In this document: positions 1 through 62,646 of the stretch, one piece after another | Layout of the letters: each line of letters starts with the position of its first letter | Position numbering within the stretch: the first letter of the stretch is position 1 | Source of the DNA: Armatimonadota bacterium | GTDB lineage: Bacteria > Armatimonadota > DTGP01 > JAKQQT01 | Direction: 5' to 3' | DNA length: 62,646 nt | Assembly: GCA_036504095.1 (NCBI GenBank) | Contig: DASXVS010000072.1 | Coordinates: 1-62,646 of the forward strand | Program-made: the position numbers and the translations under genes | Notes under the pieces: model-generated | Told to the model about the DNA's origin: nothing | Seen by the model: the letters and a program-made list of their open reading frames with translations, nothing else | The model's database searches: none

Positions 1-1
1 C

Positions 2-502
2 TACACGACGATGCAACGCCTTCACCGTGAGACGAAGTCCGACCTCCTGTTCGCCAACACAAGCAAAGCGCCTATGTCGTTCGACCTGAACGACGGGCAA
101 ACGCGCAACCTGCTGGAGTCCGCCGCCCGCCAATACTCCAAGGATGCGTTCAAGGTTCAGGGTGTCACGGTGCTACAGGATGCCCTTCCGGACAAGGCGG
201 CGCCGATGGATCGCGTAAACGCCGCGATGGATTGGCTGGGAAAGGACACACCGGACGACGGACACCCCCTCGATGGGCGAGGCGCTCTGGAACTCGGCCA
301 CTTCGCCGATGCGGTCGCGAACGAGGCAAAGCGCACAGCCACGGAACTGCAAGGACGTGACCTCTACTTCTCAGAGTTGTCCGACGATCAGCGGCAGCAG
401 ATGACGGACCTGATGCGGGCGGGACGGCTTGTGATGGAAGCCAGGAAGATATCGGAAATGCTCCTCCAGGCGCGTGGTGACCAAGGCAGGCCGAACATGT
501 GA
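2..502 (+). CDS. Unrecognised protein, C-terminal part (cut by window edge)
   Basis: The reading frame is open to the left edge (codons from base 2), and the first ATG at base 11 has no visible ribosome-binding site, so this is probably the 3' end of a longer gene. The visible 166 residues are hydrophilic and largely helical in character, rich in Asp, Glu, Arg and Gln, with no signal peptide, membrane segment or motif I can name. The gene ends just before a strong intrinsic terminator, which supports it being a real transcribed gene ending here. The neighbour downstream is convergent (the NtrC-type regulator). Function unknown. Confidence 0.55.
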   Translation, partial: YTTMQRLHRETKSDLLFANTSKAPMSFDLNDGQTRNLLESAARQYSKDAFKVQGVTVLQDALPDKAAPMDRVNAAMDWLGKDTPDDGHPLDGRGALELGHFADAVANEAKRTATELQGRDLYFSELSDDQRQQMTDLMRAGRLVMEARKISEMLLQARGDQGRPNM

Positions 503-513
503 TGTTTGCCCCC

Positions 514-550
514 GGGCCGGGCGTCCTTGTGGATGCCCGGCCCCTTTTTC
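514..550 (+). terminator. Intrinsic terminator after the first gene
   Basis: A perfect 9-bp GC stem (514-522 with 535-543) extends inward by four more pairs, one of them G-U, closes on a TTGT loop, and is followed by CTTTTTCTTTG. It lies 12 bases after the stop codon of the plus-strand gene and before the convergent response-regulator gene. This is a textbook Rho-independent terminator in the plus direction. Confidence 0.9.
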
Positions 551-569
551 TTTGTGTTGACGACCAGCG

Positions 570-2045
570 TCAGTCCCGGGAGAGGCCGAACTTCTTCACC
601 TTGTACCGCATGCTGCGGAATGAGATGCCCAGCAGTTCGGCGGCGCGGGTGAGGTTCCAGTTGGTCTTGTCCAGCGCATCGCGCAGCATCTTCTTCTCGG
701 TTTCGGCCACCGCGCCCGTGAAGTCGCCGCCGGCGGAATCGTCCTCAGCGCCGTCCGCCTCCACCGCAGCGACGGGTGGGGGCGCGGGCGGAGCCGCCGC
801 GGGGGGCAAAGCCGCCGGTTGGTAGGCCGGCGCGGGATGGATGCGGCGCACGCCCTGATTCAGCTGGACGTTCTGCGGCAGCAACTCGGGCGTGATCACG
901 GTGTCGCCTTCGTCCGACATCACAACGGCGTACTCCATCGCGTTTTCCAATTCGCGGACGTTTCCGGGCCAGTCGTAGCGCTGAAGGAGATCCATAGCGG
1001 CCGGTTCCACCGTGCGAATTTTGCGGTTGTCCTGCTGGCCGAACTTCTTGATGAAATGCTCCACCAGGAACGGCACGTCCTCCGGACGCTCCCGGAGCGG
1101 CGGAATGGTGATCTGGATAACGCGCAGACGGTAGTAAAGATCCTCCCGAAAGGCGCCCGTGGTGACGGCTTCTTCCAGGTTGTGGTTGGTGGCGGCCAGC
1201 AGCCGCACGTCCACCTTCAGCGGCTTGATGCCGCCCACACGCTCGAACTCCTTCTCTTGCAGGACCCGGAGCAGTTTGATCTGGACGTTTGGCGGGATAT
1301 CACCGATCTCATCCAGAAACAGGGTGCCGTTGTCCGCCAGTTCGAAGCGGCCGGGTTTCTGCCAGAGCGCGCCGGTGAACGATCCCTTCTCGTGGCCGAA
1401 GAGCTCGCTTTCGAGGATCTCGGCTGGGAGGGCCGCGCACGAAACCGGGATGAATTTCTTGTTGGCGCGCGGGCTGTTGTAGTGCAGGGCGCGGGCAACC
1501 AGTTCCTTGCCCGTGCCGCTCTCGCCGCGGATCAACACGTTCGCCTTACTCCGCGCCGCCTTGGTGATGAGCCCGTATACTTCCTGCATCGCCGCGCTGG
1601 AGCCGATGATATTGTCGAATTTGTACCGCGTGCGCAATTCGGTCCGCAGGTAATCGTTCTCGCGCTGCAGGCTGTACTGCCGGATCGCGCGCTCGATCTT
1701 CAGGCGCATCTCCTCGGCGTCGAACGGCTTGCTCACGTAGTCGAACGCGCCTGCCTTCATGGCCTCCACGGCGGTATCCACATTGCCGTGGGCGGTGATC
1801 ATCAGCACGGGCTGGTCCAGGCCGCGTTCACGGAGGGCGCGAAGGAATTCGATGCCGCTCATCTCCGGCATCATGAGGTCCGTTATCACGGCGTCCACCA
1901 GGTCGTCACTCATCGCGTCCAGCGCCTGCATGGCGTTCCCGTATGTTGTGACGACGTAGCCCGCGCGCTCGAAGAGGCTGCTCAAGACGCGGCAGATGTT
2001 CGGTTCATCATCTACCACGATCAGGCGACCCAGTGGCTGATCCAT
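570..2045 (-). CDS. NtrC-family sigma-54-dependent response regulator
   Basis: Three domains in order: an N-terminal receiver (about residues 7-120, acidic pair DDE near 12-14, phospho-acceptor Asp56 in TDLMMPEMSG, Lys in SKPF), a central AAA+ sigma-54 interaction domain (Walker A GESGTGKE, Walker B GTLFLDEIGD, arginine-finger region, DWPGNVRELENAMEYA), and a C-terminal Fis-type helix-turn-helix ending in ELLGISFRSMRYKVKKFG. The loop that contacts sigma-54 reads GSFTGA instead of the usual GAFTGA. A Pro/Ala-rich linker (about 405-430) joins AAA+ to the DNA-binding domain. It lies 64 bases downstream of a histidine kinase and in the same direction as rpoN, so it is probably phosphorylated by that kinase and acts with that sigma factor. 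Target promoters are not evident here. The 491-residue length is normal, slightly extended by the linker. Confidence 0.93.
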   Translation of the reverse strand: MDQPLGRLIVVDDEPNICRVLSSLFERAGYVVTTYGNAMQALDAMSDDLVDAVITDLMMPEMSGIEFLRALRERGLDQPVLMITAHGNVDTAVEAMKAGAFDYVSKPFDAEEMRLKIERAIRQYSLQRENDYLRTELRTRYKFDNIIGSSAAMQEVYGLITKAARSKANVLIRGESGTGKELVARALHYNSPRANKKFIPVSCAALPAEILESELFGHEKGSFTGALWQKPGRFELADNGTLFLDEIGDIPPNVQIKLLRVLQEKEFERVGGIKPLKVDVRLLAATNHNLEEAVTTGAFREDLYYRLRVIQITIPPLRERPEDVPFLVEHFIKKFGQQDNRKIRTVEPAAMDLLQRYDWPGNVRELENAMEYAVVMSDEGDTVITPELLPQNVQLNQGVRRIHPAPAYQPAALPPAAAPPAPPPVAAVEADGAEDDSAGGDFTGAVAETEKKMLRDALDKTNWNLTRAAELLGISFRSMRYKVKKFGLSRD

Positions 2046-2109
2046 AAAAAAGACTCCGCACCGGCCAGGGAAAGTCGGGGCGGAGGCTTACTTTGGAGCG
2101 GCCTGAAGG

Positions 2110-2841
2110 CTACTCCGGCGGTCCGTCGCCCGACGCGGGCAGGTGTATCGTGAATGTCATTCCGGGGCCGTCATTGCGTGACACCTCGACATCGCCACCG
2201 TGATTCTGGGCGATCTTGCGCACCACAGGCAGTCCGAGCCCCGTCCCCGTCAGTTTTGTAGTGAAGAACGGCACGAAAATACGCGCTAGTTGTTCGGGCG
2301 GAACGCCGCGCCCGTAGTCCGTCACCTCAACAGCCACACCGTTGGGCGTGGTATCTGTATGGACGCTCACCCGTCCGTAGCGGAGCGTAGCGTCGATCGC
2401 ATTGAGCAACAGATTACGGATGGCGCGTTCTACCTGGAACCTGTCCACAAGCACGGTCGGCAGGCCCGGTGTCGCCACGAAGTCTATATCAATATCGGCC
2501 GTTTCGGCCAATGGCTGAACTGATGAAATCGCCCGTTCCACCGTTTCGTTCCAAGAGGCCCAGGCCAGTTCGGGATATAGGGGCCGGGCGAAATCGAGGA
2601 ACTCGGTCGTGAGGGCTGTCAGCGTCTCCACCTCGTCCAGTATTATTCCAAGAAACTCGCTCTGGGGCTTCTGGTTCCCCCATTCCTGGAGTAATATCTG
2701 TGCGGCGCCTTTGATGCTGCTGAGGGGATTGCGCAATTCGTGCGCGAGGACGGCGGACAACTCGCCGAGAGCGGCCAGCTCATACAGCCTCCCCGTGCCT
2801 TCGTTGGGCGACAGGGCAGTTGCATCGATTACGTCTATCAC
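2110..2841 (-). CDS. Sensorless (cytosolic) histidine kinase, NtrB/AtoS type
   Basis: A 243-residue kinase core with no membrane segment. The HisKA dimerisation domain carries the H-box LSAVLAHELRNPLSSIKG close to the N-terminus, followed by a HATPase_c domain with N-box (NLLLNAIDAT), G1 (DYGRGVPPE), F-box (IFVPFFTTK) and G2 (GTGLGLPVV). The frame continues upstream to an ATG at 2895, but I chose the GTG at 2841 because AAGGA lies eight bases before it and nothing comparable precedes the earlier ATG. It sits between rpoN and the NtrC-like regulator on the same strand, making it the obvious cognate kinase. With only about 40 residues before the H-box there is no room for a PAS sensor, so the input must come through a partner protein. 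Confidence 0.88.
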   Translation of the reverse strand: MIDVIDATALSPNEGTGRLYELAALGELSAVLAHELRNPLSSIKGAAQILLQEWGNQKPQSEFLGIILDEVETLTALTTEFLDFARPLYPELAWASWNETVERAISSVQPLAETADIDIDFVATPGLPTVLVDRFQVERAIRNLLLNAIDATLRYGRVSVHTDTTPNGVAVEVTDYGRGVPPEQLARIFVPFFTTKLTGTGLGLPVVRKIAQNHGGDVEVSRNDGPGMTFTIHLPASGDGPPE

Positions 2842-2917
2842 TGCGAGTGTCCTTGGTTCTGAGAGCCGGCAGCGGAGTCCGGCGCCGGGGTGCAACCCCG
2901 GACTCCGTATCCCCGTC

Positions 2918-4318
2918 CTAGCACCGTGCTCGCTGGCGAGTGGAGAGGATGTTCAATTCCTCCCGATATTTCATCACCGTACGGCGTGCGACGCAAAAGC
3001 CGCGTTCATTCAGGATATCCGATATCTTCTGGTCGCTCAGCGGAACCCGCGGGTTTTCCTCCGCGATCAGCGCCGCGACTTCCTGTTTCACATTGGTGGC
3101 GCGGCCGAAGAAATAGCTGAACGGCATCACATCGCCATCCGGCAGCTGCATGAACTTGTCCGCCACTGTCCGGCTGATGGTCGATTCATGTACGCGCAAT
3201 ATACTTGCCAACTTCGTCTGCGTCAGTGGCTGAAGCGTGTGAGAATTCTGACTGCGAAAGAACTCCTCTTGTTCCTCAAGAAGGCACTCTGTTACGCGAA
3301 GAAGCAATTCCCGGCGCTGGCCGAGGCTGCGGAGAAACATCTGCGCGCGTATCCAGTACTCGCTGAGCATCTTGCGCTCGGCCTCCGGGAACGACCGGGG
3401 AGACTTCTGCATCTGGCGCCACAGCCGCGTATACGTCGGATTCAGGTGAAGCTGCGTTCGCTCGTGGTCCACCACGCTTACGGTGAATCCGCCATCGTCC
3501 ACGAGTTGGATGATCACATCGGGCCTCACCGACGCGGTGCTCCGATGCAGATCGTGCTCCCACGGCGTCCGGAACCGTTCGCCCGGATAGGGACTGAGGG
3601 TCGTTCGTATCCAGTGGACGCCCTCATCGGTCACGGCGCGTGAGAGTTTCAGCTGGCGCGCGATGACATCCACCTTGTTGGCTGAGAGCGCTTTCCAGCA
3701 GTCGGTCAGGATGGGCCGGACACACGCCGGGACACTGCCGTCCGCTTCGGCGGCAGTGACCTGCAACAGGAGGCATTCCTGAAGGTCGCGCGCACCAACC
3801 CCGGCCGGATCGAGCCCCTGTATCACCTTGAGCGCTTCCTCGATGCGGGCCAGCGGGACGCCCAACGACACGGCGGCCTCTTCGATGGGCACGCCCAGAT
3901 AGCCGCTCGGCTTGAGGCTGCACACGAGGTACTCGATGATGGGGTGCAGCGCCGGATCCGCGGCGACGCGGGCCTGCCACAACACGTGATCGGCCAGGTT
4001 GGTCCGCTCTTCGACAAGGGTCAGGGGATCGAGCCATTCCCCCTGGTAAGATTCCGCGATCGGTTCGTAATTCGGCGAAGGGGCATCTTCAAGGGCACGG
4101 ATATCTTTGATGGAGGTCGCGCACCGGCAACGGCCGACGATCTCGCCGCACCGCTCGCAGTATTCTTCTTCCGCGCGCTCCAGGAGAGGATTCTCCAGTA
4201 TTTCCTGCTCGATGCTGGCCTGCAACTCCATGCACGACATGTGCAGGATGGAATTGGCCAGGATCATGCGGGGATCAGCCTTTAACTGTGTACGCAGGCC
4301 CTGTGTTTGCGATTGCAT
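2918..4318 (-). CDS. rpoN: RNA polymerase sigma-54 factor with an extra Cys cluster
   Basis: 466 residues. Region I is Gln-rich (QSQTQGLRTQLKADPRMILANS), followed by the core-binding domain (about 110-280), the helix-turn-helix (about 385-410, LASILRVHESTISRTVADKF) and the RpoN box ARRTVMKYRE at 444-453 (consensus has Ala where Met occurs). This factor reads -24/-12 promoters and needs an AAA+ activator such as the one encoded two genes downstream. Between regions I and II there is a cluster C54-x2-C57-x6-C64-x-C66, arranged like a metal knuckle and not part of classical RpoN. The gene starts a minus-strand operon behind a sigma-70-type promoter (4428-4456). Confidence 0.95.
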   Translation of the reverse strand: MQSQTQGLRTQLKADPRMILANSILHMSCMELQASIEQEILENPLLERAEEEYCERCGEIVGRCRCATSIKDIRALEDAPSPNYEPIAESYQGEWLDPLTLVEERTNLADHVLWQARVAADPALHPIIEYLVCSLKPSGYLGVPIEEAAVSLGVPLARIEEALKVIQGLDPAGVGARDLQECLLLQVTAAEADGSVPACVRPILTDCWKALSANKVDVIARQLKLSRAVTDEGVHWIRTTLSPYPGERFRTPWEHDLHRSTASVRPDVIIQLVDDGGFTVSVVDHERTQLHLNPTYTRLWRQMQKSPRSFPEAERKMLSEYWIRAQMFLRSLGQRRELLLRVTECLLEEQEEFFRSQNSHTLQPLTQTKLASILRVHESTISRTVADKFMQLPDGDVMPFSYFFGRATNVKQEVAALIAEENPRVPLSDQKISDILNERGFCVARRTVMKYREELNILSTRQRARC

Positions 4319-4427
4319 AATTCGGACGGCTCCCTACGGCTCATACGGCTCGATATGGGCGATCGAGGAGGTCTGAGTTCAGTTTGTGCAAGTTGTATGC
4401 CAAACGGTATGTAGATGATTATGCCCT

Positions 4428-4456
4428 ATTCTACCAGCAAACGGGCGAGCTTGCAA
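4428..4456 (-). promoter_or_regulatory. Sigma-70-type promoter of rpoN operon
   Basis: On the minus strand, TTGCAA (4451-4456) and TAGAAT (4428-4433) are separated by exactly 17 bases, 110 bases upstream of the rpoN start. No other minus-strand gene lies nearby, so this is the best candidate for driving rpoN and the kinase/regulator pair. Confidence 0.55.
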
Positions 4457-4759
4457 GCAGGTATTTTGGAGGAAAACCGCTAGGCCGGTATCGAACAGGT
4501 GACTGGTGCTTATGAAAGCCTCACTGTTTATCAACATTTCGATTGACGGCCTTCCCATCACGGGGGTGTAATTTCCATATCACTGAAGCCGGCGCTGCAA
4601 CGGCGCAACGTGAAAGCGGCCTCTGTGATTCGGTAAGGGCTCTGAACTTGGGCGGCACTCCTGCCGCCACGACAACCCACCCCACCGGCTCAAAGGCGAA
4701 CCGGCGCAACTTTCTGTCTGGTTTCTACCACTTCGTATTCGAAGGCAGAGGAGTTTCGC
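4457..4759. other. Intergenic region and leader upstream of the first pseudopilin gene
   Basis: This gene-free stretch holds a plausible plus-strand promoter (TTGACG at 4543-4548, 18 bases, TGTAAT at 4567-4572). A leader of about 180 bases follows, including a perfect 7-bp hairpin (GGCGGCA 4651-4657 with TGCCGCC 4662-4668, loop CTCC) and a second Gly-codon-like CCGG pair further on. It ends with a strong ribosome-binding site (AGAGGAG, six bases before the ATG at 4760). I compared it by eye with cobalamin and cyclic-di-GMP-I riboswitch signatures and found neither. Confidence 0.4.
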
Positions 4760-5587
4760 ATGAAGCGACATGTTGTGTGGTACCCCCTGGCCGCCATCGC
4801 GGCCACCCTTTTTGCCCCCCCCCCCGCAGTAGCGGGGCCAGTCTACGTCCCCGCCGTGCGTGAGATCACCGCGCGGCGCTCCGCCACCGAGCGGCACTAC
4901 CTCCTGGCCGACGGCACCGATTTAGGTACCGTGATGAACAGATACCGTGCGTTCACGCTCATCGAGTTACTTGTGGTCGTCGCGGTAATAGCACTACTGG
5001 CGGCCCTCCTATTCCCGGTCTTTGCCCGCGCACAGGAGAGCGCCCGCCGAACACAATGCATCTCCAATATGCGGCAACAGGGTGTTGCGACGAGGACCTA
5101 CATGGCTGATTTCGACGACAGGTACCCTTGGGCATATTTCCCAGACATCATTCACCGCGAGGGTGCAAGTCCGTGTATTCGCGAAGTCCTGAATCCATAC
5201 GTTAGTAACGATGCGATCTGGAGGTGTCCGTCGGACATCGGTGAAACCTTCTGGCGCGGCCAAGGCGGATACGGGCATCGCACCCTTCCCTTTTCCGATG
5301 TGCGCCAGGGAGTCGGCGGTACCAGTTACGGCTATGCAGGCGCAGGGATAAGCCGGTTCTATATAGGGGAACTTGCGGGATTGCCGGCGTCTGCCGTCAA
5401 ACGCCCTTCGCTGGCCTGGTTGCTCTGCGAGGGCCGCCCATGGCATGGACCTTACCAGCCAGACGATAGCGTTTACTCCAGCCCCGGCCAGTACAACGTG
5501 CTTTATTGTGACAGCCATGTCGCTAAGAAGACGCTCAGGGGACGCGACGCGGATGAGATGGCCGCTTGGTCTCGGGGGTCAAGGTGA
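4760..5587 (+). CDS. Pseudopilin-like secreted protein (prepilin leader), with upstream in-frame signal-peptide extension
   Basis: The core begins at the ATG at 4934 with the type IV prepilin leader [20 protein letters not shown] and continues ALLFPVFARAQESARRTQC, the pattern of the large DUF1559-type secreted family of Armatimonadota and Planctomycetes. Near the C-terminus YNVLYCDSHVAKK matches the family's (C/F)DGHV motif. From 4934 the product is 217 residues. The frame stays open upstream to an ATG at 4760 with a much better ribosome-binding site (AGAGGAG), encoding a second, Sec-like signal (MKRHVVWYPLAAIAATLFAPPPAVAG). The two parts are joined in frame through a run of 11 C at 4815-4825. 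Either the true start is 4934 with a weak site, or a short signal-peptide frame is fused to it. Processing by a prepilin peptidase is expected from the leader; no pilus machinery is encoded nearby. Confidence 0.8.
   Translation: MKRHVVWYPLAAIAATLFAPPPAVAGPVYVPAVREITARRSATERHYLLADGTDLGTVMNRYRAFTLIELLVVVAVIALLAALLFPVFARAQESARRTQCISNMRQQGVATRTYMADFDDRYPWAYFPDIIHREGASPCIREVLNPYVSNDAIWRCPSDIGETFWRGQGGYGHRTLPFSDVRQGVGGTSYGYAGAGISRFYIGELAGLPASAVKRPSLAWLLCEGRPWHGPYQPDDSVYSSPGQYNVLYCDSHVAKKTLRGRDADEMAAWSRGSR
4815..4825 (+). repeat. Poly-C tract (11 C) inside the 5' coding region
   Basis: Eleven consecutive C residues encode part of a Pro run in the signal-like N-terminal extension. With 10 C the frame would stop two codons later (CAG TAG). 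With 12 C it would stop about 13 codons on. Only a length of 11 (or one differing by a multiple of three) joins the strong start at 4760 to the pseudopilin frame. Confidence 0.9.
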
Positions 5588-5611
5588 ACAGATGCTTCGA
5601 AGGAGACAGCC

Positions 5612-6970
5612 ATGAATGTCAAGGCTCTGATGTTGGTCGGGATCTTTTCCTTTGCTCTCGAACCGGTCCTTTGTCCTCCCACAGCGGCGGCGGTTCTGCA
5701 TGTTTCGCAGGGGGCTGAAGGACCGGCTCACGATGGGCTGTCCTGGCTGACAGCCTACCTTGCCGTTCCCGACGCCGTGGCGGCGGCTAACGCGGGTGAC
5801 GAAATATGGGTGGCAGCAGGCACCTACACCAGCGCCTTCGAGCTCTCCCAGGATACGTCCGTTTACGGCGGCTTCGCCGGCACAGAGTCCGAACGCACGC
5901 AGCGAGATCCTGAACTGCACCCAAGCCTGATGTCTGGCACGGGTTTCACCGGGATAAATATCACTGCTGCCGTCAGTCCCGTTTCCGTGATCGACGGCTT
6001 CATCTTCAATTCGGCGTTTCACATCAATCTGTCAGGTGGTTCGCCGACCGTAAGCCATAATACGTTTCAGGGCACTGCGCCGGGAATCGGTACAGATAGT
6101 AACAATTACCCGGCATCCGATGCGCGCATTCTCTACAACACATTCGTCGGGTTTGGAGGAAGCCCGTCGATCTTCATTGGCGGCGGCAATCCCATCGTGC
6201 AGGGCAACACCGTGACCGGCGGTTCTATCTGGTGCGGCTATGGTGACCCCTACGCCGGCCCGGCCTCGCCAATCGTGATCGGTAACTACGTCTCGACCGG
6301 AAATTACGCAATTGAGGTCGGCGGATCGAACGCGTACGTTGCCAGCAACGTAGCAGTCGGCGCCGAACTGCATGTAAGTGGCTCGGGCGCGATCATCGTG
6401 AACAACACGGTTGTGGGTTCAGCGCTAAAGGGGCTGGTCTACCCCAGTATGCTCGGGGACTGTGTGGTGGCGAACAATTTGGTGGCCTTCAACAAGTACG
6501 GCATGGTGCCTGGGGAGTACAGCCAGACTGCCGATCCGGTGACCCTCTTCAATAACTGCGTATATGGAAACAGTGGTGGCAATTACCCAGTGATACTCAA
6601 GGATGCCACCGGCTTCCAGGGCAATATCTCGGTGGACCCCCAGTTGGTGAGCCGCAAGGGGGATTTCCACTTGGCCGCCACGTCACCCCTTATCGACGCG
6701 GGCAACGATGCCTATGTGCAGTCCGGTGACACGGATGCGGTCGGCAAACCGCGCATCCAGGGCGCGCACGTGGACATCGGGGCCTATGAATTCGGCGGAA
6801 GCAGCTTCACAATGGGAGACGTCGCCGGCGCACTCAGGTTGTGGGGCGGGCTATCCGCGGGTACGCCTGACCTCTCGGCGCGACTTGACGTTGAGGCGGG
6901 AAACGGTGTGAACATGCGGGATGCCGTCCGTCTGGCGCGAAAGGCTGCAGGGTTGGAGCAGAATCCCTGA
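5612..6970 (+). CDS. Secreted right-handed beta-helix protein with dockerin-like tail
   Basis: 452 residues, preceded by a good ribosome-binding site (GAAGGAG, six bases before ATG). An N-terminal signal peptide (about 1-27, ending near TAAA) leads into the 'VSQGAEGPAHDGLSWLTAYLAVPDAVAAANAGDEIWVAAGTY' region typical of surface polysaccharide-associated parallel beta-helix proteins. Repeated short Asn/Gly/Val turns follow (about 100-330: NTFVG, GNTVTGG, GNYVSTG, NNTVVG), then the closing motif PLIDAGND...DIGAYEFG. The last about 50 residues (GDVAGALRLWGGLSAG...VNMRDAVRLARKAAGL) resemble one dockerin-like repeat pair, also found at the end of the FG-GAP protein at 33293. It lies 24 bases after the pseudopilin gene, so the two are probably co-transcribed. 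Substrate or partner unknown. Confidence 0.75.
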   Translation: MNVKALMLVGIFSFALEPVLCPPTAAAVLHVSQGAEGPAHDGLSWLTAYLAVPDAVAAANAGDEIWVAAGTYTSAFELSQDTSVYGGFAGTESERTQRDPELHPSLMSGTGFTGINITAAVSPVSVIDGFIFNSAFHINLSGGSPTVSHNTFQGTAPGIGTDSNNYPASDARILYNTFVGFGGSPSIFIGGGNPIVQGNTVTGGSIWCGYGDPYAGPASPIVIGNYVSTGNYAIEVGGSNAYVASNVAVGAELHVSGSGAIIVNNTVVGSALKGLVYPSMLGDCVVANNLVAFNKYGMVPGEYSQTADPVTLFNNCVYGNSGGNYPVILKDATGFQGNISVDPQLVSRKGDFHLAATSPLIDAGNDAYVQSGDTDAVGKPRIQGAHVDIGAYEFGGSSFTMGDVAGALRLWGGLSAGTPDLSARLDVEAGNGVNMRDAVRLARKAAGLEQNP

Positions 6971-7049
6971 ATCGAAGAGGTTGTACGGTATCAACGGACG
7001 GCCCACGACGCGGAGGAAGCGCATCCGAGGGGACGCTCATCGTATCCGC

Positions 7050-8984
7050 TCACCCCGTCGCTTTGCGGGCCGCCTTGTCGCGGTACATGCGGCGGTCTGC
7101 CATGTCCAGCAGATCGCGCGCATTGAGGCCGTCTTCCGGCAGGGTGGCGCAGCCGACGCTCGCCCCCAGCGGCAATCCCAGTTCGTTCCCCACCACCTCA
7201 ACGGAGGCGACGAGGCGGTTTCGCAAGGCGCCGAGGATTTCCGATGACACTTGCTCGATCACCAGAACGAACTCGTCCCCAGCGTAGCGACAGAGCACGT
7301 CGTCGGGCCGGAGGCAGGCCTGCATCGTCTGTGCGACCCTTTGCAGCACGCAGTCCCCTTCCAGGTGGCCCATGGAGTCGTTGACCATCTTGAAGTTGTC
7401 CAGGTCCATGAGGATGATCGTGAACGCTTCGTGGGAGAGCGCGGCCCGCAGGGCGCGGTCCTCCAGGATGGCGTACATCGCCCGCGCGTTGAGCAGCGAC
7501 GTCAGCGGGTCCAGATACGCAAGCTCCTCGGTTCGCTGCAAGCGGTCCGTAAGCGTCGCAAAGTCCGTGTTGGCGCGCGAGATCTGCGTCATGGTTTCGT
7601 TGTCGATACGGTCCGGCTTCAGACCGGATCCGCCGGCATCCTCATCCAGCGCCGCGCGCTGGGGACGGCACTCCTCGATCACGTCCATCAGGGCCGCCAC
7701 CACCACCGGGTCGAACTGGGTGCCCGCTCCGCCGCGCACAACGTCCCGCGCACTGGTTTCGGTAAGCGCGGGGCGATAGGGCCGTTCGCCCATGAGCGAG
7801 TCCATTGCGTCCGCCACGGCGAGGATCCGCGCGCCGATGGGAATCGTGGAGCCCGCCAGTCCCTTTGGATAGCCCTTCCCGTCCCAGCGCTCGTGATGCG
7901 AGTACACCAGTTCCACGACGGGCCACGGGAACGGCACCGGCCGAAGGATCGACGCCCCGACCTCCACGTGCTTCTTCACCTCCTCAAACTCGGATGGGGT
8001 GAGGGGCCCGGACTTGCGAAGCAGATGCTCCGGAACGCCGATCTTGCCGATATCGTGAACCATCGCGGCGCAACGCACGGCTTCTCTATCATTCTGCGAC
8101 AGGTGAAGCCGCTGCGCCATCGCCTCGGCGTAAATGCGAACACCGAAAACGTGCTTCCAGCTGCAATGGTCCTTCGCTTCAATAGCCGTCGCGATGCTGG
8201 AGATCAGGGAATCGTTCATTTCCAGCAACGCGTTGGTCTGCTCAAGATCGATACGCATCCGATTGTGGAAGTAGGAGTACGATCGCTGCAGGAGGATTGT
8301 CGGCACAAGAACCATCGCGGCCAGCCAGAATCCTGTCTTCTGTTGCTCCGCGGAGACGAACAGGAGTGACGAAGCGCCACAGAACAGCTCGTGGGGAAAA
8401 GTGTCACGGAAGTTCTCGCGCCACGTCGTCCACGGCGCCGGGCCGCCCTGGCGGTGGGTAATCGCCACAACGGAACTGGTGTTGATCACAAAGCTGGCGA
8501 CCAACGCGATCAATGCTCCCATCACGCACCGGCCCGACACCTCGAATCCCAGGTGTCCCGCAACCCGGAGATAGAGCCAGGAAGCGCAGAAACCGGCCGT
8601 CATGGCATTCGTGACGCCGTGGATCACGGCTATCGGCCGCACCGGCCGCCTCGGGCGGCGCAAGAGCCTGATGTAGAAATCCTGAATGAAGAGGATCGTC
8701 AGCCCCTGCGCCATGCACACCACCAGCGCCCAGGCGGGGCCCATCAGCACAAAGACCGCCATGGTGCCTACAGAACCGAGAGTGGCGAAAGCGTTTTCGA
8801 CACCGACCCGGAATGTGACCAGGTCCAGCGCGCAGCAGATGACGATCGCCGCCACCACCTGCCACAGGGGAATCGGCACCCAGTATCGCGGAGCCAGGGC
8901 GGTCGCGACGATTGCCGCGCCTGCATTGGCCAGCAGGGCGATCTGTGCAATTCTGGGCAGTTTTCGAAGCACCATCGCAGGCAT
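7050..8984 (-). CDS. Membrane HD-GYP phosphodiesterase with C-terminal GGDEF domain
   Basis: 644 residues. The N-terminal half (about 1-235) has six to eight hydrophobic segments resembling a membrane sensor. The HD-GYP domain follows with HDIGKIGVPEHLLRK and HHERWDGKGYPKGLAG, the residues that hydrolyse cyclic-di-GMP. The C-terminal GGDEF domain has the signature RYAGDEF, with Ala in the first position, a change often compatible with activity, and the inhibitory-site motif RPDD exactly five residues upstream. The order HD-GYP then GGDEF is the reverse of the more common arrangement. The protein can in principle both make and break cyclic-di-GMP. It is upstream of no obvious target; a hybrid kinase lies behind it on the same strand. 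Confidence 0.92.
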   Translation of the reverse strand: MPAMVLRKLPRIAQIALLANAGAAIVATALAPRYWVPIPLWQVVAAIVICCALDLVTFRVGVENAFATLGSVGTMAVFVLMGPAWALVVCMAQGLTILFIQDFYIRLLRRPRRPVRPIAVIHGVTNAMTAGFCASWLYLRVAGHLGFEVSGRCVMGALIALVASFVINTSSVVAITHRQGGPAPWTTWRENFRDTFPHELFCGASSLLFVSAEQQKTGFWLAAMVLVPTILLQRSYSYFHNRMRIDLEQTNALLEMNDSLISSIATAIEAKDHCSWKHVFGVRIYAEAMAQRLHLSQNDREAVRCAAMVHDIGKIGVPEHLLRKSGPLTPSEFEEVKKHVEVGASILRPVPFPWPVVELVYSHHERWDGKGYPKGLAGSTIPIGARILAVADAMDSLMGERPYRPALTETSARDVVRGGAGTQFDPVVVAALMDVIEECRPQRAALDEDAGGSGLKPDRIDNETMTQISRANTDFATLTDRLQRTEELAYLDPLTSLLNARAMYAILEDRALRAALSHEAFTIILMDLDNFKMVNDSMGHLEGDCVLQRVAQTMQACLRPDDVLCRYAGDEFVLVIEQVSSEILGALRNRLVASVEVVGNELGLPLGASVGCATLPEDGLNARDLLDMADRRMYRDKAARKATG

Positions 8985-9164
8985 GAACAGTCCCGACTAC
9001 GGAAATGGTCGCACGCGACACGCCGCGGTGATTCATCCCGTATTAGGATGCTTCCACGACTGCCCTGCCTTGGAAGTACACAGAAAGACGCAACCTGCGG
9101 GTGATGCCCGCCATGGGCGGGTGGAGGTGCTCAAGCGGAAGGGCGTTACAAACGTCCGGGAAGG

Positions 9165-11045
9165 TCAGTTCGAGACGGCGAGGACGGGGATTTCCGCGGG
9201 TCCGGCGAGGGTCTCCACTGTCTTGAGGAGTTCATCGAAGTTCACCGGTTTGCGCAACACGGTCGGCACGCCAAGCGCCTCCACCTGTTGCAGGTCATCC
9301 GCACCGGCAACGCCGGTGAGCACGATCACCGGCAGGTTCGGGCGGGCTGTCTTCATCCGTCGAACAACCTCTGCGCCGCCCACGCGGGGCATCAGGAGGT
9401 CGACGATCAGGAGGCCAAACTCCGCTTCGGAATCGTCGAGTATGCCCATGGTTTCCACCCCGTCGCGCGCCGAGATGACGTGGTATCCGCTCCGGCTCAA
9501 GAACGCGCTGAGCGTCCGCCGGATAGTCGGTTCATCGTCCGCGATGAGGATGCGTTTCTTGGGCTTTTCGCCGATTCTCGGTCTGCGGCGGCGCTCAACG
9601 ATCGGCAGAACCACGACCATCGTTGTGCCGCGCCCGACTTCGCTCTCCACGAAGATGTCGCCGTCCATGCCCCGAACCATCGACTGGCTGACGCTAAGGC
9701 CAAGTCCCGTTCCCATGGAGCCGCTTCGACGGTTGGTGAAGAAGGGATCGAAGATCTTGCCCAGCAACTCCTCCGGAATGCCGATGCCCGTGTCCTCAAA
9801 GCGGATCTCCATGCGGGGACGCCCGTCCTCGCGGGATACGATTCGCGAATCGACCGTCAACGATCCGCCATGCGGCATCGCCTGGATAGCGTTGAGGATG
9901 ATATTGAAGAATATTTGATGAAGCTGGTTGGGGTCCGCGCTCACCCGTGGGAGGCCGGAAGGCACCTGCGGACGAAACTCAACATCCGAGGCCTGGGGAT
10001 ACGTTCTGGACAAGCGGACCGCTTCGGCCACGATGGTGCTGACGTCGACTTCGCTGAGGCACGGTTCCTGCCCGCGGGCGAACGAGAGCAAATCGTGTGC
10101 GATGCGACCGCCGCGCATGGTCTCGCGATAGATCATGTCCGCGCTGTTGATCACGGACTCGCCCAGGTGATCCTCTTCTGCGATCATGCGCAGCAACTGG
10201 GCGTCACCGCCGATTCCGGCCAGGATGTTGTTGAAGTTGTGCGCCACCCCCGCCGCCAGTTCACCCACGGCGGCCATGCGCTCGCTCTTGATGAGCTGCC
10301 GCTCGAGATCCGCCTGCTGAGTGGCGTTGCTCACGCGCCCCAACACACCGTCCAGCGTTCCATTGCAGCTCAAAGGCAGGAAACTGATCGACTCCACGAC
10401 AGAGGCGCCGAGGTGGTTGCTGCGGCTGACGCGCTCAATCTGCACGGGGTCTCCGGCATCCAGCACCCGCTGAAAGGCAGCGGTGTGCGCCTGCCAGCAA
10501 TGGATTTCGTCAAAAAGGCATTTGCCGACGATGTTGTCGCCCGGAACGCCGAAATACTCCTCCATCCGGCGATTCCAGAAGCGGACCATACCGTCCGCGT
10601 CCGTGACGAAGACCCCATCGGGAGCGTTATCCAGAATCGTGCGGTAGTAATCCTGAAGCTGCGAAACCTCGCGGCGCGCTTCCAGGGCGGCGGCCAGAAG
10701 GCTTTCCCGTTCACGCTCGTGGGTGATGTCGATCACTGTGACGAGATGCGCTTCCGTCTCGGGGAGGGGTCGCGATGCAATCCGCACGTCGCACACCCCT
10801 CCGGACAGGTCGATGCGGCCTTCCCATTGAAGCGTCCTGCCGAGGGACAAAGCATCCCACTCGCCACTTGGAAGCGCGGGCAGCAAACTCCGGATGTTCG
10901 GGGATTCGCCGTTGGCGTCGAGGGAAAATGCCTCGGACAGGCGGGAATTTCGGTGGAGTATCACGCCGCGACAGTCAACAACCGCCATGCCGAAAGGCAT
11001 GTCGTTCATCAGTGTCTCATAAACAGCCAGGGGAGACTTGTTCAT
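9165..11045 (-). CDS. Soluble hybrid histidine kinase (PAS-PAS-HisKA-HATPase-REC)
   Basis: 626 residues without clear membrane segments. Two PAS domains (about 8-110 and 130-240, the second with the ILDNAPDGVFVTDADGMVRFWNRRMEEYFG signature) precede a HisKA domain with AAGVAHNFNNILAGI, typical of the kinase subgroup with a GVAHNFNN box. HATPase_c has N-box FNIILNAIQAM and G-boxes DTGIGIPEE and GTGLGLSVS. A C-terminal receiver (about 500-620) has DDEP, Asp in LLIVDLLMPRVGG, Thr in VLTGVAG and Lys in RKPVNF. Phosphate is expected to pass to this receiver; the next relay partner is not adjacent. A sigma-70-like promoter lies at 11105-11134. Confidence 0.92.
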   Translation of the reverse strand: MNKSPLAVYETLMNDMPFGMAVVDCRGVILHRNSRLSEAFSLDANGESPNIRSLLPALPSGEWDALSLGRTLQWEGRIDLSGGVCDVRIASRPLPETEAHLVTVIDITHERERESLLAAALEARREVSQLQDYYRTILDNAPDGVFVTDADGMVRFWNRRMEEYFGVPGDNIVGKCLFDEIHCWQAHTAAFQRVLDAGDPVQIERVSRSNHLGASVVESISFLPLSCNGTLDGVLGRVSNATQQADLERQLIKSERMAAVGELAAGVAHNFNNILAGIGGDAQLLRMIAEEDHLGESVINSADMIYRETMRGGRIAHDLLSFARGQEPCLSEVDVSTIVAEAVRLSRTYPQASDVEFRPQVPSGLPRVSADPNQLHQIFFNIILNAIQAMPHGGSLTVDSRIVSREDGRPRMEIRFEDTGIGIPEELLGKIFDPFFTNRRSGSMGTGLGLSVSQSMVRGMDGDIFVESEVGRGTTMVVVLPIVERRRRPRIGEKPKKRILIADDEPTIRRTLSAFLSRSGYHVISARDGVETMGILDDSEAEFGLLIVDLLMPRVGGAEVVRRMKTARPNLPVIVLTGVAGADDLQQVEALGVPTVLRKPVNFDELLKTVETLAGPAEIPVLAVSN

Positions 11046-11104
11046 TCCAACGCCAGTACCGGCCGCCCCGCTGACGGAGTCTTCGGAGCCCAGGGGTATA
11101 GCAT

Positions 11105-11134
11105 ATCATACCATACGACCGAGCAAGCATGCAA
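11105..11134 (-). promoter_or_regulatory. Promoter upstream of the hybrid kinase
   Basis: On the minus strand TTGCAT (11129-11134) and TATGAT (11105-11110) are 18 bases apart, ending 59 bases before the kinase start. The surrounding 257-bp gap to the next gene holds no other coding potential I can support. Confidence 0.5.
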
Positions 11135-11302
11135 CCTCTTGCGGGCGCGCCATCCCAAAGTATCGACGCAATTGCGCAAATCCTGCACCATTTGCGATCA
11201 TCTCGCTTAAACCGCTGACGTTAGCGCCATTTTACCACCGGACAATAGCGCGCGGCCACCCCGGGGGCAAGCCCGTGTACCGGCATCCGCGGCGCAGTGA
11301 TT

Positions 11303-12109
11303 TTACTCGGACGGATCCGGGTATTTGCGCAGGATTTCCAGCGTGGCGGAGGTATGAAGCGACGCGATGATGATGCTCCACATCAGCGAAACCGGTATCA
11401 GCGATGCGGCGCCGGCCGGGTAACTGACGAACAGGTAGAGCGGCAAGGCCAGCATCAGCAGAACCACCACGCAGAAGGCGAGCGTGTAGAACGGGTTGTG
11501 CGCCGCCAGCAACGCAGACCGCAGAACCGTGGTTTTGAGTGGCTTCCCCTGCTCCACCAGCAGCGGCCACTGGTACACGAGCATCATCAGCCAGAAGAGC
11601 AGAAGGTAACCGACGATCACGCCGATGACCTTGAGCGCGACGCCCGGCCGTGTGAGAAGGAAATAGAGGTCTCCGACGAGGACCGTGGTGACCAGGGTCT
11701 GAGCGTATGCCAGGGCCCAGGAGGAGCGAATGTGTTTGACAGCGCCTCGCCACATGTCGAACACGTGTGGGTCGTCGCGATTGAACATCGCGTGCGCCAG
11801 CGTGTACAGACCGGCTGTGAACGGTCCCAGCACGATCGGCCCAAGCAGAACGACGAGGCCGAGGATGAACACGCCCGATTGACGATGAGTGGTACCCAGT
11901 CGAAGAAACGCGCCGATGAGGATGGCGACCGCGGTGTAGTACACCACGAACGCGATAATGCTCGAGGCTATCGCAGAACCCGCGTAATCGTAGGCGGACG
12001 AAAACGCCAGCCTGATGGAACGCCCTGCGGACGGCGGGGGCGGCGGCTCAACGGGCTCATCCCCCCAGTTGATGGGGGTGTCATCGGGTCTCGGAGGCCA
12101 GGATATCAT
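11303..12109 (-). CDS. YesL-like (DUF624) integral membrane protein
   Basis: 268 residues with a Pro-rich cytoplasmic N-terminus (PPPPPSAG) and about six hydrophobic segments. The motif GPFTAGLYTLAHAMFNRDDPHVFDMWRGAVKHIRSSW matches the DUF624/YesL family, members of which often sit near carbohydrate-utilisation genes; their biochemical role is unproven. It lies 36 bases downstream of the degenerate phosphatase-like gene and on the same strand as argS and tatA, so it is probably the last gene of that operon. I base the family call on the conserved GP...YY/LY..R...F..FW/WRG pattern; it could instead be another small polytopic family. Confidence 0.6.
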   Translation of the reverse strand: MISWPPRPDDTPINWGDEPVEPPPPPSAGRSIRLAFSSAYDYAGSAIASSIIAFVVYYTAVAILIGAFLRLGTTHRQSGVFILGLVVLLGPIVLGPFTAGLYTLAHAMFNRDDPHVFDMWRGAVKHIRSSWALAYAQTLVTTVLVGDLYFLLTRPGVALKVIGVIVGYLLLFWLMMLVYQWPLLVEQGKPLKTTVLRSALLAAHNPFYTLAFCVVVLLMLALPLYLFVSYPAGAASLIPVSLMWSIIIASLHTSATLEILRKYPDPSE

Positions 12110-12145
12110 TGGGTCAGTTGGCTTTCAAAAGCTGAGAGCAGGGCG

Positions 12146-13207
12146 TCACCACGGCAGCGGAACGATTCCTCGTCCATGCGGGGCTGGGGATTGCGGCGCC
12201 AGGCGAGGGAAATACAGCGCGCTGAAATTGCGAGGCATCCCCTTGATGGCGGCCACGCCGGCAAGAATCTTCGGCACATCGGTCAACATAAGCGTTCCCC
12301 CGAACTTGCGGGCGGACATTCCATCCGCATACAGCAGGCAATCGCCCTGGGGCTCGCACAGCGCGATGAGGACAAGGGTGCGCTTGTCCTTCCGGGCATA
12401 GTTGAGGGCTACGGTCGCCGCGGCGCTGAATTCCACCGGCCCGATGTCCGGCTTCGTTGCGCCGACCAACAACACGAATCCCCTGGCGTTCTTTGCGGCG
12501 AGGTGGATCGCTCGGAAGGCAAGCGTGTCGAACGGAACGGCCCCGGCCGAAGCGGTGGCCAGCACAGGCATGGTCTCCGCCATCAGAATCGCCTGCGGAT
12601 CGACGAGAACCCGGTATCCCAGCGTGTCGATTGATGGATTCAGGTCCGACGGAGCTGATCGGGCAAACAAGGCGTCGAAACGGTTCGCTGCGAGGCGGCC
12701 AAGCGTCTGCGTGCCGGATTCACTGCGAGCGGCAACGGCGAGGAAGGCGGGCAGCGCCGCCGTAACATCGCCCGCCCCAACCAACGCTACGCTCTTCCCG
12801 GCCTGCTTCGCGCGCCCGGCAAGCGTCGGCGGCAAGGACTCCGCCGATCCCTCGATCCCCGTCGCCAACATCGTACCAATGGCATCCGACAGCCACGGCC
12901 CGGTCCCGGTCGGGAGAGCTACGCCCGTCACCGGCATACGATCCCACGCGGTATAGCCGTCCGGCCTCGCTGCCCGCACCGTCGCCCAGTCGGCGCCGTC
13001 ATAGCCGTACGCCACGAAGAGCGCGATGTTGCGCACGGGCTGGATTGCCGGTGTTGGAATGGGTTTGAGGCCCGGCCGGCGGGAAGCGCCGCGCCGGACA
13101 ATTCGTCGATGCGACGTTCGATGCCGCACGACCCGCCGGTGGCGCCGCGCCGACGCGGGTACGGCGAAGCAGAGCAAAGCGAGCAGTATGAGGGCGGATC
13201 GTTTCAT
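12146..13207 (-). CDS. Exported alkaline-phosphatase-fold protein lacking most metal ligands
   Basis: 353 residues: signal peptide (1-20, ending ASA), an Arg/His-rich linker (21-45), then a fold that tracks alkaline phosphatase. NIALFVAYGYDG stands for NIILFIGDGMG; WDRMPVTGVALPTG stands for the FDRMPVTG segment; WLSDAIGTMLATG stands for TDSAAAATALATG; VALVGAGDVTAALPAFLAVAA stands for VGLVTT..ITHATPAAF; VLLVGATKPDIGPVEF stands for the metal-binding EGGRIDHAGH; and ALCEPQGD stands for TADHETGG. The aspartate of GDG, the His/Asp ligands and the ADHE motif are missing, so metal-dependent catalysis is unlikely even though the Ser position aligns. I infer a pseudoenzyme in the envelope, possibly binding a phospho-ligand. 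It follows argS closely (46 bases). Confidence 0.6.
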   Translation of the reverse strand: MKRSALILLALLCFAVPASARRHRRVVRHRTSHRRIVRRGASRRPGLKPIPTPAIQPVRNIALFVAYGYDGADWATVRAARPDGYTAWDRMPVTGVALPTGTGPWLSDAIGTMLATGIEGSAESLPPTLAGRAKQAGKSVALVGAGDVTAALPAFLAVAARSESGTQTLGRLAANRFDALFARSAPSDLNPSIDTLGYRVLVDPQAILMAETMPVLATASAGAVPFDTLAFRAIHLAAKNARGFVLLVGATKPDIGPVEFSAAATVALNYARKDKRTLVLIALCEPQGDCLLYADGMSARKFGGTLMLTDVPKILAGVAAIKGMPRNFSALYFPRLAPQSPAPHGRGIVPLPW

Positions 13208-13253
13208 GCGGTTCCTGCCCTATCCCCCAACCCCCAACGCCCGATCCCCGGCT

Positions 13254-14915
13254 TCACATCGCCTCCGGCGCGGATATGCCGAGGAGGCTCAGGATGTTTC
13301 GCAAGACGACACGCGTGGCGGAAGTAAGTGTCAGCCGCGCGGCGGTCAGCACCGGGTCATCACCCAGAACCATGCACTGCGTGTAGAACTGATGGAAACA
13401 CTGCGCCATTTCCATCGCTGTACGCGTCAGACCATGCGGGGCGAAGTCATCGGCGAAGCGCTCAAGGTTCTCCGGGTAATCCGCGAGTTGCCGCATCAGC
13501 GCGACCTCGGTTTCGTGGGTGAGCACGCTGAGGTCCGCCGTGGCGGGATCCGGCACGGACACGCCCTGCTCCCTGGCCTTGCGTTCGATGCTGCAGATCC
13601 GCGCGTGGGCGTACTGAACGTAGTACACCGGGTTCTCGTTGCTCTGCTTCTTCGCAAGATCGAGGTCAAAGTCCAGTGGAGACTGGAAATCGCGCATCAG
13701 AAAGAAGAACCTTGCGGCGTCCGCGCCCACTTCTTCAACAAGCTCTTCGAGGGGCAGGACGCGCCCGGCGCGCTTGCTGCTGACCACCATTTCACCGCCG
13801 GAATACAACCGTACGATCTGGTGGATGATGACCTTCAGGCGCTCGGGGTCGTACCCCTGCGCGGCCACCGCCGCTCTGGTGCGGGCGATGTAGCCATGGT
13901 GGTCCGGCCCCCAGATGTCGATCAGCAGGTCGAACCCGCGCTCGAGCTTGTTGCGGTGATAGGCGGCGTCGGCCGCGATATATGTCGTTGTGCCGTTCGC
14001 GCGCACCAGGGGGCGATCTTTATCGTCCTCAAAATCGGTGGACCGCAGCCAGACCGCGCCGTCCTTCTCATACGTATGTCCGCCCGCCTTCAGCGCGTCC
14101 AGGGTCGATTGAACGGCGTCTGGATGGAGCGTGCTTTCCGGGAACCAGCGGTCGAATTTGACCCCAAAATCCTCCATCGAACGTTTCTGGGCCGCCAGGA
14201 CCTTCTGGACGCCCAGTCGGCCAAGCGTCGCCGCCCGTTCTTCCTCGGTCATATCTTTCAGGCCGTCACCCTGCTCCGCCAGAATCTCGCGGGCGAGATC
14301 GATCAGATACTCGCCCTGGTAGCCGTCTTCAGGCACCGACACAGATTCGCCGAGCAACTGGCGGTATCGGGCATCGACGCTTCGGCCGAAATTGTTGACC
14401 TGGTTGCCGTGGTCGTTGATGTAGTATTCGCGCTGAACTTCATATCCCTGCGTTGCGAGCAGGTTTGCCAGGGCATCGCCCAGCGCCGCGGCGCGCCCCT
14501 GCACCACGAGGATCGGGCCGGTCGGGTTCGCGCTCACGAACTCCAGCAGCACTCGCTTGCCGGCGAAACGGCTGCTGAACCCGAACCGTTCGCCTTCCTT
14601 CATCACGCGGCGTACGGCCCCAAGCAGCCAATCGGGTTTGAGATAGAGATTGAGGAAGCCCGGACCGGCGATCTCCACGCGGTCGAGCACGTCGTTGGCG
14701 GGTATGTTCGCCTTCATGGCTTCAGCCACCTGCCGCGGAGATTTATGCGCGGTGCGGGCCAGCGCGAGCGCGGCGTTGCAGGCATAATCCCCGAACTCCT
14801 TGTTGGGAGTCTCAATGATCTCGATGGCCGGAATGGTTTCCAGCGTCAGGCTGCCATTTGAAACGGCCGTTTCCAGTGCGGACTGCAGGAGGGATGTGAG
14901 TTGGGTCTTTATCAT
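13254..14915 (-). CDS. argS: Arginyl-tRNA synthetase
   Basis: 553 residues from the ATG at 14915 (MIKTQLTSLLQ, the usual bacterial N-terminal start); the frame extends upstream without support. Features: the ArgRS N-terminal additional domain (1-110, ending GPGFLNLYL), the catalytic Rossmann domain with EFVSANPTGP, YYINDHGNQ, and the discriminating IWGPDHHGYIAR, and the DALR anticodon-binding domain with the C-terminal ending typical of ArgRS (RVVLRNILSLLGI). The class I HIGH motif is degenerate (LVVQ after PTGPI instead of H-V-G-H), and the KMSKS loop reads VSSKRAG. A subset of bacterial ArgRS also lacks a standard HIGH, so activity is still expected. It charges tRNA-Arg. Lies in a minus-strand cluster with tatA and pfkB. 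Confidence 0.95.
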   Translation of the reverse strand: MIKTQLTSLLQSALETAVSNGSLTLETIPAIEIIETPNKEFGDYACNAALALARTAHKSPRQVAEAMKANIPANDVLDRVEIAGPGFLNLYLKPDWLLGAVRRVMKEGERFGFSSRFAGKRVLLEFVSANPTGPILVVQGRAAALGDALANLLATQGYEVQREYYINDHGNQVNNFGRSVDARYRQLLGESVSVPEDGYQGEYLIDLAREILAEQGDGLKDMTEEERAATLGRLGVQKVLAAQKRSMEDFGVKFDRWFPESTLHPDAVQSTLDALKAGGHTYEKDGAVWLRSTDFEDDKDRPLVRANGTTTYIAADAAYHRNKLERGFDLLIDIWGPDHHGYIARTRAAVAAQGYDPERLKVIIHQIVRLYSGGEMVVSSKRAGRVLPLEELVEEVGADAARFFFLMRDFQSPLDFDLDLAKKQSNENPVYYVQYAHARICSIERKAREQGVSVPDPATADLSVLTHETEVALMRQLADYPENLERFADDFAPHGLTRTAMEMAQCFHQFYTQCMVLGDDPVLTAARLTLTSATRVVLRNILSLLGISAPEAM

Positions 14916-14993
14916 AGGGGGCTCAGAAAAATGACGTGGACAGGCGCGGAGACCGGCGCCTGGCCAGATCCCCAGTTCGCGCACGCAGCGTCA

Positions 14994-15221
14994 CTAGGCG
15001 GTGGGCTTCTTCTCTTCGGTCGTGGCTTCGGCTTTCGGAGCGGGCGTCGGTTCATCTTCATTGACTTCCCGAACTGCCTTCTTGAACTCTTTCATCCCTT
15101 CACCGAGGCCTTTTGCCATCTCAGGCAGCTTCTTCGCGCCGAAAAGCACCAACGCCACGACTGCGATGATAGCCCAGTCCGCCGGTGAATTACCGAATGC
15201 AAACGTCGTCAATCCAGACAT
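14994..15221 (-). CDS. tatA: Sec-independent translocase protein TatA/E
   Basis: 75 residues from the ATG at 15221, chosen because GGAGG lies seven bases before it. One N-terminal membrane helix (ADWAIIAVVALVLFG) is followed by the hallmark FGAKKLPEMAKGLGEGMKEFKKAV amphipathic helix and an acidic/Pro/Ala tail. TatA polymerises at the inner membrane to export folded twin-arginine substrates. A second tatA-like gene lies 46 bases upstream; tatC is not in the window. Located between the second tatA and argS on the same strand. Confidence 0.93.
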   Translation of the reverse strand: MSGLTTFAFGNSPADWAIIAVVALVLFGAKKLPEMAKGLGEGMKEFKKAVREVNEDEPTPAPKAEATTEEKKPTA

Positions 15222-15267
15222 CACTTTTCCTCCAGATCCGGCCCAGAGTCCGGAAACAGCCGCGCGC

Positions 15268-15453
15268 CTATGGTTTTCGTGACGGGTCGTCGTCCCGCAT
15301 GGCGGAATCTATGCCGCTCATAAACTCCTCGCGCACTTTTTGAATTTCACGCATCGCTTTGCCGATGCTGCGCCCGATCTCCGGCATCTTTTGGGGGCCG
15401 AACAGCAGAAACGCAACCGCCATTATTACGATGATTTCCCCGCCGCCAAACAT
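15268..15453 (-). CDS. Second Tat translocase subunit, TatA/B-like
   Basis: 61 residues. A membrane helix begins MFGGGEIIVIMAVAFLLFG and leads into GPQKMPEIGRSIGKAMREIQKVREEF, the amphipathic helix of the TatA/B family. Ribosome-binding site GGGGAG lies six bases before the ATG. It is shorter than a true TatB but the 'GPQKMPEIGRSIG' wording is TatB-like; with the neighbouring TatA it may form a specialised pair. No Tat substrate is encoded adjacent that I can identify. Assignment to TatA versus TatB is uncertain. Confidence 0.85.
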   Translation of the reverse strand: MFGGGEIIVIMAVAFLLFGPQKMPEIGRSIGKAMREIQKVREEFMSGIDSAMRDDDPSRKP

Positions 15454-15522
15454 GATTCGCTCCCCGCAACCGTTCAGCCGGCTTCACTGGCGACGGTTGT
15501 ACGGCGACACAGCCAGACTCGC

Positions 15523-16452
15523 TCACAATGGTGTGACGGTAACCCTTGGCACCAGGTTCTCGACGGTATGGCGTTCCACGACGCCTGATCCGTAGCTCGC
15601 GGCGTTCGCGGCGCCGGCCGCCGTTGCATATCTCAAAGCATCGGCCGGCAGGCGGCCGTCCTGCAGCACGTGAATCATCGCGGCCACAAACGCATCGCCG
15701 CTGCCAACCGCACTCCGGAACTCCACCTCGGGCGGCGTTGCGAACCATGCGCCGCTCTGGTCTACGATCACCGCGCCGCAGCGCCCCATCGTTATCGCTA
15801 CCAGATGCACCCCAAGCCGCAGGATTTCACGGCCCGCGTCGGCAGCCTCGCCGATCGTTTCAATCTCGCGACCCAGCAGCTCCGAGACCTCGAATGCGTT
15901 GGGCTTGATGATATCCGGCGCTTCTTCCAGAGCCAGCCGCAACGCCTCGCCGCTTGTATCCACCACGGTTCGCACACCGCGGTCTTTGGCAAGTTTCACG
16001 AGGTCGCTAATAAACTCCGGCGGAACTCCGGGCGGCAGGCTGCCGCAAAGAGCGACAGTGCTCACATCGTTCATCAGCAGACCGAACCGTTCCCGGAAAG
16101 CTCCCTGCTCCTCGGTAGTGACAACCGGTCCCGCTTCATTGACCTCGGTTTGCGTGCGCGCCTTCGTGTCGAGAATCTTCAGGCACAATCGACTCTCGCC
16201 TTCCACGGTGACGAACGCGTCGCGAATCCCCTCGGCGATCAGGCGCTCCCGCACTTCCAGTCCGGTGTGCCCCCCCAGAAAACCGGTTGCGACCGATTCC
16301 GTGCCCAGCGTCTGCAGGACGCGGGATACGTTCACGCCCTTACCGCCCGCCATCACGCGGGTCTCATATGGACGGTGAACTCGATCAACCGCGAACTGGT
16401 CCACCAGATAGGTTCGATCCAACCCTGCGTTCGGCGTTACTGTCAGCACCAA
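15523..16452 (-). CDS. PfkB-family sugar kinase, 1-phosphofructokinase/tagatose-6-phosphate kinase type
   Basis: About 309 residues starting at TTG 16452 or GTG 16449, seven to ten bases after GAGGG; the frame is open further upstream but the family's N-terminus begins here (VLTVTPNAGLDRTYLVDQF). The phosphate-sugar subgroup signature is the N-terminal TPNAGLDR/ARVMAGGKGVNVSRVL. Other features are LCGSLPPGVPPEF, DTSGEALRLAL and the anion hole/catalytic base motif VGSGDAFVAAM (usual GAGDS). It phosphorylates a phospho-sugar with ATP; the exact substrate (fructose-1-P versus tagatose-6-P) cannot be read from sequence. No fru PTS genes are adjacent, which leaves the physiological role open. It heads the minus-strand group pfkB-tatA-tatA-argS. 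Confidence 0.88.
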   Translation of the reverse strand: MVLTVTPNAGLDRTYLVDQFAVDRVHRPYETRVMAGGKGVNVSRVLQTLGTESVATGFLGGHTGLEVRERLIAEGIRDAFVTVEGESRLCLKILDTKARTQTEVNEAGPVVTTEEQGAFRERFGLLMNDVSTVALCGSLPPGVPPEFISDLVKLAKDRGVRTVVDTSGEALRLALEEAPDIIKPNAFEVSELLGREIETIGEAADAGREILRLGVHLVAITMGRCGAVIVDQSGAWFATPPEVEFRSAVGSGDAFVAAMIHVLQDGRLPADALRYATAAGAANAASYGSGVVERHTVENLVPRVTVTPL

Positions 16453-16677
16453 AGGGATGCCCTCAATGCGACAAGACGCGGACGACCTCGCCTGGCCGCC
16501 CCCTCCCGTCACGCATGCGTCAGTTTAGGGATGGCGCGTTCGAAGGGTCAAGGCGGGTTCACGTGTTCAGCGTCAGGTGACTGGTTTTCAGGCGACTCGT
16601 GACACGTGTGTGCCCCCGCTCCCCGACGCCCGACACCTTGAAGCCACCCTCCGCGCTACAATGAGCTCAACCCTGCC

Positions 16678-18324
16678 ATGGACCAGATCCGCACACTCAT
16701 CTGGCTGAAGATACACCTCACGCTCGCTCTTTACCGCAAGCGCAAGAGCACTCTGGTGTCTTTGCTGATAACCCTCCCATTTTCACTGGCGTTCAGCCTG
16801 GGATTGTTCTTCGCCGCGCTGGTGGCATTCTGGACGCTGCCGCTGGAAAACAACCGCCAACTGCTGAACGCCGGATTGACCGCCGTTTACGCCATGTGGA
16901 TCTTCGGCCCACTTCTCGGCGTATCGCTGAATGAAGGCTACGACGTTTCGAAACTGATGCAGTTTCCGGTGAGCGGGCGCCGCATCTTCACCGCCAACAT
17001 CCTCGGATCCGCGATCGATCCGCCGGTACTCATGTTGATGGTACCACTGTGCGCCATCCCCATCGCCCTGGGGACAAATGCAGGCGCGAGGGCGCTGATT
17101 TCCGGCGTCGTTCTGTTGTTCCTTCTCCACACGGTGGCGCTCAGCCAGGCGCTGGCGACGCTGCTATGGGGGCTGCTCAAATCGCGGCGCGTGGCCGATT
17201 TCTGGAAAGTGTTTGCGGCGCTCGCGGGCACCATCTTCTGGGCGGTTTACCAGCTGACAATCAGGCAGGTGGACCGCATGGCGCCGTCGCTTCTGGTGGC
17301 ACGTCCCAGCCGCTTCACGCAGTATTTGCCGTCCGGGCTGGCGGCGGATGCCGTCGCAGCCCTCAGCCGCTCCGCCTTCACCGAGTTCGCGTGGCGGGCG
17401 GCGCTTCTCGCCGCCATCTGCGTGGCGACGGTGGCGCTGGCCGGCACCCTGGTACAACGGGTGTCGGCGGGTGATCTGGTGCTGGACCGCGTTGCCCAGG
17501 GGAGGCCGGAGCGGGCACGCCGCGCGCGCAGACCCTGGCAGTCACCGAGGTGGCTGTCGGCGTCCACGGCAGCGATGGTCCACAACGAATTACGGATATT
17601 TGCGCGCGATCCGCAGGCAAAGGTCGAGATGCTCCGCCAGACGGGAGGGCTGATACTGATGCCGATCATCATGCTGTCATCGACCCGCAACAACGTATCG
17701 TTAGGCGATCTCCGACACGTTGGACCGTGGCTCTTCGTCGCGCCGATGGGCGCCATGGTGCTTCTCATCCTGTCCATGGCGTCCAATGTCCTCGCGAAGG
17801 ACCGCATCGGGCTGAGCCTGCTGTTTACCATGCCGGTTCGGCGGATGTCCATCCTGGTTGGCAAGAACATCGCGATGCTGCTGATCTTCAGTCCGCTCTG
17901 CGCCTCCATCACTCTACTCATCGCCGGTTTGGCCCGCCACTGGAGCCTCGCGCTACCCGCCATTGTGGTTACCGAGTGCCTGATGCTCATCGGCCTCGCG
18001 GAAGGCAATGTGTTCAGCGTGTTCAACCCGATGCCGCTTCCGGAGAAGGGACGCAACCCGTACACTTCCGCCCAAGGATCCGCCTTGATAGGTTGCGCCG
18101 GCGCTGTGGCGGGATTCGTCGTCTTCGTGCTCGTCGCCTCTCCATTGGTGCCGGCGTTCCTGGCTCCGGCGCAGTGGATCTCGCCGGTATGGTTCGCGGC
18201 AACCCTTCCCGCCTCGATCGCCTACAGCACGGTGGTCTACTGGCTGGTGACCCGGTTCACTTCGAGCGCCATGGAAAAGCGTGAGCCGGAAATCCTCCGC
18301 TCGATACTGAAATTGCCTGCATAA
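16678..18324 (+). CDS. ABC-2-type permease-like integral membrane protein
   Basis: 548 residues with about twelve hydrophobic segments arranged as two halves (about 28-275 and 320-530), separated by a basic loop (RPERARRARRPWQSPRW). The layout resembles fused ABC-2 exporter permeases: 'LMQFPVSGRRIFTANILGS' in the first half and 'LLFTMPVRRMSILVGKNIAML' in the second are equivalent coupling regions in such permeases. No ATP-binding subunit is encoded next to it, so its partner must lie elsewhere or it works alone. The downstream gene encodes an unrecognised cytosolic protein 83 bases later in the same direction. Substrate unknown. Confidence 0.65.
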   Translation: MDQIRTLIWLKIHLTLALYRKRKSTLVSLLITLPFSLAFSLGLFFAALVAFWTLPLENNRQLLNAGLTAVYAMWIFGPLLGVSLNEGYDVSKLMQFPVSGRRIFTANILGSAIDPPVLMLMVPLCAIPIALGTNAGARALISGVVLLFLLHTVALSQALATLLWGLLKSRRVADFWKVFAALAGTIFWAVYQLTIRQVDRMAPSLLVARPSRFTQYLPSGLAADAVAALSRSAFTEFAWRAALLAAICVATVALAGTLVQRVSAGDLVLDRVAQGRPERARRARRPWQSPRWLSASTAAMVHNELRIFARDPQAKVEMLRQTGGLILMPIIMLSSTRNNVSLGDLRHVGPWLFVAPMGAMVLLILSMASNVLAKDRIGLSLLFTMPVRRMSILVGKNIAMLLIFSPLCASITLLIAGLARHWSLALPAIVVTECLMLIGLAEGNVFSVFNPMPLPEKGRNPYTSAQGSALIGCAGAVAGFVVFVLVASPLVPAFLAPAQWISPVWFAATLPASIAYSTVVYWLVTRFTSSAMEKREPEILRSILKLPA

Positions 18325-18407
18325 TGAGTGCATGAAGCCCCGGGCAGCCAAGCGAATCACGGGGAACCGATTCCCAACGCGAAAGTGTTCTATCAACTGT
18401 TGCAGCC

Positions 18408-20450
18408 ATGACTGAATCCGCCTGTACCATTCTCAGGGACCTCCGTGCGCATTATCAGGGCACGCCCATCCTGACGCTCGCCCAAACCGCCCTGTGGGAC
18501 GATCCACTTAAGGCGCTGGTCAAGGCATTGCTTGACGCCGAAGCGCCGGGCACGAGGCTCGTGCTTGGCATCATGGACACGGATTATTTCTCCCGATTAC
18601 CCAAGCCCCCGCCCGGCTTTAAGCCGTTCGACGTCCTGCCCCACAATGAGGGATCCACCCGCGACCTGTGGGCCGCTGTGGGCGAAATGCACTCTCTTCT
18701 GGGCGCTGAAACCCCGCTCCCGGTGCACACCCTCGCCGAAGAGGGTGTCCGCTTCTGCCGCGTGATTCAGGCAGCGAATGCGGGTTATGACCCCGGGGAT
18801 TGCACACGCTTCATCGATGACCTGACGCAAGCGTGGGGCTGGCGCGGCCTGGCGCAGACGAAAGGGCGCAGGCTCCTCGCCGGAGACGTGCCCCTTCGTG
18901 ACGCGGGAGACGCGCTGATCCGGCAGGTTGACTGGGCGCTGGCCGAGACTTCACGGGTGGCCGAACGTCCGCTGGGTCCGTTCGCGACACGCCTGCGCGC
19001 GCGGGTTGTCGAATTCGTTGGCGCCAACCCGGACGCTTCCCTGACCGACCTCTATCTGGACCTCTTGCCGGGCATATACCAGACACTGCTTGGCTATGAG
19101 CCGGCCGGCCTTGAGTACGCGCGCTCGTCCGAGCTGCTTCAGTTCAACCGATGGACCGCCAACCGGGCGCGTTTCCGGCCTCTGGACCTGTTTCTCGACC
19201 CACGCACCGCACCGATCGCCAAGCGGCATTACAACGGGGCCGTCCGGGGCGGAGGGATCGCCACACTTGACCGCTTCGGTCCCGACGCGCTGCCTTTCGA
19301 CATCGCCATCCCAGGCCATGGGCGCGGCACGCTGCATCTGAGCGCTGACCTGTTGCACGTGGATACCGACGAGCCGATCGACATATCGCTCGCACGGCCC
19401 ATCACCTCCCGCCGACAATTAGCCATCGTGCTGGAAGATAGCCTCGGGCCCGGCGTCGCCCTGCTTGGCAAGGCTGTTGTGCTCATCACGATGCTCGCCG
19501 GGGAGTACATCTTCCTGTTCAATGAGACCGGTTCACCATACGTTACGCGATCGTGCCGCTGGAATGCGCTCCTGCACGCCGAGGGGCTTGGGCTGCGGCT
19601 GTACCCCATTCTACGCCTGGGCGTGAAACCCTGGGACAACGTTTCGAAGGCGGGCGGCCATCTCGCTCTGCCTCCGCATATGGCGCGCATTTTCGGCGAG
19701 GATCGTATCTCGGCCACTGAGTTCGAGCGCCGGTTCCGGGGTGCAGTGCGAAACGCGGAGGCATCCCTGAAGGCCATTCGGCGCTTCGAAAAGCCGGTTG
19801 ACTGGATGGACCACCTCGCCGGCGCGGCGGACGGCGTCTGGACGGATCGGGCAACCGAATACCGCGAGCTCCGAGCGCAGCGTGCGCAGCACGGCATCCT
19901 TATCCAGCGCGTGAACGCGGAAGGGGCCAGGGTGCTGGACGATCTGCGGCGCGTACGCGCGGATGTGAGCGCGATGGAGCAGGAAAAGGGTCAGCATTGG
20001 AGGGCCTGCGTCATGCCTTTGCGTGACGCGTCGCCGCGGGATGAGGATGAGTTCGCCGCCGCGATGGGCCGCCGTGCCGAGTACGAAGCACGGATCAACG
20101 ACACCCGCCGGAAAATCGCCGATGCAGAGACACTACGTTCCGAGATTGCGGTGCGACGTCGCGAACTGCAGGACGATCCCGGCGTCGGCGAAAGGGCAGC
20201 CAGGATCCGGGTTCTGGAAGGCGAGGCGGAACTGGAGAAAGCACGCCAGGTGCACGACGCGTGGATGACCTACCAGGCACTGGAACACAGCCAGCCCCGG
20301 CCCAGCGCATGGTGGTTTCCCGCCGTGGATCCCAGCGGAGCGTGGTTCCGGGCGGTCGCGGAAAGCGCGGAGTTCCGCTGGCAACCCCTCACCGGAGAAG
20401 CCTGTGCCGACCCATCCGCTCTATCATTGCCCGACGTAGTGACGATCTGA
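18408..20450 (+). CDS. Unrecognised large cytosolic protein with C-terminal coiled coil
   Basis: 680 residues, no signal peptide or membrane segment. Notable conserved-looking blocks: GTPILTLAQTALWDDPLKALVKAL and TRLVLGIMDTDYFSRLP near the N-terminus, DVLPHNEGSTRDLWAAVGE, ALPFDIAIPGHGRGTLHL around residue 300, VALLGKAVVLITMLAGEYIFLFNETGSPYVTR near 350, and a long charged helical/coiled-coil stretch from about 460 to 620. The many invariant-type Gly, Asp and Trp residues suggest an enzyme-like core, but I cannot assign a family. Weak ribosome-binding site. It lies 83 bases after the ABC-2-like permease and may be co-transcribed. Function unknown. Confidence 0.75.
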   Translation: MTESACTILRDLRAHYQGTPILTLAQTALWDDPLKALVKALLDAEAPGTRLVLGIMDTDYFSRLPKPPPGFKPFDVLPHNEGSTRDLWAAVGEMHSLLGAETPLPVHTLAEEGVRFCRVIQAANAGYDPGDCTRFIDDLTQAWGWRGLAQTKGRRLLAGDVPLRDAGDALIRQVDWALAETSRVAERPLGPFATRLRARVVEFVGANPDASLTDLYLDLLPGIYQTLLGYEPAGLEYARSSELLQFNRWTANRARFRPLDLFLDPRTAPIAKRHYNGAVRGGGIATLDRFGPDALPFDIAIPGHGRGTLHLSADLLHVDTDEPIDISLARPITSRRQLAIVLEDSLGPGVALLGKAVVLITMLAGEYIFLFNETGSPYVTRSCRWNALLHAEGLGLRLYPILRLGVKPWDNVSKAGGHLALPPHMARIFGEDRISATEFERRFRGAVRNAEASLKAIRRFEKPVDWMDHLAGAADGVWTDRATEYRELRAQRAQHGILIQRVNAEGARVLDDLRRVRADVSAMEQEKGQHWRACVMPLRDASPRDEDEFAAAMGRRAEYEARINDTRRKIADAETLRSEIAVRRRELQDDPGVGERAARIRVLEGEAELEKARQVHDAWMTYQALEHSQPRPSAWWFPAVDPSGAWFRAVAESAEFRWQPLTGEACADPSALSLPDVVTI

Positions 20451-20486
20451 TCGAGACGAGACCATCGCCCTCCGACCATCCCATTT

Positions 20487-21782
20487 CTACACTCCGTGGC
20501 ATCTCTTGAACTTGCGCCCGCTTCCGCACGGGCACGGGTCGTTGCGGCCAACCGCTGAGTACGGCCCCGGTTCCGCCGCCAGGAGCATCATCACCCGCTC
20601 CGCCGGAGTCCCCTTCAGGAGCATATCCGCCATCAGCTCCATGGGGTGGTCTACGTGCTCGAAGAACGCCTTGTACCCGGTGCAAAGATAATTCAGTCCC
20701 GTATCTCCGCACGGAGAGACCGAGAAGCGGTCCTTCGGGCATCCCCCCTGACAGGCGAATAGAACGCCGCAGCGTTTGCAGGCATTGGGCAGAGTCGCCT
20801 GCTTCGCCACGCCGAAGCGCTGCTGGACCGGCAATCCGACCAGGTCATCAAGGCGCGTTTCGCGGATATTGCCAAGGAGGTGCTCGCGGTCCACGAAGTG
20901 GTCGCAGGCATAAACGTCACCGTTGTGCTCCATCGCGACGTTGGCGCCGCACGTTGGCGCATGGACGCAGATTCCTGGCGGCCGGCCGGCCCAGGCGCCG
21001 AGGGCCACCTCGAACTCCTGGATGAAGACACACCCCACATCCCGGCGCACCCACTCGTCAAAGACCCCGGTCAGAAATCGGCCGAATTGCCCCGGGCCGA
21101 CCGATCGCTCGGTGACGGATCCATCTGCGTCCCGTTCCACGATCGGGATGAACTGCACCCAGTCGGCTCCGACGCCATCCCGGAAGAAACGGTACACATC
21201 TAAGGGAAAATCGCCATTCGCAGCGTGGACCGTGCACAGGATGTTGAAATCCACGCTGTGTTTCTGCAGCAGGCGTATGCCCCGCATCACTGACTCAAAC
21301 GTGCCGTGGCCGAGGCGGTCTACACGATAGGCGTCATGCAATTCACGCGGCCCGTCCAGGCTGACGCCGACGAGGAAGCGGTTCTGCTTCAGGAACGCGC
21401 ACCAATCGTCATCGAGAAGGGTGCCATTCGTCTGGAGTGAATTGGAGGCGTTCTTTCCCGGCGGCGCCAGCTCCCGCTGAATCTCGATGGCCCGCTGATA
21501 GAAAGGCAGCCCTAGCAAGGTCGGTTCGCCGCCTTGCCATACGAACGGAACCTCCGGCCCCGGGTGCGTCTCCATCATCTGGCGCACATAGAGGGTAAGG
21601 GTGTCGTCGGTCATCCGCGCCCGGCTTCCGGGATAGAGCGCCACCTTGGGAACGTAGAAGCAGTACCTGCAGTCGAGGTTGCACGACGCGCCGGCCGGCT
21701 TCGCCATCACATTGAAGGGGAGACGCGACTCGCGCGGACTTCCCGGCCCGGTTATCAGCATGTCCAGAGGCATCTCATCCAT
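20487..21782 (-). CDS. Anaerobic sulfatase-maturating enzyme (radical SAM) with SEC-C tail
   Basis: About 431 residues from the ATG at 21782. The radical SAM cluster is CNLDCRYCF, after FNVMAKPAGAS, the classic anSME opening. It is followed by VPFVWQGGEPTLLGLPFY, SLQTNGTLLDDDWC and VGVSLDGPRELHD. The SPASM region ends CKRCGVLFACQGGCPKDRF, with Cys ligands for auxiliary clusters. The enzyme oxidises the active-site Cys or Ser of a type I sulfatase to formylglycine. The C-terminus carries a SEC-C zinc motif (NDPCPCGSGRKFKRCHG), an add-on seen in some homologues. The gene is divergent from a Cys-type sulfatase gene 123 bases away, an excellent substrate candidate. The frame also opens earlier (21854) without a ribosome-binding site. 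Confidence 0.92.
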   Translation of the reverse strand: MDEMPLDMLITGPGSPRESRLPFNVMAKPAGASCNLDCRYCFYVPKVALYPGSRARMTDDTLTLYVRQMMETHPGPEVPFVWQGGEPTLLGLPFYQRAIEIQRELAPPGKNASNSLQTNGTLLDDDWCAFLKQNRFLVGVSLDGPRELHDAYRVDRLGHGTFESVMRGIRLLQKHSVDFNILCTVHAANGDFPLDVYRFFRDGVGADWVQFIPIVERDADGSVTERSVGPGQFGRFLTGVFDEWVRRDVGCVFIQEFEVALGAWAGRPPGICVHAPTCGANVAMEHNGDVYACDHFVDREHLLGNIRETRLDDLVGLPVQQRFGVAKQATLPNACKRCGVLFACQGGCPKDRFSVSPCGDTGLNYLCTGYKAFFEHVDHPMELMADMLLKGTPAERVMMLLAAEPGPYSAVGRNDPCPCGSGRKFKRCHGV

Positions 21783-21905
21783 GCTGCGCTCTCGGCCGGC
21801 GCAATGCAAGCGCCATATGGGGTGCGCCGGACGGCCCGCCTGTTCTTTCAACACCGGAAGGCCGAAGAAAGAACAGTCGGCAGACGGACAGGCGGGGGGA
21901 GAGAG

Positions 21906-23315
21906 ATGAACAGGAATGCGGTCACGGCGGTGGCGGTTGCATTGACGATGAACTCGGCCCGTGCGGCGGAGCAGCGCCCCAACATCGTGCTTATCGTGGC
22001 TGACGACCTCGGTTATGGCGAACTCGGGTGTTACGGCCAGACACGCATCAAAACGCCGAACCTCGACCGTATGGCGGCGCGAGGGCTGCGGTTCACCCGG
22101 TTTTACGCCGGCGCGCCTGTCTGTGCTCCGTCGCGGTGCTGCCTCATCACCGGTTGCCAGCCAAGCCGCGCCGTCATTCGAGACAACGTGGAAGTACCGC
22201 CGGAGGGACAGATGGCTCTGCCGGCGCGGACCATGACCATATCACGCGCGCTCCGGGCCGCGGGCTACACCACGGCGATGGTCGGCAAGTGGGGCCTGGG
22301 AGCGCCCGGCTCCGAAGGCGCCCCCGAACGCCAGGGGTTCGATCACTTCTACGGATACCTGTGCCAGCGCGAGGCCCATAACTACTACCCCACGCATCTT
22401 TGGCGGGACGGTAAAAAAGTGATCTTGGAGGGCAATACACCTGGAAACGTCACCGGCCGGCAATACGCCCATGACCTGATGACGGAAGACGTCCTTTCCT
22501 GGGTGGGGAGGAAACGCACCAAACCTTTCTTCCTGTGCTGGACGCCCACCATCCCGCACCTCGCGCTGCAGGTGCCGGAAGACTCGATTACGCCTTACCG
22601 CGGTTTGTGGGACGAACACCCCTATGACGGAAAGGGTGGCTACCAGCCTCAAGCCACGCCGCGGGCCGCCTACGCGGCGATGATATCGAGGCTCGACCGC
22701 GATGTCGGCCGCCTGGTGGACCGTCTGCGGGAGCTTGGACTGGAGCAGAACACCCTGATCCTTTTCACGAGCGACAACGGGCCCACATTCAAGGTCGGCG
22801 GGGCCGATGCAGAGTTCTTCCATAGCGCCGGTCCGCTGCGCGGCCTCAAGGGCTCCGTCTACGAGGGAGGCATCCGGGTTCCCCTGATCGCATACCGGCC
22901 CGGCGCGATTCCCGCGGGGCGCACCAGCGATCACATCGCCGCTTTCTGGGACGTTTTCCCGACGTTGCTGGACGTGGCAGGCGGGGCGCGTCCCGCGGGG
23001 TTGGACGGCCTCTCCTTCGCCCCCACGCTCACGGGTATCGGCGACCAGCCCGAACACGGGTATCTCTTCTGGGAGTTCCCGGGTTATGGCGGCCAGCAGG
23101 CCGTTCTGATGCAGCGATGGAAGGGAGTCCGCCGCGAGATGGATAAAGGCAATATGGGGGTGGCCCTGTACGACCTCGACACCGATATAGCGGAAACCAC
23201 GGACGTCGCGAGCGCTCATCCGGACATCGTGGCCCGCATCGAGGAGATTATGCGGAGGGACCGGGTACCCAGCCCCATATTCCCTCAAAGCGGGCTGGAT
23301 AAGGCGCCTTCATAA
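21906..23315 (+). CDS. Secreted type I sulfatase (Cys-type)
   Basis: 469 residues from the ATG at 21906, preceded by a purine-rich GGGGGGAGAG. A signal peptide (MNRNAVTAVAVALTMNSARA) leads to RPNIVLIVADDLGYGELGCYG, the metal-binding start of the sulfatase fold. The key signature CAPSRCCLITG (near residue 75) carries the Cys converted to formylglycine. Later motifs are VGKWGLG, FFLCWTPTIPHLALQ, and the metal site LFTSDNGP. It belongs to the arylsulfatase A-like group used on sulfated polysaccharides, acting in the periplasm or outside. Its maturase is encoded divergently next door. Specific substrate is not readable from sequence. Confidence 0.93.
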   Translation: MNRNAVTAVAVALTMNSARAAEQRPNIVLIVADDLGYGELGCYGQTRIKTPNLDRMAARGLRFTRFYAGAPVCAPSRCCLITGCQPSRAVIRDNVEVPPEGQMALPARTMTISRALRAAGYTTAMVGKWGLGAPGSEGAPERQGFDHFYGYLCQREAHNYYPTHLWRDGKKVILEGNTPGNVTGRQYAHDLMTEDVLSWVGRKRTKPFFLCWTPTIPHLALQVPEDSITPYRGLWDEHPYDGKGGYQPQATPRAAYAAMISRLDRDVGRLVDRLRELGLEQNTLILFTSDNGPTFKVGGADAEFFHSAGPLRGLKGSVYEGGIRVPLIAYRPGAIPAGRTSDHIAAFWDVFPTLLDVAGGARPAGLDGLSFAPTLTGIGDQPEHGYLFWEFPGYGGQQAVLMQRWKGVRREMDKGNMGVALYDLDTDIAETTDVASAHPDIVARIEEIMRRDRVPSPIFPQSGLDKAPS

Positions 23316-23359
23316 CCGGCTCCACCTTCGGGGCGCTTCCCGGCACAAGCAGTGGGATA

Positions 23360-24241
23360 TCAGTCCCGCGCGTTGGTCCACAGTTCGTAGAGGCGCTGGG
23401 AGTCTGCCGCGGCCTGGGCCATATCCATCGTGATCGCGACCCCCTCTTCGGCAATGACGCTGCCTTCGGAGTCCGTGACCGTCGCTCCAGCCGTCTTGCC
23501 AATAACGAGCGCCATCATCACGCGGTTGTGACCTTCCATCTTGTCGCGCACTTCCTGGCTCACGGTGTCCGCCAGTTCCTCGTCCGATTCTTCCGGCTCC
23601 AGCGCCTCCTCGGTGAGGGCCAGCAGCGAGGCCGGAAACTCGGGAACCGAGGGCTGAACCTCAACGGCCGGGGTCTGAGGGTTGGGGGCTGAGGACGGGG
23701 CGGACGGCTCGGGTATCGGAGCCAGCGGCGCGGAGCTTGGGACGAGTTCGTCGGTTGCGCCGGCCAGCACGTCGTCCTTCAGGATAGCCACCGTCGCGCT
23801 GGCGGTCACGAACGGTTCGTGGCCGATATACACAGTTCGACCCGTTCCGGAATCGGCCAGGATGTCCAGTCGGTATCCCACGACCTCACCGGTGTGCTCA
23901 TCGAACGCCTCGTCGGTAACGCTTCCCAGCAGGCGTCCGCTCTCGGTTATGGCGGTCCGCTGGCGCGAATCGCTGCTCGCTTGCAGGTGGATACCTATCT
24001 CGGGGATTTGTGACAGAGGCTTCAGGGCGTCGCCGCTCTTGACCAACACGACGTTCTGGCCGAATGCGGTGCAATCGGCGAAGGCGACGGCGCTGGGCTC
24101 CTGGTACCATTGCGTGGTGACGGCCACTGCAACGATGCGCCCGGTCACCTGATCGGTCACAAACCGCAGTACATCGCCCACGCGCTCGCTCGTATCGCGG
24201 CTTATCACGGGCAGGCCCAGGTGCTGATTGATGATCTTCAT
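23360..24241 (-). CDS. PRC-barrel domain protein (two barrels)
   Basis: 293 residues from the ATG at 24241, chosen because GGAGGA lies nine bases before it. Two PRC-barrel-like modules: MKIINQHLGLPVISRDTSERVGDV...TGRIVAVAV (1-80) and GRLLGSVTDEAFDEHTGEVVGYRLDIL (about 105-140), followed by a Pro/Ser/Ala-rich spacer (about 170-215). The acidic C-terminal segment holds VIGKTAGATVTDSEGSVIAEEGVAITMDMAQAAADSQRLYELW; the same pattern occurs in the small protein at 40166. PRC-barrel proteins of this type are thought to bind other proteins or membranes; no enzymatic residues are visible. Convergent with the sulfatase gene (44 bases apart). Confidence 0.75.
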   Translation of the reverse strand: MKIINQHLGLPVISRDTSERVGDVLRFVTDQVTGRIVAVAVTTQWYQEPSAVAFADCTAFGQNVVLVKSGDALKPLSQIPEIGIHLQASSDSRQRTAITESGRLLGSVTDEAFDEHTGEVVGYRLDILADSGTGRTVYIGHEPFVTASATVAILKDDVLAGATDELVPSSAPLAPIPEPSAPSSAPNPQTPAVEVQPSVPEFPASLLALTEEALEPEESDEELADTVSQEVRDKMEGHNRVMMALVIGKTAGATVTDSEGSVIAEEGVAITMDMAQAAADSQRLYELWTNARD

Positions 24242-24413
24242 ACGCGCGTATCCTCCGGGGGTTGGTGTGTCCAAAGACACTATAGCAGAGGGGGAGTTGG
24301 GTTTCGGGTGTCCGGTGGCGGGCGCCTGAGATCCGGGCTCCTGACACCCGACACCTGACACCGATACATGCTACCATACGGACATACCTCACTCATCAAG
24401 GAGAAAACATCGC

Positions 24414-25079
24414 ATGCGCAAATGGCTGACCGTGATTGCCGCCGTGACGCTGGTCGGCGGTGCACAGGCCCAGAAAATCGCCCCCAAAGAGGCTTTGGCA
24501 AATCTGGAGGCGACCTGGGCGAAAACCGATTCCTACACATGCAGCGAGGACGCCTGGACTAAGGCCGGTTCGACCGAGAAGACCCAGGGCTTCGATTTCT
24601 CGTTCAAGAAGCCGCACCTCATCAGGCTGAAAGTCCGGACCGATCCGCACAAGGGAGCCGACGTGGTGTACAAGGGCGGTAAGATCCGCGCGGCGGAACG
24701 CATTCTTGGCATCCGGATGAAAAAGGGCATGGATTCGAAGGAAGCCGACTTCTACAGCGCGCGCAAGGTCCCTTTCTGGGAAGCGGATATGGGCAGCGAA
24801 ATCGATGCGATCAAAGCCGTCTGGCCGAAAGCCGAAGCGACCACTGAACGCGCCAAAAGCGGTGGAGATGTGTACGTCTTCCTCACGCTCAAATGGAAAG
24901 GCGAGGATCCGAAGCTTCGCCAGGGAACGCACGCATACGCCGTAACGTACAAGATCGATCCAAAGACCTGGTTCACGGTTCAGCGAACAACAACTGAGGA
25001 CGGGATCAAGGTTGAAGATATCCAGCGCTCAAACGTGAACCTCCACGCCAACCTGGCGGACAGCGCGTTCAATCTCTAG
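24414..25079 (+). CDS. Exported LolA/DUF1571-like protein
   Basis: 221 residues with a signal peptide (MRKWLTVIAAVTLVGGAQAQ) and a ribosome-binding site (GGAG nine bases before ATG). The mature part is predicted beta-rich: DSYTCSEDAWTKAG, FDFSFKKPHLIRLKV, ADVVYKGGKIRAAE, VFLTLKWKG, YKIDPKTWFTVQRTTTEDG. This ordering (protein on which the cargo 'F..KP..IR' strands occur, then 'YKIDP.T.....') is that of LolA-like lipoprotein-sorting and DUF1571 proteins, which handle lipids or lipoproteins in the periplasm. The call rests on this pattern and is moderate. No Lol genes flank it; it is followed 125 bases later by the second pseudopilin gene. Confidence 0.55.
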   Translation: MRKWLTVIAAVTLVGGAQAQKIAPKEALANLEATWAKTDSYTCSEDAWTKAGSTEKTQGFDFSFKKPHLIRLKVRTDPHKGADVVYKGGKIRAAERILGIRMKKGMDSKEADFYSARKVPFWEADMGSEIDAIKAVWPKAEATTERAKSGGDVYVFLTLKWKGEDPKLRQGTHAYAVTYKIDPKTWFTVQRTTTEDGIKVEDIQRSNVNLHANLADSAFNL

Positions 25080-25203
25080 GGGCCGGGTTTCGGGATTCCC
25101 GCGGACGGCCGCCGGCCCCGAGCCTGGCTGGCAGTGGCAGGATTTGGCGTGGTACAATGGAGTCGGGTACCGGGAGATCATTCCGGCCTAAGGAGGTAGA
25201 TCA

Positions 25204-26010
25204 ATGCTCAGATTGCCTTGTGCGAGGCCCCGTAGCGGTTTCACACTCATCGAGCTTCTGGTGGTCATAGCGATCATCGCCATCCTTGCCGCGATCCTGT
25301 TCCCCGTCTTCGCCAAGGCCCGCCAGCGCGCCCAAAACGCCACGTGCCAGTCGAACCTGCGGCAGTTGGGACAGGCTGCACTCATGTACCAGGATGACAA
25401 CGGCTACATGATCATGCCCGCCCTCCTCGTCCCATTTACGGACTTTGCCAATTGGGAAATCAGCTCCTGGTATCAGCGCGTCAATCCATACATGAGGGTT
25501 CTAAACCAAACGTCTGGGTTCAGCATCGATGAGAGGCTGACTTGCCCACTGGCCCCTAAGGTCGACCCTTCATTGCGGCGAACGTACGGTTACAACCTCT
25601 TCTACGCGAGCACCGCACCAACGTCGGGGTACCCAACCTTGCGGCATCGGAGTCCAGGCGCAATGTCCAATCCATCCAGCACGATCCAATTCATGGAGGT
25701 CTGGCAGTTCAAGGAGGGCAACGGCGCGTCCGGCGTCCCGACGGCAGCGGGGAGGGGATCGCTATTCTGCTATCCGCCGCAAGCTTACCCGTACGCCGGC
25801 GACGTGTCGAACGGGGGCTACGCTTACGCTCCGGGATTTCACTCCGGACGGGTTGCGACAATCATCGAGCGACTGCGGGGCCAGAGTAACATCGTGTGGT
25901 TCGATGGCCACGTCAGCTCCATGGTCGGCCGCAAGATCTACTACAACACCGGCACGACCGTCACAGATGCGTGGTTCCGCGACAAAAAGCTGCCAGCCGA
26001 CGGCGTGTAA
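25204..26010 (+). CDS. Pseudopilin-like secreted protein (DUF1559 type)
   Basis: 268 residues. Prepilin leader [47 protein letters not shown], with Glu5 after the cleavage Gly, is the diagnostic form of this family in Armatimonadota. A central soluble domain with several Tyr/Trp and Cys residues ends with [15 protein letters not shown], the C-terminal H-x-DG-type motif. A strong ribosome-binding site (TAAGGAGG) precedes the ATG by seven bases. These proteins are exported through a pseudopilus-type route and are often present in many copies per genome. A close relative lies at 4760. No pilus assembly gene is adjacent. Confidence 0.88.
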
Positions 26011-26209
26011 GGTGTGCGGGAAGCATTCGCGGATCCGTACGGGCCCCCGTCTCTCTTTGTGGCCGACGAGCATGTTCCTCAGCCTCTCGCACGGGCCATA
26101 ATGAAAGTAACGGACCGGCGGCTCCCAGGCGGGTCGCTTCGCCACGCTCAGCGTCCCTGACCCTGAGGTCCGCGATTCAGTTATCCGTACAGGAGGGGTA
26201 CCGTACTCG

Positions 26210-27826
26210 ATGGCAACCGCGCAAAAGTACCTGATCGAACCCGTGCAGCAAAAGATCACAGATAATATTGAGCAGTTGATGGCGGTCCTTCCGCCGGAAG
26301 TCTGCCGCAGCCTGAAGAAGCACGCCGATCTCCAGGACCTCCTGGAGATCGTGATGGACCTTGGGCGCTTCCCGGAGGCGCGGTTCCCAACCGAGGTTTA
26401 CACGATCCTCGACCGCCACATCAACCAGGAGGACCTGGATTTCGTGACGGCGAGGGTAGGCTCCTTCGGGGCTGATAACCGCGCGGGCATCGAGCGCACC
26501 CTTCACCGAATTTCCGCTATCCGCAACCGCGCCGGCAAGGTCATCGGCCTCACGTGCCGCATAGGCCGCGCTGTCTATGGCACGATAGACATCATCCGCG
26601 ACGTGGTAGAGACCGGTAAATCCGTCCTGATGCTCGGCCGTCCGGGCGTGGGAAAGACCACGAAACTGCGCGAAGTGGCCCGAATCCTCAGCGAGGAATT
26701 CAACAAGCGGGTCGTCATCGTGGATACGTCCAACGAGATCGCCGGCGACGGAGACGTCCCGCACCCCGCCATCGGCCGTGCGCGCCGCATGCAGGTCCCC
26801 ACCCCGGCGCAGCAGCACGCCGTGATGATCGAGGCGGTGGAAAACCACATGCCGGAGGTCATTGTCATTGACGAGATCGGAACCGAGGCGGAGGCGTTCG
26901 CCAGCAGGACAATCGCGGAGCGCGGCGTTCAACTGATCGGGACCGCCCACGGCAACAGCCTTGAGAACCTCCTGATGAACCCCACTCTGAGCGACCTGGT
27001 GGGCGGTATCGGCGCCGTGACGCTGAGCGACGAAGAAGCCAAGCGGCGCGGGACACAGAAAACGGTTCTGGAGCGCAAGGCGCCGCCCACTTTCGATGTG
27101 GTTATCGAAATTCTGGAAGTAGACAAATTGGCGATCCACCACGACGTGATGTCCACCGTCGATCGCATGCTGCGCGGTTCCGCGCCGCGCCCCGAAATCC
27201 GCATCCGCAGGGAATCCGGCGAAGTGGAGGTCGTGCAGCGCGAGGAGACGGGCCGGGGGGCGTACGGGGCCAGTTTCCCAACTCGCGGCGTCGAGGCGCC
27301 GGCGCCAGGCGGACGCCGGATCAACGGCAAGACGGAAATACCGCTGGCGATACCGAAAGAGGTCCCGCCCACCGTCCGGGTGTTCCCGTACGGCGTGTCG
27401 CGCAACCGCTTGGAGAAAGCCATCCGCGAGCTGCGCCTGCCGATGTACATCACCAAGGACCTGGGGGAGGCGGACGCCATCATCGCGCTGAAATCTCACG
27501 CGCGCAAAGACTCAGCCCGACTCCAGGAAGCGTTGAACCAGAACAAACCCACCTTTGTCGTTCGCAGCAATACGTACGCCCAGGTGTCTACCGTTCTGCG
27601 CGAGATGTTCAATCTCCCACAAGATCAGGCGCTGAACGACGAGGAAACCGCTCTGCAGGAGGCCGAAGACGCGGCCGAGAGGGTGCACGAATTTGGCGAG
27701 CCGGTGGAGCTTCGCGCTCAGAGCAGTTACGTCCGCCGCCTTCAACACGAACTCATTCAGCGCTACGAACTCACATCTGAGAGCATCGGATCCGAGCCCA
27801 ACCGCCGCATCCGGGTGAGCAAGTGA
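26210..27826 (+). CDS. Ycf45-like AAA-family ATPase (SpoIIIAA/R3H type)
   Basis: 538 residues. An N-terminal domain of about 110 residues is followed by an ATPase core: GKSVLMLGRPGVGKTTKLREVAR (Walker A), VVIVDTSNEIAGDGDVPH, a Walker B VIVIDEIGTEAEA, and IGTAHGNSLENLLMNPTLSDLVGGI. These are the signatures of the cyanobacterial Ycf45 and sporulation SpoIIIAA family. The C-terminal region (about 380-538) includes VFPYGVSRNRLEKAIREL and LVVRSNTY-like blocks and ends in a basic helix that corresponds to the R3H-type nucleic-acid-binding end of these proteins. Cellular role is unknown in non-sporulating bacteria. It overlaps the start of tmk by four bases (GTGA), so the two are translationally coupled. 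Confidence 0.85.
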   Translation: MATAQKYLIEPVQQKITDNIEQLMAVLPPEVCRSLKKHADLQDLLEIVMDLGRFPEARFPTEVYTILDRHINQEDLDFVTARVGSFGADNRAGIERTLHRISAIRNRAGKVIGLTCRIGRAVYGTIDIIRDVVETGKSVLMLGRPGVGKTTKLREVARILSEEFNKRVVIVDTSNEIAGDGDVPHPAIGRARRMQVPTPAQQHAVMIEAVENHMPEVIVIDEIGTEAEAFASRTIAERGVQLIGTAHGNSLENLLMNPTLSDLVGGIGAVTLSDEEAKRRGTQKTVLERKAPPTFDVVIEILEVDKLAIHHDVMSTVDRMLRGSAPRPEIRIRRESGEVEVVQREETGRGAYGASFPTRGVEAPAPGGRRINGKTEIPLAIPKEVPPTVRVFPYGVSRNRLEKAIRELRLPMYITKDLGEADAIIALKSHARKDSARLQEALNQNKPTFVVRSNTYAQVSTVLREMFNLPQDQALNDEETALQEAEDAAERVHEFGEPVELRAQSSYVRRLQHELIQRYELTSESIGSEPNRRIRVSK

Positions 27827-28485
27827 GGGAGGGGGAGCAACTCGGCGTCCCCTCTCCCGCACGCCCTCTCTCTGAGTCACCGCCTCTTACCCAATTCATC
27901 ACGTTCGAGGGGCCGGATGGGAGCGGCAAGACAACCCAGATCAGTCTTCTGGCGGAGCGGCTTCGCAGCAAGGGGCACGACGTCCTGGTCACGCGTGAGC
28001 CTGGAGGCGGCGGGCCGGTCTCCGAGCAAATTCGGAGCCTACTTCTGCACAGCGGCGATATGGCGCGCAACACCGAGATGCTGCTCTTCTTCGCCGCGCG
28101 GGCCGAGCACGTCGCCACGTTGATCCGCCCTGCCCTCGCCCAGGGCAAGGTCGTGCTGTGCGACCGCTACACGGATTCCACCCTGGCCTACCAGGGCCAC
28201 GGCCTCGGTGTAGACCTGACCACAATCCGGGAACTCCACCGGTTCGCCACAGGCGATCTGTGGCCCGCGCGAACGGTCGTCCTGGATATCCCGCCGGAAA
28301 TCGGCCTGCAGCGCCAGGGAGATGTCAACCGCATGGAGGAGCGCGGGCTGAGTTTCGCCCGCAAAGTGCGGGAGGGCTTCCTCGCTCTGGCGAACGAAGA
28401 GCCGGATCGCATTCGCGTGGTCGATGCGAGCGGCGCAGTTGCGGATGTGGCGGAGCGCGTCTGGACCGCCGTGACAGGACCCTGA
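27823..28485 (+). CDS. tmk: Thymidylate kinase
   Basis: 220 residues from a GTG overlapping the stop of the preceding gene (GTGA). The canonical body begins QFITFEGPDGSGKTTQISLLAERL (P-loop), followed by the DR(Y/H) motif LCDRYTDSTLAYQG, which binds the nucleotide, and the LID region RMEERGLSFARKVREGF. It phosphorylates dTMP to dTDP. About 24 residues precede the usual start, so the true N-terminus may be shorter. It opens a set of genes with darA and holB that is classical for many Gram-positive bacteria, here interrupted by a GH172 gene. Confidence 0.95.
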   Translation: MREGEQLGVPSPARPLSESPPLTQFITFEGPDGSGKTTQISLLAERLRSKGHDVLVTREPGGGGPVSEQIRSLLLHSGDMARNTEMLLFFAARAEHVATLIRPALAQGKVVLCDRYTDSTLAYQGHGLGVDLTTIRELHRFATGDLWPARTVVLDIPPEIGLQRQGDVNRMEERGLSFARKVREGFLALANEEPDRIRVVDASGAVADVAERVWTAVTGP

Positions 28486-28499
28486 AGCTTCAACACCCA

Positions 28500-30659
28500 A
28501 TGAAAACCATTTCGATCCTCACCCTGATTCTCACCATGACACCAGCATTCGCGGAGCCACCCCCAATACCGATCGGCATGGACGCATTCCGGCAATGGCA
28601 GCGCTGGCCTTACCACCGTATCGGCGAGCGGGCCTTCATGCGCTCCACTTACGATCGCGCGGGCGGGAACGAGGGAGCCGATGCCAGCCATTTCCTCTAC
28701 CAGGAGGCGGAGGACCGCAATGTGACGCTCGATGTCGAGGGGACCGGAGTTCTGTGCTTCGCCAGGTACAACCACTGGCACGGCAGCCCGTGGCACTACA
28801 CCGTGGACGGAGTGGACCACATCATCGCCGAAACGAGCACCGCCGATCCCAATCACCCCGTAGAGGGCTCCATATTCGTCCCCTCGGAGCTGTTTCCGAG
28901 CCCGCTGGCGTGGACCTGGTCCGATACACGAGGCGCGGACCTGTCCTGGGCGCCCATCCCGTTTGAACAATCGTTGAAGATGGCGTACTCGCGGACGCAC
29001 TACGGCACCGGATATTACATCTACCACCTCTACGTGCCGGGTACCCGCCTTTCGCAGCCGATCCGCTCCTGGGACGCCGCGACGCCGCCGGCACAGGACG
29101 TCCTCGACCTCCTGCGCCGATCCGGCACGGACATCGCGCCGAAAACCGGTGTGACATCGATTTCGGGGACAGCCACGGTTCCCGCCAACAGTGAAGTCCG
29201 CCTCGCCGAACTCTCCCGGGCGCCGTCCGTGATTCGCAGACTGGAGTTCTCCGTACCGCGTTCGGACGCGGCAGCCTTTTCGAGCGTAAGGCTCAGGATC
29301 ATTTGGGACAACCGGCCGGCCCCCTCGGTGGACGCGCCGGTCGCGCTCTTCCACGGCGCGGGCGTTCTCTACAACCGCGATAACCGCGAATACCTGGTCA
29401 AGGCGTTTCCCGTGAGCATACGGTACGACGCGGAACGGGTCCACCTCGCCTGTTACTTCCCGATGCCATACTTCCAGTCGGCCCGCATTTCCCTTGTGGG
29501 CGCGGGAAGGGAGGTCGCCGATGTCCGATGGAACGTCCGGTACGCCCGGTTCACGGGCAAACGGTCGGAAGCCGGCTATTTCCACGCAACCTACCGCGAC
29601 CATTCGGCTCCCGTCCGCGGCGAGGACCTCACGCTTCTCGATACGAGAGGCATCGAGGGAAGCAACGATTGGTGCGGAAGTCTGGTCGGCACGTCCTGGA
29701 TCTTCTCGCACAACGCGGTCCTGAACACCCTCGAGGGCGATCCCCGCTACTTCTTCGATGACAGCGAGTCGCCCCAGGCGCAGGGCACCGGGACAGAAGA
29801 ATGGGGTGGAGGGGGCGATTACTGGGGCGGCCGCACAATGACGCTGCCCTTCGCGGGCCATCCATGCGGCGCTCCCTCGGCGAAAGAAGCGAGGGTCCCG
29901 GCCGACCGCATCGAGTCCGCATACCGCTTCTTGCTGGCCGACGCCATGCCGTTCGGCCGTAATGCGCGAATCGGGTTGGAGCATGGGGGAACGAACACTT
30001 CGACGGAGCATTACGAGAGCGTGACCTACTGGTACGGCGCACCCGGCGCATACCTCGTGAAGACCGACGCATTTCGAATCGGCGTCCCGGCGGCTGAGGC
30101 GGCACATCTGTACACGTCGCCGCAGGCGTCCGAGCCATATCAAGTCACGTCGCGCTATGAGCTTGGGCCGGACACGCTGGACGGCGTCGAGGTGTACCCC
30201 GCCACCACCAAACTGGCCCGCAGCACGGCCGGGACCAGCGAGTTCACGGTGCGGCTGACACCGGACAACTGGGGAGTGCTGCTGCGCAGGACGCTGGATT
30301 ACGCCTTCGCCAACCAGCGCGCAGAGGTATACGTCGCGGATGTGAGCGGACCGGCGAAGGGAAAGTGGGCGAAGGCGGGCGTCTGGTATACCGCCGGCTC
30401 CAACACTTGCGTGTACTCGAATCCTCCGGGCGAAACCGATCCGGCCCGGCATGTTCTTCAGACGTCCAACCGGCGCTTTCGGGACGACGAATTCCTCATT
30501 GGCCGCACGCTCACTCGCGGCCGAAAAGCGATCAGGATCCGGGTAGCCTTTACCCCCGTGAATCGCGCGATTTACCCGGGAGGACCGGTCCAGGGGACGG
30601 CATGGAGTGAGATCGCCTACAATACGTATTGCTTTGTGGTCCCCACGGAGGGCAAATGA
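28500..30659 (+). CDS. Secreted GH172-type (DUF2961) glycoside hydrolase-like protein
   Basis: 719 residues from the ATG at 28500 (MKTISILTLILTMTPAFAEP, a signal peptide); no strong ribosome-binding site is visible. The central region contains FFDDSESPQAQGTGTEEWGGGGDYWGG, which matches the acidic 'GTGTEDYF' heart of the DUF2961/GH172 family, and LEHGGTNTSTEHYESVTYWYG later. Family members act on fructan- and arabinan-type linkages, so a secreted glycan-active enzyme is likely, but substrate specificity is not readable here. It lies 14 bases after tmk and overlaps darA by four bases (ATGA), so it sits inside the tmk-darA-holB group. A domain of jelly-roll character follows (about 560-719). Confidence 0.82.
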   Translation: MKTISILTLILTMTPAFAEPPPIPIGMDAFRQWQRWPYHRIGERAFMRSTYDRAGGNEGADASHFLYQEAEDRNVTLDVEGTGVLCFARYNHWHGSPWHYTVDGVDHIIAETSTADPNHPVEGSIFVPSELFPSPLAWTWSDTRGADLSWAPIPFEQSLKMAYSRTHYGTGYYIYHLYVPGTRLSQPIRSWDAATPPAQDVLDLLRRSGTDIAPKTGVTSISGTATVPANSEVRLAELSRAPSVIRRLEFSVPRSDAAAFSSVRLRIIWDNRPAPSVDAPVALFHGAGVLYNRDNREYLVKAFPVSIRYDAERVHLACYFPMPYFQSARISLVGAGREVADVRWNVRYARFTGKRSEAGYFHATYRDHSAPVRGEDLTLLDTRGIEGSNDWCGSLVGTSWIFSHNAVLNTLEGDPRYFFDDSESPQAQGTGTEEWGGGGDYWGGRTMTLPFAGHPCGAPSAKEARVPADRIESAYRFLLADAMPFGRNARIGLEHGGTNTSTEHYESVTYWYGAPGAYLVKTDAFRIGVPAAEAAHLYTSPQASEPYQVTSRYELGPDTLDGVEVYPATTKLARSTAGTSEFTVRLTPDNWGVLLRRTLDYAFANQRAEVYVADVSGPAKGKWAKAGVWYTAGSNTCVYSNPPGETDPARHVLQTSNRRFRDDEFLIGRTLTRGRKAIRIRVAFTPVNRAIYPGGPVQGTAWSEIAYNTYCFVVPTEGK

Positions 30660-30985
30660 AACTCATCCTCGCGATCGTTCATGACCGTGACCGGCACAAA
30701 CTATCGGACCGGCTGGTGAAAGAGGGCTTTCGGTTCACACAACTCGCAAGCACCGGCGGATTCCTGCGCGAAGGCAACACGACATTTATGATCGGCGTGG
30801 ACGACGAGCAGGTGGACGCCGCCCTTCATGTGGTGGACGATTGCAGCAGAACGAGGGAGCAGTTCGTGAACCTCCTGCCGCCGGACGCAGGCGCGGCGGG
30901 CGCCCTTATTGCCAATCCCGTGAGCGTGAGAGTCGGTGGCGCGGTGGCGTTCGTGCTGCCCGTCGACCGTTTTGAACAATTGTGA
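30656..30985 (+). CDS. darA: Cyclic-di-AMP-binding PII-like protein DarA (PstA)
   Basis: 109 residues from the ATG at 30656, which overlaps the previous stop (ATGA) and has GGAGG nearby. The sequence MKLILAIVHDRDRHKLSDRLVKEGFRFTQLASTGGFLREGNTTFMIGVDD matches the PII-like DarA/PstA (YaaQ) family closely, including LASTGGFL..GN(T)T. The family binds cyclic-di-AMP as a trimer and is usually located between tmk and holB. No cyclic-di-AMP synthase is present in the window. Partner proteins are unknown in this phylum. Confidence 0.93.
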   Translation: MKLILAIVHDRDRHKLSDRLVKEGFRFTQLASTGGFLREGNTTFMIGVDDEQVDAALHVVDDCSRTREQFVNLLPPDAGAAGALIANPVSVRVGGAVAFVLPVDRFEQL

Positions 30986-31045
30986 ATTGATGGCTGCGGG
31001 GCAAGGGCTGAGTTCCAGCCCCATCCCCATACCCCAACCCCGATT

Positions 31046-32041
31046 ATGCTTGGCCAGGAACACATAATAACCGCTCTACGTGATGTCGCGGCGCGAGGCT
31101 CGATGCACCACGCATACCTTTTCGCCGGCCCCTCCGGGAGTGGCAAGCGCGAAATGGCGCGCTTTCTCGCACAGTTGGCGAATTGCGAGAGCGACGGGGA
31201 GCGTCCTTGCGGCGTCTGCCACCAGTGCCACCTGATCGAAACCGGAAACCACCCGGACGTTTCCTGGATCGGCCCCTCCGAAAAGAGCAAGAAGGGCCAT
31301 ATCACCATTGAACAGGCCCAGGCTGTCCGAACCGAGATTTCACGCATACCGGTATTGGGCCGCCGAAAAGTCGTTACTCTGGATCCCGCGGACGAGATGA
31401 CACAGGACGCAGTGAACTGCCTCCTGAAGACGTTCGAGGAGCCGCCCGCTTACGCAACGCTCGTCCTGCTCGTGGGTGATACCGCCAACATCCTGCCGAC
31501 CGTCCTCTCCCGCTGCCAGGTGACGCGTTTCAAACCGGCGCCTCGCGACGTTATCGCCGCCTGGCTGATAGACCAGGGCGCCGACGCCGAACAAGCCGGC
31601 CACGTCGCCCGCTTGAGTGAAGGCCGGCCCGGCGAAGCGCTCCGCCTCCTGAAAGACGCGGAGGCGCTGGCGAAGCGTGAGCGCACTCTAGTGTGGCTAA
31701 AGGCTGTTGCGCTGGCGCCGCGCACGGACGCGCTCCGCCTCGCGGAGGATCTGCGGATGGGCACCAGCGACGAAGGCGCCGACGTTGCGGACAGTTTGCG
31801 GTGGGCCGGTTCCTGGTTTCGGGACATAAGCGCGATCCAGGCTCGTTGTGACCGCAGCCTGGTCGTGAATGCGGACCATTTGGACACCCTTGAGGCGGCG
31901 TCACGTTCCTACACCACAACCCAGGCGTTGGCGGCGGCGGCGGCCATTCTGAGCGCGCGGCGTTATCTGGCGGGAAACGGGAACGCGACTCTGGTGACCG
32001 AATGTCTGCTGATGGACCTCATTCCCTGGGGGGATTCCTAG
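31046..32041 (+). CDS. holB: DNA polymerase III delta' subunit
   Basis: 331 residues. AAA+ clamp-loader subunit: MLGQEHIITALRDVAARGSMHHAYLFAGPSGSGKREMARFLAQ (Walker A), a Cys4 zinc module CESDGERPCGVCHQC, the Walker B/sensor area DPADEMTQDAVNCLLKTFEEPP, and the sensor 1 region PTVLSRCQVTRFKP. It helps load the sliding clamp in replication. The arginine-finger SRC motif is present. The gene lies 60 bases after darA in the conserved tmk-darA-holB order and directly abuts gpsA (next start one base after its stop). Confidence 0.93.
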   Translation: MLGQEHIITALRDVAARGSMHHAYLFAGPSGSGKREMARFLAQLANCESDGERPCGVCHQCHLIETGNHPDVSWIGPSEKSKKGHITIEQAQAVRTEISRIPVLGRRKVVTLDPADEMTQDAVNCLLKTFEEPPAYATLVLLVGDTANILPTVLSRCQVTRFKPAPRDVIAAWLIDQGADAEQAGHVARLSEGRPGEALRLLKDAEALAKRERTLVWLKAVALAPRTDALRLAEDLRMGTSDEGADVADSLRWAGSWFRDISAIQARCDRSLVVNADHLDTLEAASRSYTTTQALAAAAAILSARRYLAGNGNATLVTECLLMDLIPWGDS

Positions 32042-33043
32042 ATGACCATTGCGGTGTTGGGTGCGGGCAGTTGGGGAACGGCGCTAGCGCGCCTGTTGGG
32101 CGAGAAGGGCCACGCTGTCCGCCTTTGGGACCACGATGTCCGGCGGGCGGCCAACATCCAGCGGGATCGTGTCAACGCGCGATACCTTCCTTCCTTCGAA
32201 CTGCCCCATTCGGTCATCGTGACCGGCGACGCGAGATATGCCACCGCTGAAGCCGAAGCGATCGTCATCGCAGTTCCCAGCAGCGCCGTGCGATCGCTGC
32301 TCAATGAGCACGGCGGCCATTTTGTGGACGTCCCGGCAGTCTTGAGCGCGGCGAAAGGCCTGGAACCCTCGACCGGGATGCGCGTCTCCGAGATCTGCAT
32401 CGAGCTGCTGGGCGAAGCTGCGCGGCCGCGCCTCGCGGTGCTCAGCGGACCCAATCTGGCGACCGAGCTGGCAAGGAACGTCCCCACTGCCACGGTGATA
32501 GCCTCGGAGAACCGTGAACTCGCGACCCTTTTGCAGTGTATATTGCATACGCGCTACCTCCGTCCTTATACAAGCGAGGACGTGATAGGCGTGGAGTTGG
32601 GCGGCGCCCTGAAGAACATCATCGCCATTGCCGCCGGCATTTCGGACGGCCTTGGATACGGCGACAACACGAAGGCGAGCCTGATGACGCGGGGCCTGGC
32701 GGAGATTATACGTCTGGGCGAGAAACTGGGCGCCAGGCGCGATACATTCTGGGGGCTCAGCGGTGTGGGTGATATGATCGCAACGTGTGCGGGGCGCCTC
32801 AGCCGAAACTACCGGGTGGGCGCCGGATTAGCCGAGGGCAAGTCACTGGAGACGGTCCTCGCCGAAATGGGGCAGGTGGCGGAAGGGGTGCCGACCACCG
32901 AAGCTGCGATCCGCCTGTCGGAACGCGCGGGCGTAGAGGCGCCGATCATTAAGAGCGCGTACAGCGTTCTGTTCGGGGGAACGCCCGCCATCCGGGCAAC
33001 TTCCGAATTGATGGAGCGTGGCGCCAAAGGCGAACTCTGGTAA
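32042..33043 (+). CDS. gpsA: Glycerol-3-phosphate dehydrogenase (NAD(P)+)
   Basis: 333 residues. MTIAVLGAGSWGTALARLL is the dinucleotide-binding start. SAAKGLEP, LSGPNLATELA, GVELGGALKNIIAIAAGISDGLGYGDNTKASLMTRGLAEI and GLSGVGDMIATCAGRLSRNYRVG are all family-specific and include the catalytic Lys (near 190, in GALKN). It makes sn-glycerol-3-phosphate for phospholipid synthesis in the cytoplasm. It starts immediately after holB and is probably co-transcribed. Full length. Confidence 0.96.
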   Translation: MTIAVLGAGSWGTALARLLGEKGHAVRLWDHDVRRAANIQRDRVNARYLPSFELPHSVIVTGDARYATAEAEAIVIAVPSSAVRSLLNEHGGHFVDVPAVLSAAKGLEPSTGMRVSEICIELLGEAARPRLAVLSGPNLATELARNVPTATVIASENRELATLLQCILHTRYLRPYTSEDVIGVELGGALKNIIAIAAGISDGLGYGDNTKASLMTRGLAEIIRLGEKLGARRDTFWGLSGVGDMIATCAGRLSRNYRVGAGLAEGKSLETVLAEMGQVAEGVPTTEAAIRLSERAGVEAPIIKSAYSVLFGGTPAIRATSELMERGAKGELW

Positions 33044-33112
33044 TCAGACCGCTGGCGGCAGCCCGCCAGGTGTCACGAAGTGTCGTTCGTTCAAAGTCTT
33101 TTCGGATGCGCC

Positions 33113-33141
33113 TTGCGCCTGGTCGCAATAGACGTTATAAT
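33113..33141 (+). promoter_or_regulatory. Promoter upstream of the FG-GAP protein gene
   Basis: TTGCGC (33113-33118), a 17-base spacer, and TATAAT (33136-33141) lie about 150 bases before the ATG at 33293. The spacing is ideal and no other plus-strand gene intervenes. Confidence 0.6.
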
Positions 33142-33292
33142 TGAGTCGCCTCCTGGCGGTTGTCGTCACCGGATCGGGCCATCCGGTAAGCGCGCTCCGG
33201 CGCGTTTCCAGACTGCCAAACCTGTCCGCTTCGCAGCGCATCTTCGTTTACCAGTTCTGCGTTTGGCAAGCGTGAAATGGGGGGTGTCCTTT

Positions 33293-34780
33293 ATGGCCCG
33301 CGGCCTCAGCCATAGCACCGGTCTAGCAGTGATTGGCCCAATCGCAGCGCTTCTCTTCGCCATATTGCCCGCGCACAGTCAGTGCATCGCTATCGGAGAC
33401 CTGAGCGGCGATGGCGCTCCCGATGTGGTGACGGCAAATACGTCCGGCAATTCGATCTCCGTCTCGATCAACAAGCACAACGGAACCGTTTCGTTCAACG
33501 CGCCTGTGAATTATACCGTTGGCGCCGGTCCTACATCGGTGGCCATTGCCGACGTGAATGGTGATCTGAAGCCGGACGTCATCGTCTGCAACAGCACCCC
33601 AGGCACTATCAGCGTCCTTCTCGGCAACGGTGACGGCACTCTGCGCCCCGCTACGGATTACTCCGTTCTCCCTCCGGGGGAGACCGGTACACCTGCCCCT
33701 TCCGCGGTGGCAGTTGGCGACCTTCGCGGGCACGGCATCCTGGACGTTGTTGTATCCAATCTGGGAACGTCCACCGTCAGCGTGCTCCAGGGAGACGGCA
33801 AGGGCGTATTTCACGCGACCACCAGCCTCCCCGTCGGCAGCAAGCCGGACTCCATAACCCTCGCCCGGTTCACGGCCAGTGGACACTTGGACATTGCCAC
33901 CGCCAACTCCAATTCGCGGAGCATCAGCGTGCTGCTCGGCAACGGTGACGGAACGTTCCAAGGCGCGCAAAATTCGCGCGCCGGCTATGTGCCCTACGCC
34001 ATCAGCGCGGGCGATTTCGACGGCGACGGTGTCATGGATATCGCCGTCTGCGACAATATGAGCCTGAGCAGCGGCGTCAATCTGCTCAAGGGAAATGGCG
34101 ACGGAACGTTCCGCAACGCCGTCTCTTTCGCAGGTGGTACAAGCCCGATCGCGATGGCTTCCGGTGATTTCAACAACGATGGCCGCCCGGACCTGGCGAC
34201 CGCTAACACAGGCACACTGGATGTCAGCGTCTTCCTGAATGACTGCACGGGCGGGTTCGCCGCCGCCATCACCACCGCCCCGGGCGCGAATCATATCGGG
34301 ATCGTTTCCGGCGATGTGGATGGAGACGGAAACGCCGAGCTTATCTTCTCCAACACCCCAAGCGGCATTGCGGTTGTGCCGGCGACCGCCCCGACGGTCA
34401 AACAGGTAAGCCTCTCGCCCGCCTCCGTCATCACCGGCGCTTCATCGATCGCGACGGTGCTCCTGAACCGCGTGACCACCAGCGATGGCGTTTCGGTGCG
34501 TCTCTCCACCGACCGGGCCGACCTGGTGATTGTGCCGGATTCGGTCGTGGTAACGGCCGGGTCCAATTCAACCACATTCCCGGTGATCACAATCGCCCCT
34601 GTTTCCGGCATCGCCCGTATCACCGCGACCACGGGAACCGTCGCCGCGTTTGCGGATCTCATTGTCACCCCCGCCCCGCCTGTGCAGGGCAAGGGCGATA
34701 TGAACGGTGACGGAAAACTCGATATCCGGGATCTGGTCCTGGTCGCCAGGATAGCGTTCGGGCTGGATCCGCCGCGGTAA
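33293..34780 (+). CDS. Secreted FG-GAP/VCBS repeat protein with dockerin-like end
   Basis: 495 residues from the ATG at 33293, eight bases after a G-rich ribosome-binding site; the frame opens earlier without support. A signal peptide (about 1-31, ending AHS) is followed by six to seven FG-GAP-like repeats built on D-x-(N/D)-G-D (AIGDLSGDGAPDVVTAN, AIADVNGDLKPDVIVCN, SAGDFDGDGVMDIAVCD, ASGDFNNDGRPDLATAN, VSGDVDGDGNAELIFSN), likely a Ca2+-binding beta-propeller. An immunoglobulin-like stretch (about 365-460) precedes the last about 35 residues GKGDMNGDGKLDIRDLVLVARIAFG, a dockerin type I-like motif. The partner cohesin is not in the window. Role at the cell surface is inferred. Confidence 0.8.
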   Translation: MARGLSHSTGLAVIGPIAALLFAILPAHSQCIAIGDLSGDGAPDVVTANTSGNSISVSINKHNGTVSFNAPVNYTVGAGPTSVAIADVNGDLKPDVIVCNSTPGTISVLLGNGDGTLRPATDYSVLPPGETGTPAPSAVAVGDLRGHGILDVVVSNLGTSTVSVLQGDGKGVFHATTSLPVGSKPDSITLARFTASGHLDIATANSNSRSISVLLGNGDGTFQGAQNSRAGYVPYAISAGDFDGDGVMDIAVCDNMSLSSGVNLLKGNGDGTFRNAVSFAGGTSPIAMASGDFNNDGRPDLATANTGTLDVSVFLNDCTGGFAAAITTAPGANHIGIVSGDVDGDGNAELIFSNTPSGIAVVPATAPTVKQVSLSPASVITGASSIATVLLNRVTTSDGVSVRLSTDRADLVIVPDSVVVTAGSNSTTFPVITIAPVSGIARITATTGTVAAFADLIVTPAPPVQGKGDMNGDGKLDIRDLVLVARIAFGLDPPR

Positions 34781-34801
34781 GCGCGAGTAATCCCGCTACG
34801 T

Positions 34802-34837
34802 AACGCCTGGCCAAGCTTCACCGCGGCCAGGCGTTTT
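34802..34837 (+). terminator. Intrinsic terminator after the FG-GAP gene
   Basis: A perfect 11-bp stem (AACGCCTGGCC 34802-34812 with its complement 34825-34835) with a 12-base loop, followed by TTTTCGCG. It lies 21 bases after the stop codon of the FG-GAP gene. Confidence 0.85.
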
Positions 34838-34921
34838 CGCGTCCGGCCCACGCTGACGCACATCCATGCTGAGTCCGCACGCATCCGATGCCAACGGATA
34901 CGGGCTCTGGCAGACTGTCGC

Positions 34922-34949
34922 TATGACTGGGTCCGCAGCGTGTTATAAT
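34922..34949 (+). promoter_or_regulatory. Promoter upstream of yebC
   Basis: TATAAT at 34944-34949 with TATGAC (34922-34927) 16 bases upstream lies 44 bases before the yebC start. The -10 is perfect; the -35 is weak. Confidence 0.5.
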
Positions 34950-34993
34950 CATTGGGGCGCATTGTTTTCCAATTCATCAGAGGGAGTTCGTAA

Positions 34994-35737
34994 ATGTCGG
35001 GACACAGCAAATGGCACAATATCAAACTGCGCAAGGGCAAGCAGGACGCCGAGCGCGGTAAGGTATTCACGAAACTCGGGCGTGAACTCATCGTCGCGGC
35101 CAAAGGCGGCAGTAACCCGGACGTGAACGTGCGGCTGCGGTTCGCCATCCAGAAGGCCAGGGAATCCTCAATGCCCGCCGATACCATCAAGCGCGCAGTT
35201 TTGAAGGGCGCCGGCGAGTTGGAGGGCCAGTCTTTCGAAGAGTGCACCTACGAAGGCTACGGCCCGGGTGGTGTCGGCGTCATTGTGGAATGCCTCACAG
35301 ACAACAAGAACCGCACGTTCCCCGAACTGCGCTCGATCTTCACCAAGAACGGCGGTCGCATCGCGGAAACCGGCAGCGTATCCTGGTCGTTCACCTCGTC
35401 CGGCGTGATTTCCATCCTCAAAGATGGCCTGTCCGAAGACGCCGTGATGGAAGCAGCGCTGGACGCCGGCGCGGATGACGTGAAGATCGAGGACGAGACA
35501 TACGACGTGCTGACCTCACCCGGCGACCTCATGCCGGTCCGCGAAGCCCTCGAAAAGGCGGGCCTGAAAGTCGACAACGCCGAAGTTGCGATGCTCCCGC
35601 AGACCACAGTCGAGTTGAAGGGCCATGATGCCGAGCTTACGCTGCGGCTGATCGACCTGCTCGAGGACAACGACGACGTGCAGGCGGTATGGTCGAACTT
35701 CGACATCTCCGACGAAGAGATGGCGCTAATCTCCTGA
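34994..35737 (+). CDS. yebC: YebC/TACO1-family protein
   Basis: 247 residues. MSGHSKWHNIKLRKGKQDAERGKVFTKLGRELIVAAKGG is the unmistakable N-terminus, followed by PADTIKRAVLKGAGE, YEGYGPGGVGVIVECLTDNKNRTFPELRSIFTKNGG and GSVSWSF. Family members act in translation of stalling motifs (polyproline) or as transcription regulators. A GAGGGAG site lies seven bases before the ATG, and a TATAAT-containing promoter precedes it. It appears monocistronic, bounded by a terminator on the left. Confidence 0.96.
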   Translation: MSGHSKWHNIKLRKGKQDAERGKVFTKLGRELIVAAKGGSNPDVNVRLRFAIQKARESSMPADTIKRAVLKGAGELEGQSFEECTYEGYGPGGVGVIVECLTDNKNRTFPELRSIFTKNGGRIAETGSVSWSFTSSGVISILKDGLSEDAVMEAALDAGADDVKIEDETYDVLTSPGDLMPVREALEKAGLKVDNAEVAMLPQTTVELKGHDAELTLRLIDLLEDNDDVQAVWSNFDISDEEMALIS

Positions 35738-35825
35738 AAAGGCCGGGGCGGCATTCGCTTAGTACGGAACAATGGTCGGCTCTATTTGAGCCCACAGTTC
35801 ATTGCGTCGTGTTCATTGCTTGAGG

Positions 35826-35854
35826 GGGTTCTTCATCTGTTGGAAGAACCCTTT
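35826..35854 (+). terminator. Hairpin after yebC, terminator-like
   Basis: GGGTTCTTC (35826-35834) pairs perfectly with GAAGAACCC (35843-35851), loop of 8, then TTTCC. It lies 89 bases after yebC and 62 before the next ATG. The U-run is short, so it could be a leader hairpin of the next gene instead. Confidence 0.5.
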
Positions 35855-35912
35855 CCGTCCTGCCCGATTCGGCCATCCTCCCACACTCTCGGGTCCGCAT
35901 GAGGAGCGAACC

Positions 35913-38273
35913 ATGCGCTGTCTCACCCCAACCCTGTGTTTGCTCGTCGGCTTCTACTCTGCGATACTGGCCGCACGCGCTGAATACCCTGCGCCGGCGC
36001 AGGCGGGCTTTCACCACTGTGCGCTCATCTATGACAAGGACACCCGCACGGCAGCCGATTTCGCCCCCTATGTCGCCTACGACAAGAAGCCCGCCTGGCT
36101 CTTCGACGCGTTCCTCTTTCTCATCCAGAACTCCGGCCGGGAGCGCGGCACGGAATACGGTCTGACCGAGAAGGTCGACTGGGAGTACCAACTGGACCGC
36201 TGGTTCGGAGCGGGGCGCGACCTCAAGGCGCTTGACGACGCGGTTGAAAACGCGACCCACTCCCTCGGCGCGCCGCCCGTGAAGCGGCGAATCATGTTGT
36301 CCATCCCGTATATCAATCGAGGGGTCTCCGAATTCGGTACCGTTGAAGGAAAGGCGACCGACCTGTCCACGGCCGCCGGCCGGGACGCTGCCGTGCGATG
36401 GTATCTCTCCGAAGCCGCCCGCCGCTTCGCGAACGCGCGGTATCGCCATCTTCAACTTTGGGGCTTCTACTGGATGCGCGAGGACATCCCGGAATCCGAT
36501 GTCGCCTTAGTAAAGGCCGTCGCCGACCAGGTGCATCGCGCCGGATTTCGTTTGTTGTGGATCCCTTACCATGGCGAAACCGGGATCGAGCGGTGGAAGC
36601 CCGCCGGAGTGGATGTGGCGATCTACCAGCCCAACTACGCGTTCGGTACGTGGCAGAGCGGCGGTCGGATCGGCCGCAACCGGATCGCGGAAACAGCGCA
36701 GGCAGCCAGGGCGAGCGGTCTTGGCGTGGAGATGGAAGCATCGTCTCTCACCCGGAGTGCCGCCGGCAGACGCGCGTTTGCGCAATACCTCGCGGACGGC
36801 GCAGCCTCCCGATATGGTTATCAGGCGGCCGCGACGGCTTACTATCTCGAGACCGATCTCGTTGAGCAGACATCGCGATCCATCGATCCGGAAGCCCGCA
36901 GATCGTATGACATGCTCGCCCGGTACGTTACAAACGACCCCGTCCCCGACCCCGACGCGCCGATTACCTGGCGATGGAAATCGGCGGCAGGCATCCCAAC
37001 CGCTGAAGCAAGATTTGGAGCGTCTCGACCCGTAGCCGCCGTTGAAATGTGCCTGAATCGGGGAGGCGGACCGGGATGGGGAGGGGTCGTCGAGGTTTCC
37101 GTTCTAAAAGCCGGCGCGCGGAAGTGGTCGCCCGGCGGCTGGGCCATTCGCGGCGTACAGCCTCCCGTTGAAAGAGGCTCTAAGTGGTTGTGGGTTCCCG
37201 TTGGCGGGGAAGCAACGGCCGTGCGCGCGCAGTTCCGCCCCGCCGGCGGCTCGGGTCCGCTGAGAGTGGCTTCTCTCGCCATCGACCCAAATGACGTTGC
37301 GGAGAGGAGAGCGCACATCGCGCTCGGTCAGCCCTATACCATCACCCCGGCCCGGCCGGGGAAATATGCGGATTCCGGCCATATGCTCACGGACGGAATC
37401 ACACTGGGCGGCTTTCAGGCTGGGCGAACCGTTGGCTGGATGGCCAACGGGAACAGCGTCTCCGTATCCTTCGATCTGGGCCGCCCGATGCCGGTCTCGG
37501 AGATACAGGCATTCACCCAGGGCGGCGGCGTCGGGGCAGTGTCGTGGCCGTCGTCGGCGGTTGCTCTCTTCGCCGACACCGGTGCCCCGCCGCGCACGGC
37601 GGAAGGGCGTGGCGGCCTTCCAAAGGGATTCACGGTTGTGTCCGGCGGCGCTATTCGGGTCGACCGCCGCCGCGCCGCCGACGACATGGACGGCCACATC
37701 TCGTTTCTACCATCGAAGCCCCTCCGTTCCCGGCACGTCACGCTCGTCATGACCTCGGACCAGTGGCTGATGCTCTCCGAGGTGAGGATCTATGCGAATG
37801 GTCGCAACGTAGCGCCAACAGCCCGCTATAGCCTGCGACCGTTCGCCGGAGGCGGCGGAGAGGACCCGGATGGCGGATACGCCGACGACGGCGTCCGTTT
37901 GACCGACGGGGTTATCGCGCGCCATTTCAACCCCAGCCAACTGACCGGCTGGCGGGACGGCGAACCGCGTACCATTACGGTGGATCTCGGCTGGAGGCGT
38001 CCGGTACGCGAAGTGACGGTGTGGGTACTGCAAGGGGGCGAAAACGGGATCCATGCGCCACACAGGGTCTTTGTGGACACGTCGAACGACGGTGTTACAT
38101 GGCAGTATCTCGGCGGAGTGGCGCCGTCGCAATTGGAGAGCGCCGATCGGAAGGTGTGCGTTGATCTGGCGTGCCGGATCTCCGCGCCGCAACCTGTCTC
38201 CGCCCGGTATGTCAGAGTTCGCGCCACCCAAACGCAGGAGTGGGCCATGTTGAGCGAGATCGAGGTGCACTGA
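35913..38273 (+). CDS. Secreted DUF4855 protein with two discoidin-like modules
   Basis: 786 residues from the ATG at 35913 (GAGGAG six bases before it), with a signal peptide (about 1-23, ARA). Residues 24-340 carry the DUF4855 signatures: FHHCALIYDKDTRTAADFAPYVAYDKKPAWLFDAFLFL, VKRRIMLSIPYINRGV, WGFYWMREDIPESD, RLLWIPYHGETGIERWK and VAIYQPNYAF. This TIM-barrel-like family is probably carbohydrate-active. The C-terminal half contains two galactose-binding (F5/8 type C) modules with the shared wording 'DGI..GGF/.HFNP...GW', 'VSFDLGRPMPVSEIQAF'/'ITVDLGWRRPVREVTVW' and a closing 'RYVRVRATQTQEWAMLSEIEV'. It overlaps nothing but is followed one base later by the M61 peptidase start, so the two form an operon. 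Enzymatic activity is unproven. Confidence 0.8.
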   Translation: MRCLTPTLCLLVGFYSAILAARAEYPAPAQAGFHHCALIYDKDTRTAADFAPYVAYDKKPAWLFDAFLFLIQNSGRERGTEYGLTEKVDWEYQLDRWFGAGRDLKALDDAVENATHSLGAPPVKRRIMLSIPYINRGVSEFGTVEGKATDLSTAAGRDAAVRWYLSEAARRFANARYRHLQLWGFYWMREDIPESDVALVKAVADQVHRAGFRLLWIPYHGETGIERWKPAGVDVAIYQPNYAFGTWQSGGRIGRNRIAETAQAARASGLGVEMEASSLTRSAAGRRAFAQYLADGAASRYGYQAAATAYYLETDLVEQTSRSIDPEARRSYDMLARYVTNDPVPDPDAPITWRWKSAAGIPTAEARFGASRPVAAVEMCLNRGGGPGWGGVVEVSVLKAGARKWSPGGWAIRGVQPPVERGSKWLWVPVGGEATAVRAQFRPAGGSGPLRVASLAIDPNDVAERRAHIALGQPYTITPARPGKYADSGHMLTDGITLGGFQAGRTVGWMANGNSVSVSFDLGRPMPVSEIQAFTQGGGVGAVSWPSSAVALFADTGAPPRTAEGRGGLPKGFTVVSGGAIRVDRRRAADDMDGHISFLPSKPLRSRHVTLVMTSDQWLMLSEVRIYANGRNVAPTARYSLRPFAGGGGEDPDGGYADDGVRLTDGVIARHFNPSQLTGWRDGEPRTITVDLGWRRPVREVTVWVLQGGENGIHAPHRVFVDTSNDGVTWQYLGGVAPSQLESADRKVCVDLACRISAPQPVSARYVRVRATQTQEWAMLSEIEVH

Positions 38274-38274
38274 G

Positions 38275-40125
38275 ATGATGCCGTTCGTCGTGGTCGGGTT
38301 GCGCCGCGCCGGCCGGACGGTCGCAGTCTGCGCCCTGCTCGCCCTGATATGCGGCGGCGTTCGCGCGGGCGTCCAGGTCTCCTATACGATCTCCATACGT
38401 CCAAACCGTGACTCCGTGCATGTTTCCACCGAAATCCTCAACGACCCTGATCCAACCGTGACCATCGCGATGCCCGTCTGGGTTCCCGGCTACTATCGCC
38501 GTATCGACCAGTGGAAGGGTGTGTCCAATGTCGCCTTCAGTACCAACGGTCGCACCGTCACGACCTCCCATCCCACGGATTCCACCTGGAACGGCGCTCA
38601 TGGCAGAGGCGAACCGCTGACAGTTTCCTATGACGTCAAAGTGCGAGAGTATGGCTTTGACAGCGGCGAGACGGCGACGACGATGGGACAGATGGGGGTT
38701 CACGTGGATGGCAACTCCGCATTTCTACACCCAGGGGTGGCCTGCATGTACGTGGAGGGTCACAAAGACGCCCCGTGCACCCTCTCCCTGAACCTCCCCG
38801 GCAAATGGAAGGCCGCGGCTCCGCTTCCGAGGGATGAAAATGGAGTCTTCACCGCTCCCGATTACGACGTTTTGAATGACAGTCCGGTACAGGCGGGAAG
38901 GTACACTTCGGTCTCATTCACCGCGCGAGGGCACGGATTCGAGATCATAACCACCGGGAAATGCCGCGTCTCCGAGCAAACGCTCATCCGGGTCTGCAAA
39001 TCCGTGGCAGAGGCCGCCATCGACCTTTTCGGCGGTTGGGCGCCCTTCGACAACTACCAGTTTCACTTCCATTTCCCGCCAAAGCGCGCCTATGCCGGCG
39101 CAGGGCTGGAGCACCGGTCGAGCTGCGTGATCGTGTTCTCCGGCGACACCCGTGACGGCGATTTCCTGCAGCACGGCGCGCACATCGTGGCGCACGAGTT
39201 TCTACATGCATGGAACGTGAAGGCGTTGCGACCGACGGGGCTGGGCCCTTTTGACTATGAGAAGGAATCCCCTACTCCATCCCTCTGGGTGGCGGAAGGA
39301 GTCACCGATTATTACGCCTATGTCATCGGCGCGCGGGCCGGCCTCTGGACGCCGGAAGAAGCCCTCCGGCGCTTCTCCGTGCTGTGGCTGGACTACCATG
39401 CCTCCTCCGGCCGTACAACGACCAGCCTGGCCGACAGCAGCCTGCACGTCTGGCAATCGTCCGACCCAAGTTCCAACGGCTCGGGCGGCACCAACTACTA
39501 CACGAAGGGCCTTCTGGCCGGCTGGCTTCTCGACGTCCAGATCCGCGCGGCAACCGGCGGCAAACGCAGCCTGGATGATGCCATGCGGCTATTGACGCGA
39601 CAATACGCCGTCGCAGGCACGGCATACCCGCCTGACGCGCTCCTGGAGGCCATCCGGACGGCCACGGGCGTCGATGTCGCGAGCGCCTACAAGGCCTACG
39701 CCAGCGGGGTGGACGATCTACCTGTGAACTCCATTCTGCCATTGGCCGGTGTTGGGGCGGAGACCGTTGAGGCGCCGAACGTGATGCTGGGCGTCAACAT
39801 CGAGCGCGGCTCAAAGGAAGCGCGGGTGGGCACGGTGGAGAAGGGATCGGCGGCGGAGGCAGCGCAGATTGCCCCCGGCGATCTTCTGCTGAAGATTGAC
39901 GGCGAGCGCGTCGTCGTCGGGCAACGCCCGCTCCTCGCCGGGAAACCGAGGAAGATCGGCGACTGCATCCCCATCGTTATCCGACGGGACACCGAAGAGC
40001 GAACGGTCACGGTCGTGGTACAGGCAACGTCCAGCATCGAACTGACCTTGATGCCGGGGCGCTCTGCGGCGCAGACGGCCGTGTGGAATGGCATCTGGGC
40101 TCGAAGCGCCAACCGCGCCCGTTAG
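38275..40125 (+). CDS. M61-family metallopeptidase with PDZ domain
   Basis: 616 residues, signal peptide (about 1-31, GGVRA). The N-terminal beta-sandwich (40-200) is M61-like (VSYTISIRPNRDSVHVSTEI, MPVWVPGYYRRIDQ). The gluzincin catalytic motif is IVAHEFLHAWNVKALRP (HExxH), with the second Glu ligand in LWVAEGVTDYYA and GAGLEHRSS before it. The C-terminal PDZ-like domain is about 500-590 (MLGVNIERGSKEARVGTVEKGSAAEAAQIAPGDLLLKIDG). The family includes glycyl aminopeptidases. It begins one base after the stop of the DUF4855 gene (TGAGATG), so it is co-transcribed with it. The substrate is unknown. Envelope or periplasm. Confidence 0.92.
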   Translation: MMPFVVVGLRRAGRTVAVCALLALICGGVRAGVQVSYTISIRPNRDSVHVSTEILNDPDPTVTIAMPVWVPGYYRRIDQWKGVSNVAFSTNGRTVTTSHPTDSTWNGAHGRGEPLTVSYDVKVREYGFDSGETATTMGQMGVHVDGNSAFLHPGVACMYVEGHKDAPCTLSLNLPGKWKAAAPLPRDENGVFTAPDYDVLNDSPVQAGRYTSVSFTARGHGFEIITTGKCRVSEQTLIRVCKSVAEAAIDLFGGWAPFDNYQFHFHFPPKRAYAGAGLEHRSSCVIVFSGDTRDGDFLQHGAHIVAHEFLHAWNVKALRPTGLGPFDYEKESPTPSLWVAEGVTDYYAYVIGARAGLWTPEEALRRFSVLWLDYHASSGRTTTSLADSSLHVWQSSDPSSNGSGGTNYYTKGLLAGWLLDVQIRAATGGKRSLDDAMRLLTRQYAVAGTAYPPDALLEAIRTATGVDVASAYKAYASGVDDLPVNSILPLAGVGAETVEAPNVMLGVNIERGSKEARVGTVEKGSAAEAAQIAPGDLLLKIDGERVVVGQRPLLAGKPRKIGDCIPIVIRRDTEERTVTVVVQATSSIELTLMPGRSAAQTAVWNGIWARSANRAR

Positions 40126-40165
40126 CACCCCGCCCGGGTCGCCGGGAAGCCGCAGGTACTCCCCC

Positions 40166-40417
40166 TTATTCGGGCCGGCCGTGAGCTTCCGTGCTTGATC
40201 GGTCGCCCATTCCGACAGCGAACGCCAAGTCTTCCAGGACGCCGGCGGCCAGCGCGGCCGCGGCGTCCGCAGCAGTCACCTCGGTGCCGGCCGGGACAAC
40301 CATTTCGCCATCGGCAACAACATCGCGCTGGGTCACGTGGCCAATGACGTACTGGAACTCAACGTCCAGCCGTTCGCCTTCTTCGGCATTCATCTCCGGA
40401 CTAACGCTGTCTTCCAT
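40166..40417 (-). CDS. Small acidic protein sharing a motif with the PRC-barrel protein
   Basis: 83 residues, no signal peptide. The core VIGHVTQRDVVADGEMVVPAGTEVTAADAAAALAAGVLEDLA has the pattern V-I-G-x3-5-V-x-D-G-x-(V/I)-x3-G-x2-(V/I)-T-x2-D-A, also seen at the C-terminus of the PRC-barrel protein at 23360, suggesting the same small structural unit. It ends near the convergent M61 gene and lies about 40 bases downstream of the membrane-anchored protein gene at 40457, on the same strand. Function unknown. Confidence 0.55.
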   Translation of the reverse strand: MEDSVSPEMNAEEGERLDVEFQYVIGHVTQRDVVADGEMVVPAGTEVTAADAAAALAAGVLEDLAFAVGMGDRSSTEAHGRPE

Positions 40418-40456
40418 TGCTGTTCCCTCCAGCGGCCCTGTTGCTGTGGGCCTGCG

Positions 40457-41008
40457 TCAAGCGGCCTTCGCGCCGCGTACAACCGCCGCGGCGCCCGGGA
40501 GCGGTTTGCACCGGATACGCCAGATCACGAGCGCTGCGAGGCACAGAACCGGAATTCCGACGTAGTTTAGCATCGGATTCGGCGGCCCTTCGGAAACCAG
40601 GCGGATGGCCCGAACTCCGTTTTCGGTGACCACCGTTGCGTATATGCGGTCACCCGGTTTGATGTCGTCGAGCGTACTGCCATCCGTCCGGCCATCCCGC
40701 GAGAGGACGATGCCCTCCGGGAGGCCGATTTTCACATCGCCGTCACGCACCGTCCGAACAACGGCCGTCTGCCCAGCCTTGTCGATCGACACCAGCACGC
40801 CTTCCACCGTTTGCGGCGGCGTTTGCGGAAAGAATGACTCCGACCCGTTCGCCGTAAGCGTGATAGGCGAGGTATCTACTTTGCCCGTCTTCAAGTCCAT
40901 CGGGGCGGTGTTCTGAGGCGCCGCGGGAGCGGGGTCAGAGGCTGCGCGGGCGACGCCGCAACAGATGGAAGCCAGGGCCAGGTATACCGCCAAACGTGAA
41001 TATCTCAT
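40457..41008 (-). CDS. Exported, C-terminally membrane-anchored protein of unknown function
   Basis: 183 residues from the ATG at 41008 (a second frame upstream is unsupported). A signal-like N-terminus MRYSRLAVYLALASICCGVARA, a Pro/Ala spacer, then an OB/barrel-like region (VEGVLVSIDKAGQTAVVRTVRDGDVKIGLPEGIVL, DIKPGDRIYATVV, of the kind seen in DUF5666-like secreted proteins). A C-terminal hydrophobic segment LNYVGIPVLCLAALVIW with basic end follows. Thus the middle part is likely periplasmic. AAGGA lies 13 bases before the ATG, a loose site. Same strand as the small gene at 40166. Confidence 0.6.
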   Translation of the reverse strand: MRYSRLAVYLALASICCGVARAASDPAPAAPQNTAPMDLKTGKVDTSPITLTANGSESFFPQTPPQTVEGVLVSIDKAGQTAVVRTVRDGDVKIGLPEGIVLSRDGRTDGSTLDDIKPGDRIYATVVTENGVRAIRLVSEGPPNPMLNYVGIPVLCLAALVIWRIRCKPLPGAAAVVRGAKAA

Positions 41009-41173
41009 CGATTCGTTACGATCCTTCGTCGGCAGGCCTCTCGTTTCGCCCGAGCCGCATTCCAAAGTATAACACGGATGCCCTTCCGCGGGCACGAACG
41101 ACACAATCGGCGGTCCGGCCACTGGCCGTCCGCCGATTGATTCCCTCGTCTATGCAATTGTCAGGGTGTCTGG

Positions 41174-41491
41174 TTACCACCACGAGTTCAGTCTTGCGAC
41201 TCTGTAAGCCGCCAGCAGTTCAAACCATTTCAGGTCGGGTTCCCGAACAGGTTCTTCGACATCATGCGGCCAGCGATATTCGCTGCGCGGCCCCGCTGCC
41301 ACCGCGAGTGCGACAGGCTCCGCGAGCCCCAGATTGGCGGTTGGCGCTACGAGACGGAATGGACCGCCCTGCGGAAGCGTCGTCGGACGGGACAGACGGT
41401 GTACGACACCGGTGCTTGTATTGAGATATGTTCCCCGAGGAGCGCAATGTCCGCCGGCAAACATTTGATCGGCTGTCATTTCCATAGCCAC
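41174..41491 (-). CDS. Small conserved-looking protein with strong ribosome-binding site
   Basis: 105 residues starting at GTG 41491 (the ATG two codons on is possible), with AAGGAG nine bases before the GTG. Sequence features: MFAGGHCAPRGTYLNTSTGVVHRLSRPTTLPQGGPFRL, with Cys/His near the N-terminus, and an acidic/aromatic tail EPDLKWFELLAAYRVARLNSWW. No signal peptide. I do not recognise the family. The good translation signal and balanced composition make it a real gene. A 13-bp palindrome (41590-41602) lies about 100 bases upstream. Neighbours are unrelated. Confidence 0.65.
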   Translation of the reverse strand: MAMEMTADQMFAGGHCAPRGTYLNTSTGVVHRLSRPTTLPQGGPFRLVAPTANLGLAEPVALAVAAGPRSEYRWPHDVEEPVREPDLKWFELLAAYRVARLNSWW

Positions 41492-41589
41492 GGTTTTTTT
41501 CTCCTTTCCAGTGACCTTTGTTCTACATATAAAGTTTACCCCACTGAGGGTTGCCGTATGTTTTCGTACGCGTTAACGTTAGGTTAATA

Positions 41590-41602
41590 GATTGAGTCAA
41601 TC
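41590..41602. promoter_or_regulatory. Perfect palindrome, possible operator
   Basis: GATTGA-G-TCAATC is a 13-bp perfect palindrome in the 272-bp gap between two minus-strand genes. It could be an operator for the gene starting at 41491. Just left of it lies CGTTAACG (about 41572), a second palindrome. No regulator is known. Confidence 0.3.
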
Positions 41603-41763
41603 ACGAATGATTGGACACGTCACAATGGGCCGAATTTATGAGTGCGGAACCGACCGGAGGCGGCGCGCCGGATAATTGGCACAAAGACCGCCGGAGATAT
41701 CTCCATCCCCGACGGCCATGTGGCGCAAACCCGCAGCATGCAGCAGACGGACCGTGAGTCCCG

Positions 41764-42462
41764 CTACGCGAGGTCAAAGACGAGCACTTCGGCCTTGGAC
41801 TCTCCGGTGATAGTGAGCAAACCCTCGTCGCGTACCGCGGCGCCGTCGCCCGCGGAAAGGGCGAGCCCGTTCAGGTTGACTGCTCCCGTGGCAATATGAA
41901 CCCACGAGAACCTGCCTTCCGCCAGGTGGTGGTGGACGGCGGCGCCCGGTTCCAGCCTGGTTACATAGAGATCGGCGTCCTGGTGGATGGTCACGGAGCC
42001 TTCGCGCCCGTCGCGAGAGGCGACCAGGCACATTCGGCCTTGCCGCGCCGAATCCGGGAATTGCGTTTGCTCATAGGACGGCGTGAGCCCGTGCCTTTCC
42101 GGCATGAGCCATATCTGCAGTAAATGAACACGGTCCGCTTCCGAAGGGTTGAACTCACTGTGCGTTATCCCGGTGCCCGCCGTCATCCTCTGCACCTCAT
42201 CCGGCCGGATGATCGATCCGTTGCCCAGGCTGTCGCGGTGCTCAAGCCCGCCTTCCAGCACAACGGTGACGATTTCCATGTCGCGATGCGGGTGTGTCGG
42301 GAAGCCACCGCCTGGCGCTATCCGGTCGTCGTTGATGACGCGAAGGCTTCGATAGTGGATGTGAGCGGGATCGTGATAGTCCCCGAACGAGAACGTGTGC
42401 CGGCTGTCCAGCCATCCCCAGTCAGTGACACCCCGCTCACTCGCGGGCCTGATCATAACCAT
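41764..42462 (-). CDS. Pirin-family protein (cupin)
   Basis: 232 residues from the ATG at 42462 (VMIRPASERGVTDWGWLDSRHTFSFGDYHDP). Pirin signatures: the N-terminal cupin with metal ligands in GGGFPTHPHRDMEIVTVVLEGGLEHRDSLGN, GTGITHSEFN and LLQIWLMP. Most pirins of this type have quercetinase-like or redox-responsive roles in the cytoplasm. It lies seven bases downstream of the nitroreductase stop and in the same operon as marR, suggesting response to electrophiles or quinones. Length matches the family. Confidence 0.9.
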   Translation of the reverse strand: MVMIRPASERGVTDWGWLDSRHTFSFGDYHDPAHIHYRSLRVINDDRIAPGGGFPTHPHRDMEIVTVVLEGGLEHRDSLGNGSIIRPDEVQRMTAGTGITHSEFNPSEADRVHLLQIWLMPERHGLTPSYEQTQFPDSARQGRMCLVASRDGREGSVTIHQDADLYVTRLEPGAAVHHHLAEGRFSWVHIATGAVNLNGLALSAGDGAAVRDEGLLTITGESKAEVLVFDLA

Positions 42463-42469
42463 TTCGCCG

Positions 42470-43111
42470 TTATCTTTCCTGATCGTTTGAACCGTGGCTG
42501 CCGCCGGCTGGCGAGAGCGCTGCCACCGGCGCTCCCCAGGTATCGCCGAAGGCGATCTCGTCAAGGGGCCTTCGCGTCCTTGGGTCCGTTTCGGACGCCC
42601 GGTAAGCCTCCGGCAGGGTAGCCGGGTCGCCCTCGTAACCGATGGCGATGGCGGTGGCGGCGTGAAAGCCTTCCGGAATACCGAATACCTCACGCGCCTT
42701 GTCCGGCAGAATCCCACCCATCTGGTGAACTGCCAGCCCGCGGGCCGTGGCCTCAAACGTCATGTTGGCGGATGCCGCCCCGAGGTCGTGTGCCGCCGAG
42801 CGGTTTGGCGCGTCGTTATGGGTGAAGGTCTCTTTCACGACGCCCAGCATCAGGACCTGCGCGTTCCGGGCCCACGCCTGATTCGCCGGGACAAGGCACT
42901 CAAGCACGCGAGCAAATTGCTCGGGCCGATCCCGGGTCGCGACGATGTAGCGCCACGGTTGCTCGTTAAACGAGGACGCGGCCCAACGCGCGGCCTCGAG
43001 GATGCTGCGCAGGTCCTCCTCGGAGACCGGCTGCGCTGTAAACGCGCGCGGGCTCCAACGCTGCACCAGAATCTCATGTATCGGGTTGTCAGTTTTCGCC
43101 GGTTTCGCCAT
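42470..43111 (-). CDS. Nitroreductase-family oxidoreductase
   Basis: 213 residues from the ATG at 43111 (GAGGA six bases upstream). FMN-dependent fold: HEILVQRWSPRAFTAQPVSEEDLRSILEAARWAASSFNEQPWRYIVATR at the N-terminus (binding the FMN phosphate via RWSPRAF, SSFNEQPWR), HDLGAASANMTFEATARGLAVHQMGG, and AIAIGYEG near the end. Reduces nitro compounds or quinones with NAD(P)H. Its start overlaps the marR end by 23 bases and it is followed by the pirin gene; the trio is a typical redox-stress operon under a local repressor. Confidence 0.93.
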   Translation of the reverse strand: MAKPAKTDNPIHEILVQRWSPRAFTAQPVSEEDLRSILEAARWAASSFNEQPWRYIVATRDRPEQFARVLECLVPANQAWARNAQVLMLGVVKETFTHNDAPNRSAAHDLGAASANMTFEATARGLAVHQMGGILPDKAREVFGIPEGFHAATAIAIGYEGDPATLPEAYRASETDPRTRRPLDEIAFGDTWGAPVAALSPAGGSHGSNDQER

Positions 43112-43592
43112 TAGTAGTCCTCTTGCTTTCTGTGAGTCGCGGACCGCTGTCCCCGCGCCCGAGGCGCCGGCACAGCAAGCCCAAAGCCTCCTGTTCTCCG
43201 GGGGACAGGCTGGATAGCGCCTCGCGCACAACCTTAACGTGCTCAGGGAACAGCCGGGTGATCAGTTCTCGCCCGGTATCGGTCAGATGCACCGTTGAAA
43301 GGCGCCTGTCGCTTGCGTCGCGAACGCGCCGTACCATGCCCTGCTTTTCCAGATTGTCCACCACAAGCGTGATGTTGCCCCCGCTCTTCAGGAGTTTCTC
43401 GCTCAGAGTGCGTTGGCACATCGGCCCAAGATGGAAGACAGCCTCCAGAACGCCGAACTGCGTGACGGTGAGGGAGTGACGTGCGAGGTGCGCATTCGCC
43501 CTCGCGGAGACCGTGTCGGCGCAGCGAAGCAGCTTGACGAAAGTGTCCAAAGCCCTCCGCTCATCCTCTGTCCCGATATAGTGAGTTCCCAT
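43089..43592 (-). CDS. MarR-family transcriptional regulator
   Basis: 167 residues with the winged-helix core: HSLTVTQFGVLEAVFHLGPMCQRTLSEKLLKSGGNITLVVDNLEKQGMVRRVRDASDRRLSTVHLTDTGRELI. It probably represses its own operon (nitroreductase, pirin) until a small phenolic or quinone ligand binds. Overlaps the nitroreductase start by 23 bases. A 20-bp inverted repeat lies just before its start and overlaps the ribosome-binding site GAGG. The two-domain layout and 'DASDRR' wing are standard. Confidence 0.93.
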   Translation of the reverse strand: MGTHYIGTEDERRALDTFVKLLRCADTVSARANAHLARHSLTVTQFGVLEAVFHLGPMCQRTLSEKLLKSGGNITLVVDNLEKQGMVRRVRDASDRRLSTVHLTDTGRELITRLFPEHVKVVREALSSLSPGEQEALGLLCRRLGRGDSGPRLTESKRTTNGETGEN

Positions 43593-43597
43593 TGTAC

Positions 43598-43617
43598 TTT
43601 AACCTCTAATGGTTTAA
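43598..43617 (-). promoter_or_regulatory. Candidate MarR operator
   Basis: TTTAACC (43598-43604), six bases, GGTTTAA (43611-43617): on the minus strand TTAAACC-N6-GGTTAAA, an inverted repeat with six of seven positions symmetric. It starts six bases from the marR ATG, and its right half contains the GAGG ribosome-binding site, a layout that would let repressor binding block translation start or transcription. Confidence 0.5.
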
Positions 43618-43677
43618 CATCGAACCAAAGACGCGAGTTCCCGCGGTTTCGTGGGGCCGGGGGCAGTGCAATCGGGT

Positions 43678-43700
43678 GGCCGCGGCGTGGCGCCGCGGCC
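43678..43700 (-). terminator. Hairpin after phoU
   Basis: A perfect 9-bp GC stem (43678-43686 with 43692-43700, loop of five bases) lies 10 bases beyond the phoU stop codon. No T-run follows on either strand, so it may be a processing or protective hairpin or part of a Rho-dependent end. Confidence 0.45.
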
Positions 43701-43709
43701 GTCGCAGCG

Positions 43710-44432
43710 TTACTGGTGGAGTTCCTTGTGGTCGCCGGTTTCCACGTAGTAGACCCGTTCACCAACGTTGGTGATGTGGTCGGCGATCCGCTCAAGACAC
43801 CGCGCGATCATGAGGAGGGCGATTGCCTGGGCCGCCATTGCCGGCGTGGCGCGCGCTGATTCGACCATGGCGTTGTGGATGGCCTTATTCAGGTGGTCGA
43901 CCTGGTCATCCTGCTCGATCATGCGCTGAACCATGTCCAGATCGCCGTTCACAAAGGCCTGCAACGTCTCGCGGAGCATCTGGCTGACCATCAGCGCCAT
44001 TTCCTGAAGCTCCGGAGTGGGCGGCAGGGGCGGAAGGTCAAAATTGCGGGATGCCGTCTTTGCGATATCGACGCAATAGTCACCGATGCGTTCGATATCG
44101 GTGATGATTTTCAGGGCGGCGGCGATGACCCGAAGGTCCCTCGCCATCGGGTTCTGGAGGGCCAGAAGATGAAGGCAGTCGGTTTCGATGCTCAGATTAT
44201 AGTCATCGACGGCATCGTCCTGGGCCATTACCTCGCGGACAAGTTCCGGGTCACGCTGGCGATATGCCGCAATGGACTTGTGGAGCATTTCCTCGACCAC
44301 GCTGCCCATCCGAAGGACGTTTTGCTGAACGTCGTTGAGTTTTTTCTCGAATTGCACTCTTGGATTCGCCTTCTCTTCTTCCGGCATCATGGGCTCCTCT
44401 TCGACAATCATGGCGGCGCCATCTTCGTTCAT
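43710..44432 (-). CDS. phoU: Phosphate signalling protein PhoU
   Basis: 240 residues. Two PhoU helical repeats with the family motifs DDAVDDYNLSIETDCLHLLALQNPMARDLRVIAAALKIITDIERIGDYCVDIAK and, in the second half, DDQVDHLNKAIHNAMVESARATPAM..IALLMIARCLERIADHITNVGERVYYVETGD. These acidic helices bind metal and contact the PstB/PhoR complex to signal phosphate sufficiency. It is the last gene of the pst group, 56 bases after pstB. An N-terminal extension of about 15 acidic residues precedes the usual start. Confidence 0.96.
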   Translation of the reverse strand: MNEDGAAMIVEEEPMMPEEEKANPRVQFEKKLNDVQQNVLRMGSVVEEMLHKSIAAYRQRDPELVREVMAQDDAVDDYNLSIETDCLHLLALQNPMARDLRVIAAALKIITDIERIGDYCVDIAKTASRNFDLPPLPPTPELQEMALMVSQMLRETLQAFVNGDLDMVQRMIEQDDQVDHLNKAIHNAMVESARATPAMAAQAIALLMIARCLERIADHITNVGERVYYVETGDHKELHQ

Positions 44433-44488
44433 GCGGTCCCGCCGGCGCTCAGCCGTCGAAGCCGCGTGGCAACCCCTGTAGCCGTATT

Positions 44489-45367
44489 CTAGCCAAATCT
44501 GCCGGTGATATAGTCTTCTGTCCGCTTGTCTTCAGGATTCGTGAAGATGATGTCGCTGCGCCCGACCTCAATCAGTTCCCCCATCAGGAAGAAGCCGGTC
44601 CGATCGCTCACACGGGCCGCCTGCTGCATGTTGTGGGTTACGATGACGATCGCCAGCGTCTGTACGAGTTCACGCATCAGGTCTTCGATCTTCAGCGTAC
44701 TGATGGGGTCCAGGGCCGAGGCGGGTTCGTCCATCAGGAGGACTTCGGGTTCGACGGCCAGTACGCGAGCGATGCACAGCCGTTGCTGCTGCCCCCCCGA
44801 CAGCGACATCGCGCTGCTCTTCAATTTGTCCTTGGCCTCGTCCCAGAGCGCCGCGCTCCGGAGGCTGTTTTCCACGATGTCGTCCAGATCCGAACGGTTG
44901 GGCTTGCTGCGAAGCCGTGGTCCGTAAGCTACGTTGTCGTAAATGCTCATCGGGAAAGGATTAGGCCGTTGGAACACCATGCCCACGCGCGTCCGAAGAA
45001 GCACGGGGTCAATCTCGGCCCCGTAGATTTCCTCGTCGTCAAGCGTCACACGACCCGTAACGCGGCAGCCGTCCACGAGGTCGTTCATCCGGTTCAACGT
45101 TCGCAAAAATGTGCTTTTGCCACAGCCGGACGGGCCGATGAGCGCCAGTATCTCGCGGGCGCGAACATCGATATCCACGGCCTTCAGCGCCTGGGTAGAG
45201 CCGTAAAAGACGCCCATGTCGCGAGTGGTCATCCGGACGGGGTTGTCCGATTTGTCGATCTTCTCATTCAGGCTGGCAACGAGGCGCGGCATGCCGGCGG
45301 TCGCCTCGCTGACGGGTGATTCGAGGTTCATCAGTGTATGGGGTCTCTCTTCCATAGCGCTTGCCAT
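44489..45367 (-). CDS. pstB: Phosphate ABC transporter ATP-binding protein
   Basis: 292 residues from the ATG at 45367, chosen as it lies seven bases after the pstA stop; the frame opens earlier inside pstA. Walker [26 protein letters not shown]-loop [19 protein letters not shown], signature [43 protein letters not shown] and switch His in [25 protein letters not shown]. The NRMNDL and PNPFPMSI motifs are PstB-specific. It powers high-affinity phosphate uptake together with PstC/PstA and signals to PhoR through PhoU. An N-terminal tail of about 45 residues precedes the ABC core. Confidence 0.97.
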
Positions 45368-45374
45368 TGGGTGG

Positions 45375-46268
45375 TTACCAGTTCCTCTTCGCTCGCAGGC
45401 GCGACCTGATAATGATGGCGCCAAGATTGGTGAACAGAACGAGCAGCAGAAGTACCAGGGCAGTACCCCACTGGATAGACTGCGGGGCATCCGGCACCTG
45501 AGTCGCGATGATGTACAGATGATAGGGAAGAGCCATGATCGGCGACGACAGGCTGTGCGGCAAACCTTTCTGGTAAAACACCGCCGCAGTAAACAGGATA
45601 GGCGCGGTTTCTCCGGCGGCCCGGCCCACCCCGAGGATGGCTCCGGTCAGGATGCCGGGGAGCGCGCCGGGGAGCACTATGCGCCACACGGTCTGAAAAC
45701 GGGTTGCCCCCAGGCCCACGCTGGCCTCCCGGAAACTGGCCGGAACGGTTCGCAACGATTCCTCCGTGGCGGTGATGATCAGGGGCAATGTCAGGAGGGC
45801 CAGGGTGCAGGCTCCTGAAAGGATCGACACCTGGAACTTGAGGAGCAGAACAAATACTCCGTATCCAAAAAGCCCGTAAACGATGGATGGCACACCGGCC
45901 AGGTTCACGATGGCAAGGCGAATTATCCGTGTCAGCGGACCCTGTTTCGCGTATTCGGACAGGTAGATCGCACTCAGGATCCCGACCGGAAGGGCGATGA
46001 TAACCGTGCCGGCCACCAGGTACACGGTGCCCATAATGGCGGGGAAAATGCCGCCGGCGGTCATATGGTCGCGCGGCATGGCCGTGAGGAACTCCCAGGT
46101 CAGCGCCCGGCCGCCGCGCGCTATCAGTATCCAGACAATGGCTGTTACCGGCGCAACGATACACAGGGTTGCCACGGCGGTCAGCGCCACGGCGATGCTC
46201 TCCCCGATGCGCGGCTTGCCGCGCCGGATAGACCGCGGCGAGGTGATGGTTTCTTGCGTATCAACCAT
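45375..46268 (-). CDS. pstA: Phosphate ABC transporter permease PstA
   Basis: 297 residues from the ATG at 46268, which overlaps the end of pstC by eight bases. Six membrane helices; the EAA-type coupling loop is [52 protein letters not shown], the PstA form. [21 protein letters not shown] is the periplasmic part common to PstA. It forms the channel with PstC in the inner membrane. Full length and in order with pstC upstream and pstB downstream. Confidence 0.97.
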
Positions 46269-47184
46269 GTTTCGGCATCCTGTGCAGCGCCACATCGGCG
46301 ACCAGGTTGATCGCAAAAGTGATGACGAAAAGGCACAATCCGAGCATAAACAGAGCACTGTAGTGATGGCTGTACTGGACGGTTTCCCCCATCTCGGCCG
46401 CGATGGTCGCCGTCATGGTTCGCACAGGCTGAAGCAGCGTGTACGGGAGAACGTTAACCATCTTGCCGTCTATCATCTTTGTCTGCGCAAATGCGTTTCC
46501 CGTGACCATCAGTACCGTCATCGTTTCACCGATGGCCCGCCCCACGCCCAGCATCGTGGCGGCCACGATTCCAGGGCGTGCCGCCGGCAAGAGCACGCGC
46601 CAGACCGTCTGCCAGCGGGTGGCGCCCAGAGCCAGGCTCCCGCTCGCGTAGTCCTTTGGAACCGACGTAAGCGCGTCTTCCGCGATACTCACGATCGTCG
46701 GAAGGGCCATGAAGGCCAGCATGATGCTACCGGTGAGGGCGACGGACCCGCTCTCCAGGTGGAAAAACTTTTGCAGGAACGGGCCAAGCGTGACAAGGCC
46801 GATGAATCCCACAACAACCGACGGCACCGCCGCGACCATCTCAATGGACGGCTTCAGAAATTCGCGGAGCCGCGCCGGCGCGATGATGGCGACGTACACC
46901 GCAGCCGCCACTCCGATGGGTATCGCGAAAGCAACGGCGCCGACCGTGACCAGCGCGGACCCAATGATAAGCGGCAGAAAGCCGAACTTTCCGTCGGTGG
47001 GATACCATTCAGACCCGCTGAGCAGCGCGCCGAGACTCGTGGTCCTCAACAGCGGGAGGGCATCCCGCAAAAGGAACACGAAAATCAGGATGACCAGGAT
47101 GATCGCAGTGACGCCGGCCATGCGGATGACCGCCTCGGCGGCGCGTTCGGACAACCTGCGATGTAGTGGAAAAGCCATTAGCAT
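46261..47184 (-). CDS. pstC: Phosphate ABC transporter permease PstC
   Basis: 307 residues from the ATG at 47184 (MLMAFPLHRRLSERAAEAV); an earlier in-frame codon is inside the hairpin. Six helices; the coupling loop is KDYASGSLALGATRWQTVWRVLLPAARPGIVAATMLGVGRAIGETMTVLMVTGNA, diagnostic for PstC. GSEWYPTDGKFGFLPLIIGSALVT is the typical periplasmic region. No ribosome-binding site is visible; a G/C hairpin (47198-47220) lies just before it, and the two sit downstream of pstS. Confidence 0.96.
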   Translation of the reverse strand: MLMAFPLHRRLSERAAEAVIRMAGVTAIILVILIFVFLLRDALPLLRTTSLGALLSGSEWYPTDGKFGFLPLIIGSALVTVGAVAFAIPIGVAAAVYVAIIAPARLREFLKPSIEMVAAVPSVVVGFIGLVTLGPFLQKFFHLESGSVALTGSIMLAFMALPTIVSIAEDALTSVPKDYASGSLALGATRWQTVWRVLLPAARPGIVAATMLGVGRAIGETMTVLMVTGNAFAQTKMIDGKMVNVLPYTLLQPVRTMTATIAAEMGETVQYSHHYSALFMLGLCLFVITFAINLVADVALHRMPKHG

Positions 47185-47197
47185 TCGAAGCGGTTGC

Positions 47198-47220
47198 GTG
47201 GGGGGGGAAGCCCCCCCCAC
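47198..47220 (-). promoter_or_regulatory. Perfect G/C hairpin between pstS and pstC
   Basis: GTGGGGGGGG and its perfect complement (10 bp, loop of three bases, AAG on the plus strand) lie nine bases after the pstS stop and 13 before the pstC start. It lacks a U-tract, so it is not a standard terminator. It could stabilise the pstS mRNA end and lower pstCAB expression, a known way to obtain excess binding protein. Confidence 0.65.
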
Positions 47221-47229
47221 ATAGACCGG

Positions 47230-48117
47230 CTATTTCACGGGGACGAACTCCAGCTTGGTGACCACGCTTTGCCCTTCCGGGCTCAGCACGAAGTCAATGA
47301 ACTGCTTCTCCTCACCGGTCGGTTCGCCTTTGGTGTAGAAGAAGAGCGGGCGCGAAACCGGGTAGGTCTTGTCCAGCACGGACTTGATCGAGGGAGTGAC
47401 ATACGGGCCGGCGGCCGTCCTGGCCACGGATACCACCTTGATACCCGCCGACTTCGCGTACCCCAGCCCCACATATCCAATGGCGCCAGGATTCGTCTTC
47501 ACCTCCTGAACGATCGCCTGCGACGACTGCTGCTGCTGAGCGGACGGCGCGTATTGGATAGCGGTGTTTTTCTCGTCGCCGTTGCGCAATACGTGATTCA
47601 GGAAGAAATCGTAGCTGCCGGAACTCTTGTCGCGGCTCACTATCGTGATCTTGCCGGATGGTCCGCCGACGGCACTCCAGTCGGAGACTTTTCCGGAGAA
47701 GATATCGCCGAGTTGGGCAAAGGTGAGTTTGGCGATGGGGCTCTTCTCGTTGACGATCACGCTCAAGCCGTCCTGGGCCACCACGATTTCCTTCGGGGTA
47801 AACCCTTTGGCCTTGGCGGCCTCAATCTCGGCCGGCTTCATAGCGCGTGACGATTCGGCGATGTCCGTTGTGCCCCCAAGGAGCGCCGTGATACCGGTGC
47901 CGGAACCGCCGCCCTGCACGGAAACCGAGGGGCTGCCAGCCTTCTTGCCGAACTCTTCGGCCCACGCCTGCCCCAGATTGACCATCGTGTTGGAACCGGC
48001 CACCGTGATGCCGCCGGCGGCGGGCGCAGGGCCGGAGGACGGCGTCTTATTACCGCAACCGGCAGCCAGCATAACGGCTGTCGAAGCCAGCCCGGCGATC
48101 AGGTACTGTCGTTTCAT
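47230..48117 (-). CDS. pstS: Phosphate-binding lipoprotein PstS
   Basis: 295 residues with a lipobox (LAAGC, about residue 21) and the PstS pattern: ITVAGSNTMVNLGQAWAEEF, VQGGGSGTGITALLGGTTDIAESSRAM, IVSRDKSSGSYDFF, NPGAIGYVGLGYA. The GSN and SGS/SSGS(Y/T) loops bind phosphate. It captures phosphate outside the inner membrane for PstCAB. A ribosome-binding site AAGGAG lies eight bases upstream, and a Pho box is about 52 bases upstream. A second homologue lacking a lipobox lies at 52432. Confidence 0.96.
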   Translation of the reverse strand: MKRQYLIAGLASTAVMLAAGCGNKTPSSGPAPAAGGITVAGSNTMVNLGQAWAEEFGKKAGSPSVSVQGGGSGTGITALLGGTTDIAESSRAMKPAEIEAAKAKGFTPKEIVVAQDGLSVIVNEKSPIAKLTFAQLGDIFSGKVSDWSAVGGPSGKITIVSRDKSSGSYDFFLNHVLRNGDEKNTAIQYAPSAQQQQSSQAIVQEVKTNPGAIGYVGLGYAKSAGIKVVSVARTAAGPYVTPSIKSVLDKTYPVSRPLFFYTKGEPTGEEKQFIDFVLSPEGQSVVTKLEFVPVK

Positions 48118-48169
48118 GGGTTGATCTCCTTATGATCTACTGACATGTTGCTCAGCGACTTTGCACTTG

Positions 48170-48199
48170 CGCTTAAGGCGGTATTAACGTTGCCTTAAG
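48170..48199 (-). promoter_or_regulatory. Pho box upstream of pstS
   Basis: Three TTAA cores at plus-strand positions 48073+100 (48173), 48184 and 48195 repeat with an exact 11-bp period. Read on the minus strand: CTTAAGGC, three bases, GTTAATAC, three bases, CTTAAGCG. This is the cyanobacterial-type Pho box (8-bp repeats, 3-bp gaps). It starts 11 bases after phoB stops and ends 52 bases before the pstS ATG. Confidence 0.8.
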
Positions 48200-48210
48200 G
48201 AGCGCTTGCG

Positions 48211-48903
48211 TTAGTCTGCGGCCTTATACCCCACCCCGCGTACCGTCAGAATGCGCTTCGGGGCGCCGGGGTCCAGCTCCACCTTCTGGCGGAGCCAGCG
48301 GATGTGCACGTCGAGGGTACCGCGATCCAGGAAGGTATCCCCGCCCCACACGCGGTCCAGCAGAATCTCGCGGGTTAGCACGCGGCCGCGGTTCCGAAGC
48401 AGAATCTCCAACAGGTCCCATTCCTTGGGGCTCAGGAGCGTCTGGACACCGCTGACCGTGAGTTCGTGGCGCGCGATATCCATCGATAGCCCCTCCGCGG
48501 TTAGAATCTCGTCCGCGGTGGCGGGCTGTCCGGTTCTGCGCAGAATCGCGCGCACCCGAGCTACGACTTCGCGGGTTGAAAAGGGCTTGGACACATAGTC
48601 GTCCGCACCGAGTTCGAGACCGAGCACGCGATCGAACTCTTCGGCGCGAGCGGTGAGGATGAGTATGGGCAGCGTCGAACTCTTTCGGACCGCCCGGCAG
48701 ACCTCCCAGCCGGACACGCCGGGCAGCATGAGGTCCAAAATGATCAGGCTGGGTGGGCGGGAGCGGACGACCGCCAGCCCCGCTTCACCGTCTGCGGCGG
48801 TTTCCACCAGGAAACCTTCCTGGCGCAACGCCCACGCGACGCCATCCGCGATCGCTTGCTCGTCTTCGATGATGAGAATGGTTTCAGACATAATTCGGCT
48901 CAT
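48211..48903 (-). CDS. phoB: PhoB-type response regulator
   Basis: 230 residues. Receiver with ED (near 13-14), phospho-Asp in LIILDLMLPGVSGWEVC, Thr in ILTARAEEFDR and Lys in SKPF; then an OmpR/PhoB winged helix (LSMDIARHELTVSGVQTLLSPKEWDLLEILLRNRGRVLTREILLDRVWG...RTLDVHIRWLRQKVE...RILTVRGVGYKAAD). It overlaps the end of phoR by four bases (ATGA), so the two are translated together; an internal ATG (48891) is an alternative start. It is expected to bind the Pho boxes seen here when phosphate is low. Confidence 0.95.
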   Translation of the reverse strand: MSRIMSETILIIEDEQAIADGVAWALRQEGFLVETAADGEAGLAVVRSRPPSLIILDLMLPGVSGWEVCRAVRKSSTLPILILTARAEEFDRVLGLELGADDYVSKPFSTREVVARVRAILRRTGQPATADEILTAEGLSMDIARHELTVSGVQTLLSPKEWDLLEILLRNRGRVLTREILLDRVWGGDTFLDRGTLDVHIRWLRQKVELDPGAPKRILTVRGVGYKAAD

Positions 48904-50261
48904 TGGGGCGCCACGGGGAGGCGCACGGTGAATACGGATCCGCGACCCGGAGTACTGTCCACTTCTACGCCTCCGCCGGCGGTTTCCGCGAGATGTTTGA
49001 CAATGCTGAGGCCCAGGCCCGTGCCGCCCAGTTCTCTGGAGCGCGCGCGGTCCACCCGGTAAAATCGCTCGAATATCCGCGTTTGGTGCTCGGGCGGGAT
49101 CCCGATCCCGTGATCCGTAACGCGAACCTCTACAAAACCGCCGCTTTCTCTGCCGGACACTTCAACCGCTCCCCCGGACGGCGAGTATTTTACGGCGTTT
49201 TCCACGAGGTTGGTGATGATTTGCCGCACGGCTTCTGGGGTAGCGAACGCGCGGAGCATGTGCGGGACCGTCACCAATATCCGGATGTCCTTCGCCTCGC
49301 GAAGGTGCTCCAGTTCGTTCGCCACTTCGGAGGCGATCGAGCTGACGTCAACAGCCTCGAAGGACAGCGGCTGGCCGGATTCGGCGCGTGCCAACACCAG
49401 CAGATCGCCCAGCAACGCCACGAGCCGCCTCGTGGAGTCGAGGATGTGTTTCAGGAAATGCCGGGCAACCGTTGGATCGTCCAGCGCGCCGTCGAGGAGA
49501 TTCTCCGCCATCGTCTGAATCCCGGAAACCGGGGTCCTGAGCTCATGGCTCACGTTGGCGACGAAGTCTTTGCGCACCCGTTCCAGGTGAACGCGATCCG
49601 TGATGTCGTGAAGAACCGCCACGGCTGCCTGTGACGGCCCTTCACCGGCGGCACTCACGACGGCACGAATCTGGCGAGGGTTCGGGAACAGGAGCTCAAT
49701 GTCGGTGTAGTGTGTTGCGCCGGAATCCAGCGCACGGTGGATAGCGGCGTCGAGTGGCGCACTCATCGTGCATTCGATGACGGTTCTCCCACTAGAGTCG
49801 GGACCGCATTCCTCGAAGAGTCCCCGGGCGGCCCTGTTCACCATTTGAACCCGGGCAGCGCGATCCACCACCAGCACTCCGTCGGCCATCGTGTCCATGA
49901 CGGCCTGCAGATGCGCTCGCTCGGATTCCGCGCGCTCGGCTCTCTCGTTCGCGGACGAAAGGAGCCCGGAGAAGGTCTCGGCCAGGTCCTTCCATTCGTC
50001 ACGAGAAGCGACGCGCGGCCCGCGGGCGGAAGGCCTGCGAGACCACTCCAGCAACGCTTCCAGCGGAGCGCCCACCCGCGCCGAGACCCACCATGCGCCG
50101 GCGATCCCTACAACGGCCACGACGGCAATGGCGCCGTACAACCCCATAGCGAGATCCGCAATGAGCGCCGCGCCGGCGGCTGCCAATGTCAGAGCAAGCA
50201 CGCTCGCGAATACCATCCAGCGTATCGAGTGGAAGAGGCGCATAGGGTGAATCCGATTCAA
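48900..50261 (-). CDS. phoR: PhoR-type sensor histidine kinase
   Basis: 453 residues. Two N-terminal membrane helices with almost no periplasmic loop (typical PhoR), a HAMP-like linker, a PAS domain (about 120-225: MDTMADGVLVVDRAARVQMVNRAARGLF), HisKA with VRKDFVANVSHELRTPVSGIQTMAENLLDGA, and HATPase_c with NLVENAVKYSP, TDHGIGIPPEHQTRIFERFYRVD and GTGLGLSIVKHL. Starts at TTG 50261 or ATG 50243; neither has a clear ribosome-binding site, but it lies five bases after the lipoprotein gene, suggesting coupling. Phosphorylates PhoB at low phosphate; PhoU/PstB restrain it. Confidence 0.94.
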   Translation of the reverse strand: MNRIHPMRLFHSIRWMVFASVLALTLAAAGAALIADLAMGLYGAIAVVAVVGIAGAWWVSARVGAPLEALLEWSRRPSARGPRVASRDEWKDLAETFSGLLSSANERAERAESERAHLQAVMDTMADGVLVVDRAARVQMVNRAARGLFEECGPDSSGRTVIECTMSAPLDAAIHRALDSGATHYTDIELLFPNPRQIRAVVSAAGEGPSQAAVAVLHDITDRVHLERVRKDFVANVSHELRTPVSGIQTMAENLLDGALDDPTVARHFLKHILDSTRRLVALLGDLLVLARAESGQPLSFEAVDVSSIASEVANELEHLREAKDIRILVTVPHMLRAFATPEAVRQIITNLVENAVKYSPSGGAVEVSGRESGGFVEVRVTDHGIGIPPEHQTRIFERFYRVDRARSRELGGTGLGLSIVKHLAETAGGGVEVDSTPGRGSVFTVRLPVAPQ

Positions 50262-50266
50262 TACAC

Positions 50267-50665
50267 TTACTTGCAGTGCAGGTTGGCCTTCATACCGTGG
50301 GTGAATTCGTTATCCTTCACGAAATCCGTCAGGCTGAAGTCGCCGGACGGAACCGACAGTGTCAGGTCTGTCGATGCGCCGGGCTCGAGCCGCGGCGTTT
50401 TGCGATCTACGGATGGCCCCTCAAGATAAATCCCGTGCGGTTGTTTCCCGGTGTTGCGCATCTTCAGGGTAACGGTGCCGGCTTGGACCGCGGCGGGCTC
50501 CACCGTGATATTCCATTCCTTAATTGTAACCGTTACGGTAGCTCCTGAACCTGCTACCAGGGCCGCGGGCGCCGCTGAATTCGATGGCCCCGAGCCCACG
50601 GGCTTGCCGCAGCCCGCCAATCCAAACGTCAGCCCTGCAAGGGCTATCAATGTGCGTGACTTCAT
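50267..50665 (-). CDS. Cupredoxin-like lipoprotein at the head of the pho operon
   Basis: 132 residues with a lipobox (LAGCG, about 16-20), then a small beta-sandwich: TVTVTIKEWNITVEPAAVQAGTVTLKMRNTGKQPHGIYLEG and a C-terminal end DFVKDNEFTHGMKANLHCK. The opening matches cupredoxin-like proteins (type I copper fold), with a His in QPHG, but the complete set of Cu ligands (His, Cys, His, Met in order) is not obvious. The stop is five bases from phoR and the Pho box at 50736 lies about 70 bases before its start, so it is probably part of the phosphate-starvation response. Role unknown. Confidence 0.7.
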   Translation of the reverse strand: MKSRTLIALAGLTFGLAGCGKPVGSGPSNSAAPAALVAGSGATVTVTIKEWNITVEPAAVQAGTVTLKMRNTGKQPHGIYLEGPSVDRKTPRLEPGASTDLTLSVPSGDFSLTDFVKDNEFTHGMKANLHCK

Positions 50666-50735
50666 ATCTTCTTAACTCTCCTTCGCACCTTATCGTGCGG
50701 CGGGAAACGCCCGAATGGCAACGGCATGCAGGCGC

Positions 50736-50766
50736 TTTAACCATGCGTTAATGCTATCTGAATACA
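50736..50766. promoter_or_regulatory. Pho box between the divergent pho arms
   Basis: TTAA at 50737 and 50748, and TGAA at 50759, repeat with an 11-bp period (units TTTAACCA, GTTAATGC, CTGAATAC with 3-bp gaps). A further TTAA at 50769 is one base out of phase. The element lies between the lipoprotein-phoR-phoB operon (minus) and the porin-pstS2 pair (plus) and could control both. Confidence 0.7.
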
Positions 50767-50870
50767 CCTTAAGACGTCCGCAAGACTCCCAAAAGGTGGG
50801 CCCCATAGGGTTAAGGGCAGGGGCCACACCATTTTCTACCGGCTCCCCCACCCCTCAAAAGGAGACGAAC

Positions 50871-52406
50871 TTGAGGAAGTACGCTACTATTGCGGCGCTG
50901 ACGCTAGGGGCAGCTCTGTTCCGGCCGGCGCTGGCGCAAACGAGCGACGTTGCGCCCGATCACTGGGCCTACAAGGCGGTTCAGGATCTTGCATCCAAGG
51001 GGCTTGTTCTGGGATACCCGGACGGCAAATTCCTGGGCCCGCGGACACTCACCCGCTACGAAATGGCAGCCATCGTCAAGCGCGTTGTGGACCGGCTGGA
51101 AAACAAGCCCGAACCCACAACCCCCGCCGTAACACCGACAACGCCCGCCCCGCCCCCCCCGTCGGCATCACCGGAGGACCTTGCCGAAGTCCGCAGACTC
51201 GTTGAGGAATACAAGACAGAGTTGACGGTGTTGGGCACGGACCTGGCCGGCATCAAGACGCGGCTCGACGATCAGGACGGCAAGCTCACAGCGCTTGAGG
51301 AAGCCATCAACGATCCTGAAGGCCCCGTTCAGGCAACCGCCACCGACGTGGCCGGCCTGAAGAAACTGGCGATCACCGGGTTCACCCAGTTCTGGGGGCA
51401 GACCCGCTCCGACAGCAAGAGCGGTATTCAGCCCGGCGGAGTTCAGGGCAACTACGATGGTTTCGTGATGCGCCGCGCCCGCCTGAAAGCAACCTACACC
51501 GCACGCGACAATAACCAGTATGTGCTGCAACTTGCCGCTGACCGAGGCAACGCGGTGACTATGCGCGACGCCTACATGTCTTTCCCCCTGAAGCGCGCCA
51601 CCAGCCTGGACCAGCCCCTCACCCTGACGGCCGGCCAGTTCAACATTCCGTTCGGATATGAGATTGGCCAGAGCGACACGGATCGCGAATTCCCCGAGCG
51701 CAGCCGCGGCGAAGGCATCATTTTCAGCGGCGAACGCGACCGCGGCCTTCAGGTGAACGGCTCACTGGGCAATCGGGCCCTCCAGTACTGGCTCGGCGTC
51801 TTCAACGGCGGCGGGATCGGCGATACCGGTCCGACCACCTATGTTGACCAGAACTCCCACAAGGACCTTTCCGCGCGCCTCCTTTACGCTCCGCCAACAG
51901 GCACGCTGGAACTTGGCGTATCCGCTTACGCCGGTAAGTCCAACGATCCCAATGGAACATCCACCACGGCGGGCAAAGTGTACAGCGACCACGACCGGAC
52001 GCGCTATGGCGCCGAACTGCGCTTCTACGGTATTCCCGAAACCGCCATCAAGGGCGAATACGTCGTCGGCAAGCAGTATAACTCCTGGAACAACTCCACG
52101 TCCTCCAACTTCGATTCAACCAACTTCCGCTACTGGTACGGGCAGATAACCCGCAACATCGGGATGAAAACGGCCGTCGCCGTTCGCTACGACAGCTACG
52201 ACCCTAATACGAACGAACCGATCGCGGGCACCCCGTTGTCCAACTTCGTGGCCATTCCGACGCTGGGCTTCCTGGTTCAGCGCACGATCAACCCCAACAC
52301 CAAGTTCACGGTGGCTTACGAAATGCCGCGCCTGCCTGATCCCAAGAACGGGACGCCCAGGCCCAAACAGAACCTGCTTACCACTCAGTTCATGTTGAAG
52401 TTCTGA
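50871..52406 (+). CDS. SLH-domain outer-membrane porin, OprP/OprO-like
   Basis: 511 residues starting at TTG 50871, with AAAAGGAG six bases before it; no ATG is nearby. A signal peptide (about 1-22, ALA) precedes one SLH domain (DVAPDHWAYKAVQDLASKGLVLGYPDGKFLGPRTLTRYEMAAIVKRVVDRLE), a Pro-rich hinge (about 78-95) and a coiled-coil spacer (about 96-150). The C-terminal beta-barrel (about 165-511) matches Porin_O_P: FVMRRARLKATYTARDNN, LTLTAGQFNIPFGYEIGQSDTDREFPERSR, RTRYGAELRFYG, ending in Phe (TQFMLKF). SLH plus coiled coil plus barrel is an anchor layout used by cyanobacteria, Deinococcus and Armatimonadota. Its Pho box suggests phosphate or polyphosphate uptake. The linked pstS2 is 25 bases downstream. 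Confidence 0.88.
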   Translation: MRKYATIAALTLGAALFRPALAQTSDVAPDHWAYKAVQDLASKGLVLGYPDGKFLGPRTLTRYEMAAIVKRVVDRLENKPEPTTPAVTPTTPAPPPPSASPEDLAEVRRLVEEYKTELTVLGTDLAGIKTRLDDQDGKLTALEEAINDPEGPVQATATDVAGLKKLAITGFTQFWGQTRSDSKSGIQPGGVQGNYDGFVMRRARLKATYTARDNNQYVLQLAADRGNAVTMRDAYMSFPLKRATSLDQPLTLTAGQFNIPFGYEIGQSDTDREFPERSRGEGIIFSGERDRGLQVNGSLGNRALQYWLGVFNGGGIGDTGPTTYVDQNSHKDLSARLLYAPPTGTLELGVSAYAGKSNDPNGTSTTAGKVYSDHDRTRYGAELRFYGIPETAIKGEYVVGKQYNSWNNSTSSNFDSTNFRYWYGQITRNIGMKTAVAVRYDSYDPNTNEPIAGTPLSNFVAIPTLGFLVQRTINPNTKFTVAYEMPRLPDPKNGTPRPKQNLLTTQFMLKF

Positions 52407-52431
52407 GTCGAGCGGGCAACAGAAGGGAAAG

Positions 52432-53262
52432 ATGATGAAAGTCAACAAGATGATGATGGTCGCGGCAGGGTTTGCCGCCCTGACAATACCCGCGGTCGCC
52501 GGCGTCACGTTGAAGGGATCCGACACGATTCTGCCGCTGGCCCAGGCGCTGGCTGAACAATACCAGGCCAGTCACAAGAACGCCGATGTTTCGGTTACAG
52601 GCGGCGGGTCCGGGGTCGGAATCACCGCGCTGGTCAACGGCAACACCGACATCGCGGACGCCTCGCGGCCGATCCAACCGAAGGAGTATGACCAGGCGAA
52701 GGCCAAAGGATTCATCCCGAAGGCGACCCGGGTCGCCAAGGATGGCATCTGCGTCATCACCAATAAGAGCACCGGCGTCAACGAGCTGACCATGAAGCAG
52801 ATCGGCGGGATTTACTCCGGCCGCATCAGCAACTGGAAGGAAGTCGGCGGACCCAATCTGCGAATCGTCGTTGTCGGCCGCGACTCCTCTTCGGGCACCT
52901 ATGGCTTCTTCAAGGACACCCTGTTCCCCGGCCAGCCGTACCGGAGCGATATGCTGGCTATGCCGAGCAACAACGCGATCGCCCAGGTCGTCTCCCGCGA
53001 TGCCGGAGCGATCGGATACATCGGCCTCGCCTACTACGAGAAATGGTCCGGCAAGGTGAAGGCGGTTGCCGTAAAGGAAGGCGCCAAGGCGATCCTGCCC
53101 AGCACCGGCACCGTATCCGACGGCTCCTATCCGCTGTTCCGCTACCTGTTCATGGTGACGCGCGGCAGCGCATCGGGCGAAGTAGCCGATTTTCTGAAGT
53201 TCGCGCAGAGTTCCGAAGGCCAGAAGATCGTCTCCAAAGTCGGATACGTTCCGCTGAGATAA
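52432..53262 (+). CDS. Second PstS-like phosphate-binding protein
   Basis: 276 residues with a signal peptide (MMKVNKMMMVAAGFAALTIPAVAG) and no lipobox Cys, so probably soluble in the periplasm. The pattern VTLKGSDTILPLAQALAEQYQ, VTGGGSGVGITALVNGNTDIADASRPI, IVVVGRDSSSGTYGFFKD, DAGAIGYIGLAYYEKWS is PstS-like, with the phosphate-binding GSD and DSSSGT loops. It follows the porin gene by 25 bases and probably works with it, feeding PstCAB encoded on the other arm. Ends at a large hairpin. Confidence 0.93.
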   Translation: MMKVNKMMMVAAGFAALTIPAVAGVTLKGSDTILPLAQALAEQYQASHKNADVSVTGGGSGVGITALVNGNTDIADASRPIQPKEYDQAKAKGFIPKATRVAKDGICVITNKSTGVNELTMKQIGGIYSGRISNWKEVGGPNLRIVVVGRDSSSGTYGFFKDTLFPGQPYRSDMLAMPSNNAIAQVVSRDAGAIGYIGLAYYEKWSGKVKAVAVKEGAKAILPSTGTVSDGSYPLFRYLFMVTRGSASGEVADFLKFAQSSEGQKIVSKVGYVPLR

Positions 53263-53272
53263 GCCTCGCTAT

Positions 53273-53307
53273 GAGGGCTGGGGGAAGCACGCCTTCCCTC
53301 AGCCCTC
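53273..53307. terminator. Bidirectional terminator-like hairpin
   Basis: A 15-bp stem (53273-53287 with 53293-53307; one G-U pair on the plus strand) with a five-base loop lies between the convergent pstS2 and hybrid kinase genes. There is no T-run, so strength is uncertain. Repeats of CAGCCCT follow. Confidence 0.55.
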
Positions 53308-53333
53308 GCCTCTCAGCACTCAGCCCTCCGCCC

Positions 53334-56189
53334 TCAATCCCTCACCCCGATCGCGGCGAGCAGTTTCTCCAGGGCATTGAAGTCCACCGGTTTGACGAGG
53401 TGGTGCCGGAAGCCGGCTTCGCGCGATCTTCGCTGGTCGTCCTCCTGGCCGTATCCCGTTAGCGCCACCAGTGTGGCTTTTGGCAGCAGATGGTTCTCGC
53501 GGAGGCTCCTCGCGACCTCGTAACCATCTATTCCCTGCAGCCCGATGTCCATCAGCACGACGTCCGCGTCCGATGTCCGAGCGAGGGCCAACGCTGCCTG
53601 CCCGTCGTGTGCCAACTGGACCTCATAACCCCACAGCTCCAGGATCTCCGCGAGTGTGCGGGCAACGTCAAGGTTGTCCTCTACGAGCAGGATGCGGCGC
53701 CTGGCTGACCCCGTGGAGCGCCCTGGTTTGGCGGGCTGCGGTTGATCCGCCGGAGGCGAGCCCTGCACGGGAAGCCGGATGACAAACTCCGCACCTTTGC
53801 CGATACCTTCGCTCCGCGCCGTAACCGAGCCACCGTGCAACTGTACGAGGTTCTTCGCGACGGTCAGTCCGATGCCGAGACCGCGCTGGTCCCGATCCAG
53901 CGCCCTGTCCCCCTGCGCGAACAGGTCGAAGACGTTCTCCAGCATGTCCGCCGAAATACCCACGCCTGTGTCCTGAACGCGCACGATGCACTCCGGCCCT
54001 TCCCCGTCTACCGTCACCGCGATTCGCCCTCCGGGTTCCGTGTACTTGGCCGCATTGGAAAGGAGATTGGACAAAACCTGCGCCATCCGCACCGGGTCCG
54101 CCCAGACATACAACGGCAGTTCCGGCATGCGCACGTCGATCACGTGGCGGCGCGCATTGATCAGAGGCTGGGCGGTCTGGACCGCCTGGCTCACGATCGG
54201 GCGAATATCGATGTTTTCGCGTCGCAGTTCGATCTTGCCCTGAGTGATACGGGAAACATCAAGGAGGTCGTCAACGAGTCGGGCCATATGGTGCGTCTGC
54301 CGCTCGACGACCTCCAGCGTCCGCTGAAGCGACGGATCCGCGTTGCCATGCAAGCGGATCAATTCTCCCGCGTTCGAGATGGCCGCCAAGGGGTTCCGAA
54401 GCTCGTGGCCCAGCATCGCGAGAAACTCATTCTTCGCTGTGTCCGCGAGCTGAACTTTCTGGTACAGCCGTGCGTTGTCAACCGCAACGGACGCCCGTCT
54501 CGCGAGCTCGGTGGCCAGTTCTCGATCCGATTCCGTGAAGATGCGCTCCGACTCCGACGCCATGAAGGAGATGACGCCAAAGACCCGGCCGCGGGCTCGC
54601 AGCGGCACGGAAATCGCCGACAGCGGGTTGACGATGTGCCAGGCGTCTCGAAGACTGTCGTTGGCTTCAGCGGCGGCGACATCCGCATCCGTAATCTGCG
54701 GGCGAATGAGTGGGACGCCGGATTCGAGCACCGCCCGGACGGGGTGCGGAACGTGAGGAGGGGTCACGGCACTTCGCGCCAGTTCCTTCAGCGCCCGCTC
54801 TTTATCCGGATCGATATGGGCAAACGAGGTGATGTGGATGGCGTCCGCGTCATCCACCGTGTGAATAGTGCAGCAGTCCGCAAGGAACGGGACAGCGATG
54901 CGGGTCAGGTTATCCAGTGTCGTCGAGTAGTCCAGCGACGTCGCGAGCGTTTCGCTGGCTTCGACAAGGAATCGCAACGCCTGTTCGGCCCTCGTGCGCT
55001 CGGACATGTCCACCATCGAGCCGATCATCCGGATGGCGCGGCCCTGCGAGTCCCGCATGATATAGCTGCGGTCGAGGATGCTCGCCCACGTACCGTCCCC
55101 CCTCCGAAATCGGTATTCGCCGGACCAGTACGACCCGCCGCCGTTTACGGTCTGCCAGACCTGCTCTACAATCTGCTCACGGTCGTCCGGATGCGTCCCT
55201 TCGAACCACCACCGGCCATCGAGACTCGCGCTGCCGGGAGGATACCCGAGGACGGTTGTAACGGCGTTGCTGTGATGCAGCTTCCCCGTGAGCAAATCCC
55301 AGTCCCAGATAATATCATTGGTCGCGCGCTCCACGAGGCTATAACGCTCTTCGCTCTCTCGAAGCGCCTGCTCCGCCAACTTGCGCGCAGTGATGTCGAT
55401 ATTGACTCCGCGGACGCCCGCTTTGGAGCCATCTTCATCGTAGATGACGACGGATGTCGCCTCGATCCACACAACGCGGCCATCGCTGGCGATGCAGCGG
55501 AACTGGCTGACACCCCCATTCCCCGAGTTATACGAATCCCAGGCTTCACGCTGCGCTCGCTCGCGGTCGTCAGGGTGAACCAGGGTCACCCAGAAACCGT
55601 CCGGATCCAGCCATACGGCCGGCGGGTAGCCCAGCAAGCCTTCCGCGAAGGCGCTGACATAGTTGATCCGCTGCCGAGATTCGTCGGGCTCGTTCCAGAA
55701 TTCCCACACGATCGCCGGCACCCGCTCCAGGAGGTTGTCGAGCCTTTGCCGCTCTTTTCGAATCTGGTCAAACAGGATGCGGACGCCTTCTTCGGCGCGA
55801 GTCCGTTCGGTTACATCTTGCACGACCACAAACCGGGCGGGGCGGCCGGCATGGACGATACTGTGCGACGTAATCTCGACATCGAGGACACTACCGTCCT
55901 TGCGGCGATGGCGCCACTCGCCCTGCCGGATCGTTCTGGGATCGGTCGATGAGACGACCTTGAGCATGGCGGGAACGTCTTCGGGGGGGCGGATATCAGC
56001 GATGGTCATGCCCAGGAGCTCATCGCGCGTGTAGCCATACAGCCGGACCGTCGCTTCGTTCACCGACACAAACCGGAGCGATTCCTGGTCGTAGACGAAC
56101 ATCGGCGACGGGCTGTCGGCGAAGAAACGGGAGAACGGCCCTTCGGAGGCAGCGGAGACTTCGGTTTTTTGGGAATCGGATTGATCCAT
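53334..56189 (-). CDS. Large hybrid histidine kinase (three PAS, GAF, HisKA, HATPase, REC)
   Basis: 951 residues, soluble. PAS domains at about 20-130, 150-275 and 290-405 (the last two PAC-containing: VSQFRCIASDGRVVWIEAT, EYRFRRGDGTWASILDRSYIM), a GAF domain (about 415-590), HisKA (FLAMLGHELRNPLAAISNAGELI), HATPase_c (NLLSNAAKYTEPGGR, DTGVGISADMLENVF, GLGIGLTVAKNL), and a C-terminal receiver (about 830-945: LLVEDNLDVART, VVLMDIGLQGIDG, ALTGYGQEDD, VKPVDF). Such kinases integrate several signals, often light or redox; the ligand is unknown. Its receiver probably relays to an unlinked partner. Divergent with PEP carboxylase (164 bases). Confidence 0.93.
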   Translation of the reverse strand: MDQSDSQKTEVSAASEGPFSRFFADSPSPMFVYDQESLRFVSVNEATVRLYGYTRDELLGMTIADIRPPEDVPAMLKVVSSTDPRTIRQGEWRHRRKDGSVLDVEITSHSIVHAGRPARFVVVQDVTERTRAEEGVRILFDQIRKERQRLDNLLERVPAIVWEFWNEPDESRQRINYVSAFAEGLLGYPPAVWLDPDGFWVTLVHPDDRERAQREAWDSYNSGNGGVSQFRCIASDGRVVWIEATSVVIYDEDGSKAGVRGVNIDITARKLAEQALRESEERYSLVERATNDIIWDWDLLTGKLHHSNAVTTVLGYPPGSASLDGRWWFEGTHPDDREQIVEQVWQTVNGGGSYWSGEYRFRRGDGTWASILDRSYIMRDSQGRAIRMIGSMVDMSERTRAEQALRFLVEASETLATSLDYSTTLDNLTRIAVPFLADCCTIHTVDDADAIHITSFAHIDPDKERALKELARSAVTPPHVPHPVRAVLESGVPLIRPQITDADVAAAEANDSLRDAWHIVNPLSAISVPLRARGRVFGVISFMASESERIFTESDRELATELARRASVAVDNARLYQKVQLADTAKNEFLAMLGHELRNPLAAISNAGELIRLHGNADPSLQRTLEVVERQTHHMARLVDDLLDVSRITQGKIELRRENIDIRPIVSQAVQTAQPLINARRHVIDVRMPELPLYVWADPVRMAQVLSNLLSNAAKYTEPGGRIAVTVDGEGPECIVRVQDTGVGISADMLENVFDLFAQGDRALDRDQRGLGIGLTVAKNLVQLHGGSVTARSEGIGKGAEFVIRLPVQGSPPADQPQPAKPGRSTGSARRRILLVEDNLDVARTLAEILELWGYEVQLAHDGQAALALARTSDADVVLMDIGLQGIDGYEVARSLRENHLLPKATLVALTGYGQEDDQRRSREAGFRHHLVKPVDFNALEKLLAAIGVRD

Positions 56190-56353
56190 AGGTCACCCTT
56201 GGGTTCGCGGATGACACAGCCCTCCACTGGACGCCAAACCCCGATTGCCGCGAACGCTCTATTGCGTTCCATGATAGGCCAGCCCGGTCACTCGGTCAAC
56301 ACGATAGAGTCATACATTGGGCCTATAATGGAACAATCGAACTGCGCAGGCTG

Positions 56354-59230
56354 ATGAAGGGTACAGGAAGTATGAACTCCCAGCCGTTCCTGAATATCGC
56401 ACTGGACGCCGCCGGCCTCTCCGCCCCGCTTGGGCACGATATCCGCTGGCTAGATGCCGCACTGGGAGATGTCCTGACCGAACACGAAGACCCATCGGTG
56501 ATGCGAGTCGCGAGGGGTTTGTATGCATGCGAGGACACGGGCGACCCCGGCACTCTTCTCTCGCGAATCCCGGAGCTCAGGGACCCGATCACCGTCCAAC
56601 GGGTGCTTCGCGCGTTCACGGTCTTCTTCCAACTCCTGAACACCGCGCAGCAGAAAGAGATCGTCCGGGTGAACCGCGAGCGCGAAGCACACGCGGGAGT
56701 GGCCCCTCGCCCCGAGTCAATCGCGGACGCAGTCCGTGTGCTCGCCGAAGCCGGTGTATCCGCCCAGGAGATGCAGGCTACTCTCCTCAGGACCGATATC
56801 TGCCCCACCCTGACCGCCCATCCAACCGAGGCGCGCCGGCGGTCGGTGCTCGACAAGCTGCAGGCCGTCGCCGAGGCGCTCGCGGTGGAAGCGGGAGCGG
56901 ACAGGCTATGGTCCGGACCGCTGGCGGCTCACGGACAGGCGGAGAGCGACCTGCGCCGCGCGCTCACGGAACTCTGGCAGACAGACGAACTCCGGTCCAC
57001 TCCCCTGACTGTCGAAGACGAGGTTCGGAATGTGCTCTATTACCTCGAACACACGATTCTGGACGTCGTGGCGTGGCTGCATGAGGACGTCAAAGCTGCC
57101 CTGACCCGATACTATCCCGGCGGAGCCTTCGAGATCCCGCCGTTTCTGACGTACCGATCGTGGGTTGGCGGTGATAGAGACGGCAATCCGAACGTCACCG
57201 CCGACGTGACCTGGCGAACCCTTCTGAGCCATAAACGGGTGGGCCTGGGGGCGTGGAGGCAGCGATGCGCCGCTCTTCAGGGCGAGCTGACGCAAAGCCT
57301 GCGCCAAACGCCGGTCTCACCGGAGCTGCTGGATTCCATTGCGTCCGACCGGGAAGCGGTGGGGAGCCTGCCCGAGTCCGAGCGTCGGTTCGCGTTGGAG
57401 CCATACGCCCTCAAACTGGCCTACATGCAAGTCCGCCTGGATGCCGCGATGGACCATCTCGATGGGCTGGAGGATTTCCGCGCCGAAGGCCCCGCATTTG
57501 TGCCCCGTCCGCCGGCGTATTCTTCAGCCGATGAACTCCTGGATGACCTCCGCCTCATCCAGCGCAGCCTCCGCGCGAACCGGGCGGCTGTTCTCGCCGA
57601 CGAGGGGCCATTGGCACGCCTCGTCGCGCAGGTCGCCACTTTCGGATTTCACCTCGTTTCTCTCGATGTCCGCCAGCACAGCGACGAGCATTCCGCGGTC
57701 CTTGAGGAGATACTCGGCGTTGCGGGCGTTCTTCCGCCGGGCCGGACCTACGGGTCGTTGGACGAGGGCGAACGCGTTCGGCTGCTGACGGCGGAACTAT
57801 CCCAACCGAGGCCGCTCCTGCTGCGCGACTGGTCGGGCTCCGATCGAGCGCGAAATGTCCTTGAGGTCTTCGAGGTGATCCGTCACGCGCAGCGGTATCT
57901 TTCACGCCAGGCGGTGACCGCTTACGTGATCAGTATGACCCACGGCGTGAGCGACATTCTGGAGGCCCTGCTCCTTGCGCGAGAGGCCGGACTGCTGCGC
58001 TGGAGCCTCCTCGGCGACAGCCTGGAGATGGAAAGCGATTTGGATATCGTGCCGCTGTTCGAGACTATCGACGATCTCAACAGTTGCGACAAGCTGATGC
58101 GCTCGTTGTTCTCCAATCGCGCCTACCGCAAGCATCTGACCGCCCGCGCGGCGTTCCAGGAGATCATGCTCGGCTACTCCGATAGCAGTAAGGACGGCGG
58201 ATACCTCGCAGCCAACTGGGCGCTTCATGCCACGCAATCGCGCCTCGCCTCAACATGCCGGAAGGCCGGAATACAACTCCGCCTGTTCCACGGCCGCGGC
58301 GGCACTGTGGGCCGGGGGGGCGGGCGCGCAAACCAGGCGATCTTGTCACAGCCGGCGAGAAGCTCAAACGGGCGCATTCGGTTCACCGAGCAGGGTGAGG
58401 TGGTGTCCTACCGCTACAGCCTGCCTCCGTTCGCCCACCGCCACCTTGAGCAGATCGCCAACGCGGTCCTGTTGTCATTCGGGCATCCCCGTCAACGTTT
58501 GCACGCGCGCAGCGAGTGGCACAATGCCGCTGAACTGCTGGCCGGGGAATCGCGCCGGGTGTATCGAGAGCTAGTTTACGACGACCCCGAGTTCTGGGAT
58601 TTCTACACTCAGGCAACGCCCATCGCCCATATCGGCGGGCTATCGATCGGATCGCGGCCGGCCCGCCGCCCGGGCGGACGCGGCAGCGGTATCGACGACC
58701 TGCGCGCCATACCCTGGGTCTTCGCCTGGGTTCAGAGCCGCTACGGAGTACCCGGCTGGTACGGAGTGGGAAGCGCGCTGCAATGGTATGCCGACCGGCA
58801 GCCCGACGGCCTCCAAACGCTGCGTGCGATGTACAAGGGCTGGCCGTTCTTCCGAACGCTCATTGACGATCTGCAGTTGGAACTGCTTCGGGCACACATG
58901 CCAACGGCCGCCATGTACGCCGCCAGCGTGCGCCCATCCTCGCTTGGCCAACGCATCGATGGCGTGATCGAACGGGAATTCGCCCTCACCCGCGACTGGG
59001 CGCTGCGAATCACCGGCGCTCCCGAACTGCTCGAATACGCGCAAGCCGTTCGCACGATGGTGTCGATTCGAAATCCCATCGTGATGCCGCTGAACCGGCT
59101 GCAAGTTGCTCTGATGGAAAGCTGGGGACAGCTGGCATTCCTGTCCGACGACGAAGAGGGCACCGCGTGGCGCGACGCCGTGATGTTGAGCATCGCCGGT
59201 GTTGCGGCGGGGATGCAGAGCACAGGCTAG
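56354..59230 (+). CDS. ppc: Phosphoenolpyruvate carboxylase
   Basis: 958 residues (start at 56354, or the ATG at 56372). Family motifs in order: TAHPTEARRRS (catalytic His), SWVGGDRDGNPNV, FGFHLVSLDVRQHSD, MTHGVSDILEALLL, MLGYSDSSKDGGYLAANWAL, FHGRGGTVGRGGGRANQAILSQP and the C-terminal AAGMQSTG, where QNTG is usual. It fixes bicarbonate onto PEP to make oxaloacetate, refilling the TCA cycle. The nonstandard last residues (QSTG) keep the C-terminal Gly. It stands alone, between a hybrid kinase and a two-component pair. Full length. Confidence 0.96.
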   Translation: MKGTGSMNSQPFLNIALDAAGLSAPLGHDIRWLDAALGDVLTEHEDPSVMRVARGLYACEDTGDPGTLLSRIPELRDPITVQRVLRAFTVFFQLLNTAQQKEIVRVNREREAHAGVAPRPESIADAVRVLAEAGVSAQEMQATLLRTDICPTLTAHPTEARRRSVLDKLQAVAEALAVEAGADRLWSGPLAAHGQAESDLRRALTELWQTDELRSTPLTVEDEVRNVLYYLEHTILDVVAWLHEDVKAALTRYYPGGAFEIPPFLTYRSWVGGDRDGNPNVTADVTWRTLLSHKRVGLGAWRQRCAALQGELTQSLRQTPVSPELLDSIASDREAVGSLPESERRFALEPYALKLAYMQVRLDAAMDHLDGLEDFRAEGPAFVPRPPAYSSADELLDDLRLIQRSLRANRAAVLADEGPLARLVAQVATFGFHLVSLDVRQHSDEHSAVLEEILGVAGVLPPGRTYGSLDEGERVRLLTAELSQPRPLLLRDWSGSDRARNVLEVFEVIRHAQRYLSRQAVTAYVISMTHGVSDILEALLLAREAGLLRWSLLGDSLEMESDLDIVPLFETIDDLNSCDKLMRSLFSNRAYRKHLTARAAFQEIMLGYSDSSKDGGYLAANWALHATQSRLASTCRKAGIQLRLFHGRGGTVGRGGGRANQAILSQPARSSNGRIRFTEQGEVVSYRYSLPPFAHRHLEQIANAVLLSFGHPRQRLHARSEWHNAAELLAGESRRVYRELVYDDPEFWDFYTQATPIAHIGGLSIGSRPARRPGGRGSGIDDLRAIPWVFAWVQSRYGVPGWYGVGSALQWYADRQPDGLQTLRAMYKGWPFFRTLIDDLQLELLRAHMPTAAMYAASVRPSSLGQRIDGVIEREFALTRDWALRITGAPELLEYAQAVRTMVSIRNPIVMPLNRLQVALMESWGQLAFLSDDEEGTAWRDAVMLSIAGVAAGMQSTG

Positions 59231-59239
59231 CGCCCCGGA

Positions 59240-60745
59240 TTAGGCCTTCGGAAGCGTTACCGTCACCTTCGTTCCCTGCCCCACCGCGCTCTCGAAGGCG
59301 ATGGAGCCGCCGTGTGCTTCCACGATGCCCTTGCAGATGGACAGGCCCAAGCCGGAGCCGCCGCTAGGGCGTGTGCGGGATGGGTCCACCCGATAGAACC
59401 GCTCTCCAAGATGCGGGAGATGTTCGGCGGGAATCCCGGACCCCGTATCGGAGACAGTCACGCGAACAATGTCCCTCTCCGCTTGTGCGCTTGCTGTGAT
59501 GGTTCCATCCGCCGGAGTGTAGCGGATGGCGTTTTCGATCAGGTTGGCGAACACACGGACCAACTCATCCTGGCACCCCAGTACACACAGCGATACGTCT
59601 GGAGCGTCCAGGTTCACCTGTGGTCCATCGCCGCGTGGCGTCGACGCGATAGCGCCCAGCAGTATCTCGCGGATGGGCAGCGCCGTCTTCTCCTTGCCCA
59701 ACTGCCCCGCATCCGAGTGGGCCAGGACCAGCAGGTTTTGTACGAGACTGGCGGCGGTATCGGCTGCGCGGTTGATTTCGTCCATCGCCTGATGGTAGTC
59801 ATCGGGCGAGGGATTGCCGGATAGGGCCAGTGACGTATTGGCCTTGATGATGGTCAGCGGCGTGCGCAATTCGTGCGATGCGTCCGCGGTGAATCGGCGT
59901 TGTTCGCTGAAAGACTCGTCCAGACGGCTGAGCATGGCGTTGAAAGTGCTGGACAATTCCGCGAACTCATCCGTGCCGGTCACGGGGAGGCGTTCCGATA
60001 GATCTTGCGCGCTGATGCGCCCGGCCGTTTGCGTAAGGCGCCGCACGGGCGCGAGCGCCCTTCCGGTGAGAAGGGCTCCGCCGAGGCCCGCCCAAAGCAG
60101 CGCGACCGGGATGAGGGTCAAAAGGGCGCGGTTGACGCCCTCCATGGCGTTGTCCACATCGTCGAGGGGCGTCGGTATCTGAACCACGCGGTCGACCCGC
60201 CCGCTTGGAGGAATCGGCACGGACAAGACCCTGATCCGTCCGTCTTCCGCCTGAATCGTCGAGTAGACCCGCCGTCCGCCGCGCGCAGTCGAAGCCGCGG
60301 CTTTGTCCCACGGCTCGTGCGCTTCCGGTGGAAAAATGGCGGCGCCGGTCAGGTCGATCACTCGCGCCCGATACCGGCTGGAGCGCCCCGCGGGCCCGCC
60401 GCCCAGTCCCGGACCGAGCATCGGTCCGCCGCCGCGGCGCAAACGCGCATCGGGTGGTCGATCCTCGGGGGGAGGCCCGAGGTCCGGTCCGCCCCGTCCA
60501 TCCATGCGTCCGCCATCGGGCGGCCCACCTCGACCATCGCGAAGCCCCGGCGGACGAAGGAGCGGTCGCGCCATGCGGTCGAGTTCGCGGTCGACAGACG
60601 CAAGCATCGTGGCCCGTACGGTGTACTGGATGAAGCCTCCCAGCACGCCCAGCATCACGGCCAGCGTGACGATGTTCCAGACGATCAGCTGCGTACGTAC
60701 CGAGCGCCAGCCCAGTCTCCGCCCGGAACCGGTGGGGGCTTTCAT
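59240..60745 (-). CDS. Membrane sensor histidine kinase with Gly/Pro-rich extracytoplasmic loop
   Basis: 501 residues. Membrane helix 1 (about 17-42), an extracytoplasmic domain whose first part (about 64-125) is low-complexity Gly/Pro/Asp/Arg (GGPPDGGRMDGRGGPDLG, GGGPMLGPGLGGGPAG), membrane helix 2 (about 205-225), HAMP (RALAPVRRLTQTAGRI...), HisKA with QRRFTADASHELRTPLTIIKANTSLALSG, and HATPase_c with NLIENAIRYTPADG, DTGSGIPAEHLPHLGERFYRVD and GSGLGLSICKGIVEAHGG. It overlaps the cognate response regulator by four bases (ATGA). The two are divergent from an LTxxQ protein whose tail has a similar composition. Confidence 0.93.
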   Translation of the reverse strand: MKAPTGSGRRLGWRSVRTQLIVWNIVTLAVMLGVLGGFIQYTVRATMLASVDRELDRMARPLLRPPGLRDGRGGPPDGGRMDGRGGPDLGPPPEDRPPDARLRRGGGPMLGPGLGGGPAGRSSRYRARVIDLTGAAIFPPEAHEPWDKAAASTARGGRRVYSTIQAEDGRIRVLSVPIPPSGRVDRVVQIPTPLDDVDNAMEGVNRALLTLIPVALLWAGLGGALLTGRALAPVRRLTQTAGRISAQDLSERLPVTGTDEFAELSSTFNAMLSRLDESFSEQRRFTADASHELRTPLTIIKANTSLALSGNPSPDDYHQAMDEINRAADTAASLVQNLLVLAHSDAGQLGKEKTALPIREILLGAIASTPRGDGPQVNLDAPDVSLCVLGCQDELVRVFANLIENAIRYTPADGTITASAQAERDIVRVTVSDTGSGIPAEHLPHLGERFYRVDPSRTRPSGGSGLGLSICKGIVEAHGGSIAFESAVGQGTKVTVTLPKA

Positions 60746-61431
60746 CCCGCTGCCTCCGTCCCTTCCGGTCTCCGCAATGCGTACCCGAAGCCGCGAACGG
60801 TGTGGATCAGGCGGTCCGCGTGTCCGTTGTCAATCTTCTTCCGAAGGAGACCGATGTAGACGTCCACCGTGTTCGAATATGACTCGTCGTCGCCCCAGAC
60901 ATTTTCCTGGATGATCTCCCGGGTGAGCACCTGACCTTCGTTGGCGGCGAGCGCTTCCAGCAAATCATATTCGCGCCTGCTGAGCATGATCTCCACGCCT
61001 GCGCGCGTCACCCGCCGGCGCCCGGTATCCACTTCGAGGTCCGCCACCTGGAATACGCGCGAGCGGTGCACCTTATCCCGTCGAAGAAGGGCACGCATAC
61101 GCGCCAGCAACTCCGAAAAATCGAATGGCTTTGGCAGGTAGTCGTCCGCCCCTATATCCAGCCCGTGGACGCGATCCTGAACGGTGCCGCGCGCGGTCAA
61201 CATCAGGATGGGAGTTTGAACACAATTTCTTCGAAGCTCTTCGCACACCGTCCAGCCATCCATCTTCGGCAGCATCAAATCGAGCACAATCAGGGCGTGG
61301 ACTCCCTCCATTGCCGCGTCGAACCCGGCCCGGCCGTCCTCCGCGGTATCCACAACGAACCCCGCCTGCTCCAAGCCGCGCTTGACGACCCGGAGGATCG
61401 CGGTTTCATCTTCTATGACCAGCACCCTCAT
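60742..61431 (-). CDS. OmpR/PhoB-family response regulator
   Basis: 229 residues from the ATG at 61431, six bases after GGGAGG; the frame opens earlier without support. Receiver: MRVLVIEDETAILRVVKRGLEQ, Asp in LIVLDLMLPKMDGWTVC, Thr in MLTARGTVQDRV and Lys in PKPF. Winged helix: VDTGRRRVTRAGVEIMLSRREYDLLEALAANEGQVLTREIIQENVWGDD...NTVDVYIGLLRKKID...RLIHTVRGFGYALR. It pairs with the downstream kinase (ATGA overlap). The divergent 264-bp region carries two direct-repeat sites likely bound by this protein. Confidence 0.95.
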   Translation of the reverse strand: MRVLVIEDETAILRVVKRGLEQAGFVVDTAEDGRAGFDAAMEGVHALIVLDLMLPKMDGWTVCEELRRNCVQTPILMLTARGTVQDRVHGLDIGADDYLPKPFDFSELLARMRALLRRDKVHRSRVFQVADLEVDTGRRRVTRAGVEIMLSRREYDLLEALAANEGQVLTREIIQENVWGDDESYSNTVDVYIGLLRKKIDNGHADRLIHTVRGFGYALRRPEGTEAAG

Positions 61432-61495
61432 CGAATACCTCCCGCCGTTCCACGCCGGCGAATCCGCCCGCCACCTCGATGATACACCCGGCACG

Positions 61496-61514
61496 TGAAA
61501 ACCAAATGAAAACC
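61496..61514 (+). promoter_or_regulatory. Direct repeat, candidate response-regulator site 1
   Basis: TGAAAACC-AAA-TGAAAACC: two identical octamers with an 11-bp period, 65 bases upstream of the response-regulator start codon (minus) and about 180 upstream of the LTxxQ gene. An 11-bp direct repeat is the usual geometry of OmpR/PhoB-family binding. Confidence 0.6.
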
Positions 61515-61589
61515 CGCATAGGAATCGAAGCCGCCGCGCCTTCAGGAATTCCGGACGGAACCTCACCAAAATACTTTTTGGAGGCTGCG

Positions 61590-61608
61590 GGTTTTCACGT
61601 TCATTTCA
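61590..61608 (-). promoter_or_regulatory. Direct repeat, candidate response-regulator site 2
   Basis: On the minus strand TGAAA (61608-61604) and TGAAAACC (61597-61590) repeat with an 11-bp period. The second unit, with flanking CGC, is the inverse of the right half of site 1, giving a 10-bp inverted pair (GAAAACCCGC and GCGGGTTTTC) across the divergent region. Confidence 0.55.
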
Positions 61609-61695
61609 TAACCCTTCGGTATCATCGTAGTGTCAGGAAGCGGAGACGATGGAGTCTCCAATCGAATCCTGACGGAGACGAAGGAGGGTATGACG

Positions 61696-62607
61696 ATGCA
61701 GAGCAGATTTGGAAAGATCGGAACGGTGCTCGTCGTGATGGGACTGACAGCAATCGCCGTGGGAATCGCCGTGGCGCAGGGCCCACGCGGTGGGGGGCGC
61801 CGCATGGGTCCAGGCATGGGTCGGCCCATGGGCGGCGGCCAGGTCATGACGGCGGCGAACGCTCCCGTTCAATCTCTGGAATCGGCGCTTAACCTGACAG
61901 CTGGCCAGAAAACGCAGATTCTGGCCATTCAGCAGGCGTTTCGCCAAGCTGTTCGCGAACAAATGCCTCCGCCGCCTGCTGACGGCAACGGCCCGCCTGA
62001 CCCCGCGACCATGAATGCGATGATGAAGAAGGTACAGGCGCTTGACAAGACATACAGCAACCAGGTCGTAGCGGTCCTGACTGCTGACCAGAATAAGCTC
62101 CTGACCCGCTTCCTTAACGATGCAAACGACTTTCGGCTGGTGCGCATTCCGCCTCCGGCGATCCCGCTTCTAAAACTCACGGACGATCAGCGGGCCAGCA
62201 TCCACGCCATCGCAGTGAAGGCCAGGACGGCCCTCGATGCGATCTTCAACCAAACGCCCAGTGACAATCAGATAGGACCGGATCGTGCCGCCATGGCGCA
62301 GATAACGCGCAGCGCCCACGAATCCGCGCTCGCCGTGCTGACCGCTGATCAAAAGGCGATTGTCGCCAAGTTCAATACCGGTCGCCCCGGCGGCCCGGAC
62401 GGCGGTCAGATGGGGCCGCCCGACGGCGGTCGCCGCGGTGGCCCTGGCGGCGGCGGCCGGATGGGCCCGCCTCCGGGTGGTCCTGATGGCGGACCGATAG
62501 GGCCTCCTCCGGGTGGACCTGACGACGGGCAGATGGGGCCTCCTCCGGGTGGTCCTGATGGCGGACCCGTGGGCCCGCCCCCGGGAGGAGACGGCGGCGG
62601 ATTCTAG
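61696..62607 (+). CDS. Secreted LTxxQ-motif (Spy/CpxP-like) protein with Gly/Pro-rich repeats
   Basis: 303 residues from the ATG at 61696, eight bases after GGAGG (the ATG at 61690 is too close to it). Signal peptide (about 1-28, AVAQ), a Gly/Met/Arg-rich segment, then two helical modules with four LTxxQ motifs: LTAGQKTQIL, LTADQNKLL, LTDDQRASI and LTADQKAIV, the hallmark of Spy/CpxP periplasmic chaperones. The last about 70 residues are Gly/Pro/Asp tandem repeats. It is divergent from an OmpR-type two-component pair, mirroring the cpxP-cpxRA layout. In Cpx, the chaperone-like protein inhibits its kinase; here that is inference. Confidence 0.82.
   Translation: MQSRFGKIGTVLVVMGLTAIAVGIAVAQGPRGGGRRMGPGMGRPMGGGQVMTAANAPVQSLESALNLTAGQKTQILAIQQAFRQAVREQMPPPPADGNGPPDPATMNAMMKKVQALDKTYSNQVVAVLTADQNKLLTRFLNDANDFRLVRIPPPAIPLLKLTDDQRASIHAIAVKARTALDAIFNQTPSDNQIGPDRAAMAQITRSAHESALAVLTADQKAIVAKFNTGRPGGPDGGQMGPPDGGRRGGPGGGGRMGPPPGGPDGGPIGPPPGGPDDGQMGPPPGGPDGGPVGPPPGGDGGGF
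62464..62595 (+). repeat. 36-bp tandem repeat encoding GPPPGGPDGGxx
   Basis: Three full 36-bp copies (62464-62499, 62500-62535, 62536-62571) and a partial fourth encode the 12-residue unit GPPPGGPD(G/D)G(P/Q)(I/M/V). Copies differ by a few substitutions. The array forms the extreme C-terminus of the LTxxQ protein. Confidence 0.9.
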
Positions 62608-62646
62608 CCAGCGCAGACTGGTTGAGCGAGAGGGGGGGGCCCCCAA

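Follow-up and report, generated by a model that had tools for sequence, protein, structure and literature searches.

A predicted Pho regulon of an Armatimonadota bacterium joins an SLH-domain porin of the OprO/OprP type and two PstS proteins to a single PstCAB transporter

Related phosphate uptake and tether systems

The phosphate porins OprP and OprO of Pseudomonas are 16-strand barrels of the Porin_O_P family (PF07396), and OprP is Pho-regulated. In Flavobacterium johnsoniae, a Porin_O_P gene is similarly located in the phoBR operon, but this oprP is not induced on phosphate depletion and plant-associated strains are without a pst system (PMC8115612); thus, linkage to pho genes is not equivalent to induction. 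Porins may also serve as envelope tethers. OmpM is described as combining the functions of a tether with those of an uptake channel (PMC10628300), and SlpA-like proteins are reported from Armatimonadetes (PMC9388160). Of the cyanobacterial systems, SphX is an extra PstS-like protein that shares one Pst transporter (sphX-pstS-pstCAB), the SphR box consists of three 8-mers with 3-bp linkers (consensus CTTAACCT) (PMC1906773), and the phosphate-stress porin PhoE of Prochlorococcus is encoded with PstS (phoE-pstS) (PMC1906773, PMC3349580).

The Armatimonadota locus described here is predicted, with a probability of about 0.75, to be a complete Pho regulon core in which PhoB activates a pst arm, a phoRB arm and an SLH-porin-pstS2 arm, and in which two PstS proteins feed one PstCAB.

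Organization of the locus

The genome is 4.68 Mb and 98.6% complete (termed G000 in the comparisons), and the window, i.e., the whole stretch of 62,646 nucleotides that was analyzed, is its contig C72. The phoB, phoR, pstSCAB and phoU genes all reside within one locus. The minus strand, from 50665 down to 43710, encodes lipoprotein-phoR-phoB-pstS-pstC-pstA-pstB-phoU, while the plus strand (50871-53262) diverges from this arm and encodes the SLH/Porin_O_P porin followed by pstS2. The features are as follows.

43710-44432, minus strand: phoU; TIGR02135 match above cut-off
44489-45490, minus strand: pstB, ATPase; open reading frame with phmmer relatives found in pst loci, the real start probably lying inside it
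45375-46358, minus strand: pstA, permease; second TIGR02138 match (45399-46184 of C72), the real start probably lying inside the open reading frame
46261-47220, minus strand: pstC, permease; TIGR02138 match above cut-off
47230-48117, minus strand: pstS, phosphate-binding protein with lipobox LAAGC; TIGR02136 match above cut-off
48172-48201, minus strand: three-unit candidate Pho box before pstS; CTTAAGG..ATTAACG..CTTAAGG, period 11
48211-48903, minus strand: phoB, response regulator; Response_reg and Trans_reg_C domains, best NCBIfam name PhoB, under its cut-off
48900-50261, minus strand: phoR, histidine kinase with TTG start at 50261; two membrane segments, PAS, HisKA and HATPase
50267-50665, minus strand: lipoprotein with lipobox LAGC and one degenerate EfeO-type cupredoxin domain; weak Cupredoxin_1/EfeO match
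50736-50766, plus strand: three-unit candidate Pho box in the divergent gap; TTTAACCA-tgc-GTTAATGC-tat-CTGAATAC
50871-52406, plus strand: porin of SLH, helical linker and 16-strand Porin_O_P barrel; TTG start after AAAGGAG
52432-53262, plus strand: pstS2, phosphate-binding protein without lipobox; TIGR02136 match above cut-off, signal peptide

An earlier sequence-only reading had described a divergent Pho regulon that joins an SLH porin, a lipoprotein and a second PstS to pho/pst genes, and this arrangement is upheld: the lipoprotein gene, the first of the phoRB arm, is separated by five bases from the TTG start of phoR; pstS2 follows the porin gene after 25 bases; and the two Pfam domains of the porin and the TIGR02136 matches of both PstS proteins exceed their cut-offs. 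Convergent with pstS2 is a gene for a large hybrid PAS/GAF histidine kinase with a receiver domain (53334-56189).

Candidate Pho boxes

The two three-unit elements are predicted to be Pho boxes bound by PhoB. At the sequence level, both are direct repeats of period 11 that lie upstream of their presumed targets, as is typical of PhoB-type sites, and their three-unit architecture, 11-bp period and consensus match those of the cyanobacterial SphR box (PMC1906773). The core TTAA-n7-TTAA-n7-TTAA agrees in 12 of 12 TTAA letters before pstS (48173-48198) and in 11 of 12 in the divergent gap (50737-50762). The elements that had been picked out between the two arms and before pstS prove to be the only two sites of the whole 4.68-Mb genome that match this core with one mismatch or fewer, both within the Pho locus, with ~0.2 such sites expected by chance (first-order simulation of a genome of the same size). 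The boxes also recur before the pst, porin and pho genes of the phylum, consistent with the proposed PhoB-type regulon. In the loci of relatives and the window, the three-unit pattern is found 28 times (overlapping registers counted), chiefly ahead of pst, porin or pho genes, compared to 2 times in shuffled sequence. Of the 73 gaps in the phylum loci that lead into pst, porin or phoB genes, 24 contain an exact two-unit repeat, as do 9 of the 304 remaining gaps (Fisher p = 2e-12, a value that ignores shared ancestry). Several porin/pho gaps of G006 and G033 have no clear box.

At two mismatches, the genome-wide count is at chance level (11 sites compared to 21 for the reversed pattern and 4.4 simulated); therefore, these boxes were left unused, and a wider regulon across the genome was dropped as a candidate. 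A third, weaker TTAA repeat (10/12; 41562-41587), of a strength at chance level genome-wide, is upstream of a small minus-strand open reading frame (41174-41491) with a good ribosome-binding site. In G030, likewise a genome from Armatimonadota, near-perfect four-unit TTAA repeats (L155:4273-4319 and L155:6781-6826) flank a phoR-like kinase gene.

The SLH/Porin_O_P porin

The porin has an SLH and a Porin_O_P domain. In its structure model (built from 22 homologues; mean pLDDT 77.9), a signal helix and the SLH region are seen along with an extended helical segment and 16 strands. The porin-family profile matches the solved OprO with an E of 3e-7, in an alignment with too many gaps to place individual residues such as those of the OprP arginine ladder. 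By sequence, the porin is thus a homologue of the phosphate porins OprO/OprP, and it would be selective for phosphate. OprO, OprP and DcaP are among its fold neighbors, as is OmpM1, an SLH tether porin that ranks with the best matches; as such matches are a general porin signal, the fold alone is no proof of phosphate selectivity. Compared to Pseudomonas OprP/OprO, the homologous 16-strand barrel is retained, whereas the barrel here comes after an SLH anchor and a helical linker, and a pstS gene lies immediately downstream.

The porin/pho layout recurs in related bacteria. Many Armatimonadota encode full-length relatives of the porin next to pst/pho genes. In nine further loci of the phylum, pstS is the gene immediately after the porin, and the arrangement of the window (porin-pstS // phoB-phoR) is found again in G006. 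When a named-genome collection was scanned with a 5-sequence porin alignment, 25 loci had close relatives (porins of at least 85 bits), with pstS as the next gene in 19 and a pst/pho gene within three genes in 23, the phylum and named-genome surveys overlapping in the four loci L187, L188, L196 and L216, whose genomes are seen in both. These 25 loci are from Armatimonadota, Myxococcota, Zixiibacteriota, Eisenbacteria, Acidobacteriota, Edwardsbacteria and other phyla. Among the weaker relatives (<85 bits), pst/pho linkage is seldom seen. In the porin tree, the window porin is placed without support and the clade of porin-linked members is only partly resolved. The porin-pstS order kept across phyla, together with the OprO-like barrel, strongly supports the uptake route from the outside to PstCAB that the sequence-only reading had envisaged.

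Alternatively, the porin could be an SLH porin of the general or iron type, placed beside the pho genes by chance and with no phosphate-specific role. The nearest NCBIfam name is indeed 'iron uptake porin', matched under its cut-off and by the SLH region alone; the fold matches are generic porins, and the distant Porin_O_P relatives of Bacteroidota have other neighbors. Chance proximity is nonetheless improbable given that the same barrel type is tied to pstS and phoBR across phyla, including in forms that lack SLH, that the barrel is homologous to that of OprO, and that a candidate Pho box resides in the porin promoter region.

The SLH domain is found on 12 of 16 Armatimonadota porins (a set in which L214 is assigned by similarity) versus none of 18 porins that are mostly from other phyla (a set in which L207 groups with Armatimonadota porins likewise without SLH). 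The same genome encodes two full-length porins with SLH and no Porin_O_P match as well as two barrel relatives without SLH; thus, the pho porin is the sole SLH and Porin_O_P combination seen there. Its N-terminal SLH, helical linker and C-terminal barrel follow the layout of the OmpM/SlpA tether porins (PMC10628300, PMC9388160). By contrast to these porins, the barrel resembles OprO/OprP in sequence type, and a predicted Pho box would control the gene, which is beside pst/pho genes. While OmpM/SlpA tether porins are known, a predicted Pho-controlled form with an OprO/OprP-type barrel is new, and its SLH domain probably tethers the outer membrane to the wall.

Distant Porin_O_P homologs of Bacteroidota (L225-L228 and L234) are part of another conserved cassette, which has no pst genes and includes a lipoprotein-like gene (~340 aa) before the porin, a secreted protein (~283 aa) after it and a divergent gene (~230 aa).

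Two PstS proteins and one transporter

PstS and PstS2 score 259 and 258 bits, respectively, against the TIGR02136 cut-off of 206.6. PstS has a lipobox, while PstS2 has a plain secretion signal. Within the phylum, the lipobox is absent from all 11 porin-adjacent PstS proteins and present in 32 of the 43 others (p = 7e-6 with kinship ignored; L094, L095, L102, L106 and L113 assigned by eye, and the noisy or incomplete open reading frames L101 and L132 excluded). Six genomes (G000, G006, G030, G033, G045 and G053) have both kinds, and the porin-linked protein is always the one without a lipobox. A counterexample is L207, in which a porin is followed by a lipobox PstS. The PstS tree joins the porin-linked PstS of the window to its counterparts in G033, G006 and G045 at moderate support (86/72), and places the lipid-anchored PstS of the window in a group (99/99) that includes the anchored proteins of G001, G006 and G045; a single clade for the porin-linked members is only partly resolved.

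Profile searches identify one PstC/PstA pair in the G000 genome and, therefore, the two binding proteins share one transporter. An additional PstS-like protein with a single Pst transporter is also found in cyanobacteria (PMC1906773), and the pairing of a porin with PstS resembles phoE-pstS of Prochlorococcus (PMC1906773, PMC3349580). Unlike in cyanobacteria, the porin and PstS2 form a separate arm that is divergent from phoRB, and, of the two PstS proteins, the first is lipid-anchored and the second soluble. A division of labor may thus be envisioned, with PstS2 as soluble carrier and PstS as anchored receptor.

Model of the regulon

At low phosphate, PhoR would phosphorylate PhoB, which is predicted to bind the two three-unit boxes (before pstSCAB-phoU and in the divergent gap) and activate the pstSCAB-phoU, lipoprotein-phoRB and porin-pstS2 arms. 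The porin, as an OprO/OprP-type 16-strand channel fused to an SLH anchor, is expected to let phosphate in and, at the same time, to tether the outer membrane. Soluble PstS2 would capture phosphate throughout the periplasm, lipid-anchored PstS would stay at the inner membrane, and both would feed the single PstCAB. A broader proposal, offered tentatively and at somewhat less than even odds, is that the Pho regulon of Armatimonadota couples nutrient stress to envelope mechanics, with the induced phosphate channel doubling as SLH tether and soluble PstS relaying phosphate to anchored PstS for one PstCAB.

The model provides a concrete, testable Pho regulon, with a consensus for its boxes, in a diderm phylum that is mostly uncultured, and links OprO/OprP-type porins to pst operons over several deep-branching phyla. 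It suggests that a single regulated protein may unite tethering of the OmpM type with nutrient-specific uptake, a point of relevance to outer-membrane anchoring in this group, and the soluble/anchored PstS pair offers a simple hypothesis for how one ABC transporter uses two binding proteins.

PhoR and the lipoprotein

PhoR had been noted to have almost no periplasmic loop, and hydropathy agrees, with hydrophobic stretches at ~12-35 and ~37-63 that nearly adjoin. In E. coli, PhoR normally has just such a minimal loop, and the signal is carried by PstSCAB/PhoU. The tiny loop is thus ordinary, and PhoR most likely would sense phosphate via PstCAB/PhoU in the E. coli fashion.

The lipoprotein is best described, from its sequence, as a single EfeO-type cupredoxin domain. 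Its Cupredoxin_1/EfeO-Cup match is weak and under the Pfam cut-off, and the best curated match is the N-terminal cupredoxin domain of EfeO (PMC9174327). Unlike EfeO, it has no M75 domain or efeUB neighbors. Of the copper ligands (His, Cys, His and Met), the first His and the Met are kept, while the Cys and second His are replaced; with its type-1 site incomplete, the lipoprotein was rejected as a copper electron carrier. All four ligands are kept in the relatives L160 and L163.

The suggested role of the lipoprotein, that of giving PhoR a periplasmic input, is not supported by the comparison with relatives. A search for its co-occurrence with phoR in Armatimonadota revealed no conservation: a phoR-linked homologue was found neither in 291 phylum genomes nor in the named-genome collection scan, which is limited to close relatives. 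The wider Cupredoxin_1 matches, in 61 genomes, are never beside pho genes, the nearest being ~7 kb from the G002 porin. In G001, the only same-family genome compared, the lipoprotein gene is missing, the position before phoR is occupied by a CsrA-like gene, and the encoded PhoR is similarly almost devoid of a loop. On this distribution, the lipoprotein was rejected as a conserved PhoR partner.

A sensor that binds phosphate or metal and contacts the PhoR membrane helices might be expected from a gene placed first in the phoRB arm, five bases from a kinase with so little periplasmic loop of its own. Such a role is nevertheless highly improbable because phoR-linked homologues are absent from the genomes searched, a CsrA-like gene takes the place of the lipoprotein in G001, and a PhoR with minimal loop is ordinary. 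More probable than a sensor input is an accessory protein induced with the Pho genes, which may handle metals. The specific proposal of a metal- or iron-handling protein of the EfeO-cupredoxin kind, for which the place before phoR only confers phosphate regulation, is possible but doubtful: the curated EfeO match and the direct link of phosphate and iron supply by Synechocystis PhoB (PMC11126600) favor it, whereas two of the four copper ligands are lost and no efeU or efeB is seen beside the gene. The lipoprotein is more plausibly viewed as a lineage-specific accessory that would be co-expressed with the Pho genes than as a conserved input.

In G001 (L152:8269-10697), the CsrA-like gene before phoR-phoB overlaps it, which hints at a translational regulator placed with phoBR.
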